64,000 bases of DNA, taken from the NCBI GenBank assembly GCA_964036295.1, contig OZ038466.1, positions 26,295,997-26,359,996 of the forward strand. The letters run 5' to 3'. Made by a program: the position numbers and the translations under genes. The notes beneath the pieces were generated by a model. It worked only from the letters and a program-made list of their open reading frames with translations. It did no database searches and had not been told where the DNA came from. The stretch comes from Plumapathes pennacea. Its lineage: Eukaryota > Cnidaria > Anthozoa > Antipatharia > Myriopathidae. Shown here piece after piece: positions 1-64,000 of the stretch (positions within the stretch are counted from its first letter, which is position 1; each line of letters opens with the position of its first letter).

Positions 1-366
1 TTTGTCGGCTAAAATTAGTTTGCACCATATATAGAAACTGTGCGAGTCCGAATGTTTCGACTGAATGTTTGTTTGGTAATGAATGTTGCTCTGTCATGAC
101 AACAGCTCCGCCGGTATCTTGTTGATACAACTTTCGTTTTGCCCGCTCACTCGTGTTCTGACCTTCAGTATTTGTTGTCGTCGTATCAACGCAACCAAGG
201 TCGGATTTCCAATACTTCACGCACGATTAAATTATTCATTGAAGCGAGGGGCTTCTGAATTGGTTCCGTGGGAAAAACCGCAAAAAGAATCGTTCGGCCT
301 CATACAATAATTTAGTTGCATCTTAAACCGTGATGAAATGACCAGAACTGGTTAAACAAATCCACG
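1..366. other. 5' flank of the first receptor gene
   Basis: No gene is supported here. The stretch directly precedes the first receptor start codon and probably holds its promoter and 5' UTR. The short open frame at 83-310 has no signal peptide, domain or splice context and is regarded as chance. Confidence 0.4.
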
Positions 367-3230
367 ATGGACTGCAAGAGTGAGTTGAAAAGGATGGCTT
401 ACCTGATGTTCCTCGCCATTACAGGTAAGTTATGTATTTCATTGATGTTTGATTTATCGCGCTTAGAAGTCATTCGATTCATACATAATTTACTTGATCT
501 TGCCGAATATTCCAACACAAAGGTCGAGATTAAACATGTCCGGCGTAATTTACACCGTTCGATTTTACGCAAATATAGGTAGTACAGCCTCTCCGGCAAT
601 GGGGAGCTTAAGTAAACTAGGACGGCGACGGCAACGCCGCACAATTTTGTCCATATTCCTTATGTCTTTGTAACTTTGCCTATTCTTAGGTTGTTCAATT
701 TGTTTCGTTTCAATTTGTCGACGTTCTATTGCGTTCAGGCGTCTCTTACACTCTTACCAAGACAAAAAAACATGACCCTCTTACCAAACAAATCTTGCAA
801 TTCTTGACTCCTATTAAAATTAATTAACTGCTATTATGCATATTGAGTACAATAGTTTACCGACCCTTACCCCTATCCCCTGTTTGTTTCTTTTCAGCTT
901 TCCATGTTGAGGCATCAACAAATGCGTCACACGAGCACGTGTTGCGACAATTTCTGTTTACAGACTATGATAAGAATGTGCGTCCAGTTTTGGACCCACG
1001 GACGGCGATAGAATTGGAACTTGACATAGAACTCAGCAAATTGGTCAAAGTGGTAAATACTTCTTTATAAGATGATCTTTTGTCGATTTCGCGGCTCGTT
1101 GAGCACCGAAGTTGCCAACATGTGTCAGACGGAGGGATCTCTGTTGGCAACAGTTGAAAACCTCACTTTATTTAATGGCCTCGTACTTGTAAAACTGGTT
1201 TGCGATTGGCGACAAAGCTCAAATGTTGCTCGTGATCTTAGGCATGGAAGTGAGATTTTCAGCTGTTGCTCCATGATGCTTTTTTGCTCGCTCGCAACTT
1301 CTGTGCTCAATTCGAGAGATTGACGAGCCTAGTGTACATTCCTCTGTTGAGTTTAGTGGAGCTGTTAGTAAGGGCTCATCGGTTTGTTTGTTGCGCCGTT
1401 TACAGGACAACAAGCAGCAGCTTATGACGACAAGCCTGTGGGTCAAACAGGTGAGAAGAAACGTCGAGTATTTACGAGAGACCTTATTATCTCTGGGCTT
1501 TTACATATGGAAACTGTGTCCAGGGGAGAGAAGAAATTGTCCAGTCGCGTCACTTGTCAACCGCCGCTGACACGGTTATGTTTTTGTTTTGTTTTTACAG
1601 GTTTGGAATAATCCATTCCTGAAGTGGGAACCATCCAAGTTTGGCTACATCCGGAGGATTCTTGTCCCGCCGACGGAGATCTGGGTCCCGGACACCGTAT
1701 TGTACAACAAGTAAGACATACGCGACTCAGACAAACGGTTACCGACTAGGGAGGGGAGGGGCGGGGGAGGGCGTACTGTACAACAAGTAAGAATGCGCGA
1801 CACAGGACAAACGGTTACTGACTCGAATATTAACACTAAATTAGTTCTTGCACCTGGAGAGGGGAGGGCGTACTTTTCTAATAAGATACGACTGCATATG
1901 GTAACGTGAAGATATGAGAAAAATGGTAACTACTTTATTTGTTACTTGTCCAAAACGACTCTAATGATGAAGGGTCTCTGTTGAAAGTCTGTCAATAAAA
2001 GAAGCAAGTGTATAGGTGTGATAAAATGAACGTCAGCAATGTATGTTTTTGTTACCACAGCGGTGACGAAAGCATCTCATTAGCTGGTCACTTGAACAAG
2101 TTCCAGACCTCGGTGATCGTGAAGCATGATGGGACCAACCTTTGGATGTCTCCCGCCACGTTCACCAGCACATGCGCAATAAACACGCGGCTCTGGCCGT
2201 TTGACATTCAAAAGTGCAGTATGACGTTTGGCTCGTGGACTCTGAGCAGGAATCTACTCGTTTTGTCCAATAACACACAGAAGAAATTAAACAATTATGC
2301 AGGCAAGTAAAGTCCAACTGAACCATCACTTGCGCGCGATAGTTTTACAAATTGGATCGGCTATCCAAGCTTGATGGGCCACAAATGATCCGTAGAAGTT
2401 TTGCGTATTAACACACAAGGAATCAGTTAACATTTGCGCGCGTGTAAAATATTTCTTGAACGAGTTACAGTATATTGTGTACAATGTGGTTCTCTCGTTT
2501 TTACTCAGATATTCCTATTTCAGATGCATTTGTAACAAACGGCGATTGGACGATAGTCTCGCTCAAAGTTGAGCGCAACGAACACTTGTACAGTTGTTGC
2601 GAGAACACTTTCAGCGACGTGACGTTCAGCATCATCATGCGCCGCAAACCGTTGTACTACATCATGTATCTCATTGTACCCTGTTTCTTTCTCGCTTTGC
2701 TCACGCTCGCCGGATTCCAAATTCCAACCGAGAATGGAGAGAGAATCGGATTTAACATGACCATCCTGCTGGGCATGACTGTGTACCTGCTGCTCATCGC
2801 TGGATATTTACCTGAAACCTCCGACGAAGTTCCCCTTCTGGGCGTTTATTTCATCCTCACTATCGCTGGGATGGTGCTGGCGGTAATCGCCACTATAGTT
2901 GTGCTCAAGATACACTTCGGTAAATGGACTCCTTGTCAAAAGAGTCGCCGGGCAAAGAGCAACAAGAAATGCTCTCCATCACACGCTGCCGCAGTCAACC
3001 AAGCCGCCCAGGACAGCGATAAATTGGAAATGCAATCCTGTCACTCAGAGTTGAACGAAACAACACCCGAGAGGAGAGATGAGCGTAAAACACAGGACCA
3101 GGAAGCCAGGGAAGCGCGGGAATTCGCCGCAAAAGTGGATCGCATCCTTTTCTGGGTGTTCCTGGTTTACGTGATCGTTTGTTTCGTCGCTGTTTATGCT
3201 AATGCTTCAGCAAGCGATGACTTTGATTAA
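367..3230 (+). CDS. Nicotinic-type (alpha-like) Cys-loop ligand-gated ion channel subunit, gene 1
   Basis: Exons 367-424, 898-1052, 1406-1450, 1601-1710, 2061-2302 and 2524-3230 join in frame to 438 aa. The order is signal peptide (about 1-26), extracellular ligand-binding domain, Cys-loop C161-C175 with WPFD inside, loop B GSWT, the vicinal cysteine pair C228-C229 (YSCCENTF) that marks alpha-type subunits, then four membrane helices (about 247-267, 277-297, 309-331, 410-432). M2 begins GERIGF, so the cation-selectivity glutamate ring is present. The outer-ring position reads IAGYLPE, with Gly where the paralogue and vertebrate alpha7 carry Glu. The family forms pentameric acetylcholine-gated cation channels in the plasma membrane; the ligand here is unproven. 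Intron 5 uses a GC donor (2303-2304). The gene is paralogous to the one at 7523-11094, with identical lengths for exons 3, 4 and 6. Confidence 0.9.
602..745 (-). repeat. Partial copy of a MITE inside receptor intron 1
   Basis: From GGGAGCTTAAG at 602 the sequence runs parallel, with scattered differences, to the reverse complement of 27933 downward. Shared blocks include AGGACGGCGACGGCAACG, then TATTCCTTATG and TTTGTAACTTTGCCT. Only one end of the element is present, so this is a truncated insertion. No coding role is seen. Confidence 0.7.
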
Positions 3231-3682
3231 AAACGTGTATCGAGGTAAACTGCAGTCTGAACCCAAAGCTCCGACTCGGAGATACGCACGAGAAAAAAAA
3301 AAAAAAAAAGATTTGAACTGCATTCGGTGCATGCAACAACTTTGTAAATACATTAGATACGCGCACATCCACACACGCACGCACGCGCTTAGCACACGCA
3401 CAAAAAAGACATTACTTACTCAATCTAGTGGCACTTTTACAGTCGAATCAGCGGTCACTGCGTAAATTTAGACAAGAAAGCAAACTCAACTTCAGTTTTC
3501 ATAGTCCGTGATCCAGGAAAGTTAAAGCAACAATTTGTTTAACATTTCTTTAGCAAGAGTTGTGCCCAACAAGAACGCGACTTGCACAGATGAAATTAGA
3601 AAGTACATATTTTCTCGATATTCAGTTTATTTGATGACAACTCTAAAATTTGACAGACTTTCCCTTCTTTTCTTGCCGAGGT
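3231..3682. other. 3' flank of receptor gene 1
   Basis: It contains an A-run near 3293-3309 and a CA/CG-rich low-complexity patch near 3361-3400. From about 3507 begins the block that is duplicated again at about 4083. No gene seen. Confidence 0.4.
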
Positions 3683-3879
3683 TTAGTTTTTCAGGACCTT
3701 GTAAGTAATTATATAGCCGTAGCGGTACTTGGGGTCATCAGGTGTTTTGTGCGTCTCCATCTTCTTCCTAGAAATAAGCTCCCACGTGTTCACCTTTTCC
3801 AGGAATTCACACGTGCTACTGTACCCGTGTTCAGCGGTATCGTACGATTTCGCGCGGATCGCGAAAATAACAAGTCCAC
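3683..3879 (-). CDS. Second copy of the METTL27 terminal exon
   Basis: This 197-nt block repeats the last coding exon of the methyltransferase gene. It keeps a usable acceptor (TTCAG before 3879), the same splice phase (two bases completing a Gly codon) and an intact frame to a TAA at 3683. It encodes 65 residues of which roughly a dozen differ from the proximal copy (for example IFAIR against IFTIR); most differences are conservative, and both end ITYKVLKN. Such a copy could be an alternative last exon giving a second C-terminus, or a duplicate drifting under little constraint. Flanking sequence is duplicated too, so this is a tandem DNA duplication rather than retroposition. Confidence 0.75.
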
Positions 3880-4445
3880 CTGAATAAAAATACTTTTGTC
3901 AACCCTAAAATACCCCACCTATTCAAAACTGTTTTTCTTAAAACTTCTGAAACAGAAAAAGACCGTGGGAGAAAGGGGAGCAGCAGATGTGCAGAATAAG
4001 CAACGAGAGACGAGACAAGAAGAGAAGGTAGCAGAGGAATGTAAGTTTAATGGCCAGGACAACAGATTCAACAGTGTTTGTAGTTCTTGAACCAGGAAAG
4101 TCAAAGCAACAATTTGTTTTAACAATATTTTAAACGTAAGTTCTGCCCACGAAAAACGCGGGATGCACAAGAGGTGAAACTTTACGTCAATATAGTTGTA
4201 ATCTTTAAAACTCGGCAAATTTGCTAACGCTAACTTGCATTAACGCTGATAACAGTCAAACAAGAAGCTACCAACTTGCATTTTTTACCAAATCAGTGAA
4301 GAAACTTTTTCGTATTTACAGGGGTCCAGCTAGTATAGAAATAATGATGGGGCTGACCAAGAAAAGTGACGTCACAGAACATGTTCACGATGTTCAGTTT
4401 ATTGATGACAAATGCTCAAATTTGACAGTATTTTTTTGTCGATGT

Positions 4446-5604
4446 TTAGTTTTTCAGGACCTTGTAGGTGATTACGTAGCCGTAGCGGAACTTGGGGTCA
4501 TCAGGTGTTTTGTGCATCTCAAACTTATTCCTAGAAATCAGCTCCCACGTGTTCTCCTTTTCCAGGAATTCACACGCGCTACTGTAGCCGTGTTCAGCGG
4601 CGTTGTACGATTCCGTACGGATCGTGAAAATAACAAGTCCGCCTGAATAGAAAGATTTCTGTCAACCCTAAAATATCCGACCTACTCTTTTCTTAAGACT
4701 TCTGAAACAGAAAAAAACCGTGGGAGATAGGGGAGTAGGTAGACAATAAACAGCGAGACAGGGGAGCACACGGACGATGAGACATGAAGAGAGGGGAGCA
4801 GAAAAGAAAAAAATGGGTAAAAGACAGACAGCAAAGAACCGGGGAGCAAAAGTGGAACAGGAGACGGAAAGGGGGAAGAGTTAGAATCGATCAGACAATG
4901 TTTGGCCAGCCCAAATCTACCTCTTACCTGGCTTCACTTGCCGTGCAACTTCGCGCAGCCCTTCAGCCCTGGCTTGTCCTACAGCAAATGTTCCCGCGGA
5001 CAATAACGCGTCATACGTCCCAGTCTCCACCTCGGGGATCGGTGTGCCGGTCAGCGGCGCACAAATCAACCGCTTGTAGACGTTCTTCTTTTCGGCAATA
5101 TTCAGCATTTCCTGTGAAATATCCAAAGCATCCAAGTTGGTGAATCCGCGGCTCGTCAGGAATTCCCCAATCAGCCCAGTCCCTGCCCCTGCGTCCATGA
5201 TCTTCATTCCTTTATCAACCCTCGGCACCAGTCCAGCGAGAGCGGCCTCCAGAGCTTCTACGCACTGAATGTGAGCCTGGTAACCTGCACCGGCAATGCC
5301 CTGTGCGCCAGATCGAGGCAGGATAAACGAAATGTGTGTTAGAACACGCTTACCTGTACCAGCAAAAAAGGTTGGAAACCAAGATTGACGGTTTAAGTCG
5401 TTCACTGTGAAAATAATGGTCCAACGTGCAGTTGTTTTCATTGTAGAATTAGTTGTACTGCTTATTGTTGTTACTGTTTTGATGTTGTGTTACCTGTTCA
5501 TACGTGCTCGCCCATTGGTCGAATATACGCCTGTTGTCTTCAGTCGTTGCGTCCGCTGTCAGTCCCAGGATGGAGTCTGGGTATGAGTGTCCAGCGCTCG
5601 TCAT
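4446..5604 (-). CDS. METTL27: METTL27 (WBSCR27)-like SAM-dependent methyltransferase
   Basis: Exons on the minus strand are 5604-5494, 5300-4928 and 4642-4446, joining to 226 aa. The N-terminus contains FDQWASTYEQ, the helix that precedes the class I methyltransferase fold in this family. SAM-binding motif I is MDAGAGTG (about 72-79), followed by LDALDISQEML (about 94-104) for the ribose-binding acidic region, then VKPGGLVIFTIR split across the last intron. Human METTL27 is about 245 aa, so the length fits. The substrate is unknown for the family. The gene lies between the two receptor paralogues on the opposite strand. Its terminal exon has a second intact copy at 3683-3879. Confidence 0.87.
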
Positions 5605-7522
5605 GATGGAACTCTAACAAACACAAAAACAACGATGCGAGATAAAACTTGGTCAGTGGGAAAATGTAGAACATGGAAGTTATGCTGTGATCATAAAAAT
5701 GGTCGACACCCATTGCTTTGCTCCAAGCCCTGCGCGGTTACGAAGCCGTGACCTTTGGTACCCGGAAGGCGTGATGAAAAGTTGTCTCGCATATTTAATA
5801 GGTTACCGTATCTCTATGGGACCACTAAAAGCTCAAAAAAAGTGCCCGTGACGTGCGCGATATCGGCGCTGGCTCTGTTAGTCGCCTACCTCTTCAAAAG
5901 GTTTTCTGACACTTCGATGAGCAATTTATGTCTGCTATTAAATACGGCTTGTAATGTATATTTCGACAGTGAACAAACACGTCCCCACGAACGGATAAGA
6001 ACAACCAAATTTTAGACTGTCTAAAAAAGTTGGGCCGGTCATGAAGCGGCTCACTAATACCTTGACCAATCCAGCTGCAAACACAACATTCACACAAATC
6101 TTTCGATAGTCATCCGAAAACGGTTCCAATAATTGTTGCGTAACTCAGCGGCTTGATGGCATTGCTCAATGAGCACGAGTAGCCCGCTCTAGGCGGGCCT
6201 CGCTTGCAGTTTGCGGGACGGGATTCCTAACCCAAACCCTAACGTACATTAACCCAAACCCCATCCCATACTTTAGATATTCGTTCGCCAGAATGCATTT
6301 CGTTTTTTTCATTTACTTGACGTGGTTGTTTGAACATGATTAGCAAGTATGTCGGTATAAATATGTATTTCATCAAAAGAGTGGCAAGCAAGAAATGACT
6401 TCGTCGGCTAGCTGTGTCACCTTGAATCAAAACCTGTAAACTCTTGCTCACCTCAGAATCCCGTAACTCCCATAAGAATACGCCCGGTCACGCTTGGTGA
6501 AGGTGAAATTCAATCGGTTTACACCAGTCACGTTTGGAATTTAGTTCCCAGCCTCCAGGAATGTAATGGACAAATAGCGTTTGGGGCAGTCAAATCTCAA
6601 AATTTTTAGAAGCTAGAAGCTCGCTTTAAGGTTTGGAAACTGGTCATATTTTATTATTCCTCCTCTGTCTCTCTTTGGTTGTTTTTACGTAAAAGACGTA
6701 AAACCAAAGGCTAACACGATTGATTTCGACTGTGAATCCGACTGAATCGTTTGGGAAATGTTCTTGTTCAGATGATTATCGATGACTGCCGCAACAATAG
6801 ATCTTACCCTGCTTTTTTCTTTTTTTCTTATTTTGCGTGATAACCACAAATAAAGTACTCAAAGGAATTCAATGCATGTTGATTTTAATAGATTATTTAC
6901 TGATGACTTGAGTAACACAATTTGTAGATTGTAGAATCAATCTCAAAATCAAGTTCTGTTAATTTTGAAATTTGCAATTTCATAACTTCGTGTTCGAGGA
7001 AAGTGTAATAATACTGACATTGCTCTGAAACGTCATCACTGAGCGGGACAGTGCTTTACGTGGGCCGTTTTTCGTAATGGTTTTTTTTTGTTTTTGTTTT
7101 TGTTGTTGTTCCTGATTGGCCATGCAAGAATTTGTTTGGACAAATACAAGCACATAGCAGCAAGCACACGGCCTCGCATTATTATTACTTTTGAGAGTCA
7201 ATCCAAAACCACTGTATTATTTTACGAACGAAGTTCCATGAACGTAATCAACCCAAATTTTTTAAGAATATTTGTTCGCGCGCGAACAAATATTCGTACA
7301 ACTAGTGCACTACTCATTAACTCCGCTTAAGCCGGAGATCGACTTTTTGTCATTCATTCCGTCGTGTTTGTGATGGGTCTCTATAAACAAAAAATCTCAG
7401 AGGAATTACCTATTCATGTGCAAATCATAATTACGTCTTTTTTCAAATCCGAACTCAAGCTTCAGTGCTGCCGTGCCAAGCGGATGAGTGGACCGTGCTC
7501 TGTCCTCAGATTCTTGGCAGCA
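5605..7522. other. Intergenic stretch between METTL27 and receptor gene 2
   Basis: No coding exon is supported. It holds a short telomere-like patch (CCCTAACCCAAACCCTAAC, around 6225-6245) and a perfect 30-bp palindrome at 7266-7295. The rest is AT-rich sequence with no structure I can interpret. Confidence 0.4.
7266..7295. repeat. Perfect 30-bp palindrome
   Basis: The left arm GAATATTTGTTCGCG is followed with no spacer by its exact reverse complement. The symmetry breaks on both sides (A at 7265, G at 7296). It lies about 230 bp upstream of the receptor gene 2 start codon. Confidence 0.9.
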
Positions 7523-10500
7523 ATGACAGCGTCGAAAGAAAGTTGGTATCTTTCGCTCCTGGTCATTGGATTTTTACTCGAGATTCAGCAAGGTACGTAT
7601 TGTCAGTAAAACCAACACGTCAAATTACTCTCGGCTTACAAGTTAAAAGGTTGTCGGTTTGGTGTTGTGGGTCCTACACTCGTATGATTGAGACTTATGG
7701 TTGGTAAAGCCTTTGCATTTAACATACTACCTTACTCTTGCTTGTCTCTCACGGCGAAAGCTATTAAAGGTCACTGTATTTTAGAGAAACGAATTCAGTT
7801 TATGGCGGCGATTAACAACGAATCTTCCCAGCGGCATGCATCACTATTTACTTGTAAGAGGAGTTCTATAGCTTTTCCACGGTTTTGTATCAAGTTCTAT
7901 GACTTCTATCTCTGCTTGAATTATAGTCACTAGTTTGTAATTCTGTGTTGTCACATAACTTGTGTCCCTTGAGAATAGATAATTATGTACCTTTACACTG
8001 CAGTGCTTTACAATACTTGGTCTATTCTGACTGAGTAAACCTCGTGCGCCAACTAAGAAATACGAAATAATTCAGTGGGGAAAATAAATCATTTTCAGCA
8101 TCATGTGACACCAAACTTCTCTGATTACAAGCACACCAAATGGAAAAAAAACAATATCTGAAATGTCCAATGTTGAATCAATCAGGGAAACAGCAGCACA
8201 GGAGTTTAATCAGTCCGTAGTGTTAATTAGTCCTTCGAGTAGACCTCGTTTAAGGTTTAGTGGAAAAATGAGCCAAAAAGTAACAATAGAGTTGATTGAA
8301 TCACAGTCAGGATGTAGTACGACTAGTGTTTAGCATTTTGATTTATATTTCTTAGTTATTGTGTTTCCGGCAAATGACTTGTAATCATGGCATGAACATT
8401 TTGTTTGTTGCCGACAGGATTCGTAGCTGCCACAGCACAAACAGCGGAAAAAAAGCTGCGACTGAAACTGTTCGGCAGCTACGACAAATCTGTTAGACCT
8501 GTGAAAAAGCCGGATCAATTTGTGAACGTTTCGTTTTCGTTCAAACTTAGTAAAATTGTGGAACTGGTAAGTACGTGAACATCATATACTGTGTTTTTCA
8601 TTATAACTAGTGTATAATAAACTCATGCCCATCCATATATAATGAGGGAAGGAAAGTTTCTTCAAAAAGTTCGTCTTTTCGTGGACTCTATAGGAGATAA
8701 ATAAAAACGGCAAAAGTGTTTTCATTACGAGTTGCCAATTTTTTATCCCTGAGAAACATTTGAATCTTGACGTCATAGTGAGCCATTTTTTTAGGCAATA
8801 TCCGGTGTTGTGTCCAATGCTCTAGTAGCCTAAAATGTCAGTTTCTCGCCCGGGGCTTGGGTTGAGGGCCGAGGAGACGACTGACGTTTCAGGCTACTCT
8901 AGCCAGCTCCACCATAAACTAAACTTCGATCCGTGAAATGACTTAGAAACCAAGAGTAATGTCGGCATGTTAGCTCCTACTTCTTCATATAAACCAGGCA
9001 GCAAGCAAGGTGTAATTGTGTTGTGTTTACGTCACAGGACAACAAGAACCAACTGCTCACCACAGACGCATGGGTTACGCAGGTGCGTACTGAACAAGCC
9101 GCTGACAAAATTTAGTATTGAGTAGATTAAAGTACAATACCTTTAAACGACTTAGTTGATCCTCTTGATTGCGCTTGTGCAGGAATGGCACAATCCGTTT
9201 CTCAAGTGGAATGAGACAGAGAACGGAGGAATCCACACCATTCACGTTCCACCAGACGACGTGTGGGTCCCAGATATTGTGCTGTACAACAAGTGAGTCA
9301 CGTGACTTTATGATAACATGTAATGCATCAGAAGCGGAGCTAGGAAAACTTCTGATCGGTCAGTCCCGCCAAATGTACGAGCCGAGGGTACGAGCTTGGG
9401 TGTCCTGGAACATGCTCCCCAGGAAAAGCGTCATATTGCGCTTTATAGCCAATCTATAGCCAACTATAACGCCTGTAATAGTTTAAAGTTTATCTTGTTA
9501 CCATCCCGGCCCAGCAAGGGCTCAAAAACTATGATAAGCAAATGGAGCAATTATTCTTGAAAATGTTGAAAGCCGCATGACCAAATGTTACTCATTTCAA
9601 TATTCCAAAGACGTTACGCGGGCGACGCACACGAGTGTTGTACAACAAGCTGGTACTTGCAAATCTTTCGTCCGAACTTTTTAAAACTGCATTTCGTATC
9701 CGTATAAAGTTCCCGAGTCACGTCGTGTAGTGTTACGTTGGGCGATTACGATGCTACAGTTTGACGAGTGCAACAAGCTAGTTCAGCAAACTGATGTATA
9801 CACCTGTCAGTGTTTGACTTTTTTAGGGTTCGACTATTTTTATTTAGAGTTTGTTTAATTCTTTCCTTTTCTTCTCGCCAAATGCAGCGGCGATCAAAAT
9901 GTCTTGCTGTCAGGGTTTGTAGAGAAGTTCAAGACCTACGTGATTCTAGAGAGTAGTGGTCGAAGCAACTGGATGTCGCCAGCAACATTCAAGAGCTCGT
10001 GCACGCTGGACATCGAGTACTTCCCGTTCGACACACAAACATGCAGCCTCACGTTTGGCTCTTGGACTTACGACAACAGAATGCTTAAACTGTGGAAACT
10101 GCGCAGCGACCACTCTTTTGCAGGTTGGTGCACTACATTACTCGTGCGTCTAGTAGTCTGACAGTTAGAAGAATCTGCTTGCTTACGAATGCGACCACGC
10201 ACTATGCACGCACGCACACACAACTCATAACACGCGTGTCACAGGCGCAGAGAACTTGGCTCGTTTGCCTTTATGTAAGCCCACACATACTGCAGCTTGA
10301 TGTTAGGATATCGTAAGACGACGTGCAGAACAGTGGGTGCGCAGCAAGCCATACTGCATATCAAGTTTTTCTTACTTCTTTTGACAGACAAATTCACTTC
10401 CAGTGGCGAGTGGGATATTGAGAAAGTGAAGATAGAGAGAATAGATCAGAAGTACGACTGCTGTGAAAACCGTTTCTCTGACGTCACGTACTCGATCACC

Positions 10501-11094
10501 ATGACGCGGAAACCCTTGTATTACGTCATGTACCTAATCTTGCCGTGTCTCGTCATCTCGCTGCTCGTTCTGTTAAATTTCCTCATCCCCGCGGAAAGCG
10601 GTGAACGGATCGGCTTTTGTATCACAATTTTGCTCGCCATGAGTGTGTATCTTTTACTGGTCGCTGAATCCCTTCCAAAAACCTCCAAGAGTGTACCTCT
10701 GATTGGCTACTACTACATTGCCACCATGTTCGAAATTGCGTTGGCTCTTGCCGCAACGACCGCCACTCTCCGATGTCACCATGGCAATGGGAAACCTCCC
10801 ACGTGGTTGATTCGCATAACGAGCCGAAAAAACCGAAACAACGAAGTTAAAGCTTTTGAACACAGGCGGGACAAACCAGGTGACAAAGAGAAAGCGGGAT
10901 CGGTACAGGAGGGGGGTGGTGACAGTAAAGTCCTGGATGCCGTGTCCACACTAATCGAGCAGCAAAAAGACGACAGCGCTTCACGGGAACAGTGGAACGA
11001 GATATCCAGAGCCCTTGACAAGTTCTTTTTTGTTTTATTTTTCTTCTTGACGATTATTGTCGCACTTTGCACCCTCATTTTCCCCAGACTTTAG
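7523..11094 (+). CDS. Nicotinic-type (alpha-like) Cys-loop ligand-gated ion channel subunit, gene 2
   Basis: Exons 7523-7592, 8418-8566, 9038-9082, 9183-9292, 9888-10123 and 10388-11094 give 438 aa, the same total as gene 1. A hydrophobic leader (SLLVIGFLLE) opens the protein. The Cys-loop is C163-C177 with the canonical FPFD, loop B is GSWTY, and the vicinal cysteines are again C228-C229 (YDCCENRF). M2 starts GERIGF and ends VAESLPK, keeping the outer-ring Glu that gene 1 lacks. The M3-M4 loop is short and charged, and M4 is the very hydrophobic C-terminal segment. All six exons match gene 1 in phase, so the two arose by tandem duplication. An in-frame ATG at 7484 would add 13 residues; 7523 gives the better signal peptide. 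Ligand unknown. Confidence 0.9.
8822..8902. repeat. Imperfect hairpin-forming dispersed repeat in receptor gene 2 intron
   Basis: AGTAGCCTAAAATGTCAGTT is followed about 40 bp later by a near reverse complement (GACTGACGTTTCAGGCTACT), 17 of 20 positions pairing. Part of the right arm with its flank (GAGGAGACG then CTGA..TTTCAG) recurs around 17510-17540, so it is a dispersed element rather than a local structure. Confidence 0.5.
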
Positions 11095-12750
11095 ACCAAT
11101 CAACGTGTTGCACGGTGTGTTAGCAATTACCATTCAGCCAACCAATGGTTTCCTGTCGCTATGATTTGCTTTCTTCGGTTTTCTCAGGAATCATTATCAT
11201 AGTTTGTGCAAAAGTAGGGTTTGTGATTTTTTTTTTTTTTTTTTTTCGATGATCTCGTGAAGTATACGAGTGAATTTCATTATTGAACTGAAAATAATTG
11301 TCGAATATCATTAAAAGCACATTTGAAAAACTAGACCAAAGCACTGATTTGTGTACGGGTTCGTCAACTCGAGTCTAAACCGCCGGTATTTCCTGCTGAG
11401 TTCCCCCAAACGATTCCTATTTTAAAAGTTCCGGCTAGTCTGCGCAGGAAACCGTTCATTTATAAATAACTGTGCACTATCCATAAGTATGATGGACAAA
11501 TTGTACATATTAACCATAAGATACTGTGTTGTGGTTATTCGCTGTATTAGGTTTTTGGATTACTGGTGCATGGTTAAATCAAAATACACTTCAGATCCTA
11601 GTCTTTTTTTTTTCTTTTTTTTTTTCTTTGAACCATTTTTTATTATTCCGCCATCGTATTATCTAATGTTCCAAGCCAACGCGATTGCATTGCAGCTCCA
11701 TATCAAAATGACAGGTAACAAATGATTAAGCCAACTTTATTTATATTAACAATAATTGACATCTCATTTAGAAACGTTAAATGCCGTCAACTGATACAAC
11801 ACTCAAAGAGTGACGTATTACACCAGATAGGACTATGGGCGCCTAAATAAATATTTTTTTTTCATCTCAAATAGTTCATGTTCAAATATTGATAATTTTC
11901 TCTGAGCAAAAGGGACTCATATTTTCTCACACGGAAGAGTTCCTTACAATAGTTCCTCCTGTAAGCTATGAAGTTTTGTACTGTGAGGACAGTTGTGTGA
12001 AAGTCATTGGTGCATCAAGTGATAAATCAATGGCATTGCTGTCCTGATTTTTATCGTACACATTTACAAATAAATCATTTGCATCACACGAAAGAGCATC
12101 CTAAAATAACAATGCCCTACGAGTTGAGGCTGTATACATTTCGAACAGTAATAGCTTTTGATATTTATGTTGAAAAATTATTCTCCCTTTAATTTGCATA
12201 TTTAAGGAAGGAAATACTGTCATCAATTCGTGACCAATTTAATATTTATGTACAGTTTCAGCGATGTCGCGGAAAAACGAAATATATGTGGAAAAAATAA
12301 AAGCAAGGCTAGTCAAGAATTTGTTTTGCAATACATATTTTAAATTGCTGTTACCTCTAATACACTACACCCTTCAAATTACAAGGGTTGTCGATATCAG
12401 GGTACCATTTCACCTGGTACTAAAGTTTTTCATTGTTTGTATTTGTGTACAACAAAAATAAGGACATGATATGGCATCTATGAAAAAAGATGGCGTGGAA
12501 AAAATAAAAGCAAGGCTAGTCAAGAATTTGTTTTGCGATACATATTTTAAATTGCTGTTACCTCTAATACACTACACCCTTCAAATTACAAGGGCTGTCG
12601 ATATCAGGGTACCATTTCACCTGATACTAAAGTTTTTCATTGTTTGTATTTGTATATGACAAAAATAAGGACATGATATGGCATCTATGAAAAAAGATGT
12701 GAAAGAATCGCTTACGTGAGTGTGATAAAGCGATGACACCATAAGCCGAG
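11095..12750. other. 3' flanks of receptor gene 2 and the TESK gene
   Basis: The two genes converge on this stretch. A possible poly(A) signal AATAAA for the receptor lies at 11846-11851. T-rich runs occur near 11229-11246 and 11605-11628. A 207-bp tandem duplication occupies 12288-12697. No coding sequence is supported. Confidence 0.4.
12288..12697. repeat. 207-bp tandem duplication
   Basis: Two nearly identical units start with GTGGAAAAAATAAAAGCAAGG at 12288 and 12495; only a few single-base differences were seen. The second unit runs into the 3' end region of the TESK gene. Its open frames on the plus strand (12264-12461 and 12471-12659) look alike only because the DNA is duplicated. Confidence 0.85.
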
Positions 12751-16658
<3,908 letters not shown>

Positions 16659-17154
16659 TTTTCAGAGTGGTCACTATCCCCCAGCAATCGCCGGTGAATA
16701 CGAACAAAAACCCTGCCCCAAACATGTTCCGTGCCGCTCTTCAGCGCTCCAGCCTGTGCTGTGTTGTTACAGGAAGCACGCACTGTTTGACGGGATTGTT
16801 TCCCGGGCTCTCTCTGATTGGTCCCTTGGGAAAACTCTCACGGGTGCGTCACGGACTATTTCTTTCGCGGTAAGGTACCCCAGCTGGACACTGTTGAAAA
16901 CTTTAGCAAAGAGCTTTTTAACTGCACTAGGGCGTCACTTTTCCAATGCCAGTATGGCTCATCACAAAAAGTAGCCTTATGCTCGTCATGGCGTTTGTGT
17001 TTGGTGAGGGGGGTCTCGGAGTCTAAGGATTTTCAGTTTCCAAGTGTCAGAGGGAACTCATCAATCTACAGTAGTTTAATTATATGCAATAAATATGTAT
17101 TTGAGGAGTTGTTTTGGTCAGTTGGGAGCATAATCTCCCGGCCAACTTTTCTCG

Positions 17155-17188
<34 letters not shown>

Positions 17189-18069
17189 GTATCTGTGCGA
17201 GAAAATGAAAAGAATCAAAAAAAAAAAAAAAAAAAAAAAAAAAAACGAAATAGAAAGACTGAAAAATTAAAAAGCGCGGACACTCGGCGAACTGTCGCAA
17301 CTGCTACTCAGTCGCTATAAATATTGCTCACTGGGAAAAACGGAACCACCTCAGATTTCTTCCTGTCCCGCCTTTCACCGATATATATATAGTGCTATCC
17401 CAATTTATAGCGAGTGACAATATCTAAATATGTTTAAATTCGTTGTCATTTAGTTGATGACGATCAGGGATAATATATCCGCTTCAGACCAAATGTTTGA
17501 TTAGTTCTTGGGGAGGAGACGGCTGATATTTCAGTCTATCTAAACTTGAGCATAAATTCACAAAGAATATCGACATTTTGCTATATTAATTTGATATTAT
17601 GAATATTGTAGCAGCACTGTTATTGTTTGGAATTATGATTATACAAATTATCACCAAAGTCGCAAAATACACTTTCCTCAAATTCGTGCGTTCTCAATTG
17701 TGTGTCGCTGTTTTCTAAGCCAGACCTTCTTTCACTGATGATTGATCTCTTGAGCAGATCGTCACGTTCCCCGCTTCACGGAACTCTTCACGGCTGGGGG
17801 CAGTTTAGTCGATAATAACTCAGCATCGAAAGCAACTAATACGATTGCTTCTTTAGTGTTTGGTAGCAACTTGCTGACATATATATATCTGGTGACAAGC
17901 GCTGTTTGCACTTTAAATGATGCAAATGTCAATATCAGTGTCGTTAAAGTTACGAGTGCGACCGGAGCCTATATGAAAAGTATGTCGTTCACTGATTGGC
18001 TATTGACCTCCTTATCAGAAATAACTGGCGGCCACGTCGACAAAGTGTGTTGCTCGTGGAAAGGAAAGC
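16659..18069. other. Divergent interval between TESK and the Rh transporter
   Basis: It holds the TESK promoter (CCAAT-like TGATTGGTCC near 16815) and a poly-T/poly-A inverted pair at 17158-17245. A fragment of the dispersed hairpin repeat lies near 17510. No coding exon is supported. Confidence 0.4.
17158..17245. repeat. Poly-T(30) / poly-A(29) inverted pair
   Basis: A run of 30 T (17158-17187) and a run of 29 A (17217-17245) flank a 29-bp spacer. The two homopolymers could pair into a long hairpin. Homopolymers of this length are also prone to assembly error. Confidence 0.85.
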
Positions 18070-18250
18070 ATGAAGTTCTCGATCGTGTGCGCTTTTCTGC
18101 AGCTCCTGTTTATAATCCTATTCGCTGTTCTGTGTGATTATGGCGACCATGCTGTGCCTTATCACAAACGCGTCGGTCAAGGACCCAATGTGAATGTGAC
18201 TGGTGGTAGGGTAGCCGAGGAGATCAACGGTGTGCAAATGTATTATGGAA
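18070..18250 (+). CDS. Alternative first coding exon (1a) of the Rh ammonium transporter
   Basis: ATG at 18070 opens 60 codons plus one base, ending at a good donor (GGAA/GTAAGG). The peptide starts [13 protein letters not shown], forms the first membrane helix and contains an NVT glycosylation site and the phrase INGVQMYYG. It is a close copy of exon 1b at 20934, with the same phase, so either can splice to exon 2 at 22699 (both complete an ATG/Met codon before FQDVHVM). Using 1a gives 483 aa, 1b gives 481 aa. It lies 2.86 kb upstream of 1b with a Harbinger remnant between, suggesting its own promoter. Expression is not shown by sequence. Confidence 0.8.
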
Positions 18251-19204
18251 GTAAGGACATTGTCTGTTTAGTTTGCTTCATGTTTGTGGTCCATGAGTTT
18301 TTGCATCGAACAAACGTCAACGTGCGGCGCGAAGCTCAGTGCTGACTATACGGCGCTATGTGCACTGTCTTACGAAAACAGTAAAGCTCGACTAAAACGC
18401 AGTGCACCCGACCTATCTACCAAACATTTCCATCGTCCAAAGCCCAAAAATTGCTAACCCTTACTACTAGTATGCACAAAGTTGAACTATAAGAAAACAA
18501 GTTCTTATGGACAAAAAATAGTTCAGTATTTTTTTCGCACCCGTATGGTCAGCGGTATTTTGTAACAGTTGGCGGGAGAGACCGAGTCGAGTGACGATTG
18601 CACGTGATGACGTTGAGAACAGAACTGAAGGGATTCAGTGGGGTCCTCCTATTCTGCAGAACGTGGTCCCGTTTACTTTGCCACTACTGGCTTGCCGAAT
18701 CCGGAACTGACAAAAGCGTGCGGTTTGTTCGCGTGATTTTGCGGGTGATGTGACGTGTCCAGACTTCCTCGGTCTCAGCAATAAAAACTCGCGCATATAA
18801 ATATTCCTTCTCACTTTTCGCTTTGAACCGCCCAAAGATTGACTGTTGTAGGAAAATAACCAACCACACAGCAGATTTCACGTAAATTGACCGAGTGTTC
18901 GTTAGACAGAAGGGTTTATCTGTGAGAGTGACATTCACTGCCGGACAGAGTCGTTTTATAGTCTGGAAAGTAGTGACACCACCTTCGATAGCGAACGGCG
19001 GGGGTTGTAAACGAAAAAACGGCCGACACTACAACCGTCGTTTTTGTTACATAAGTGTTTGCTCCCGCTAGCGCTTCAGCGACCGCGTAAAATCGCGCGC
19101 GTTTCCTCTTGCCACCCATTTAGATATCGCGCGGTCCGCGGCTCAGAGTTTGTGCGTTCTGATCTTGGTCGTTTCTCTTAGCCAAATCCGCTTTTCGCAG
19201 TGGT

Positions 19205-19946
19205 TGTGTTTTCACTAGCGAAATTTACTGGCGTAATTTTCCTCGAGGGTTTTGTTTGCTGACCAACTAACACTAGTGTAGGCGCACCACTGTTTTCACC
19301 AATGAAATCAGAAATGTTAACTTGACATATGATCTGTCATCACTTCCGTTTTCTACAAAGCACATGTTTTGAAAGATGGCGGGAGAAGAGAATTCTGTTG
19401 CTTGTCGCGGCAGTTCTTAGTCTCGCTCGCTTGCGACGACGAAGGCGACAATTTCACCGATTAAGGCAGCATTTACTGCAAAATCGGAGGCAGCAGATAG
19501 GGCATTTAGATCTGTACGTAGACAAGTTGAGCCTCGGAGAAGAGCCAAAGCGGTATGGGTTTGTTTCAGACCTCAATTTTGGTTTGAGCAAATGTTGCTT
19601 AACCAGTATGAGGACAATTTGTGGCGTGAACATTTTCGTGTCAACAAGAATACATTTCACTTCATTTGCGGACTGGTTGGTCCACACATAATGCAACAAG
19701 ACACGATTTTACGCCAGGCAATAACTGTAGAAAAGCGAGTGGCTGTTGCTTTGTGGCGCTGAGAAAGACGTCTTGATTTTGTTAAAGTTGGGTGTGTGCA
19801 GTATTTGACAGCTTGGCAGAAAATGGAGCGCTACAATTGGCTACGCTTAAGTACACACCGCGTTACACCATCTTTTCAGGTCGTGCATTTTTGAACTTCC
19901 GGAATTTTTGCGTTACACCAGTGTAAAGTGTCATAGTGAAAACACA
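19205..19946 (+). mobile_element. Decayed PIF/Harbinger-type DNA transposon
   Basis: Inverted ends TGTGTTTTCACTA (19205-19217) and TAGTGAAAACACA (19934-19946) match exactly for 13 bp and then remain similar inward. Between them lies a transposase-like frame (19376-19761). No convincing target-site duplication was found, so the exact borders are uncertain. The element sits in the interval between the two first exons of the Rh gene. Confidence 0.6.
19376..19761 (+). pseudogene. Harbinger transposase N-terminal fragment
   Basis: Reading from ATG 19376 gives a Lys/Ala/Arg-rich leader, then a segment containing FWFEQML, NLWREHFRVNKNTFHFICG and EKRVAVALWR. This is the pattern of the conserved N-terminal region of PIF/Harbinger nucleases. 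A TAG interrupts the frame after 14 codons and a TGA ends it directly after ALWR, where the family normally continues into the DDE catalytic domain. No catalytic part follows before the right inverted end, so this is a dead, internally deleted copy. Confidence 0.6.
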
Positions 19947-20933
19947 TATGGACTTTTATCTCTTTAAGGCGTTTGTAAAAGTACAGTAAAAAATCAACAA
20001 CTGAATCGCTGGAACAAAAAGTCCAAGGGTCCGTTTGCAAGACAACACGGCTTCAAGTCCTTTGCCTCCGTAAATACCTTTGACAGTTATTAATTATTTT
20101 ACAACATGTTTTACCATAAATGCTTGTATTAACCTCAATTGACCTTGTTGTGGCGGAGGGGGGGTTGAGAGATGACAACAAAAGGACTGTATTGTATTTG
20201 GTCAATAAAATCCCTTGCGAAGTTAGGTATGGGAAACGTAAAGCTCAAAAATATATCACTAGCCATCTAATGTGCGTCTTGTTTCTCTACTAATAATGCT
20301 CAATGTGGACAGGATGAAAATAGGGGAGGGGGGGGGGGGGGGGCTATTTCAAACATTGACCTTGTCAGAGGGGGGCTTATTGGAGAGCTTAAACGTCCCT
20401 GAAATGGACTCATTGTATTGTTTGGTTTTTTGTTCAATGGCTTAGTTATCTGGATCAGCATCTGAACACTCTGGAGTGTTTACATAATTACCATACCCTC
20501 TCGCAGGCGTGCGAGTGTTGTTTAATGCCTTTACTTATTTAAGATATTTCGAGCATTGCTTTTCGTGAGTGCCCAGTGTTTGCCCGGATGTTAAACTCGA
20601 AACATTCCGTTGACGAACATGTTTCGCAATAAACAATCAAAATGCAAAACTACACTTCTTGCGAAATGAGTGCGGTCGTGCTTAGAGTACCAAAGACCTT
20701 TTGGTAATAATTTCGTAATTTAGAGCTCCGCACTTTTGTTGAGACTCGCCCAGCCGTGTACGGTTTGACAGGTCATGTCAATATAAAACCATGGAAGACA
20801 AAACCTGTCCCGCTGATTGGTTGTTTAGCCCCTTGGTGGCGCTATTTTATCAGATCAATTGATCAACGCGGGCGTCACATTCGATGAGAGCAAGGGCAGA
20901 CACAACTGTGGAGGTGTTTTGCACTAAAGAAAC

Positions 20934-23900
20934 ATGAAGTTCTCGATCGTGTGCGCTTTTCTGCAGATCCTTTTCATCATCTTGTTTGGTGCTCTTTGTG
21001 ATTATGGCGACCATGCTGTGCCGTATCACAAACGCGTCGGTCAAGGACCAAACGTGACTGGTTCTGGAGCACCCGTGGAGATCAACGGCGTCCAAATGTA
21101 TTATGGCAGTAAGGACAGAATCTTACTCTTGTTAATTTGTCCTCCCTGTTTGCAAATTCTGCCAATTTCTCTCTCCCACCGGCTACGCCTTTACCGACTT
21201 CGACTGAAGTCTGTTTTTACTTGGTGATATTTGGCCGGAATATTTGCAGACATGTTGAAAGTGTTGGGTTTCAAACCAGATGCAAACAAATTGAGAAGTT
21301 TCACTGTTTTAATTTCACAATTGTATTATATAACCGTTTACTTGTGTTAGAATGCTTTATGTCGTTTCTGGCGTTAATTGTGGCTTATCCGATACCACTT
21401 TAGTCAGCTAGATTTCATAAATAGACACATGTGCCTTGGATCTCTGCAGAAGGACTGAGTACAACTTCGTAAAGTTGCTCCAGTTTTCGCAATCGTTTAC
21501 AGCATTGCTTCTGTTGTTCACCGTCCAACACACACCCCGAACACACCCAGTTACGAAAATAGAATAGCTGATCACAATAGAGCAACTGATCACAATAGGG
21601 TACCTTAAAGTCCCAGGGCTTTGTATACTATTCTTCGAGCACAACGTGTTGTGGTAATACATATAAAAGTGCTCCTGAGTTGGTGGTCTGTCGAATCCGA
21701 CTTATCTTTGAGCTTGGCCGCTTTTCAACACGATGCCATACCGTATTACCCTATTACTTTACATGTCCCGGTCTAGACGCATAAATTAGGGTGTTAACTC
21801 ACGAAGCTGTACCAAAAACATAATAATCGCTCCTTGTTTTCAATGGGTCATAGTTAATGAACGACACGCCACTGCCGTGCGGAAATTGGCAAAATATATT
21901 GTTTGAGCTAATTTGCATTGAGTTCGGCACATCAAAAGTTCCGACGTTTAAAACGGGCCTAAGGGGTAGCACAGATATTTGAAAGAGTAGCAACAAATAG
22001 ACAGCACAACGGCACAAAGCATCATGATCGGTCTTTTATCTCACACCTTGTTTATACAAAACTGCCCACAATAACCTTAATCTACAGTCGGAGGCCCCGC
22101 TTACACGTATCCGGATATTTTCGTAACGTACCGCATACTTGTATTTGCGTTTAGACGAAAACGGCCATTGTTTACGTATCGTATTTGTCTGTTTACACGA
22201 AACCGCTAAACAGATATGTAAACGCGAGTGAGGGCGGTTGGGCGATTGTTGGAGACAGGACAACATCGTAGTATACAACACTTTAACAATTGTAGGTTTT
22301 AGGCTCAGTCTAACAGCACTGTGTGTGCTATCTAACTTTAACATTACTGAGGATAAATAAAATTTGAAGTTCAGTTTGGCAATAAACTGTCACACTAATA
22401 AAACTTCAAAAAAACAAATTGCAACTCGTTCTACGTGTAGTGATAAGAGTTCACTCGATGTCAACGGGTTCGATCGAATTGCGCGCTTGTGGAGGGTGGG
22501 TGGGGCTGGTAGGGGGCGCTAGTTGGAGACAGGACGCTTATTTGAAGAAATAGACACTCAGCCCTGGGCGCTGGAGTCGGGGTGCTTGTTAGAATCATTA
22601 CGGTACCAATTCTCACTACATGACTTGTTCCTTTTCTATGTCCATAGTTGGGAGTATTTGTGTTTTGAGCTTTAAGCGTGTCTTTTCTCACCTTGCAGTG
22701 TTCCAAGACGTGCATGTCATGATCTACATCGGTTTTGGTTTCTTGATGACTTTTCTCAAGAAATATGGCTACGGTGCTCTGGGCTACAATTTCTTTATCG
22801 CTGCACTTATCACTCAATGGGCGACTATTATTTCTGGCTGTTTCAACCAGTTGTACGCAGAAGGCCACGACAAGATCAAGATCGACCTCACCACGTAAGT
22901 ATCAGTGGGCTAAGATTTTGAGGGTGCCACAAACTTTATTTTCCTTTTATGTTGCTGCTCCTGGAATTCTCCTTGCTACCGATACTTTATGTATGTATAA
23001 TATGTATATATGTTTGTGTGTGTATCGTTTGTTCGCGCATGAAATGGAGATGAACACCGCTTGACAGTAACGCGCAGGCTTGTTTTGACGGTGGACCTGA
23101 AGAGGAGGAGCGGAGGACCGTTATATAGCAACTGAAGTAGCCAGTGAGAAAGCGTGACAACATGATGGGAAATGTTTATACATAGCAATTAGACCAGAGC
23201 TATTGTAACGAGCAAAAAAGCGTGAAAACACGATGGGAAATGTTTATTCATAGCAGTTAGACCAAAGCTGAGGTAACGAACAAGAAAGCATGACAACACG
23301 AGGAGAAATGTCATGTTGTACAGTATGATTGGTGACCAGTGTGACAGTGTTGTACTTCTTACGTTACAGTATGATTCGTGACAGCGTTATATTTCTTGCG
23401 TTGCAGTTTGATTGGTGCGGAGTTTGCTGCTGCTACAGTTCTCATCACTTATGGAGCAGTTCTTGGAAAAGTCAGTCGCCTTCAACTGCTTGTCATCGGT
23501 TTCTTGGAAGTGATATTTTACGCCATTAACGAACTCATCGCCGTCGAGTTCCTCAAGTACTCCGATGCGGGTGGCTCTCTGATTATCCACGCGTTCGGTG
23601 CGTACTTCGGATTGGCCGTCGCCAGGGCCCTGTGGACCAAGAACGCTGTGGACAATCCTAAGGAAGGATCTGTCTATCATTCTGACTTATTTTCCATGAT
23701 CGGTGAGAATTCACATCCCTACTCACTTTTCTGCTAAGGCTGTCCGAGCACACACAACACACTCACGCACTCACTCACGCACACACGTACTTTCACACTC
23801 ATTTCACGCACTAACTCTTGTTTCTCTCTGTCTCTTCAGGTACCATATTTCTGTGGATGTACTGGCCCAGTTTTAACGCGGCCCTGGTGGCTCCTGATTA

Positions 23901-26330
23901 TGTCGCTCAGCACCGCTCTATCGTCAACACGTACTTCTCGCTCGCCGCTGCTTGTGTCACCACGTTCGCTTTGTCTCCAGTTGTCAGTAAAAAATGGAAG
24001 CTCGACATGGTTAGTCCCAACTAGTTTTGATTTTACTGACTTTTCGTACCTCTAACCCCTCCATGATTGCTTTAGCGTTGTATAAAACATTTTCATAGCG
24101 ATAGATGACTATTCCATCGGGTTTTAGAAAGGGGATCATTTCCAGGTGCACTAAAATGTGTACCCATCGGATGATTTTTGTGCGTCAATTTCTCTTGCTC
24201 CTTCCATCCCTTAATTTTCGTTTTACTTACTTTTTAATTTTACTTACTATTCCCAGGTTCACATCCAGAACGCGACCCTGGCTGGCGGCGTGGCAGTGGG
24301 CACTGCATCCAATATGGTCATCCACCCATGGGGAGCTCTGCTGATTGGTTCGACTGCTGGCGCACTGAGCACTTTGGGTTATGCTTTCATCACGGTACGT
24401 TGAACTAGAGAACATAGTAGAGTATAAAGTTTGCTCATTTGAAAAATAAGCCAATTTTAGGGAACCTTGAGTTTTCTGAGGATGAAATGAGTTAGAGAAG
24501 CATTACGCCAATTTCTTTGAACTGCAATGTTTCCGTCTGGTGAATGTATGGTTTTGTGGACTGCTCTGCTAGTTATCCATTGCACAAAACTCCCCGATGT
24601 TCGGCATCTCGGTTGGCCATTATTAACCTGAAAGACAGCAATTTTTCTTGAGTAAGAACGAGAAAGTAAGTTCGTTACAGCTGGTCCACACTGTAACTGA
24701 CATCGTTACGTTACGATATCGTGTCGTTTGTTACTGCAGCCTTTCTTGTGCAAGTATACTAAGACCCATGATACCTGCGGAGTGAATAACCTGCACGGCA
24801 TGCCGGGACTTCTGGGTGGCATTGCTGGCGCTATCGCTTCATCCTTGGCAGATCCGGACAAATATGGACACGAGGGGTAAGTGACATCATACGTCCACTG
24901 GCTGATCCAATTAATGTTTTTATTGATAATTTAGTTTTGCTTCATCGCGTGAAGGGGTTTTAGATGTAGGGAAGAAGTAAGAGATGATGGAAGGAAGGTG
25001 AGGGAGGGAAGAAAGTGGGAAAAACACAAAGAATTCATCCACGATCCACGTAAGATAAGTGGAGTCATTTCAGGAACTGGATATTCTGTTGCTCTGCAGA
25101 CTTTACAGCACCTTTGGTGCCCGAGCTCCCGAGGTCAACTCCACTGAGCACCTGATGATCGTGGGCCTGGGAGCAAAATTTGAACCTGGCGATGGGCGAT
25201 CTGCATCGGAACAAGCTGGGTACCAAGTTGCCGGACTTGTAGTCGCTCTTGCCATCAGCCTTATTGGCGGATTTGCCACAGGTAATGTACACAACAAATG
25301 TGGCTAAGTCAGGTTCCACTGACAAGGTCCTGACACCGTACATTACAGTGCAGAACAACTGGATTTTACAACACGACACAACGTTCTAGCTTATAGCATA
25401 GTTTGTAGAAAGATTCAATTAAGCACAACCAAGCGAAGTGCCTCACAGCACAGAACACGGAACAGTGCAGCACAGCAAGTGTACAACAGAACACGACTTA
25501 GGATTATCACAAACACAGCATAGTAACTACACATTGGTACAGGACAGAGCAGAACACACAACACATCAAAGCAAGAGTGCAAGGTTACGTACACAAACCA
25601 AAAGAATGCAATCATAAGATACCAACAGACAGGAAAGTTTTGTGACCATCATCCTTGAGTGGTTTCAGAGCTCTGTCTGCATCTCCTTCAGGTCTCATTG
25701 TGAAACTGAGCATTTTCGATCCGCCAACACCTGAACAGTTTTACGACGATGAGGACTTCTGGGAGGTAAGCACGTGATTGTTTTACGTCATGTCAAAGTG
25801 CGTCGTGACGTGAAACGTCAGCTGGCTCACATGGCAACAAATACGGACGTCGTAATGTTGCAGATTGAACTTGGCTTCAGTACATTGTCTCATAGAGAAT
25901 ACTTCTAATGAGAGTTTATTATCAGTCTGCAACTCGTACGTCTTAACGGCTTCAACAAGAGTTCCACTCTTTATATATGTCGTAAATGTGACGTATGGGA
26001 TCCGTTCAACCCCTAGAAGTGAGTAGTTTTCGGGTACTTTTTAGACTTTACAGTTTCTCACTGGAGAGAACTGATTCAATTATCATTGCCGTCATTGCTC
26101 AGTATGATTGGTTGAGAGAGCTTATGTTCTGAGCTCGGGAGTGGAAGAGTTCAATGTTGGTTCGCATAGCCTGGGCATTTCCCAGCGCTGAAGTGGTTTG
26201 CTTTATTTTCTTTTTTAGTTTTAACACTGGTCATGTACTTTGTTGTTCGTAGGTCCCACACGAGGAGATAGTTAATCATGAAGGAATCCACATGACAATC
26301 AGGAGTGAGGAAACCAAGGAAAAAGTATAA
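20934..26330 (+). CDS. Rh-type ammonium/ammonia transporter (SLC42-like)
   Basis: Exons 20934-21108 (1b), 22699-22894, 23407-23702, 23840-24009, 24257-24394, 24740-24876, 25100-25281, 25692-25765 and 26253-26330 join to 481 aa with many membrane helices. Family landmarks include [28 protein letters not shown] and [13 protein letters not shown]. In this numbering D177, H185, D336 and H344 are present; these are the pore aspartates and twin histidines as I recall them from human RhCG, so conduction chemistry looks intact. The exon 1 loop has an NVT glycosylation site. The product should move NH3/NH4+ across the plasma membrane; in corals this family is linked to nitrogen exchange with symbionts and to pH control (background knowledge, not shown here). 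A poly(A) signal AATAAA lies at 26666-26671. A duplicate first exon lies at 18070. Confidence 0.92.
21109..22698 (+). other. Long first intron of the Rh transporter
   Basis: No coding exon is supported. Around 22090-22240 the text CCGCTTACACGTATCCGGATATTTTCG followed by GAAAACGG and TTTACACGAAACCG resembles a common MITE type, but I could not define its borders. The rest shows nothing I can interpret. Confidence 0.3.
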
Positions 26331-27571
26331 ACTCAGCTTACGACCTCGGTGTTTAGTTGCTTTTGCCGTTAGCACTCTAGCTATGCCCCACTTTCTCATT
26401 CAGTTTTATATTTAGAAGTTTCAACAGAACTACATAGCGCGGGTTTAATTATAGTGAGTCGTAACTGTAATGGTTTTTAGTAATTTTTCTTTTAGTGTAC
26501 TTCATAGCAATAAGCATTGTAAAATGCATGAATTGACGACTTGAAGACTTGCAGTTTACCTGGGTCGCAAGGTTTTATTACTGGATAACTAGCATGGCGC
26601 ACATTAGAAGATAGCAATCTGAGGCAAAAGAATGCAGAAATTGTGTAATTTCGTTTGCAAATACAAATAAAGGTCACCTTGAGAAAGTTTTTTGAATATT
26701 GTACGCGATTATCGCATCCGGAACAAAAACAAATCCGCATATAGAATGTCAAATTTCAGCCAAGATATCGACACAATTCTCCCGTCCCATACATTTTCCC
26801 GTGATAACTCGGATATACATATACTTGTGATACATTGGTATGTATTGTACGATAGCATCAAGCGCACAGCTTCTGTCGTCCACTCAGCATCTTGGTGATG
26901 TTTTCCCTGAAAGTCTACAATCTCGAGGTTTCCTCTGGAGGGCGCTGCATAGAGGTGAGAAAGCTGTCTTTAACAATTGACTCAAAATACGCGTCAGAAG
27001 CGATTTACTTGCTTGCTTTTTGCAGTTCTCAGAGTGTGTATTCCGCAGTGGGGGAAGAATTCGCGTATAAATAAATCAATCAAGTTTCAGCCAAGACGTC
27101 TTACACTTTTATTCATCTTACACCGACTCAGGTACGGTATATGTCATTGTGTTTGTGCTTTTCTGTTCTTGTACGATAGCTGCAAGCGCATTCTGTTCTG
27201 TCATTCATTCAGCGTCTTGGTGGTGTTTTTCTCTTTGTGTTCTCGAGGTTTTTTCGGCGGGTGCTGCACGGGCAGGGTGCCGGTGCGCGTGCGTGGAGAG
27301 AGTGCGGCCGCGGGAGTGAATTTAACAGACTGAGGAAATAGTCATGTTCAAATGTAAGAATTTTAAAGTACTCTTTTATTACATGTTTATTCATCCCCTT
27401 ACCTTGCTTGGAATAGAATGCGAGCAGTCCCTCATTTTCTCTCCAAGATCGTATTGCGAGAGCCTAGTCGCGAGTGCAGAAGAGTATGGCGCGCATAAAA
27501 TGGGTCATTCTTCCAAACGCGACGTTTTTGGCGACATTGCCATCACCGCCACAGCGCAGATCACTTTAATA
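26331..27571. other. Convergent interval after the Rh transporter
   Basis: It contains the Rh 3' UTR with its AATAAA. Two diverged copies of a roughly 230-bp segment follow (about 26735-26965 and 27070-27290). They share TTTCAGCCAAGA near their starts, GTACGATAGC in the middle, and CAGCRTCTTGGTG and CTCGAGGTTT near their ends. No gene is supported. Confidence 0.4.
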
Positions 27572-27933
27572 GAGAGCTTAAGCACCAGGACGGGAGAGGA
27601 CGACGACAATGTCGGTGAAACAATAGAACTCATTGCAGAAGACAAAATTCGCACGTGATTCTGTGAAATTGACATGACTATCTCGGGTCGTCGTGCTCTC
27701 GCGTGCGACTTCAAATGCTTCTTTTTTAGGCTGTTGTCAGGACGTGGACGACATTTAATTTGAGAAATCACAAGAATAGTTCTTCTTAGCACGAGACGAT
27801 GAAAGCAATAGAACTTCGGAAAACATTTGAACAAATTAAGAACAGGCAAAGTTACAAAGGCATAAGGAATACGGAGACACTTTTTTCCTGGTTCTTCGCG
27901 TTGCCGTCGCCGTCCTAGTTTGCTTAAGCTCCC
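27572..27933. mobile_element. MITE with TAATA target-site duplication
   Basis: The left end GAGAGCTTAAGCA...AGGACGG and the inverted right end GGGAGCTTAAGCA...AGGACGG flank a 362-bp non-coding body. TAATA directly repeats on both sides (27567-27571 and 27934-27938), as expected from insertion. A truncated relative lies at 602-745. The right border coincides with the stop codon of the neighbouring minus-strand gene: the final G of that TAG is the first base of the element. Confidence 0.75.
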
Positions 27934-29216
27934 TAATAACAAGGCTCTACAAAGCCTGGTTCCTCGGTTGTGTTATTTACCGCGAGCCATCTGTTTAGCC
28001 ATTCCTCGCACTTGGCATTTACGTCAATAAACTCCTGTTTGCCCGTAACCTTTAACACACACTCTTTAGTTAAACTGATAGACGATACTTCGCTGTCATC
28101 CTCCACATTTTCCAGACATTTGTCAAAACTCTCGTTTTTCTGTCGGTAGTCTCCGGACAGCTGTCGTGTTCTCTGAGCCTTCGGGTTTTTCGCTCGGCTT
28201 TCTGCAACTATTTTATCCTGCACTAGATTTCCAACATTATTCTCACCTGCTCGCCGTGATAAAAGCCTTCGCCGATTTTTTAAAAGAGCAACTGAGATTC
28301 CGTAATCTTCCCGAGGGCTGTTGCGCGCTTTTCGCTCCATTTTCACTCTGTGCTCGTACGCATGCTCTGAACACTGGGAAGAGAAGATCGTTTGCCCGCA
28401 ACTGGGCAGCACCATGAAGGAATGGCTGATCTCTTTATCGCTAATAAAACTTTCAGTACTGAATGAATCAGGGTCTCTTCCCAAATCTTCGGTCACCTCT
28501 GTGTTCCAAGTGATATGATTGGCTTGTTGTGACTGTGCATCTTGTGTCGGTTTCACGTTTCTCATCCTTCCTATGTTAGTACTACTCTTTGTGTCTTTCA
28601 AGACAGGAGAGAGTTTCACTGCTGGTCTTTTCGTCTCCTGGTACTCCTGACTCGGTACGGGTGGACGGTCATGGTCCGAAGCGAGTGATAAATCTGAGCC
28701 GCATCGATTGCTTTCAGGCGAGTGTGCAGTTTGGGCTCCAGTAGTCAAGCTGTCCAAACGCTCATCAAAAAACCCACTGTCCGACCGTGCTTTCGATAGC
28801 CTGCTCTTTTGTCTTTTGTCGAGTTTCACAATATTGTTGCTCATTGCGCTCGACGACTCGACGTCATGCTTTGAATCAACAAAAAGCTTGCAACCTGTAA
28901 GTCCATCAAGTTCCTTTAAACCTTGCTCAATGTCGGACGTCCAGCTTTCTTTGAGCCGTCCTTGTTTTAGAAGAAGTCTTCTTTCAGTGCGTGATAGTGG
29001 GTTTTCTACGGGCGTTCGCATATTCGTCACATCACACGATTGTTGAACGAGTTGGGTCGTCTTAATGTCCGGTAAAACAAGACTCCGTTCCTGAAGAATC
29101 ATTTCTCTCACTGTGTGTCTGTTCGCTAAAGTATTTCCCTTTCTGAGTTTGCCTCGCTCATGCACAGGCGATGAACCCGACGGAGATAGTATCACTTCAG
29201 ACGTTAAACCAAACAT
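27933..29216 (-). CDS. Unrecognised intronless gene, 427 aa
   Basis: One uninterrupted minus-strand frame runs from ATG 29216 to TAG 27933. I do not recognise the protein. It is hydrophilic and largely disordered in appearance, without signal peptide or membrane helix. It has a basic stretch (DKRQKSRLSKARSDSGFFDE, near 140-160) and a more ordered-looking C-terminus rich in Trp and Cys (KCEEWLNRWLAVNN). The length of the open frame and its ordinary composition support a real gene. The stop codon lies on the border of a MITE, so the original C-terminus may have been longer. No splice site pair suggested further exons. Confidence 0.6.
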   Translation of the reverse strand: MFGLTSEVILSPSGSSPVHERGKLRKGNTLANRHTVREMILQERSLVLPDIKTTQLVQQSCDVTNMRTPVENPLSRTERRLLLKQGRLKESWTSDIEQGLKELDGLTGCKLFVDSKHDVESSSAMSNNIVKLDKRQKSRLSKARSDSGFFDERLDSLTTGAQTAHSPESNRCGSDLSLASDHDRPPVPSQEYQETKRPAVKLSPVLKDTKSSTNIGRMRNVKPTQDAQSQQANHITWNTEVTEDLGRDPDSFSTESFISDKEISHSFMVLPSCGQTIFSSQCSEHAYEHRVKMERKARNSPREDYGISVALLKNRRRLLSRRAGENNVGNLVQDKIVAESRAKNPKAQRTRQLSGDYRQKNESFDKCLENVEDDSEVSSISLTKECVLKVTGKQEFIDVNAKCEEWLNRWLAVNNTTEEPGFVEPCY

Positions 29217-30995
29217 GGCACTGTGATTACTTCACGACTTGTTTCTCACAAACACAGCCTCAAATATTCCGTTGTCAAACAAATTAACAGTCAACACAAA
29301 GACATAAGTAACAGACCGCTGATCTAACCGGGCGTTGCGCTCAAAGAAACCGACTCATGGTCCGCTGAAGATGCTCGAAGGTTCCAGCTGATCTGGGGTT
29401 GCAACACTTCCACCTCGTGTCGTAAATTCTTTCGATTTTTTTTTTCAAAACGCTGGAATTAAGGAAGCTCAAGCCTCTATTTGGCTAACAACCCGCTTTT
29501 GTTTTCAGTCAAAAAGGTATTCTTTTCAAATGCATTTGCCGCCTGGTAGCAATTAAACGCCCGTTATTAACCATGCGATTTGGAACAAACGGATTTCTAC
29601 TCTTGGGCTTTTCCGTCCACTCACCGCCCTACAACCTTGGTTTGGTATTTTCAGCAACATAACCGTCTCCAGACTTCACTCATCCTCTGGCGTGTTTACT
29701 CTTTTTTCTTTTACGCATTATCAGTGTTGCATTAAATGGAAGCATTGTCTTAGCTACTGTTCAAAAATGCCAAGAGTTCGCTCAACCTTGACAGCCAACA
29801 AAAGCTCTGTCAGCGTCACGTTCAGTGATGTCCGTTCCGTTTAAAAAAAAAATTAATGTATTAAAATAACATGAAGCAATCTTTTACTTCAGTACCGACT
29901 CTAAGTTTGGAGTTCCTGGCCAAGTCAGTATAGTTTTACAAGTGTTGGACTGTTCTGCGATAGTAAACCTGCAATCTTGCGCAATGACCGCTGACCCAAA
30001 AACTAAAATAATCGTGCGGGTCTCGCTGACGTTTGGCTGTGCGATCACCATATTTTTGAGTCAGTGGTCATTGGCACAAAACCGTGGGTTCAAAGTACAT
30101 ATTTTGTAGACTTGGCCATGAAATTGAGTCTATACTCCAATATATATTTTGCCTTTTTTACTTTGATCTGCGCGACTTTGTAAGTAGAATTCATTTACAA
30201 AACAATTTAACAATTCTTTGCAGACCAAGACAACATTGCCTTCCTTCCTTCTGCTTTACAAAGTTAAAAAACAAACAAATAAAAAAACTCGTCATCAACG
30301 TGAATGCTTGTTTTATTGAGATTTAGTTCGCTTAACAATTCGCTAAGCACAAAAATAGACATTCTATCTTGAACGTTACTACACATTACAGTAGATCGTA
30401 TTTGGTGATTACCTAAACGTTTCACTAAAAACTTCATTGGTGGCGTTTCCGAGTTTCACTTTGAGTGAGTGGCCTAGCATCCCTGGCCGTACACATTTCT
30501 TCCTCTACATGCTTTGAGGGGCTGCTTACATTAAGCTGCGCCTCTAGCTTGAAATTCGTCTGCTAACTGCTTATAAAAGTGTTTTCAAGGTCGAAAAAGT
30601 GAATAAGATTTATTTTTTTGTAGAGTTGAACCTCGCAGTACCAGAGTTTCAATACGTTTATAACGAAGTCCAAAATGTTGGTTTTGACTGGCAAATGTGA
30701 ATGCAAGAAGAGTCATAAGAGGGTTCAACATACGCCTGACTGATACTGTTTCATACTGGTTTATGGACTCATATGATATAATTTCAATTTCTTTTTCTCG
30801 AGTTTTCAAGTTGAATTCTGTATTTGTCCAATTTCTACGTTCATTTATTCTTTATGAAATACAAATATCGACACTCACATCACTCAAGAGGTTTTAGGTA
30901 TATAGTTAGATACTCAAATTATGTCGTTTTCAAAAGTCGTCGGCACTCGCAGCTGAATTGAACGCATCATGAAGTGACCGTCGAACCGGCTTCAC
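29217..30995. other. Intergenic stretch upstream of the 427-aa gene
   Basis: AT-rich sequence with the presumed promoter of the 427-aa gene at its left edge and the 3' UTR of the sorting nexin gene at its right edge. Nothing else was recognised. Confidence 0.35.
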
Positions 30996-33900
30996 TTACG
31001 AGTCTTGCTCATCTTGCTCTTCGTCGTCTCCTATTGACTGAAGTGCTGCTTGCCAGGCTTCCAGACACTGCAGAAATAAATGAAGAAAACGTGCTCAAAC
31101 TCCATGCTCGGTAAGCTACTACGTGTTGAAGCAACTCTATCACTGTCAAAAGTATATTTTAGCCCAGTTCAGACTAGAAAACTACCACCTCCTCATGAAC
31201 TGTCAAGTGAAATCCGAAAATCGTGGCCACCCAAATGAAAGCTCTCAATGAGTACATTCTAATAGCAATGTTCACTTGAAAGAAACCCAAAGGTGTGATC
31301 ACTAAAACTAGTCAAGCTCCCAGGATGTTCTTGTTTAGCATTTTAAAGTTCTATTTAGATGAGGAAATGTTAACTAGTGTAAACTATCTATGTTGATGTG
31401 TAAATGAGAGAAAGAACATCGATAAGTTCGCACACCTCTTGGTAGCAGGTCACGTGTCTGTCAGCGTACTCGCACAGCAGATCACTGAAGTCACTTCGCT
31501 TGTTCTCGTGCCATCTCTCAATGTCCGCCTTCAAGTCGCTGTTCGCGCACTCAAGACGATCAGCACCTGACTCTACCAACTTGGTGAGCTGAGTCAACGA
31601 ACGAGACGTAACAGTGTTACTGGAGAGCAAAGTATGTTTCTTACGAGAATACAAAACACGCGTTTTACCACGTGTGATACGCCACGCCCACTTTCTAGGC
31701 GCGCATGTATTACTGGTTGCTTTCGAGCGCTAAACTGTATTAAACGCCGCATTTCTATTGTGTCTAATGAACAAATGACACACAAATGTACCTAATCTTA
31801 GACGTTGAATTAACATTTAAACTAAGATGTTCGATTCTTTCAAATTCTGAAAGAACGTTTATGTTGTATTATTGTTTATATGTTTCTGCTTGGAGCGAGT
31901 ATCACCTCTTCAATGTTGGAGTCCAGGCGTCCTCGTTTTTCTTCCTTCGCTTGTTCGGATTCTTTACCGAAAAAAGAGCCGAGTGATCGACCTCCGCTGC
32001 TCCCTTTTTCCAGCTGTAACAACAGAGACTTGCATTAACAAATGTTGATAAACAAGGAACAACAACAACAACTAACAACACCAACAACAACAAAGGCAGC
32101 TACAACAACAACAACGAAAACAACAACAGCAAGGGCAACAGAAAGAGCAACGTTAAACCAAACAAACAAAAGCACTGTAACAGGATTCACACTTACCTCA
32201 TCTTTGTCACTTCTCTTCCTGGACAGCTCCTCCAGTGTCACTTCATATTCCATCTGGATAGTATCTCTTTGTTTAAGAGCATTCTGTCAGCAACAACACA
32301 AACAAAATGTCAGACACGATGTAAGAGACCAACAACACTACTCAGGCGGGGAGGGGTGGCCATGTGCATTCTTGATGAAACCTTTAAAGTTGCTTACCCT
32401 AACTGCATCACTGTGCAGAATGTATTCATGCAAAGGACCCATAAACCGGGAATCTTGAGACTTGAGCTGCAGTAAAGTGACAAACGTAATTCAGTCAACC
32501 CAACACGCAATGCATTTTCGTTGGTATGCAAATGACTTGACAATAATAATGAGTTATGACGTACATGTGGACATGATTTAGTGAGTTAGTATTTTGTACT
32601 TACCAATTTTTTCTTGGCTGCACTGCTTTTATCCACAGCATCTGCCGTGGCCAACATTGGTGCAGCAAGTTTGGTCTCGGAGTTTGCCCACAGACGGTAG
32701 ATTGGTGAATACTCCTTATAGTTCTCCAGAATATCTGAAAAGGGGAATAGAACCATTACTCTAACCAATGTTGCTGCTGCAAAGAAGAAGTACATTGTAC
32801 TTTGAATCACAACACTGATGGGTATTACCCACCAAATCGTTCCTTGGCTATCTTGTCAGAGATAGACTCCACAGTAACAATCTTTTCTCGGAAGCTCTTG
32901 GTATATTCTGCCATCTCTTGAAACTCTGGTTCCCTGGACTTTAACATCCATGATGATGCCATGCTCCTCATGGAGTCACTCATCCTGCTCACGAGCCCTG
33001 GGCTCTGCTTCTTCACTGAGGTGAGTTCCTAAAGACAAACAAACCTTCAATCAGAAAACCTGCTGTAAAACTTTGTCACCTCATCTAGTTCAGCTGCAGA
33101 TTTCCACTGAAACACAAATGCCCTGACTACCAAAGCCAGCTGAGCCACACTTAAAACATTACAAGACAGTACAAGTTCTTGACAACATTACAAGACAACT
33201 TATTGACAAACATGGACACCACAGTACTCACCCAGGACTTAGCAGTCAAGAAGACATGGAGGCAGTCATTAAATGACATGACCGGGTGGTCAGCAATACG
33301 GTTCAGAAACTTGTTCAACGCTATCTGCCGTGCCTGGAGGAACTCTGTTGAAAACCTGTCAAAGCGCTTGCTGATTGAGTGCTTCTCTGGCAAGGGCTGC
33401 AAAACACAAACAGAATAGTAAAATGTAATTATAATAATTTTATAAGCTAACTTTGTAAATAATGTAATGTTGATGAGGATACATGGTGCTGAATGTGTGG
33501 CAATAAAGCAGTGACAGATATATACAGATTGTGAGGAGCATATCTCACTGGAATAATATGAGTTGGGTATGTTTCTTCAAGCCTCTGCCTTAACCACAAA
33601 AAGTCCTGGTAACGCCTTCTGACACTGTACTCTGGATGATCAAACTCTCCTCTAGTGGTCTGATGAAAGAACAAAGAATAAAACAGTAATAACTTGCCTA
33701 CAGAAAATGGAAACAATCATAATGAACATATTACCACCTACCAAACATAAACAAAAAATATTGCAATTCTACAGAACAGTTCTCAATATTTTATCATCTT
33801 TCAGGGGTGGGGCATTTGATCTCTCCTACAGGAATTTGATTCTGAAAAAGTCAAATACTACAACAGCCCCTTGCCTAATGTCAGTAAAGTTAACAGGCAC

Positions 33901-34977
33901 ATTATTTTCTTCACATTTCATTTACTGTTTGATACAATTCAGAATCAGCAATTAAAAATCCTTGTCATCTGCAATGTACCTTGGTTGAGACATTATAACT
34001 GACATATCCTCCAACATGTTTTTCTGGATCATCTACCACTACACACAGATCTTTCACAGTGTCATGGCGAATAGGAGCAGGGCTGTCTATCTTCAGAGAA
34101 TCCATGAGTGCTTCATTCTGATCAAGGCTCGAGTCCAAAACTGACGAGTCACCAGGGTCTTCCACACTCTGAATAAGGACAAAAAATCCAAAAGTTTCAT
34201 GTAGTCATCCAGCCCAAGTGAGTCACGTATGTAACACAGAAAACTGTAACATGACTAGCTCACATGATTGATGCATTCTTTCCTACCATCTTATTCTTGT
34301 ACATCTTCTGATAATTAGCTCACATAATTTCCCCCTTCCATTAACTGGGTTACATCAACTTTAGTCTTCCATCCACCTACCTCTCAGCTATCTGCAACTC
34401 ATGTATGATTCTGATATTTTCACGATTATCCTCACTCCACCGCACCCCCTGGGGGGTGGGGGGGGGTATATATACTTTAGTCAATGTTCAGTGAAGAGTA
34501 GGTATTTAAAGTCTAAGAACGTCTTTTTTTTAATTACATTGTATAACCTTATTTGTCCCTGTTCATTATCTCATAGCATAGGATCCGAGTCACAAATCAT
34601 TAAAAACGCCCGTTCACGTAGGAAAAAATACAAACACGAGAAAGGCCGCAGGTTCAAAAGATTTACATTTAATGGAGTAGGTCTCAAAATATCTGATGAA
34701 AAAAAAATTGCTTCACGTCGTGGCTGGGAAGTATTTTAATGACTGCTTCAAAATGGTCGATGCGTTCTGAGAGTTCCGATCGATGACTCATTCACGGTTT
34801 TGTTTTGTAGTCGGCCAACAATGAAGCTTCATTAGGTCTACATTAGCGAAATACGCGCCTTTTATCTAAATATGTGAAACGGGGACAAACCTCTGGTAAG
34901 AAAGCGGCTAATGAGTCTGAAACTTCAGTTTTCCCATTAGAATCTCCATTCGGAAGATTGCTATCCACGTCCGCCAT
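30996..34977 (-). CDS. SNX30: Sorting nexin of the SNX7/SNX30 type (PX-BAR)
   Basis: Eleven minus-strand exons: 34977-34891, 34168-33980, 33659-33549, 33396-33232, 33028-32833, 32734-32604, 32466-32398, 32283-32197, 32013-31906, 31588-31436 and 31067-30996. All phases agree and give 455 aa (human SNX7 and SNX30: about 451 and 437). The PX domain (about 72-180) shows [16 protein letters not shown], the phosphoinositide-binding VRRRYQDF at 105-112, PLPEKH and LNRIADHP. The rest, with [22 protein letters not shown] and [16 protein letters not shown], is the membrane-curving BAR region. These proteins bind PI3P on endosomes, pair with SNX4 and act in recycling and autophagy. The last acceptor but one was chosen by phase (31588, after CAG). 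SNX7 and SNX30 cannot be told apart by eye. Confidence 0.9.
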
Positions 34978-35088
34978 ATTGTCCTTGAAGAAACTAATCG
35001 ATTAAAAGTCGGCTGTGCATGTGACCCGATTATCATTTCGGTTCATTTCGGTCGATTTAAAAATGGCGGCCATCTGATTGAAACGGAT
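34978..35088. promoter_or_regulatory. Bidirectional promoter between SNX30-like and ARL16
   Basis: Only 111 bp separate the two divergent start codons. The interval contains AAAATGGCGGCCATCT (about 35059-35075), a good match to the YY1 motif seen in TATA-less bidirectional promoters. There is no TATA box at a useful distance. Confidence 0.65.
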
Positions 35089-35652
35089 ATGGCAGAAACG
35101 CAAATTCTTGTTCTGGGGCCAGAGGGAGCGGGGAAAACTTTGATGCTGAAAAGGCTTCAGACTATATCCTCTCAACAAAATCTGCCCCAACGCGGCGCAC
35201 ATCCACCAGAGCTTGGTATGGCGCCAGTGACTATTCCCACAGTCGGCGTTAATTTAGCGACTGTCACTTTCAACAAACGAAAGATCACTTTACGAGAACT
35301 TGGAGGAGTAATGGGACCAATTTGGGCGAACTACTTCAAAGATGCAAGTCGTTTGGTGTATATCATGGACGCTGCAAACCAGGTCCAGCTATCGTCATCT
35401 TGTATTCAACTTCTGGAAGTGTTGTCTGCCAAACAAACACAAGCGATGGCGGTTTTATTGATTTTCAACAAACTCGACTCGCCTAGTTTTATGAACATGA
35501 CTGAGTTACACGGTATCATTCATCTTAAAGACATAAAGGCTTTTGCCAAACAAGACATCACTGTTCTTGAGGCAAGTTTCCAAACTGGGCAAGGAATGGA
35601 GGAAATAATCAAATGGCTTACACGGGCAGACGACACATCGTCCTCAAGATGA
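35089..35652 (+). CDS. ARL16: ARF-like GTPase ARL16
   Basis: A single exon encodes 187 aa. The P-loop is GPEGAGKT (about 10-17). The switch I threonine lies in TVGVN, the G3 region is RELGG rather than the usual DxGG, and the G4 motif is NKLD. The phrases GPIWANYF, LVYIMDA and FAKQDIT match my memory of human ARL16, which shares the unusual RELGG, so this is a family trait and not damage. The N-terminus lacks the myristoylated amphipathic helix of ARFs. Vertebrate ARL16 has been linked to ciliary protein export from Golgi; the role here is inferred. The gene is divergent with the sorting nexin. Confidence 0.92.
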   Translation: MAETQILVLGPEGAGKTLMLKRLQTISSQQNLPQRGAHPPELGMAPVTIPTVGVNLATVTFNKRKITLRELGGVMGPIWANYFKDASRLVYIMDAANQVQLSSSCIQLLEVLSAKQTQAMAVLLIFNKLDSPSFMNMTELHGIIHLKDIKAFAKQDITVLEASFQTGQGMEEIIKWLTRADDTSSSR

Positions 35653-36410
35653 ACGTTGATTGAATATATGTTTACACATGGCATCTGAACACACCATTGT
35701 ATCTTTGGCACTGTGTTAAACATTGTGTGTGCAGATATATACAAACCATATTATTGAGTTTTTTTAGAACTCTGATTATGTAAAAAGAAGTTCCCCACAC
35801 TGTATTTATAGTACACTCATATTTATTGAAGAGTCAGGTATAATATATACAAAGTTATAGCATAATATTGCTGTTATAACTTACACCAGCCGAGTACATG
35901 ATGCTATGCACTACAACTATGTTTCCTCAGTAAAAGGGCCCGGACTCTTTGAGTATCTAACAGAAATTTTTGCTATTTCCTATAATTTTTCCCCAAGTTT
36001 TGCAGTTATTGCTATTATAAAATTATTGTTTATATAATATGAAATAATATTAAAACAGTGTTACCACAACAAGGACAGTACATTGCAAAACTAAAATGTT
36101 ACTTAGTCATTAAAAAAAAATTTTTCCTGAACAGATGTGAAACTTCAAAACACTATGTGGACAATAATCATGAGTACTACTGTAAGACTGGCCAGGTATA
36201 AGCGATTATTGCACTCAGGCAGTCAAGTTAAATGTTCTCTTTTAACCATCAGTTGTCATGTAAGAAGAACATAGTATCTGAGACCTTGCTTAGAAAAAAA
36301 TATAACACAGTAGTTGATGAACTATAAAATCTTCATTTCTATGACAATGCTTGGGCAAATGTGTGCATTGAACTTAGTTTAGTAGTGAGCAAATCAATAT
36401 GCTGACTTGC
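35653..36410. other. Convergent 3' interval of ARL16 and cystinosin
   Basis: AT-rich sequence that presumably holds both 3' UTRs. Nothing else is recognised. Confidence 0.35.
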
Positions 36411-39400
36411 TCACACAATGTTCTGATAGGAATTTGAACCTATTGAGTCTACTAGACCAGGATCCTTGGGATCTGATGTGCCAACCACTTCATAGTATTC
36501 CTTGCTACGTCCATAGAGACAGTAATGCTGTACCATGAAGAATGCATCAAATAAGATGCTAATGGCACCCAGGCCAAACTTAGTGAAATCTCCAAAGATA
36601 GAATTCCAGTCATCTGAAGAGCCAAGAACAACAACAATGACAAAGCAAAAAAGTACTTTTGTTGGTAAATTTTGTTGTAACATGAGTCCTCCTGCATTTT
36701 CTGCAAACTGGGCTCTAAGTCTTCTAACTGCTTAAGTGAGCAAAATATCAGAAAGTGTTAGGAAAAATAACTTACCATTATTGTATGCAAGCAGGAACAT
36801 TTGAAGTATACTGAATGAGCCACCAGTGCAGTCAAGCAAGATGTTTCCTATACTCCATCCCTGGGTACTTTGACGTTTGTAGTTCATCCATGCCTGCAGA
36901 AAATAACAACAATAATGTTCTCTAGCAAATTGAGACAGAATTTGACTTGCTTTATTGAATGTCAACCCTTGCCAAACCTGTTTTGCTACAGCAACCAACG
37001 GCCTTGGACTTATTTCCCATTTTTTTATTTTCAAAGGGAAGTATATTCAAAGATCCTTGGTCACTCAGATTGGTCAGTGTGTTTGAGTACACACGCACAG
37101 TCCCACACACACACACATACACACACACACACCTTTAAAATGAATACAAACCTGTGGGATGTATTTGATGAGAGTGACACCAATCTTGATGTAGGAGAAG
37201 TAGTAAAGGTATGTCAGCCAGGTAACTTTGTGGCATAGAGTTACCACAAGAGCAACACCAGCAAACAACCAAGACCCACTGACCAATATTCTACAGACAA
37301 TGGAGACGCGTTGACTGGCTCGCTGAAAAGAATAGGTAAAACATTAATTTTACTGTTAATAATGGTACTGACAAATATACCCACCTGGCAAATACTGATA
37401 GTAAACCTGCATACAAATTCTGCTCCCTAAACAGAGACCTGCCCCTATCTTTAGTAAGAGAGTTTATCAGGTGTAGAGCACAAATTTTGGTTGAGATACT
37501 AACATTAAGAAACATCATTTAATTTGGATATCTGCAGTTGAACACACTTTGTGAATAAAAAAATGTTCACATACTCACTTCATAAATTAAACACTGGACT
37601 ATTGTTATTAAGGTGAGTGTGACAGCGTGTATTGTGAAGAAGACATCATTGGGTTGAACTGGATTCACTCCTCTTGGGTGCTTGTCCTTGTACTCTTTCT
37701 GAAAGACAGTGATTTTAGACACCTAGTTTATAGAATGCAAAAGTCCTCGACAGAAAAACAAGTGAAGGAATAATATTATTGGACAAATGAATGAAGAAAC
37801 AAATATTGTGAAAGAATGAGTGAAAAATGTTTGGAATGAAGAGATGGGACATAACAGAAACAAAGTGTTACTGACCATGACTTCTGGAACCCAAAACATG
37901 CCAACATTAAAGAGTCCATAGAACACAAATCCAGTCAAGTTGTAAGCCAAAAAATCAAAATTTAAACCAACAACACTGAAAATTAAAGGAGAAACATTTA
38001 TATTGGTTAGAGCAATGCACATGCATCTCAGTTGATACTGTAAGTAGTCAGGTTATATATTACATATATATATACCAGCAATAATCATAAGTTCATAAGT
38101 GATGATTCTGTATTTGTCTCAACTTGGTTGATTGTGCAGATTGCAATGTTGTTATATATCTGAATGAAGCAAGAAGTGTCACATGTGGACTGCAGTCAAG
38201 GAAGAGTAGTTTATACACAGTACCAACCTTTTCCTCTTCCAGTTTAGATAGACCTGAAACAGAAGCAAAATAGTACTTATCAGGGTAAAATCCATTATTG
38301 GCAATGTAGCAAATTCTAGAGTATTGACAAAATAAAAATGTTTCAAATGGTACTCACTTGTGGGTAAAAAGAAACAGACCAAGCTACAAAGTAAATCCAA
38401 CCAATTATTGCATTTATGATTGCCAAGACTTCAGAATGGATGACCTGGACATCAACTGTGACTGATTTGGTACTGAAACAAGAGTCATGGTACAGTTTAA
38501 TCATCATTTTACTGTTTCTTTTACAGTGATCAGTAATAATGGGCCTTCAAGTGAACAATATTGACTATTTGAACAGGAAAATGTGTCAGCATGACATGTG
38601 TGACATTCTTACTTGACTATTCCACTATTGATTGGTTGTGAACCATTCCGGACTGTAACATTGGCTACCGTGATGACAGCTTTTCCAGCTCCTGTACCAG
38701 TCACATGTACAGAAACTGGAACAGCTTTTAGCCCTGATGGTACACTGACCTAAAATTAGACAATACAAAAGTGGACAAAAAAAAAAAAAAAAAAAAGAAA
38801 AAAGGTGGACATGAAAATATGGCATTTTGAGTGAACTTAGATAATTATATTTTTTAAAGCTTGGATTATAGTAAATCATCCAACTAACCATTTTTTCTAC
38901 AGTGGCGTGCGATGGCTTGTCACTTGTAAGGTGAACTGTCACAGAAAGGTTTCCAAAGGCTTCACTACACAGTGACAGACAGAAATACAGTGTTTAGATA
39001 TTGGCAATGTATAGTAGATGATACAATTCTTGGGCTGGGGGGCAGAACTCCCTACATAGGCTGTTTGGGAGGGCTCCACCTAACAGGTGACCCTTTTTAA
39101 GCCAGAGGTATAAAAAGTGAAAAGAAAATATTTTCACAGAGGTTCTAAAACTTGTGCCTTGATTGAGGTCTTCCATAATATATCAAATTGCTAAGTAGTC
39201 AGGTAGACTTTTTCTGGATGTCTTCTTTTTCAAAGGATGAAAGGGGGCAAGTATTTACTAGAGTCGCTATTTGGACCCTAGCATAACCTGCATGGCAATG
39301 CAGGCATTCCCAATTGTTTCAGGTAAATTTTCATCTGGGAGTAGAAATGGAGTGAGGAGAGTGGATAGTGGAGGAGGGGGAAGTCGGGCCAACCCCTGGC

Positions 39401-39891
39401 CCAGTCCTACTCCTGAAAAAAAAAATCCACTTGAAACAAATGAAAATGCAGGCTAACCCCTGGATGGTAAGGCATTGAAAGTCTGGGCACAGCCTCCACA
39501 TTTATTCAAGTGTCGACTGGTCGGTGCATTGATGCAAATATTCACCTTGGTAATAATTTAAAATGGGCTGAAGAACCAATTTCAACGCTAATCTTGTCTT
39601 TGCCAGTAATCTGCAGCTTGATCACTTCACCTAATAACGTATGAGAGAAATCAAACCAACAAACAAACAAATTAATGATACACCACTGAAACAGGGAGCT
39701 AAGATTTTACACTCACATGGAGACCCGATAAACATTATCTCAGGTCATCAGTCTAGAAATGTATAAAACAAGACACGTACATGTACGTTTATAGTCTAAG
39801 AGCTGTTATACAAACCTTGAACAACATTGCTTTGGGATGTTAACGACGATATTAAATACACCAACAGCGACACAAGAAAGAGAGACCCCAT
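36411..39891 (-). CDS. CTNS: Cystinosin, lysosomal cystine/proton symporter
   Basis: Minus-strand exons 39891-39816, 39630-39546, 38964-38889, 38749-38613, 38472-38358, 38253-38228 (26 nt), 37975-37876, 37698-37579, 37322-37152, 36893-36776 and 36613-36411 give 408 aa (human 367). A signal peptide and N-glycosylated lumenal domain (NVTVRNGS) precede seven helices. The two PQ loops end SFYPQ (Q163) and KYIPQ (Q302). Other signatures are [34 protein letters not shown] and [10 protein letters not shown]. The tail ends SYQNIV, and YQNI fits a Tyr-based lysosomal sorting signal like the human GYDQL. The protein exports cystine from lysosomes. It is head to head with MRPL55, 444 bp between start codons. 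Confidence 0.95.
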
Positions 39892-40335
39892 GAGTGAAAC
39901 GGACGAAATCAATGATCAAGCTCTGATGCAAAGACTGTCCCCTCTAAACTTTAAAGTTGACTGCAGTAAGACAGCTGCAAGCACATTCATTCACGTGAGC
40001 GTCACTCACTAGACACGCACATGATATACTCACATGATTACCACGCGCCTGCAGGTAAACAATAAGACAGCGGCATAGCGCTTTAGTGCAACACAGTGCC
40101 ACGGGACAGCGGTCAACTATTCAAGATGGCGGCAGCGGCGAGGTTAGAGCAGTCGATTTTATACAGGCCGTGCGACTCAAGTATACCATTACAATGGGTG
40201 TAGTTTAGCGAGGGGACATCTGTATTTATATACTTTTATATGTGATGTGTCTCGTTCTGTCAAGTGATATTTGCATGTACAGACAGCAAATGATCAGCAC
40301 AACTTACGTGATGCTTGTTTTGTTACTGTTCCACC
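39892..40335. promoter_or_regulatory. Shared promoter region of CTNS and MRPL55
   Basis: The divergent start codons enclose 444 bp. CAAGATGGCGGCAGCGGCG near 40123 is a YY1-like initiator motif on the MRPL55 side. There is no TATA box I would trust. Confidence 0.5.
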
Positions 40336-41487
40336 ATGCTGTTTAGGGTGATGGCAAGTCGATGTTACAGACATATTGCACGTGACGCTTCAGTTGTTCT
40401 CTCAGCTCTAATGCAGCAAGTAAGTCAACTCCATAAATTATTTTGTGATAATTTTAAGAAAGCTAATTCTGCTGAGGAGTTTCAGAATAGATGCAATAAT
40501 TCGGGGCATTGCACTTTGTCTCATGGAGAGATGAGCTCTTGTCTGGGTTCATGCGTCAGACTGATAATTCTCCTAATACTTCTCATAACTTTTATAGGGC
40601 AAGTTGGGAGAATTTAGACCTGCTGCATATAGCCCTTTAAAAGCATCAACTTCAGGAATAGATCTCCACCAGTCCAGATGTGAGAAATATCAACAACGAA
40701 TCTAACAACAGAACTTCAATATATTTTTTATTTCAGATGCCCAGGCCTGGTTTATTGATGGGCATAAACCAACTCAGGTATGTGTGCTATTGAGACAATT
40801 CTTGCCATTTATCACTATTTTCATCATTTTAATCATTGCCACTATCCTCATTGTCATCATCGTCATCATCGTCATCATAATCATAATCATAATCATTACC
40901 ACTATCATCATCATTATCATCATTGTCATAATCATTAAAGTATCGTTATTATCATCATCATCATTATCCTCTTTGCCATCACCATAAGAATCATCTTTGT
41001 CCGTGTCGTCGTCATCATCACTGACATCATCATTATCATCACCATCATCATTATCATAGTCGTCGTCATTGTCGTCATCATATCATTACCATCATCATTA
41101 CCACCCTTAGCAGCAACACCATTATCATCATCGGAGGGAGGGTGCACATTACATACCATCAAGTGTGTTCGTTCTGTAATCTCTCTTATACCTCTGCATC
41201 TCTTCAGCAGTTGCAGCGCCTCCATAACGAGGCTAAAAAAGCGGGCCTATCCCCGGATGTACAAAGTCCGCTTGGTTCAACCTGATGGCTCCTCTTACGT
41301 CATTCGTTATCCAGAGCCCCGCAAAATAATCTGCCTTCCCATTGATCCGGCCAACATGACAGAAGAAGAAAAAAAGGCACGCATGAAACGGCTGAAACCC
41401 GAGAAGCCCAAGAAAATCTACGAACTGCGAGAGGAGGACACAAACTTTGATCAGAGAGCGTGGGCTGATTTAGTAAAGAAGCGATGA
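40336..41487 (+). CDS. MRPL55: Mitochondrial ribosomal protein L55 (bL31-like mL55)
   Basis: Exons 40336-40419, 40737-40777 and 41208-41487 join in phase to 134 aa. The first exon gives a basic, acid-free leader (MLFRVMASRCYRHIAR) fitting a mitochondrial presequence. The third exon has ASITRLKKRAYPRMY, LVQPDGSSYVIRYPEPRK and CLPIDPANMTEEEKKARM, which line up with human MRPL55 (VKQDGSTIHIRYREPRR, PIDLDTLSPEERRAR). The product is a large-subunit component of the mitochondrial ribosome. CAG repeats at the third acceptor allow 41211 as an alternative start of exon 3. AATAAA is at 41903-41908. Intron 2 is filled with an ATC/CAT microsatellite. Confidence 0.88.
40810..41135 (+). repeat. ATC/CAT-type trinucleotide microsatellite
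   Basis: Over 300 bp of imperfect ATC, ATT and GTC triplets occupy most of MRPL55 intron 2. The poly-Ile frame (40784-40987) and poly-Met frame on the other strand are products of this repeat and not genes. Confidence 0.9.
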
Positions 41488-42456
41488 CATGGTTATCCTG
41501 AGATACAAACTGAAAGAATGGAAAAAAAAAATGCAGCATGTGCAGAGGAGAAATGTTCGGGAAGGTTCACTCTTGTCACAACAGGACAATGCGACAGGCC
41601 CTGTTCATGGATTTCCTTTCTTTCTAAACATTGTTTCTTGTATCGAATAGTTGAACGATTCATTATCGGCGTTTTGGTTGTGCGAATGCTCGGCAGGAAG
41701 ATCACGAAGAAAACAGATGGACTATTCACATCATGTGACGAGTAACAATAATTAAACTGTGATCCAAAGTTCCCGTTCGTCCATCCTTGAGTAAGTCAGT
41801 CGGTTTTATTTCCTATGGCGGAGCGAGTACCGCTGAGAGCTATTCTTGCGCTACCGAGGTTGCGCGTAACATGTGAACGCAAATCTATTTTATAAACGCA
41901 GAAATAAAGTTGGCTTTGAAAAACATCTTTTGACTTGAAACGTTAATGATTTCTCATTATACCGTAGCGAGCTTTTGTCTGAATCCCTGGAGACTCCAGG
42001 ATTATTTAAAATCAGGCGTTTGTTTTTGGCTACGCGACTTTGTGGAAGAATGATTTAAGGCTGTGGGAGCCATTTTGTGGCACTGAAGAGTTCAAGGTCG
42101 CGGTTCTTTTTCTGATTAGACCTCGAGTTGCGAGACTCGCGCGGCTTATCTGAGAAATCTTGATCTACTCACCTGTAGTTACGATCAACAGCGCCAAACA
42201 AAAGGTAAGCGTAAATTGGACTTATGCGTTTATTAGAGCCGAAATAACAGTAAACAAGATATAGCTGTACCGATTAAAACAAGATGATGATCAATCAGAA
42301 CCGTGCCAGTATTAATAACGATTTAGACAGAAAATCTGTATTTGCATAGAGGATTATTTAATATATTGTTTTGATCCTCAAGCCTGCAACTCAAACTTTA
42401 ACTCCGTCGCTTTACGCAGGCACTTGCAGCAAACGAAAACGATTGCTGAATACGGT
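41488..42456 (+). other. MRPL55 3' region and 5' UTR of the 217-aa gene
   Basis: After the MRPL55 poly(A) signal, a non-coding exon probably ends at the donor AAAAG/GTAAGC (42204). An intron then ends at TTTACGCAG (42419), just before the next coding exon. The start of the non-coding exon cannot be fixed. Confidence 0.45.
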
Positions 42457-43110
42457 ATGGCTCTCTCGTCCAGAACCAACCCTGTAGTGAAGTCAAGATC
42501 TGCGTCACGCCGAGATCACGTGCTCAACCTGCTACCCCCGCTCACAGTCGCAAACGGCGACGATCCGATATCGATGCACGATCGATTGTTTTCAGACGAC
42601 CCTCCCCTTAACACCCACACCGGCTGTTTTCCAAGGAAGATTCTACGCCATGTTGAACCGTTTACGTTTTACTCGACACCAACAAAAGGTGAACTGGATC
42701 TGATGGGAAAAAGAAGCGGCTTCACCAAAGAGAAGAAAGTCAACCCGCCTAACAAAGGTGCGCCAAACACTTCACGCAATTCAGAAAAAGGCTGCAAAAG
42801 TTCCTGGGAAGCAAAGCCTTCATCGGAGCCAGGGGTGACGAATGTGGTCACACCAACTGACACAGAAATACCCGCTGGTGGTACGAACACTCCTGCACTG
42901 GGCCCCGAAGTACTTCATCAAATTCCCAAATATTTGAACGGTATTCAGAGTGGAGATTCATTGAAGGAATGTGAAGAAATGTCTACAGCGGTTGTTGATG
43001 AAAACTCGCAGGGATTACAACACGTTGTAACGTCAAATGAAGTCCAGCAAGACAGCACATCTGGGTTCTTTTTGACGGACTCAGAAAAAGAGTTAAAAAG
43101 CGAAACTTAA
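42457..43110 (+). CDS. Unrecognised protein, 217 aa
   Basis: The open frame continues upstream to 42424, but the first ATG is at 42457, after an acceptor at 42419. I do not recognise the protein. The first 80 residues look like the conserved part (LNLLPPLTVANG, SMHDRLF, CFPRKILRHVEPFTFYSTP). The rest is Ser/Thr/Glu-rich and probably disordered. There is no signal peptide or membrane helix. AATAAA at 43211-43216 supports a transcript end about 100 bp after the stop. The short conserved-looking motifs followed by a loose tail recall small ciliary microtubule proteins, but this is only an impression. Confidence 0.6.
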   Translation: MALSSRTNPVVKSRSASRRDHVLNLLPPLTVANGDDPISMHDRLFSDDPPLNTHTGCFPRKILRHVEPFTFYSTPTKGELDLMGKRSGFTKEKKVNPPNKGAPNTSRNSEKGCKSSWEAKPSSEPGVTNVVTPTDTEIPAGGTNTPALGPEVLHQIPKYLNGIQSGDSLKECEEMSTAVVDENSQGLQHVVTSNEVQQDSTSGFFLTDSEKELKSET

Positions 43111-43526
43111 ATTGATACAACGTCTTGTCCTGTAAAAATTTGGTCAGTGACGGCTTCAGTGATTTATGGCGCATCTGTCAGAATCTCCCACCATCCCCAC
43201 CCCCTCCCAAAATAAAAGTAACAGACTACACGCTGAATAGCATTGCACTCCTCAGACATAGTGCACTCAGTCCGTTTCTAGGTTTTCTCTTGGCTGTGCT
43301 TTAGAGCTCGGTATGAAATATTAGCCTGCCTGTTCAAATAAAAGGGATTTGTTAAGCGTAAAAGCAGAAAATTGTCCAAGGCCTCTACTTCAGACGGCGA
43401 AGACTGGGACCTAGCAATCAGCCAAGACCGTTTGGGACCTGCGTCGAGCTGTAAGCAACATGGCGGACGAGTGAGAGATATTTTCAACGTCATATTGATA
43501 AGCTGCTTTCTCCATGGATTTGAAAC
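43111..43526 (+). other. Interval between the 217-aa gene and fukutin
   Basis: It contains the upstream gene's AATAAA (43211-43216) and the fukutin promoter/5' UTR, which has a YY1-like motif overlapping a four-codon upstream frame. Confidence 0.5.
43460..43474 (+). promoter_or_regulatory. Four-codon uORF on a YY1-like motif in the fukutin 5' UTR
   Basis: AACATGGCGGACGAGTGA reads M-A-D-E-stop and overlaps an AANATGGCGG YY1-type site. A second upstream ATG at 43514 opens a frame overlapping the fukutin start at 43527 in another phase. Both could lower initiation at 43527 if the transcript starts upstream of them. Confidence 0.45.
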
Positions 43527-46500
43527 ATGAAGCGGTGGATGATCCTTCTGATACTACTGTTGGTTTCTTCTTCCTTCTTGCTGCTCCAGATAGTCTATCT
43601 ACGTGATCTTGATGCGCGAGTAAGGTTTGCTTATATATCGACAAAATATACGTATGCGAGAATCTCCAGATAACAGAATTAGATTTTGATCCGGAGTATG
43701 AGTTCCATAGTATTAGAAGAAGTGTAAATAGGGGATTTATGTAACGCTGGTTCTGACATAATGGTGAGTCACATTCGGCTTTGCCGGGCTGCATCAGCGG
43801 TAAATTGTCCGACAGTATGGCCTGTTCGATCGAGTATTTACGATATTTTATTGAATCACGCGGACCAAACGTGGATGATATGCATAAAACTGCGGTTGTG
43901 AGACGTAACGGCGGTTTGTATTTTATAAGGGTAATGCACGGGGAACTTTCCTTGATCGCAAATTTATGAACATGTTGAGCTGGTGTCCCAAGCTTTGGGG
44001 TTATTCCGCTGACCAGAACGGCTTACTGAGGCATGCATAGTTTCTGTACAGTACATTATGGATTTTGCATATGGATCGAATTGTGCAAGGTTTTAAGGGT
44101 CTGATACCCATATTTCCAATCCAACAACTTAATACACTACTAACAGTTTCCTTTTTTTTTTTCAGAAAGTATCTTCAAGATTTTGGTCACTCTCTGGTCT
44201 ACAAGACCATCCATCAAAAGAGGATGATATTATTTTGGTAGGCTCTGTCTGTTATGCTTTCTTAAATGCACGTAGGACATATTATTTCTAAAATGTCAAA
44301 TTTCTGTTTCTCATTCCAGGTTGCTTTGAGAAGGTTCCTTTTTCTGGCAGAGAAAAATGGTTTGTCTGTATTTGTAATGGATCCCCATATTCTCAAATCT
44401 CTGATTTCTGATGCCAACAATAAAGCACTGTATAGTGACTGCCATGTTTGTGGTAGAACAAAGTTTTTACTTGGAGTAATGGAATCAAGCTGGCTCCAAA
44501 AAGTAAGTATCACTCACTTGACAATGGAGTCACCTTGTCAGGTTATATTTTGGGTATATGTGAAAAGTATTGCAACATGTTAAATTATAATCAAAACAAA
44601 CAGTGCTCTATAGTGCAACTTAGTCAACAATTTTCATTTGATTGGTTAAAACCTGTGTTTTTGCTGAGAAGTTTTGAAATTCATAGGGTTAAAATTTGTT
44701 TGCTGTGATAAGTATAAGGACATTTTTTTGTAATTTATGTCACATTTATTTTCTAGCTAGGGGAAAAATAAGCCAAGTCCCCAACTGTCAATGTTGTTTT
44801 CGCGATCCTCCTATCACAGGTGCTGAACACCAATGGTTGTGGACTGAGCCTGGGGAAGGATAGTCAATTCACCATTTGTCTTTTTTCTTCAATCAGTCCT
44901 CTTTTCTTGGTGAAGCAATACGGCAAGGATTCCACTGGCGTTGTTCAGAAGGCCAAGACCCCCGTGCTGTTTCTGTTAACAGCTTCTCCTCCAAGACCAT
45001 CACACTAGAGTGTCAGTTTACATTTGGGGGAATTATTGAACTTCAGTTGGTTGTGTTTTATCAGAGACATCTCTACTTTTGGCATGGTGCACTACAAGAG
45101 ATGCAGGGTCAGGCAGTTCCTTCAAGTAAGGTCCCACCTTCAGTCACAGGAGGAGCATATGATAAGTAAGACTCAGTTAAAGTGAAGAGATTCAAAGAGC
45201 GGCAGTATATCTTGCTTTCTAAGTACCTCTAATTCTTGTTCTACTGTAAAACTACACCTGCTAAGTCTTTTTTTGTTTATTTGGGGGTCGATATTTTACT
45301 GTACAAGACCTGGGGATTTGACGTATACTTGACTCAGTTTCAACTCTTTCACAGCTTTTTACTCACTGAAGCGAGAATTGATAAAATTCCAGTGAAACTT
45401 CCAAAAGACCTGAAACAGTTTCTCTCTGCCATGGAACAGTCCTACTTTGTAGAGTGTGACTTGAAACAAGCTCGGCGTTTCTACAGCTCGTATGGAGAGG
45501 ACATGTCTGCTGAGGCAGTCCAGTTCCGCCAACAAGCCAGGAAGCTTGTCTCTGTTGCAAAGCAGGCTCTGGACAAGCTGGGGGTACGGTTCTGGTTGAG
45601 CAGTGGAACATGTCTGGGTAGGTTGGTGTGAATGATAACAAAAGTGCAAAAATAATTCAGGAAACATTAAAACAGCGCAATTTCTTTCAGTGTTGTGCAA
45701 TACTGGTTAAGTTTTTGTTTTGAGGGCTTTGTAGAATATTCTTGTTTCCTTTTGTCGTACTTTTAGAATAAAGGCCCAGTTGCATGAAACGCCATAACGC
45801 CCGGGACTAATTTCGCCCAAGTTCCGAGCGTTAGCGTGTTGTGCAACTAGACTACACAGTCCCGTACAGGTTAGCGTTAAACTGAAGAATTTTTGTCAAG
45901 ATCGCTATGACATTTTTTTAAAGTTCAATTTTGAGATGCACCGCACTTGTGTTTGCCGCGCACCATTTGACAAGTTAAAAGTAAACTTCTTAAAGCAAGC
46001 CACTGAATGATATGTTTTCACAGGTTGGTTTCGACAGTGTGGCTTAATTCCTCACAGTAAAGACGTGGACTTTGGGGTTTGGATCAAGGACTACAATCCG
46101 CGGTTGATTTCTGAGTTCCAGAAGAAAGGCTTGATGCTTAAACATCTCTTTGGGAAGGTGAGGAAATCCTCCTGCTTTTGCGAGTGTACAATCGTCCGTT
46201 TTTTAGTGGGGAAGTCTAGCACTGATTTCTACTCGTTCAACACAAAAGGCATCAGTGAAGTATTAATGGTCATTTGTCTTACAGGTTGAAGATAGTTACG
46301 AGTTATCCTTCAGAAGTACGGAGCATGATATAAAACTGGACATATTCTTCTTCTATGAAGAGGACGACTACATGTGGAATGGTGGAACTCAAGCCAGGAC
46401 TGGCAGAAAGTTTAAGTACGTCTCGTTACTTCTTACGCGTTACGAGCTACATAGACAAGTTTGCTACATGTTGTTGATGATTCACACGTGGTTTGAGACG

Positions 46501-46935
46501 CCCGTCGGATCCTCCCCTCGCGCATATTGACTCGCACACTCACACGTATTATGCACACTCGCGCACATTAATTGAAACATTCAAATTGTCTGGAATAGTG
46601 CTGGATTTACTTGTACACTCGTGCACAACTCGCACTGTGTAGGAAACTGTTACTCTCTAACTTTTGGTTGGGGCGTTTTCTCTGTTGAAAGTGAGAGTCT
46701 GGATAATCTCTGCTGCAGGTACATTTTCCCCAAGTTTGCCCTGTGTTGGACAGAGTTTCTAGAGATGAAAGTTCGAGTGCCGTGTCCCCCCAAGCCTTAC
46801 ATCGAGGCAAACTACGGCAAAGAATGGCACATGCCCGTGAAGGCCTGGAACTGGAAACAAAGCCCGCCAAATGTGAGGGAAAACGGCGTGTGGGACGAAA
46901 AGGACTGGGACCAAGTCATACAGCTCTTCGAGTGA
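43527..46935 (+). CDS. FKTN: Fukutin, ribitol-5-phosphate transferase (apparent frameshift in exon 4)
   Basis: Exons 43527-43619, 44166-44237, 44320-44502, 44820-45165, 45355-45617, 46024-46157, 46285-46415 and 46719-46935. The protein is type II Golgi: a short tail, one helix ([15 protein letters not shown]), a stem, then the nucleotidyltransferase-like domain with [39 protein letters not shown] and [10 protein letters not shown]. Fukutin adds ribitol phosphate to the alpha-dystroglycan glycan. Summed exon length is 1439 nt, one short of a multiple of three. In exon 4 the first part reads in one frame (through DSQFTI) and the rest ([10 protein letters not shown] onward) in another, with the switch near a six-T run at 44881-44886. 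This could be a sequencing or assembly error or a broken allele; an unusual splice is less likely. About 479 aa if continuous (human 461). Confidence 0.87.
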
Positions 46936-47419
46936 AGTTTGTAAAACCAGTGTTTAGTCACACACGTTACAAGAGACTATCCGAAGTCCACTGAGGCGTG
47001 CATTGAGGTGAATTACGTTACAAGAGACTATCCGAAGTCCACTGAGGCGTGCATTGAGGTGAATTAGGAGAAAGGATTGTGCTAAGTATGGAGTCGACAG
47101 AAGCCTCGGGGATGGATGCTGTTTGTCAAAACGACTAAAGATACCGTACCAGTTCTCAACATGTCTCAGCTGTTTCAAAGTATAATTGACGTGGGCTCCG
47201 AATGTGAAGCTATACCATGATTACTTTTGAGACTTAAATTCTACACAAAGCGTGGAAACCTGCTATCCAGCTGTTTGTCTTGTTCGAGCGCCCTAAACAA
47301 CTTATGGCAAAGGAGTACACAAAATGAAGTTTGTCTCAATTATGCATTGTTGGCATTGTTTTAAAAGTAGAGTTTGTTGTGATACAGAAGAGTTTGTCAT
47401 GAGTAGAGCCAGTCAACTG
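46936..47419. other. Convergent interval between fukutin and the 340-aa gene
   Basis: It holds a 51-bp tandem duplication (46964-47064) just after the fukutin stop codon. No gene is supported. Confidence 0.4.
46964..47064. repeat. 51-bp direct tandem duplication
   Basis: ACGTTACAAGAGACTATCCG starts identical units at 46964 and 47015. The units are the same up to their last bases (AATTAC against AATTAG). They lie in the presumed fukutin 3' UTR. Confidence 0.9.
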
Positions 47420-48442
47420 CTACATCTCTCCAAAGTTGCTCTTCAACTCTTCCAGATAACCCTGCACACTCTTGATGACGTATGCTGACTTATTTTCTTG
47501 CAAGAACTGTTGAAGTGGCTCGTCTTCGGTCGTCGCTTGCTGAACGACTTTCTCAAAATACGTCTTGTTCAGTGCCGAGATCCTTTTACGCCGCAGGATC
47601 GAGTTTATTGGCTCCGAGAAACAATTGAGTTCGCCTTCAGGTCCGAACACCTTGTTGTAATTCAGCAGCTCCTCCTCCTCCGGAAGCAGCATCTGTACGA
47701 TCCGCCCCACTACCACCCCCATGGGGAGCAGGTCTAGCTCGGGATCAGTCCCTATCGGCCTGCCGTCGCCGTCACGTACCAATCTCCGCGCCACTTCAAA
47801 GAGAAGCATGAAGTGTAACTCGTTAATGGGACTGATGGTGTTGTGCATTGCGGACCTCATTCCTTCCGTGTTGAGCTTCATTGTCATCTGGCCCAGGCCT
47901 TTGCTGGTGACTCCAGACTTGGTGAGAATTGCGCACATGTCTGTGTACGTGTAGTACTTAAGCCGGCCAATCACCTTCACCAGACCGTTGCCCGGTTGCT
48001 GGGGCGTGGGCATGAGTTCCACTTTGAACTTCTTGTCATGCGCGAACTTGAAGTAGAACGGCTGGCTCTCCTGTTCTCGATACGTCATGATCACGTGACG
48101 CAGGAGGTTTATCAGGGCAGCGCCTGTCATTCCCACCACGTTGTACGTGCTCGTGTCGTCCGCGGAGTCCTGAAACGAGGCCAGATCTAGCGACTTGGCG
48201 TTTTTTACAAAGAAGATTTCGTTCGCCTCGCGCTGTCGTTTTAGTTCTTCTTTGGCAGCTTTTGTCTTGTCCAGCCAGCCTTCCACGTGTTCTCCCAAAT
48301 GAAACACGCCCTTTTGTTTCAACTGTAACTGCTGCAGGCCCGCACTCACCTCGTTCACTTCGTCAGCGGCTGCCATGCTTGTCTGCAAAGTGAACGGAAA
48401 TTTAGTTTTTCTGGGTTCACCTACGTTTTCGTTTTGTTCCAT
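47420..48442 (-). CDS. Unrecognised protein, 340 aa, intronless coding region
   Basis: One minus-strand frame runs from ATG 48442 to 47420. An in-frame ATG at 48376 (MAAADEV) lies just after a good acceptor (ACTTTGCAG), so translation may begin there at 318 aa after a non-coding exon. I do not recognise the protein. It is soluble, with a charged helical region (WLDKTKAAKEELKRQREANE, about 56-75) and then a folded-looking body (VVGMTGAALINLLRHVIM, YYTYTDMCAIL, LHFMLLFEVARRLV, LLPMGVVVGRIVQMLLPEEEE). There is no signal peptide or membrane helix. The length without stops and balanced composition make it a real gene; the function is open. Confidence 0.65.
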   Translation of the reverse strand: MEQNENVGEPRKTKFPFTLQTSMAAADEVNEVSAGLQQLQLKQKGVFHLGEHVEGWLDKTKAAKEELKRQREANEIFFVKNAKSLDLASFQDSADDTSTYNVVGMTGAALINLLRHVIMTYREQESQPFYFKFAHDKKFKVELMPTPQQPGNGLVKVIGRLKYYTYTDMCAILTKSGVTSKGLGQMTMKLNTEGMRSAMHNTISPINELHFMLLFEVARRLVRDGDGRPIGTDPELDLLPMGVVVGRIVQMLLPEEEELLNYNKVFGPEGELNCFSEPINSILRRKRISALNKTYFEKVVQQATTEDEPLQQFLQENKSAYVIKSVQGYLEELKSNFGEM

Positions 48443-51400
48443 GTCACGTCCTACCCAGGCCTCCGGCTTCTCACGGTCAGGCCGATACTCTTGTGGAATG
48501 CGACAGCTTGCTGTGCGAGCACTAAAATATTAAGCTGTGTCTGTACAGCGTGAATGTACCAACGTAACATGGATGTGGATATACTGAACGGCGAAAACTA
48601 TGCTTTGACTGATGTTTCTAGCGTTAGACTTTCGTCAGAGCAGAGAAAAATCCCTCTCGGATAAATCGAAACGTCAGCCGACTGACACGAGTCCACATCA
48701 ACCGCACGTTGATCTTACATGCACCGATACACTTCTGCCCGCTGAAACAAGCTGCAAGAATCTAGCGTTGCTAGATATCCAGCGGTGCTAGCTTGTCACT
48801 CAGATAAACATCCCACAGCACCAGAAGGAAGAACTTACAGTGAATCAACCAAAGTCCTTTAAACTGAACACACAGCAGCAAGTGAAGTCGGCATGCGAGT
48901 GCAGTGTCAGTATGCAGTGTCATTTTGACATTATTTATTGTATTGAGAAAGATAAGTGAACCAATAGTGGCTCAGCTTTTAAAGTTAATCACTCAACATG
49001 ATATGGGTTCAATTCGGACACAACTCAATATCTGCTGGATTTTAGGTAAAAAACCAGCGCTTATTACACAAGATTATGGTTCACTGAGTTCGATAAAGGC
49101 GGTTTTCCTTTTTCCTTATTTATTTAGGAAAATATATACAGTTTCGCTAATAGCGGAACTTCACAATACATGTTATTTTTATAAAATGCACTGTCATTCA
49201 ATAACAAATGTTGGATCCCCAATGAATCGATGGATGGATCAGAACGGTGACAGTCACACTGGTCCGGCGGTTAAGCAACTTGTTACTGTGTTGCAATGTT
49301 ACTTAGAGTTCCGCATAAAGCAACTACGCCAACTTGGAAGAGCTAGCATCCCTTGCACTTAACCATGGTGATTACTGTACAGAGGTACCATCCCTCTTTC
49401 AATTTTTCAGTGGTTTTACACAGCAATGCTTACGATACCTGTAGTGATTTCTGTGCTTGTACAACAACTGTAAATGTGAAGTTCTCAGCCCTACCTTATC
49501 TCGCGGGCGTCAGGATCCGTCTATGTCCTGGATGTCTACAACCTGAACTGACTGACTCCGCTCAGAACGTTATTACGCTGTCAAATCCGGCTCCAACCCG
49601 TGAACCGCGAGATCCTGTACTGATTTATTCACAGGAGTCTCTCTAAAACAGGCGACTGTAGTAATGTCAGATGCAAAGTAAAGAAATCTGTGCAACAAAT
49701 GTTTTGTTGCAGTTTTTTTAACCAGGCCAAAAAGAACCTCCAGTGGAACGGACGGCAAACGCGTATCACGCAAATGCGTTACGGGGTGAAGTCACGCTAA
49801 ATGGGCGGAGCAATGAAACCTTAACTACTACATTGGAGTTCTGTTGTGCCAGTGAATCCCCGAATGAGGAGATCATCTTTGAGTACGCGAGGATACAAAT
49901 AGTCAAGGCATTTTCACATTCATTCAGCTGTCAAAGAGATGGTTAGTTCAAAGTAAAGGTGTCATTCCAGTTGATGTTTACATGGGTTCATGTTCCGTGT
50001 GCCAAATGAACTGAGACATTACAAGTTCTGCTTTTTGATTCGTGCATTAAATGAGCACCAAAGCCTTTCTGGATGTTTAAGCGAGGTAGAAAAATATTTC
50101 TAGTGCAGCAACACGTCTAGTACACGGCAACTGAGGGCTTCCCTGATAAATATAACAACACCAGACACGCGTAGAAAGACTGGTCGATTCTTATGCAGAT
50201 CCGGAAAACCGAGCAGACCGGAAACTGCATAAGCATGCGGCGTTAACTGTAAATTTGTCAGCGGCATTATGTTTTGCACCCTATCAGCCATGATGTGGAT
50301 TTGGCAGTTTTGGTGTGCCAGCTGGATCCCCTGTCACCCTAATAATATTACAGTTCCCCATGGGAACTACGTGTACCAATTATGAGTCAAACAGTGTTGT
50401 CAAGTTTGCTGCTTGGAAGCTATTTCTTGTTTAATTGGTCAGGTGTTGGGCTAGGGCGAACTTTGTACTTAAGTTCTGCTGCTCAAGTTAATAATCGCAT
50501 TCTAAACAAAAGCTTGGACTTGCAAACCTAAAAATGAAAGTTAGCCTGACACAACCCACGTTAATTTAATTAATACTGATATTAATAGTTCTGTTTATTG
50601 TTACACATAAGGACATGTTATATTATCAAGGTAGCAATTATCTGGCAGCCTGGTGACTTAATTTCGCGTCTTTATTTCAAGCCACTAGGTTTTAGTTAAC
50701 TGGAATTTCAAAATATTTTAACATTAGCTACTATGAAATAGTTGAAGTTTGCCAATAAAATATTTTACTTTGCCTCAGCTGAGAGGTGCACTTGTGTGTA
50801 AATTAAATCTGCTAAATGTGTGAGATGGGCTGGGCAAGCCCAAGTGCTCTCTTGCATGCTGGCAAAGATATTGCCTCCTACTATCCCCAACAATACTGGG
50901 GAAGAAATTATGTCACCAACCAGGAGTGTATAGAATAATTGTGTATGAGGAGGCCCTGCCCAGACTTTGAACCCCTTACTTTTAATAATACTTGTTAGGG
51001 TTGAAATGGTGACCGTTTTTTATACTTCTAGTAAAAGGTTGCACTATTTTTATACCTCTGAACAAGAATAATGTGTCTAGAAAAACTTTGTGTGACAACT
51101 TGGCAATGCGATTTTTGTAAAGATCTAAAAGGCTAATAATTTGATTTTCCCAGCCATTCTTCACAACATTTCAAAATACCTTTTTTTTTTTTCTGAAGGG
51201 ACTACCTACCGACATAGCCGATCACAAGGGGTACTCCCCTCCCCTTATTAATGACTTGTCTACTAGATATGTGTAATTTGCAGCTAAAAAGTTAACAATG
51301 GAGCTATTGGCTTACATTCCTGAAGTAGACTTCATTATTTTTACATGTTGATTTACAAAGTTCATTGGCAGCGAGTTGACTGGGGCGAATGATGGTTGGA
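48443..51400. other. Gene-poor 3-kb interval
   Basis: Only short unrelated open frames are present, none with domain, splice or codon support. Near 48620-48680 the text ACTTTCGTCAGAGC and CGAAACGTCAGCC resembles fragments of dispersed repeats. A downstream poly-T tract lies at 51181-51192. Otherwise nothing is recognised. Confidence 0.4.
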
Positions 51401-51958
51401 TTATAAATGAACTGGTTCGACGTCTTCGCTTGTATTGTTTACAACACACATGTTTGAGGGGACTTGTGGCACTTTTTCCAAATCACCACTTTCTTCTAAA
51501 TCATTATCATCCAATAAATCCGTTTCTCTAGCAAGGCCACCATGTAACAGTGCGAAGTTTCCGTCAGCCCTGGTCGGTTTGCTTGAGTCATAAACGTCTG
51601 CTGAATCTGGGAGGATATCCAAACATGAAAGAATGCTTTCGAGTGTGTCTCGGTGACGGGAAATCTCGTCCAAAACTTTACACCGATTCCTCAGATGCTG
51701 TACGAGTGCTTCTCGCTCGTTGTCTCGCTTGGTGAGCGCCGCAACTTGTTGTTTGAGCTCGTTAATTTGCTCGTCTTTCAGTCGCATGGTCTGGTTCATC
51801 CGCAGCGGTAGAACAGCCAGCTCTTGGGTATGATCTTCATTCTGTTTTTTCACAGTAGCCGATAATTCTCGGACCTGTTCTTCCAGTTCATGTATTCGTT
51901 TTACAAGTCCTTGAATGTGAACATTTGCTTCCTTGATGGCAACGGGTGACAAACTCAT
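51401..51958 (-). CDS. VMAC: VMAC-like coiled-coil protein
   Basis: The single coding exon encodes 185 aa from ATG 51958, chosen because the human protein also begins a few residues before an I-(K/R)-E-A-N motif (here VAIKEANVHIQ); the frame is open to an ATG at 52057. Residues about 10-115 form a long coiled coil with ELEEQVRELSATV, LKDEQINELKQQVAAL and the block QHLRNRCKVLDEISRHRDTL, which matches my memory of human VMAC (vimentin-type intermediate filament-associated coiled-coil protein, 169 aa). An acidic tail follows (DLLDDNDLEESGDLE). Intermediate-filament association is only by homology. The gene is divergent from the 124-aa gene, 283 bp between start codons. Confidence 0.6.
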   Translation of the reverse strand: MSLSPVAIKEANVHIQGLVKRIHELEEQVRELSATVKKQNEDHTQELAVLPLRMNQTMRLKDEQINELKQQVAALTKRDNEREALVQHLRNRCKVLDEISRHRDTLESILSCLDILPDSADVYDSSKPTRADGNFALLHGGLARETDLLDDNDLEESGDLEKVPQVPSNMCVVNNTSEDVEPVHL

Positions 51959-52241
51959 ACTCAGTTCAGTCAGCCTCCGATTGCGAGTCACTGAAGACAA
52001 TATTGACACTCTTCTGGGGAGGGGACAAATGAAGTGCAGTGATGTGATCAATGCCAAGAATCAAGTACTTGTGGTAAAAAAATACCAATTTTCCCTTAGA
52101 TAATTTAAATTCGCGTTGTCTAAAACGCCTGGCATACTAAAATATAGTAACAATCGAAACATGTTTCCCATTACATTTGAAAATTCGACCCCCTCCCCTG
52201 TTAGGAAATCCCCGGTCAGCGGTTGCCAGTACTGAAAAAAG
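51959..52241. promoter_or_regulatory. Bidirectional promoter of the VMAC-like and 124-aa genes
   Basis: The divergent start codons are 283 bp apart. The plus-strand start sits in AAAAGATGGCGGCGGC, a YY1-like initiator context. No TATA box is evident. Confidence 0.45.
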
Positions 52242-53016
52242 ATGGCGGCGGCGGCAGTAGCAAATGAAAGTCTTGAAAGTGAATGCAAATCCGCTGTGGA
52301 ACTGGTCAACTCTCTTCAACAGCAAGCTACCAAGTTTTTCACGGGAAGGTACGTAATCTTTATAGTGAACTGGCAAACAAGAGGCTTTACAAGGCAACAA
52401 GGGGGCAAAAAGATGGCGACTTGAGCAGCAGAACGTTTATAGTTTGGAAATTCAGCACATGTTTTTTCAAGGAGTTACGTGGCCTCTAGACATCAGTTAC
52501 GAGTACAAGACACCTCGGCCACTCAGGGTTACTCTTGGGTTTAAACTCTTAGTTGCTTTTCATGTAAAATAATACAACCCGTATTTTAATCTGTACAGGC
52601 AGATGATGTCAAACACATCTCACTCAAAAGACGAAACTCAAGGTAAGAACTACATACAATGAATCAATGTTGTGGGGGGGGGGGGGGGGGGTTAGCCAAG
52701 TTAGTTAACCCAAGTCAAGCATTACTTGACTTGAGAGTGGCTGCAGTGACCAAGGCAAGACCACAACAAGCAAAATATATCTCTTCTTTCAGCTGAATTG
52801 GAGGAGCTTTCAAAGTTAGCAGATGCATTGCATGAGAAACTCATGGCCTCTGGACTACATGCCCTTCCATTGGATTCTGAAACATCACAGCTGGACTGCC
52901 AGACGACCGTCAAGAAGGGCCAAGAAGGCATGGAGGATAGTCGAGGTATGGCCCAGCGAATACAGACAAACTGTCTCACATTAAACAAGGTGATGGGATT
53001 AGCACCAAAAAAGTAA
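52242..53016 (+). CDS. Unrecognised small three-exon protein, 124 aa
   Basis: Exons 52242-52348, 52599-52642 and 52793-53016 join with agreeing phases (AG/G, then G/CT), which makes the gene credible despite its size. The product is soluble and mostly helical: an N-terminal helix (ECKSAVELVNSLQQQATKFF), a Ser/Thr-rich linker, a second helix (ELEELSKLADALHEKLMASG) and a C-terminal part ending MGLAPKK. It looks like a subunit of a larger complex, but I cannot name it. An internal GTATGG after 52944 could be an alternative donor. Confidence 0.6.
52674..52691 (+). repeat. Run of 18 G in the second intron of the 124-aa gene
   Basis: An uninterrupted G tract lies about 30 bp after the donor at 52643. 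It could form a G-quadruplex in RNA or DNA and is prone to length errors. Confidence 0.8.
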
Positions 53017-53722
53017 ATAAGAATAGTGGAAAATTATGACAGCTCCAGATATACAGGACAAACCTAATCACTGTATGCTTGGACCAAGGGCCAGACAGGT
53101 GTAAAGAACACTAACTGCTACCAATCAAGCAATGTGCAGATGAACAAATATATTTCACTGAAAGATTTGTTGAGGCTACTGCAGTATCAAGCAAGACAGT
53201 ATCAAGAGCAGCAGGAACGTAATGAAGATACATAATAGCTAAATATGCAGTGCAGTGCAACTTTGAACATTCAACCATGTAGGTTGGCAAAGAAAGTGAA
53301 GTACAGTGTATGTCTGGTGAAGATAGATGAACAGTTGTGTTGAATACAGTGTCAAGAAAAGTAAAACTTACCCTGTGTAAAAACCATAGCACATTCATAA
53401 AGTTTATTTGTAAAAACACATTATTATTGTTTTGCACTCAGAAATGCTGACAACTGTGCAAGGCTACACTGAATTCTATGAAATAAAATAATTTTTATTT
53501 CCCATGCACTTTAAATTCTGCACAAGGAACTTTCAATTAGTTCAATTTGTACTATGACTTTACTGATAATTTAATTCCAGAACTAACTGCTCTTATGTTC
53601 TATATGGAGCTACAAAATACAATCTTTGAAGTTATCAAACATAAAGATTAACATGGGGGAAATTTCAACAAATTAACTGACACTAAATCTGTGCACAGCT
53701 GGAAATGCAACAGTTGCATAAT
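53017..53722. other. Interval after the 124-aa gene
   Basis: It presumably holds the 3' UTRs of two converging genes. Nothing else is recognised. Confidence 0.35.
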
Positions 53723-53896
53723 CATGGTCTGGGCAGAATGAACTCATTTGGGGTTGTGGTCTCTTGTATTGTATCACAATCATCGGCTGGACAGAATGAA
53801 CTCATTCGGGGATGTCGTCTCTTGTATTGTCTCGCAGTCAGTGGCTGGACAGAATGTACTCGTTTGGGGATGTCGTCTCTTGTAGTGGCTCATACT
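53723..53896 (-). repeat. 58-bp unit repeated three times at the 3' end of the modular gene
   Basis: Units marked by CAGAATG at 53734, 53792 and 53850 are spaced exactly 58 bp. The first unit in the sense direction encodes the last residues of the cytoplasmic tail (through NEYILSS and the stop). The two further units lie after the stop codon. Since 58 is not a multiple of three, each unit shifts the frame relative to the last. Confidence 0.85.
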
Positions 53897-56800
53897 TATT
53901 GCAGTATTTCTGCCACGCTTCTCTGCTGTGCTTTGCAGTCCACCAAGTGAAGATGCCAATCGCCAACACGACTGCTATCAAAGACACAACGATAATAGCA
54001 GTTTGTGCTTTACTGTTGCCAGTGTCACCATCCTTGACACTTTCCTGGGGAACATCAGCCTACGATTTGAACGGAAGTTATTTTAGTCTTTACACAATGA
54101 TGCTGACCATCAACACTGTATGATAATAGCACATCACCTGGTACTCTGACCCCAGACCTCGTGGTCCAGCGGCCATATTTTGTGGTGGTTCAGTTGGTTC
54201 AGTTGGCTCTGTGGGTTCAGTAGGTTCCACTGGCTCTGTTACTTTTGTGGTGGAAGCTATCCTCGTCATTGGTGGTTGGGTTGTTGAAGAGATAGTTGTT
54301 GATCCTGCTGTACTTGATTGCTGAGTTGTCGGAGGTTGAGTGGTTGCTGGTGGTGTGGTGGTTGGAGGTTGAGTGGTCGCTGGTGGTGTGGTGGTTGGAG
54401 GTTGGGTGGTCGCTGGTGGTGTGGTGGTTGGAGGTTGGGTGGTCGCTGGTGGTGTGGTGGTTGGAGGTTGGGTAGTCACTGGTGGTGTGGTGGTTGGAGG
54501 TTGGGTGGTCGCTGGTGGTGTGGTACTTGGAGGTTGGGTAGTCACTGGTGGTGTGGTGGTTGGAGGTTGAGTGGTCACTGGTGGTGTAGTACTTGGTGGT
54601 TGAGTGGTCGCTGGTGGTGTGGTGGTTGGAGGTTGAGTGGTCGCTGGTGGTGTGGTACTTGGAGGTTGGGTAGTCGCTGGTGGTGTGGTGGTTGAAACAG
54701 TCATAGGTGACGATGCTTGACCTGTAGTTGGTGAACTTGTTTGATTCACACAAGCAGGATTTTTGTAGTCATGGGTATAGTGACAAGGAACATGGCAAAA
54801 GTCAGCCTGTACAAAAATAAACAGGTGTTCTAAATCAAATCATTTCAGTGTACTGTGTAAGAATATTAGATAAAGTAGGGACACCAGTTCATCTCTTCTC
54901 TGTATGACTTTCACTTTTCATATTATACATGTAAAAAGGAGAGGTAAAGACAATATTCACCAGAATCCTGTTGTTGAAGGAGCCACCAGTAATGTAACAT
55001 GAGTGAGGCCCAGTCCATCCCCACCAACACAGGCAGCGACCAGTGCTTAGGCACTGACCACGGAACACTCCTGGGGGAGGGACACAGGACAACAAAGTCA
55101 GGGTTTGTCACAGATCCAGTGAATAGAACACTAGTAAACTTACCTGCACCACACTGTGGATCACAGGGGACGGGTGGGGTCACATTTCTACTGGGTATAC
55201 TACACGGTGATGGAGGAGTTGGTATGTTGGCACATGCTGGGTTGTAGTAGTCGTGTGTATAGTGACAAGCGGTGGTGCAGTAGTCGGCCTGTGGGTAAAA
55301 CATGACAATGAAAGCAGTCAGATAACATAAATACCAACTAAAAAACCTGAATTATCAACAAAAATGAGGTACTACATGTACATCACCAAAAACACCATAT
55401 TTAGACAAACAGCACTGCATTCCATACTGGACCAGTATATTCACTTACCACAATGCGGTTTTTCAAGACTCCAGAAGTGATGTATGTTGCATTAGGTCCA
55501 GTCCAGCCCCACCAACACAGGCACTGTCCATCAGACAGACACTGGCCTTGACCAGGAATCTTCGTACAGCGGGGATCACACTGAGCCTCTGTGGACAGAA
55601 AATCACGACTTAGTGTAAAATTTACACTAATGTAAGTACCAATAAGACAAATGTGGAACAACGATAGACATAGTTCGCAGAGAGATGGATAAGAATGGAC
55701 AGGAAATTGTACAGGAAAATATGTGGTTTGGGAGGGGAGGAGAAAGCAGATAAAAAAAGAAATTTGGGAGACAGTGGAGAACTCTATTTGCATCAAGGAA
55801 ACTGAAGAGGAGAATGACAGAGAATATAAGCAGTGCATGCAAGGACAGAACAGAACAGGCAATGAAACCTAATAACAATATAATAATTTTATTATTATAT
55901 AGTCACAAGAAAGGTTCCTTACTTGGCTTTTGCAGATTTCTGTGTGCTTTAATTATCAAAGTTTTCTTGAAAACTTGTTGTTTCCTTGTTACTAAAGCAG
56001 TTGTATTGACACAGGCAGGATTTCTGTAGTCATGAGTGTAATGACAAGGGACATGACAAAAGTCAGCCTGAAAAAGAGGAGATCATCACAAAAAATTAAG
56101 AAAGTTTATATCTTTCTAACAAAAATGAAACCCAAGAACATTAACTGTTGCAGAATACACTGACAATAATAAATTTAGATCGTGAAAATTCAATCATTGT
56201 TTGTTTACTTTTACAAACTTGAAAGTGCTTTAAAAGTACTTTGAAAGCCAGCAGTCTTCAGATGTGAGCCACGGCTTGATAAACAAGCAAGCCTAAAATA
56301 TCTATGACCATCACAGAAGGATATGGCATAAATAATGTTGTCCACCTTACCAGAATCCTGTTGTTGAAGGAGCCACCAGTAATGTAACATGAGTGAGGCC
56401 CAGTCCATCCCCACCAACACAAGCAGCGGCCAGTGCTTAGGCACTGACCACGGAACACTCCTGGGGGAGGGACACAGGACAACAAAGTCAGGGTTTGTCA
56501 CAGATCCAGTGAATAGAACACTAGTAAACTTACCTGCACCACACTGTGGATCACAGGGGACGGGTGGGGTCACATTTCTACTGGGTATACTACACGGTGA
56601 TGGAGGGGTTGGTATGTTGGCACATGCTGGGTTGTAGTAGTCGTGTGTGTAGTGACAAGCGGTGGTGCAGTAGTCGGCCTGTGGGTAAAACATGACAATG
56701 AAAGCAGTCAGATAACATAAATACCAACTAGAAAACCTGAATTATCAACAAACATGAGGTACTACATGTACAACGCCAAAAACACCATATTTAGACAAAC

Positions 56801-58644
56801 AGCATTGCATTCCATACTGGACCAGTACATTCACTTACCACAATGCGGTTTTTCAAGACTCCGGAAGTGATGTATGTCGCATTAGGTCCAGTCCAGCCCC
56901 ACCAACACAGGCACTGTCCATCAGACAGACATTCACCTTGACCAGGAATCTTCATACAGCGGGGATCACACTGAGCCTCTGTGGACAGAACATCACGACT
57001 TAGTGTAACACTGTAAGTACCAATAAGACAAAATGCGGAACAACGATAGACATAGTTCGCAGAGAGATAGATAAGAATGGACAGGAAATTGTCCAAAACA
57101 ATATGTGGTTTGGGAGGGGAGGAGAAAGCAGATAAAAAAAGAAATTTGGGAGACAGTGGAGAAATCTATGTGCTTCAAAGTAACTGAAGAGGAGAATGAC
57201 AGAGAATATTGGCAGTGTAGGCAAAGACAGGACAGAACAGGAAATGAAACCTATACAAACTGCTAACTGCTCTGTATAATAATAATAATTATTATATATT
57301 TATTTTATTATTATAGTCACAAGAAAGGTTCCTTACTTGGCTTTTGCAGATTTCTGTGTGCTTTAATTGTCAAAGTTTTCTTGAAAACTTGTTGTTTCCT
57401 TGTTACTAAAGCAGCTGTATTGACACAGGCAGGATTTCTGTAGTCGTGAGTGTAATGACAAGGGACATGACAAAAGTCAGCCTGAAAAAGAGGAGATCAT
57501 CACAAAAAATTAGGACAGTTTACACTAACAAAAAAAAAACAAAAAAACAAAAAACAAAAAAACAAGAAACTTAACTGTTGCAGAATACACTGACAATAAT
57601 AGATTTAGATCATGAAAAAACCACTCATTATTTGTCTGCTTTTACAAACTTGAAAATACATTAAGAGTGCTTTGAAAGCCAGCAGTCTTCAGCTATGAGC
57701 CAAGGCTTGATAAACAAGCTAGCCTAAAATATCTATGACCAGTCACAGAAGGATATGGCATAAATAATGTTGTCCCACTTACCAGAATCCTGTTGTTGAA
57801 GGAGCCACCAGTAATGTAACATGAGTGAGGTCCAGTCCATCCCCACCAACACAGGCAGCGACCAGTGCTTAGGCACTGACCACGGAACACTCCTGGGGGA
57901 GGGACACAGGACAACAAAGTCAGGGTTTGTCACAGATCAAGTGAATAGAACATTAGTAAACCTACCTGCACCACACTGTGGGTCACAGGGGACAGGTGGG
58001 GTCACATTTCTACTGGGTATACTACACGGTGATGGAGGGGTTGGTATGTTGGCACATGCTGGGTTGTAATAGTCGTGTGTGTAGTGACAAGCGGTGGTGC
58101 AGTAGTCGGCCTGTGGGTGAAAAATGATAATGAAACAGATAAAGTAAGTACCAACTAGAAAACCTGAATTATCAATAAACATGAGGTACTACATGTACAT
58201 CACCAAAAATGCCATATTTAATAGACAGATAGCATTACATCAAGTTCCAGCAGAAGTGAAATAAAGTGAAATTATAGGACACAGAATCACTATACTCACC
58301 ACAATGCGGTTTTTCAAGACTCCTGAAGTGATGTATGTCGCATTAGGTCCAGTCCAGCCCCACCAACACAAACACTGTCCATCAGACAGACATTCGCCTT
58401 GACCAGGAATCTTCATACAGCGGGGATCACACTGAGCCCCTGCGGATAGAAAATCACGACTTTCTATAGATTCATAAATTCATGCAACCTATAAAATAAG
58501 GAATGCAGTTAAGTTTGAAAGTGCTAAGAAAACTAAAGAGAAATGTGCACTATAAACAGACTGACTATGCAGCGATTTCTTCTCACCTTGTGTAAAAGAC
58601 AGGAATGGTGAGATCAGGAACAAAATCAGGACTGCAGTCCTCAT
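53838..58644 (-). CDS. Modular Trp/Cys-rich, mucin-stalked type I membrane protein, 802 aa
   Basis: Fourteen minus-strand exons, all in phase: 58644-58587, 58439-58300, 58110-57966, 57892-57783, 57481-57337, 56978-56839, 56678-56534, 56460-56351, 56067-55923, 55588-55449, 55288-55144, 55070-54961, 54806-54138 and 54044-53838. After a signal peptide come three 180-residue repeats, each of two modules of the form CDPxC, GxCLSxGxCLCWWGWTGP, YITxGxxxNRI, ADxC, CHYTHDYxNPAC. The front part is EGF-like; the CHYTHDY part I do not recognise. The third repeat runs into a Thr/Pro stalk of eleven 11-residue units (PPATTQPP type), a Pro/Glu/Thr segment, one helix (about 749-769) and a 33-residue tail with YEPL and NEYIL. 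It is probably a surface adhesion or recognition protein; that is inference. Confidence 0.85.
54332..54694 (-). repeat. 33-bp coding minisatellite (mucin stalk), 11 units
   Basis: Eleven tandem 33-bp units encode the TTTPPATTQPP theme with A/V and S/T exchanges. The array lies inside exon 13 of the modular membrane protein. The dense Thr/Pro composition is typical of O-glycosylated stalks. Unit number is likely to vary between alleles. Confidence 0.9.
54806..58439 (-). repeat. Three tandem genomic copies of a four-exon block (about 1.26-1.46 kb)
   Basis: Blocks 58439-57337, 56978-55923 and 55588 downward each contain exons of 140, 145, 110 and (in the first two) 145 nt; in the third the last exon is fused to the mucin exon. 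Introns are duplicated as well. The first three exons of blocks 2 and 3 are displaced by exactly 1390 bp each time, with almost no differences, which indicates a recent duplication. Block 1 is more diverged. Confidence 0.9.
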
Positions 58645-59876
58645 CTTGGGTCCTGTTGATTAACTAAAAGTGAGCAGGGATTCAATAAACTAGCGCGCTC
58701 ATGGTACAACGTCAGGCTGCCAGCGTCGCGCACAAAAGAATGAGTTTGACCCTCGCATCAGCTGCTATAATTTAAGGATAACGCTATGTTTCGGGACTAG
58801 TCTTTGCCTGTAAAGTGACGTTTTCAGTGTGATATCGGTGCGTATATACTGCCTGGTTTACAAAAGCTTCCCACAGGACCAAAGACCCCCAAAGCTCCAA
58901 AAAGCCCTGCTGAGAAATTCCTTCCCGTAGTTACTGAGTGACATCGTCGTATGTAAAGGTTTTAATAGGTAAAACAGTTCAGATCAAACTGTAAGTTCTC
59001 GGTTTTACGTAGCTGACAGACAGTTTTATTCCAAACGTTATGTTCTGACATTACACAATGCCTTCATGATCTCTGATAGCGCGTTTGATCGCATGACAGA
59101 GTGAGATACTGAAGAAATTCTTTCAATTACTGTACGTCAATTCACGATCAGCTGGTAAAATCACAACATACCTTGCTTATCGCAGCACAAGTTGACAAAA
59201 ATCCTCTTGAGTATGCCGTCGTTCAGGGCAAAGTGTGCAGACTTTCTGAGCGTGTGGGATTTTGCCCAAACGGATCTGCTGCAGACTTTTTTCCGGGAAA
59301 AATTGTCCTTTCATCATGTGACTCGAAACTCGACACCTAACTTGAGGTTCAAGGGCCACGATTGACCTCACTCAGAGAGCTGTGTGCTTGAAACTCTGCT
59401 CCACACAATGCAGCTATACCCACAAAACCCTCTGCACGGACACCAAAACCCCTCTCTCTCCGCCATGTTTTCGGGAAAAGTTTCTTCAGAGGACACTGCT
59501 ACAAACGCGATCCGCAATGAACAGTGCGATGGGAACGCGCGCGGTCTGGGGAGAGCACAGCGGTGCGATCCGCTTGGGAGACTCAAGAATCTATCGTATA
59601 CTCTTGTATTATGTTTCTACAGTCGATTGTCCAAGAACAATAATCCCGTTAGACAGAAATCTGGCGTAAAATAAAAAGTGCAAAGCACAATTCTCCCCTC
59701 CCCTCCCTTCCCCCTGGCTACTCACGTGATACAACATTTCCCGGCAGCCTTTGGAGGTGCCACGCCGCCATGTTGAGATTTGAGTGAGTGGAAGGAAATA
59801 TCGCTTTCATTGAAAATGGCTTGAGTTGTGGACATCAGAAAAAGAAGCAAGCACTGGAATTATCAGCGCGGACGTC
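58645..59876. promoter_or_regulatory. Divergent promoter interval of the modular gene and AP3D1
   Basis: On the minus strand a donor at CAAG/GTATG (exon end 59172) and an acceptor CTTTTAG before 58663 suggest a non-coding first exon (roughly 59172-59370) for the modular gene. On the AP3D1 side, GCCGCCATGTTGAG near 59766 is a reverse YY1-like motif. Short open frames here (59384-59674) have no support. Confidence 0.5.
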
Positions 59877-62800
59877 ATGTTTGAGAAGACCCTAACTGAT
59901 CTTGTCCGTGGTATACGGAATAACAAGAATAACGAGGTATTGTTTTAGACTGACGTGTATGATAGTAATCATGCCGATTTGCACTTCTATTGGCTTGGTA
60001 TTGGTACGGGATAAATTAGTCAACCTTTATAATTATTTATTGCTTGGATCTGTGTGGTTTCCTTTTGTCCCAATATTTAAAACTGGCAAAATTGAACAGT
60101 TTTGGTTAGACTTTTTTAGATTTTCTACAAATAATTAGCGTTTTACTACAACATTACTGTACATTACATTCCCCATCCAATTAGACGGTACACAGCGAAA
60201 AGGAAACAAAGGCCTAATAAAATAGTTTCACTAGTCGTAATATGTATTATTAAAAGAGTTGTACAAGTGTGAAAATTCACTAGAATCCGGTGCGCATTCT
60301 GTGGTGGTCACGAGTGTCACCAACCGCAGTCGATGTAGGAAAGTGATCCCTTCAACAAGTGTGTAGAATTTTGTGATTTGTTTTTATATAACTGTGATTT
60401 ATAGATTTTTGGCTGTAAAATATCAGGATTAAGCTGTTTGGCAGTTTACCCTGTTATCCCATTTTAATTTGTTCTTGCATGTACTCTCATCACAAAAAAT
60501 CAATATATACAGTCACACAGTTTCACTTTGAACAGCAGATAAACACCTGTCCAAGGTTTGTGTATCTGCCTGGCCAGTTTTATATTACACACTGTAAATG
60601 CTCTAATAAGCCTCCCTTTCACAAGGTCAGTTATTAAAATAGCCCCCCCCCCCCCCCCCCCTCCCCCCCTCCCCCCCCTCTCTCTCTCTCTCTCTGTTTC
60701 TCTTCCACTTTCGTCCTATCCACTGTAAACACTAGAATTAGTAGATGGGTGAGTCTGTTACTTAAAGAAAATTATTGTTTCCTATCTGTAGGCCAAATAT
60801 ATTGCATCATGCCTAGATGAAATCAAGCAGGAGTTACGACAGGAAAATGCCACTGTCAAAGCTAATGCAGTCTCCAAGCTCACATACGTATGTTGATATT
60901 TTATTTGGTCTCCTGGGATGTACTAACCATGAATTATCTTTAGATGCTTTTTTTAATACCTGTTCATGCAGAAATTGCTTTTTTTCTGGCTACTGATTCA
61001 TTGTGTTATTTTGTTTCTAGTTACAAATGATTGGTTATGACATCAGTTGGGCAGCATTCAACATTATTGAGGTGATGAGCTCCTCCAAGTTCACCTTCAA
61101 GGTTTGTAAATTGACTAAATATTCTCATCTACCAGTGTCTACATGTAACATGTCCCTTCAAATCAGTCATGCCCAAGTCGGAGGTTGTGTCCGTGACACT
61201 TGCTCTCCCCAGACTGTGCTCACTTTGCACTTGCTCTGTTATCATAGTGCAAAGGCTGCGTGCAATAAATTTGATGTGAAAGTAACTTGTTTTGTTATCC
61301 AACTCCCTCTTGTAACATACAAGTGTACAAAAAAATATATATATACAACAATATTGCATGTTGCTGGATAAGAAATAACTTCCAGTTAGTATTAGAATAA
61401 ACATCAATACAGTTTAAATGGCTTACCCAAGGAACTTGACAAAATATGCATGACTCATAAAAATATACCACTGTACTAAGCAAAAACGGATTGTATGAAG
61501 ACTTCAAACCAATAGACCTCAATCATTTTGAAATCAGGAATAAAGGTTGACTAGGCTGTCAGTGATTTGTTTTTGGTGGGTACAGCATGCAGTGCTCAAC
61601 ATTAAGGTTTTAGGTTGGTTGCCCTTCAGACTGTAGATTGACTTCAAGCAATAGAAACTTTCATAATTTCTGGTTGCCTGGCCCAGAATCTACCTGCCCG
61701 ACCAAAAGTTTTGGCTGCCCCGGGCAAACGGGCAACCGTTAATGTCGAGCGCTGGCATGTGGAGGTAACATTTTTATCTTTTGGGTAACTTTTTTTCAGA
61801 GGATTGGCTACTTTGCAGCATCCCAGTGCTTTCATGAAGATCTGGACATTTTAATGCTTACAACCAACATGATCAGGAAGGTATATACCTGGTATTGGCT
61901 AATGTTATGGGCCGTGTTCACCAGCAAATAGTATTTTACAGACCTACTCATGTTTTGAGAGTGGTAACATTTTGGCCGGCACTGTATGAACTACGTGAAG
62001 GTTGATCCACATGTTTTTTTAGTCTTTCTACTTACAAAACTGTCTACCCTTTGTTAGATACTAAACAGTTCACGCATGCTGTCTTAGCAAATGAACAATA
62101 TTTTGGCTTTCATTGCACAAAAACAAATGCAGCTGATCATAAATCACATTGAAACCTCAGGCTGTGATCAATAATACTTTGTACAGTACCAAAGCGAAAT
62201 AGATTGTGCTTCAAGCACACAATCTGTCCAGTACATCAGATAATGCACAGTGGTGATCAAATGACAACAATTTTCTTGTTTTCTGACAGGACTTGTGCAG
62301 TATGAATATGTATGACTCTGGAGTGGCTTTGACAGGCTTTGCATGCTTTGTGAGTGCTGACCTTGCCAGAGACTTGGCCAATGATGTGATGTCTTTGGTA
62401 AGTTGACCAGGACAAATTTTGCTAGTACTCAATATTGTTCATGTGTAGAGGCCTACAGGGCTACATGCATGTGTGAAGAGGAGGTGTGGGTGTATATGTG
62501 GAAGACGATTCCCCATTCCCAGAAGATTCATAGCCTGTAAATATTTATAACTCTACAGTTGCAGACTAACTTCTTTGGTTCTTACTTTTTATCTCCTTTT
62601 TTTGTGACAGTTGGTTTCTACCAAGCCTTATGTGAGGAAACGATCAGTCCTACTGATGTATAAGATCTTCCTCAAGGTACCATAATATAGAACTTTAGAA
62701 CCACATAGTTTTGAGATTACAATCCAGGAAGCAGTATATTGGCTTCTACTCTCTGGTAATAGCAGACTCAGTTTGATTCTAGGGCAATGCTTTAGTTTCC

Positions 62801-63939
62801 AGAGTCCCTGCGACCAGCTTTTCCTCGCTTGAAAGATAAACTGGAGGATCCGGACCCTGGTGAGTGCAAGGACTTTGGGTACAGTGTCAGGATGGGGGTA
62901 CAGCCCAGTATTTCCTCTCCTCTCCCTTCCCCTTGGGAGCCTCTGTTGCTCAGGGACAGAAAGTGCAGTGGTGCAATTTTATCAAGAGGCCAAACATTGT
63001 TTTTTGTGTATTGTGTGTGATCACAAGATGTATTTTCTTGTCTTGTGTTTCCTGTAGGAGTGCAGTCTGCAGCAGTAAATGTTATTTGTGAACTTGCTCG
63101 CAAAAATCCCAAGAACTACTTATCACTTGCTCCACTGTTTTTCAAACTGATGACAAGCTCAACAAACAACTGGATGCTGATCAAAATTATCAAACTGGTG
63201 AGGTTCACATCTCCCTTGTCATAAAGCTCTTGACCTCAAACTCGTAACATTCATCAACTGTTTTTTGTTAACCTGGAAGTTTGCCAGATGTGTGTGAGTC
63301 ATATTTTACCAACTTGTTTGTTTGCAAGTACAAAAGGTGTGTGAATAAGGCCCCAGTGTTTATTCTGTCTGATAGTTGTCTTGTCTTATCACTCAGTTTG
63401 GTGCACTTTGTCCTCTTGAGCCAAGGCTTGGAAAGAAAATACTGGAACCCCTCACCAACCTTATCCACAGGTGAGTACAAAATGTTAACATCAGGCTGTT
63501 TCTTCTATTGCATAGATAATAGAACAGCTTTACAATAGTCAAGGCTTTGTGTGCATGTTACAGTAAGTAGCTTCTCAATATTGGACCCCATTTATACAGG
63601 TGGAGCTTAATATTTGACTGCATTCTGTCTCTATGTTATTGCATTTCTTGCAGTACTTCTGCCATGTCTTTGCTGTATGAGTGCATCAACACTGTCATCT
63701 CAGGTAACCATGTGTGTTTCTCTGAATAGCTCATTTGGATGGCTCATTTTAGCAACTAAATCTAACTTTTGTCTTGTTTCACAGCATTACCAAATCACAC
63801 TGCATCTGTTCAGGTAGGTTGACTAACATAATGTTGTGTGTCACACAGCAGTTGGAACCTAATGTTTGTTTGTTTGTTTGTTTTACTCAGTTATCTCTCA
63901 GTAAGCTGAGACTACTGATTGAAGATCCAGATCAGAACT
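59877..63939 (+). CDS. AP3D1: AP-3 complex subunit delta, N-terminal part (runs off the window)
   Basis: Twelve exons are seen: 59877-59936, 60792-60887, 61021-61101, 61800-61880, 62290-62397, 62611-62676, 62796-62859, 63058-63197, 63397-63470, 63654-63703, 63785-63813 and 63891-63939, about 299 residues so far. The adaptin HEAT-repeat trunk is very close to human AP3D1: DLVRGIRNNK, DEIKQELRQENA, QMIGYDISWAAFNIIEVMSS, KLEDPDPGVQSAAVNVICEL, NPKNYLSLAPLFFKLMTSST and IIKLFGAL. The start MFEKTL corresponds to human residue 13, so the first residues are shorter here. AP-3 sorts cargo from endosomes to lysosomes and lysosome-related organelles. Splicing continues beyond the window (donor at 63940). 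Confidence 0.95.
60643..60695 (+). repeat. Poly-C / CT low-complexity tract in AP3D1 intron 1
   Basis: A run of 19 C is followed by C-rich sequence and a (CT)n stretch. It is length-unstable and likely to carry assembly errors. Confidence 0.9.
61591..61753. mobile_element. Short MITE-like element in AP3D1 intron 3
   Basis: The left end GTGCTCAACATTAAGGTT and the inverted right end (GCGCTCGACATTAACGGTT when reversed) are imperfect terminal repeats enclosing about 160 bp with several GGTTGCC/GGCAACC words. No target-site duplication was clear. Confidence 0.5.
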
Positions 63940-64000
63940 GTAAGTATTTTACAAAGAATGCAGGGTTAAACAGTTTTGTTACCAGCAGACATGTTTCCTC

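Follow-up and report, generated by a model that had tools for sequence, protein, structure and literature searches.

A Plumapathes pennacea gene for a putative type I surface glycoprotein with three tandem pairs of EGF-variant modules

The minus strand of the analyzed window (a 64,000-nucleotide stretch of Plumapathes pennacea DNA) carries an intact gene under selection, the product of which is probably, although far from certainly, a multivalent type I single-pass adhesion or recognition glycoprotein built from EGF-variant modules. The ectodomain would consist of three tandem units of two modules each (A and B), and every module would combine a teneurin/tenascin-type EGF with a three-cysteine extension inherited together with it. 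The protein would be located at the cell surface, an O-glycosylated stalk would keep the repeated modules clear of that surface, several weak binding sites would cooperate, and the tail motif YEPL may drive uptake. The only tie to adhesion is the layout, and the protein could instead be secreted, shed or a structural part of the glycocalyx.

The gene runs from an ATG at 58644 to a TGA that ends at 53838 and contains 14 exons that encode 807 residues with no internal stops (table 1). An earlier reading made from the letters (the sequence-only reading) had given exactly these bounds, and its start, stop and exon model hold. All 13 introns are GT-AG and the phase is consistent throughout; the exon borders were picked to give GT-AG and phase, which means that a coherent model exists rather than that actual splicing follows it. 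The acceptor of the last intron (cgttcaaatcgtag) has no pyrimidine tract. A neighbouring gene resembles AP3D1. The receptor layout that had been proposed can be read from the gene model, from the signal peptide through six cysteine-rich modules and a Thr/Pro stalk to a single membrane helix and a 33-residue tail, and past residue 30 the membrane helix is the only segment with a hydropathy above 1.6.

Table 1. Features of the gene and their positions in the window
Feature	Position	Strand	Basis
Exon 1: signal peptide MRTAVLILFLISPFLSFTQ with the start codon, phase 1 end	58587..58644	-	hydrophobic N-terminus read from sequence
Exon 2: EGF-like half of unit 1 module A; 5 Cys, sixth EGF Cys absent	58300..58439	-	
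Exon 3: unit 1, A second half, extra-Cys linker, first two Cys of B	57966..58110	-	
Exon 4: remainder of unit 1 module B EGF-like half, 6 Cys in all	57783..57892	-	
Exon 5: basic linker and second half of unit 1 module B	57337..57481	-	
Exon 6: EGF-like half, unit 2 module A	56839..56978	-	
Exon 7: unit 2, A second half, linker, B start	56534..56678	-	
Exon 8: EGF-like half, unit 2 module B	56351..56460	-	
Exon 9: linker and second half, unit 2 module B	55923..56067	-	
Exon 10: EGF-like half, unit 3 module A	55449..55588	-	
Exon 11: unit 3, A second half, linker, B start	55144..55288	-	
Exon 12: EGF-like half, unit 3 module B	54961..55070	-	
Exon 13 (54138-54806), first part: second half of module B in unit 3, ADFCHVPCHYTHDYKNPACVN	54744..54806	-	
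Stalk core in exon 13: 11 tandem copies of a 33-bp repeat, giving Thr/Pro units of 11 residues	54331..54694	-	
Membrane helix TAIIVVSLIAVVLAIGIFTWW in exon 14 (53838-54059)	53940..54002	-	hydropathy
Cytoplasmic tail: YEPL, NEYIL, stop codon	53838..53939	-	
58-bp tandem array, 2.8 copies, covering the last codons and continuing beyond the stop	53720..53884	-	

CLCWWGWTGP and ADxCxxxCHYTHDYxNPAC are present in all six modules, which fall into types A and B (the types agree at 41-42 of 65 residues) and are arranged as an AB unit repeated three times in tandem. The module as a whole had been put forward as undescribed. This stands for the second half, which was unmatched in the search, and fails for the first half, which, judged from its profile matches, is a known EGF type. 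Within residues 1-546 both Pfam EGF_Teneurin (PF23106; 58.2 bits, curated cut-off 24.3, E 8e-16) and EGF_2 (PF07974; 39.8 bits, curated cut-off 22.1, E 5.6e-10) exceed their cut-offs, bearing out the EGF likeness noted earlier, with six stretches apiece when counted at the lax limit of E 10. One AB pair is also over both cut-offs (28.3 and 23.9 bits, respectively) and a lone module B is just under both (21.8 and 19.8 bits).

The spacing C-x3-C-x8-C-x5-C-x-C of teneurin/tenascin-type EGF domains is common to A and B, and B contains the complete CxCxxGWxGPxxC core. The six cysteines in EGF order are found in all three B modules; the sixth is absent from all three A modules, which carry an NAT sequon at its expected position and one extra cysteine in the linker. 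Some teneurin EGF domains likewise have one cysteine fewer. In contrast to the teneurin/tenascin arrangement, a three-cysteine extension follows every EGF here, and the layout is type I whereas that of teneurins is type II. A teneurin protein was rejected based on the hydrophobic N-terminus (read from the sequence), the C-terminal helix and the lack of a propeller/YD domain (no Pfam match to these repeats in residues 1-546 or the last exon). One study describes teneurin EGF domains 2 and 5 as five-cysteine domains that form covalent cis dimers, and reports that a teneurin-2 construct with the EGF-like part as its sole ectodomain caused no cell clumping (PMC6297184); binding therefore does not have to reside in EGF repeats of this kind. 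With 9 cysteines in A (including its linker) and 9 in B, the count is odd per module and even per pair (18), which suggests A-B or intermolecular disulfides. A and B would then work as a pair, the odd cysteines either bridging A to B or joining two receptor chains in the manner of the five-cysteine teneurin EGFs. The ectodomain total of 54 is even and therefore requires no intermolecular disulfide. The WWGW core fits the W-x-x-W motif for C-mannosylation (PMC8433626), and C-WWGWTGPHS-C of module B fits the broad EGF O-GlcNAc site C5xxGx(T/S)Gx2-3C6, with W at a position where Y, F or L is usual (PMC5388531).

The second half by itself gave no significant match in Pfam and, as part of the module, nothing significant in NCBIfam or the PDB sequences, in agreement with the sequence-only reading. 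When three second-half pieces were compared with Pfam, two returned no family and one returned only zf-HIT (E 0.071). Two NCBIfam queries yielded 0 families. Among the PDB sequences, the best match of one module was a chain named ubiquitin (E 0.052), a profile query found P-selectin at E 0.14, and the second half was covered by a cytochrome oxidase subunit (E 1.6); alginate lyases (E 0.32-0.93) displayed a short likeness, regarded as chance, where the EGF half ends. Glyco_hydro_109_C (E 0.021; 14.5 bits against a cut-off of 27; residues 149-194, overlapping a B second half) was rejected, as were NAD_binding_5 (E 0.38), efb-c (E 2.4) and CYYR1 (E 3.5), all below their cut-offs in residues 1-546. 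AlphaFold2 models of single exons were not trustworthy (mean pLDDT 61.9 for exon 2 and 42.7 for exon 3). In the open-licence literature searched, WWGWTGP, HYTHDY and WWGWTG were absent, CHYTHD occurred solely in an unrelated paper on plant YTH genes, and the searches turned up no description of the protein.

It is conceivable, although we would not call it probable, that the second half represents a small disulfide domain of a new kind, perhaps bearing a His-Asp metal site (HYTHD), that it is fixed to the EGF so that the two make up a single binding module in a cnidarian receptor restricted to its lineage, and that cysteine exchange between A and B makes the interlocked tandem pair the functional unit. 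A distinct disulfide unit would represent an extra extracellular module, a clear case of cysteine-trading paired repeats and a defined cnidarian surface marker with a ligand to seek. We consider it unlikely that the second half is what remains of a second EGF, degenerate and truncated through loss of its C-terminal half, with C-x3-C-x10-C as the first three of its cysteines; the module would then be an EGF and a half with nothing new to it, the outcome of ordinary repeat tinkering in a cnidarian receptor. Both halves do open with C-x3-C (C-x3-C-x8-C in the EGF half) and the multi-EGF model EGF_TEN aligns through one of the second halves (residues 117-235 aligned to profile positions 70-190), but its 31.8 bits are under the cut-off of 65, the best stretches of both single-EGF models stop before the second half, no EGF-type model matched the isolated second-half pieces, and the EGF half has nothing that corresponds to CHYTHDY or NPAC.

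Units 1 and 2 differ in 11 of 453 bases and in no amino acid, and unit 3 differs from each of them by three residues. The DNA of the units can still be aligned across exons and introns (86.9% identity over 1362 bases between units 1 and 2), and on this sequence comparison the three units are evidently recent duplicates. The near-invariance of the six copies is for that reason weaker evidence than it appears: the six modules that had been described are present, but as two types within three recent AB units and not as independent copies. Every one of the six modules is split between its halves by a phase 0 intron, showing that the halves were duplicated together.

Between A and B, dN is 0.33-0.35 and dS is 2.0-2.6 in three of nine comparisons and saturated in the other six; between AB units 1 and 2, dN is 0 and dS is 0.12. 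For each of the three AB comparisons, none of 20000 neutral simulations contained as few amino-acid changes, which places the pattern outside chance. For the second half alone, 0 or 1 of 20000 simulations were as conservative in five of six comparisons, and the sixth, which set the B half of unit 1 against that of unit 2 and had one base changed, was uninformative (4519/20000). All of these comparisons are internal to the one gene. The near-invariance is partly due to recency, yet the substitutions show purifying selection, the unmatched half included.

The similarity of the units also bears on the idea of a receptor for defence or allorecognition in which unequal exchange between near-identical units makes individuals differ in unit number. 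With introns included, units 2 and 3 are 97.5% identical over 630 bases. Units 1 and 2 each form a block of four exons between phase 1 introns, and such a block can be added or dropped without breaking the reading frame. However, residues are kept between units (0 to 3 differences), the opposite of the diversity of polymorphic recognition, and the genome search yielded no second gene, making this idea very improbable.

The search of the 290 Mb genome covered the best-scoring candidates, and divergent paralogues could have escaped it. All six occurrences of the CHYxHDY pattern lie within the gene (the reversed control gave one match), as do six of the eight occurrences of CxCWWGW; the remaining two, on C1 and C9, showed no module within 900 bases of surrounding sequence. 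Weak matches on C6 (E 0.173, one stop, near what we take to be CHAT-like sequence) and C12 (E 2.68) likewise contained no module on reading, and the tail query gave one more weak match on C12 (E 4.55). The outside collections searched were prokaryotic or viral. Viral contigs produced 46 pattern matches, none confirmed, and prokaryotic genome contigs produced 128, with two confirmed loci (Halomonas and a gammaproteobacterial MAG); these are stretches of 16 and 19 residues that run from or into unrelated coding sequence and were attributed to chance.

The stalk (residues 532-720, 189 residues) contains 71 Thr and 55 Pro and, with its 11 tandem 33-bp units, has the Pro/Thr/Ser tandem repeats of membrane-bound mucins. 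MUC1- and MUC4-type mucins share the signal peptide, Thr/Pro tandem repeats, single helix and cytoplasmic tail, and most membrane mucins are described as having EGF domains together with a helix and a tail in the cytoplasm (PMC9080433). The protein could on these grounds be a membrane-bound mucin or glycocalyx component, with the stalk as its functional part and the modules merely cross-linking, but we judge this to be improbable. Unlike in the MUC1 and MUC4 types, the cysteine modules precede the stalk and SEA, NIDO, AMOP and VWD are absent from the seven families matched in residues 1-546 (E up to 10) and from the two of the last exon; furthermore, the stalk is shorter than the module region, and constraint, as measured on the modules, is evident there.

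The favored reading of a multivalent type I receptor finds a parallel in MEGF10/PEAR1/Draper-type proteins, which are also type I receptors with tandem EGF-type repeats and have tails with NPXY/ITAM motifs. PF23301, the family relevant to this comparison, matched only at E 0.63, no EMI domain is among the matches in residues 1-546, the EGF units are fewer and interrupted, and the tail is short and has neither NPXY nor ITAM. The ITAM consensus is YxxL/I twice, and YEPL and YILS do not match it. Two weak Pfam matches of the last exon, Sigma_reg_N (E 0.0083) and DUF6377 (E 0.16), were left aside as below their cut-offs. YEPL and NEYIL are both in the tail as described earlier; the importance of NEYIL as a phosphotyrosine motif is doubtful because it lies inside the 58-bp tandem array, two further copies of which, downstream of the stop, read NEF instead.

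The 14 exons of the gene under study join into a frame of 807 residues without internal stops. All 13 introns are GT...AG and the phases are compatible throughout the frame, exon borders having been chosen by hand to yield GT-AG and matching phase; the last acceptor is weak. The encoded protein contains, from N to C terminus, a hydrophobic start, six cysteine modules, a Thr/Pro stalk, a single membrane helix and a short tail. The modules, stalk, helix and tail had been proposed in a sequence-only reading, whose end points coincide with the start and stop codons of the gene model.

Features of the window and of L040, the mitochondrial sequence holding COX1
Feature	Sequence	Position	Strand	Match
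Gene model (start codon to stop codon)	window	58644-53838	minus	
58-bp tandem array, 2.8 copies	window	53720-53884		
Neurotransmitter-gated ion channel transmembrane region, open frame	window	2460-3230		Pfam Neur_chan_memb 1.9e-23
Neurotransmitter-gated ion channel transmembrane region, open frame	window	10279-11094		Pfam Neur_chan_memb 9.5e-30
Methyltransferase-domain open frame	window	4917-5489	minus	Methyltransf_25 4.2e-10
Arf-family GTPase	window	34921-35652	plus	6.5e-27
Mitochondrial ribosomal protein L55	window	40939-41487	plus	3.5e-21
Divergent neighbour gene	window	59878 onward	plus	
COX1	L040	4437-6950		
Open frame in COX1 gap	L040	5186-5938		

The same reading had proposed a candidate undescribed module in six near-invariant copies. 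For its first half a named domain exists: residues 1-546 score above the Pfam cut-offs of EGF_Teneurin (8e-16) and EGF_2 (5.6e-10), as does one AB pair (see below), and a lone B module falls slightly below both. That half is a member of the EGF domain class, but the second half (ADxCxxxCHYTHDYxNPAC) did remain unmatched: scanned alone it had no significant Pfam family, and module queries covering it gave nothing significant in NCBIfam or among PDB sequences. This extension would set the module apart as an EGF variant, known here from this gene of one genome; the module may be widespread among cnidarians and already named elsewhere. The protein is not a teneurin, and SEA- or NIDO-type mucin domains were not found in residues 1-546 or in the last exon.

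The copies are near-identical only within two types, A and B, which alternate (A B A B A B; 63-65 of 65 aligned residues identical within a type, 41-42 between A and B) and were recently duplicated as AB units. Since the DNA of the units aligns even across introns (86.9% over 1362 bases for units 1 and 2, 97.5% over 630 bases for units 2 and 3), the near-invariance partly reflects the youth of the duplications. Units 1 and 2 differ at 90 of 830 aligned intron bases (10.8%) and at 14 of 540 exon bases (2.6%), whereas in the well-aligning parts of units 2 and 3 introns (6/233) and exons A1+A2+B1 (10/395) do not differ in divergence. In unit 3, neither the intron before the last module exon nor the latter part of that exon aligns to the other units, and totals for unit-3 pairs are therefore omitted. 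In each of the six modules the halves are divided by a phase 0 intron. Units 1 and 2 are bordered at either end by introns of phase 1, as is unit 3 at its 5' end, and the phase 1 intron preceding B inside the unit lies after the second cysteine of B. These phases and positions indicate that the two halves were duplicated jointly and that the second half does not constitute a symmetrical shuffling exon.

AB units 1 and 2 carry 11 DNA differences over 453 bases and no amino acid change, and the other two pairs carry 18 and 22 differences with three amino acid changes each. For every AB pair, none of 20000 neutral simulations was as conservative as observed. For the second half alone, the same held for B of unit 3 against B of units 1 and 2, and the A-B comparisons within the three units gave 0, 0 and 1 of 20000; B of units 1 and 2, which differ by a single base, gave 4519. 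Between A and B, dN is 0.33-0.35 and dS is 2.0-2.6 in three of nine comparisons and saturated in six. Judged by this substitution pattern, the gene is coding and both module halves are under constraint. Gene conversion could also keep the units alike, but alone it would not be expected to favour synonymous changes.

Type B contains six EGF cysteines plus three, and type A five plus three and a ninth in the linker leading to B, giving nine per module, 18 per AB pair and 54 in the ectodomain. A NAT sequon occupies the position of the missing sixth EGF cysteine in type A. Most simply, the odd cysteines would join A to B. Alternatively they may bridge two receptor chains, for which there is a precedent in teneurins, described in part of PMC6297184 as forming covalent cis dimers through the five-cysteine EGF domains 2 and 5. 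Structure predictions from single exons were poor.

WWGW is unchanged in all six modules and fits the C-mannose site W-x-x-W (PMC8433626), making it a candidate C-mannosylation site. The type B sequence C-WWGWTGPHS-C matches the broad EGF O-GlcNAc consensus but fails the narrower one, given in a portion of PMC5388531 as Y, F or L ahead of Thr/Ser; type A lacks the last cysteine of the consensus. N-sequons occur at five places in the protein. The layout and constraint would suit a surface receptor for multivalent adhesion or recognition, a role suggested by architecture; in the relevant excerpt of PMC6297184, cells did not clump with the EGF part of teneurin-2 by itself.

The last codons lie in a tandem array that extends beyond the stop, where two further copies give NEFILSSR and NEFILPRP, a stop following in each case, with NEFIL in place of NEYIL. 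The end of the tail may for this reason be a young by-product of the repeat. Its YEPL fits YxxPhi.

The genome comprises 290 Mb in 24 contigs, and contig 24 is the mitochondrial genome (17.7 kb). The mitochondrial genome yielded two tRNAs, tRNA-Met and a second one whose anticodon, tca, was read as Trp. COX1 breaks off after the V of HHMFTV and resumes ~850 bases further on, and the break fits position 884 as counted from human numbering; the 250-residue open frame in this gap is probably an intron homing endonuclease. ND1 and ND3 adjoin the 3' part of ND5 (genes recognised by reading, ND5 5' part not seen). According to parts of PMC8146996 and PMC6545197, ND1 and ND3 lie within the ND5 intron in Actiniaria and Zoantharia, COI-884 occurs in 81% of inspected sea anemones and in several hexacoral orders, and COI-867 occurs in zoantharians. 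On these features the mitochondrial genome was read as most likely that of a sea anemone.

Elsewhere in the window, the two open frames with a channel transmembrane region are possibly tandem paralogues. A short piece of the divergent neighbour gene had no Pfam match; the gene opens with MFEKTLTDLVRGIRNNKNNE, which we take to be an AP-3 delta-like start.
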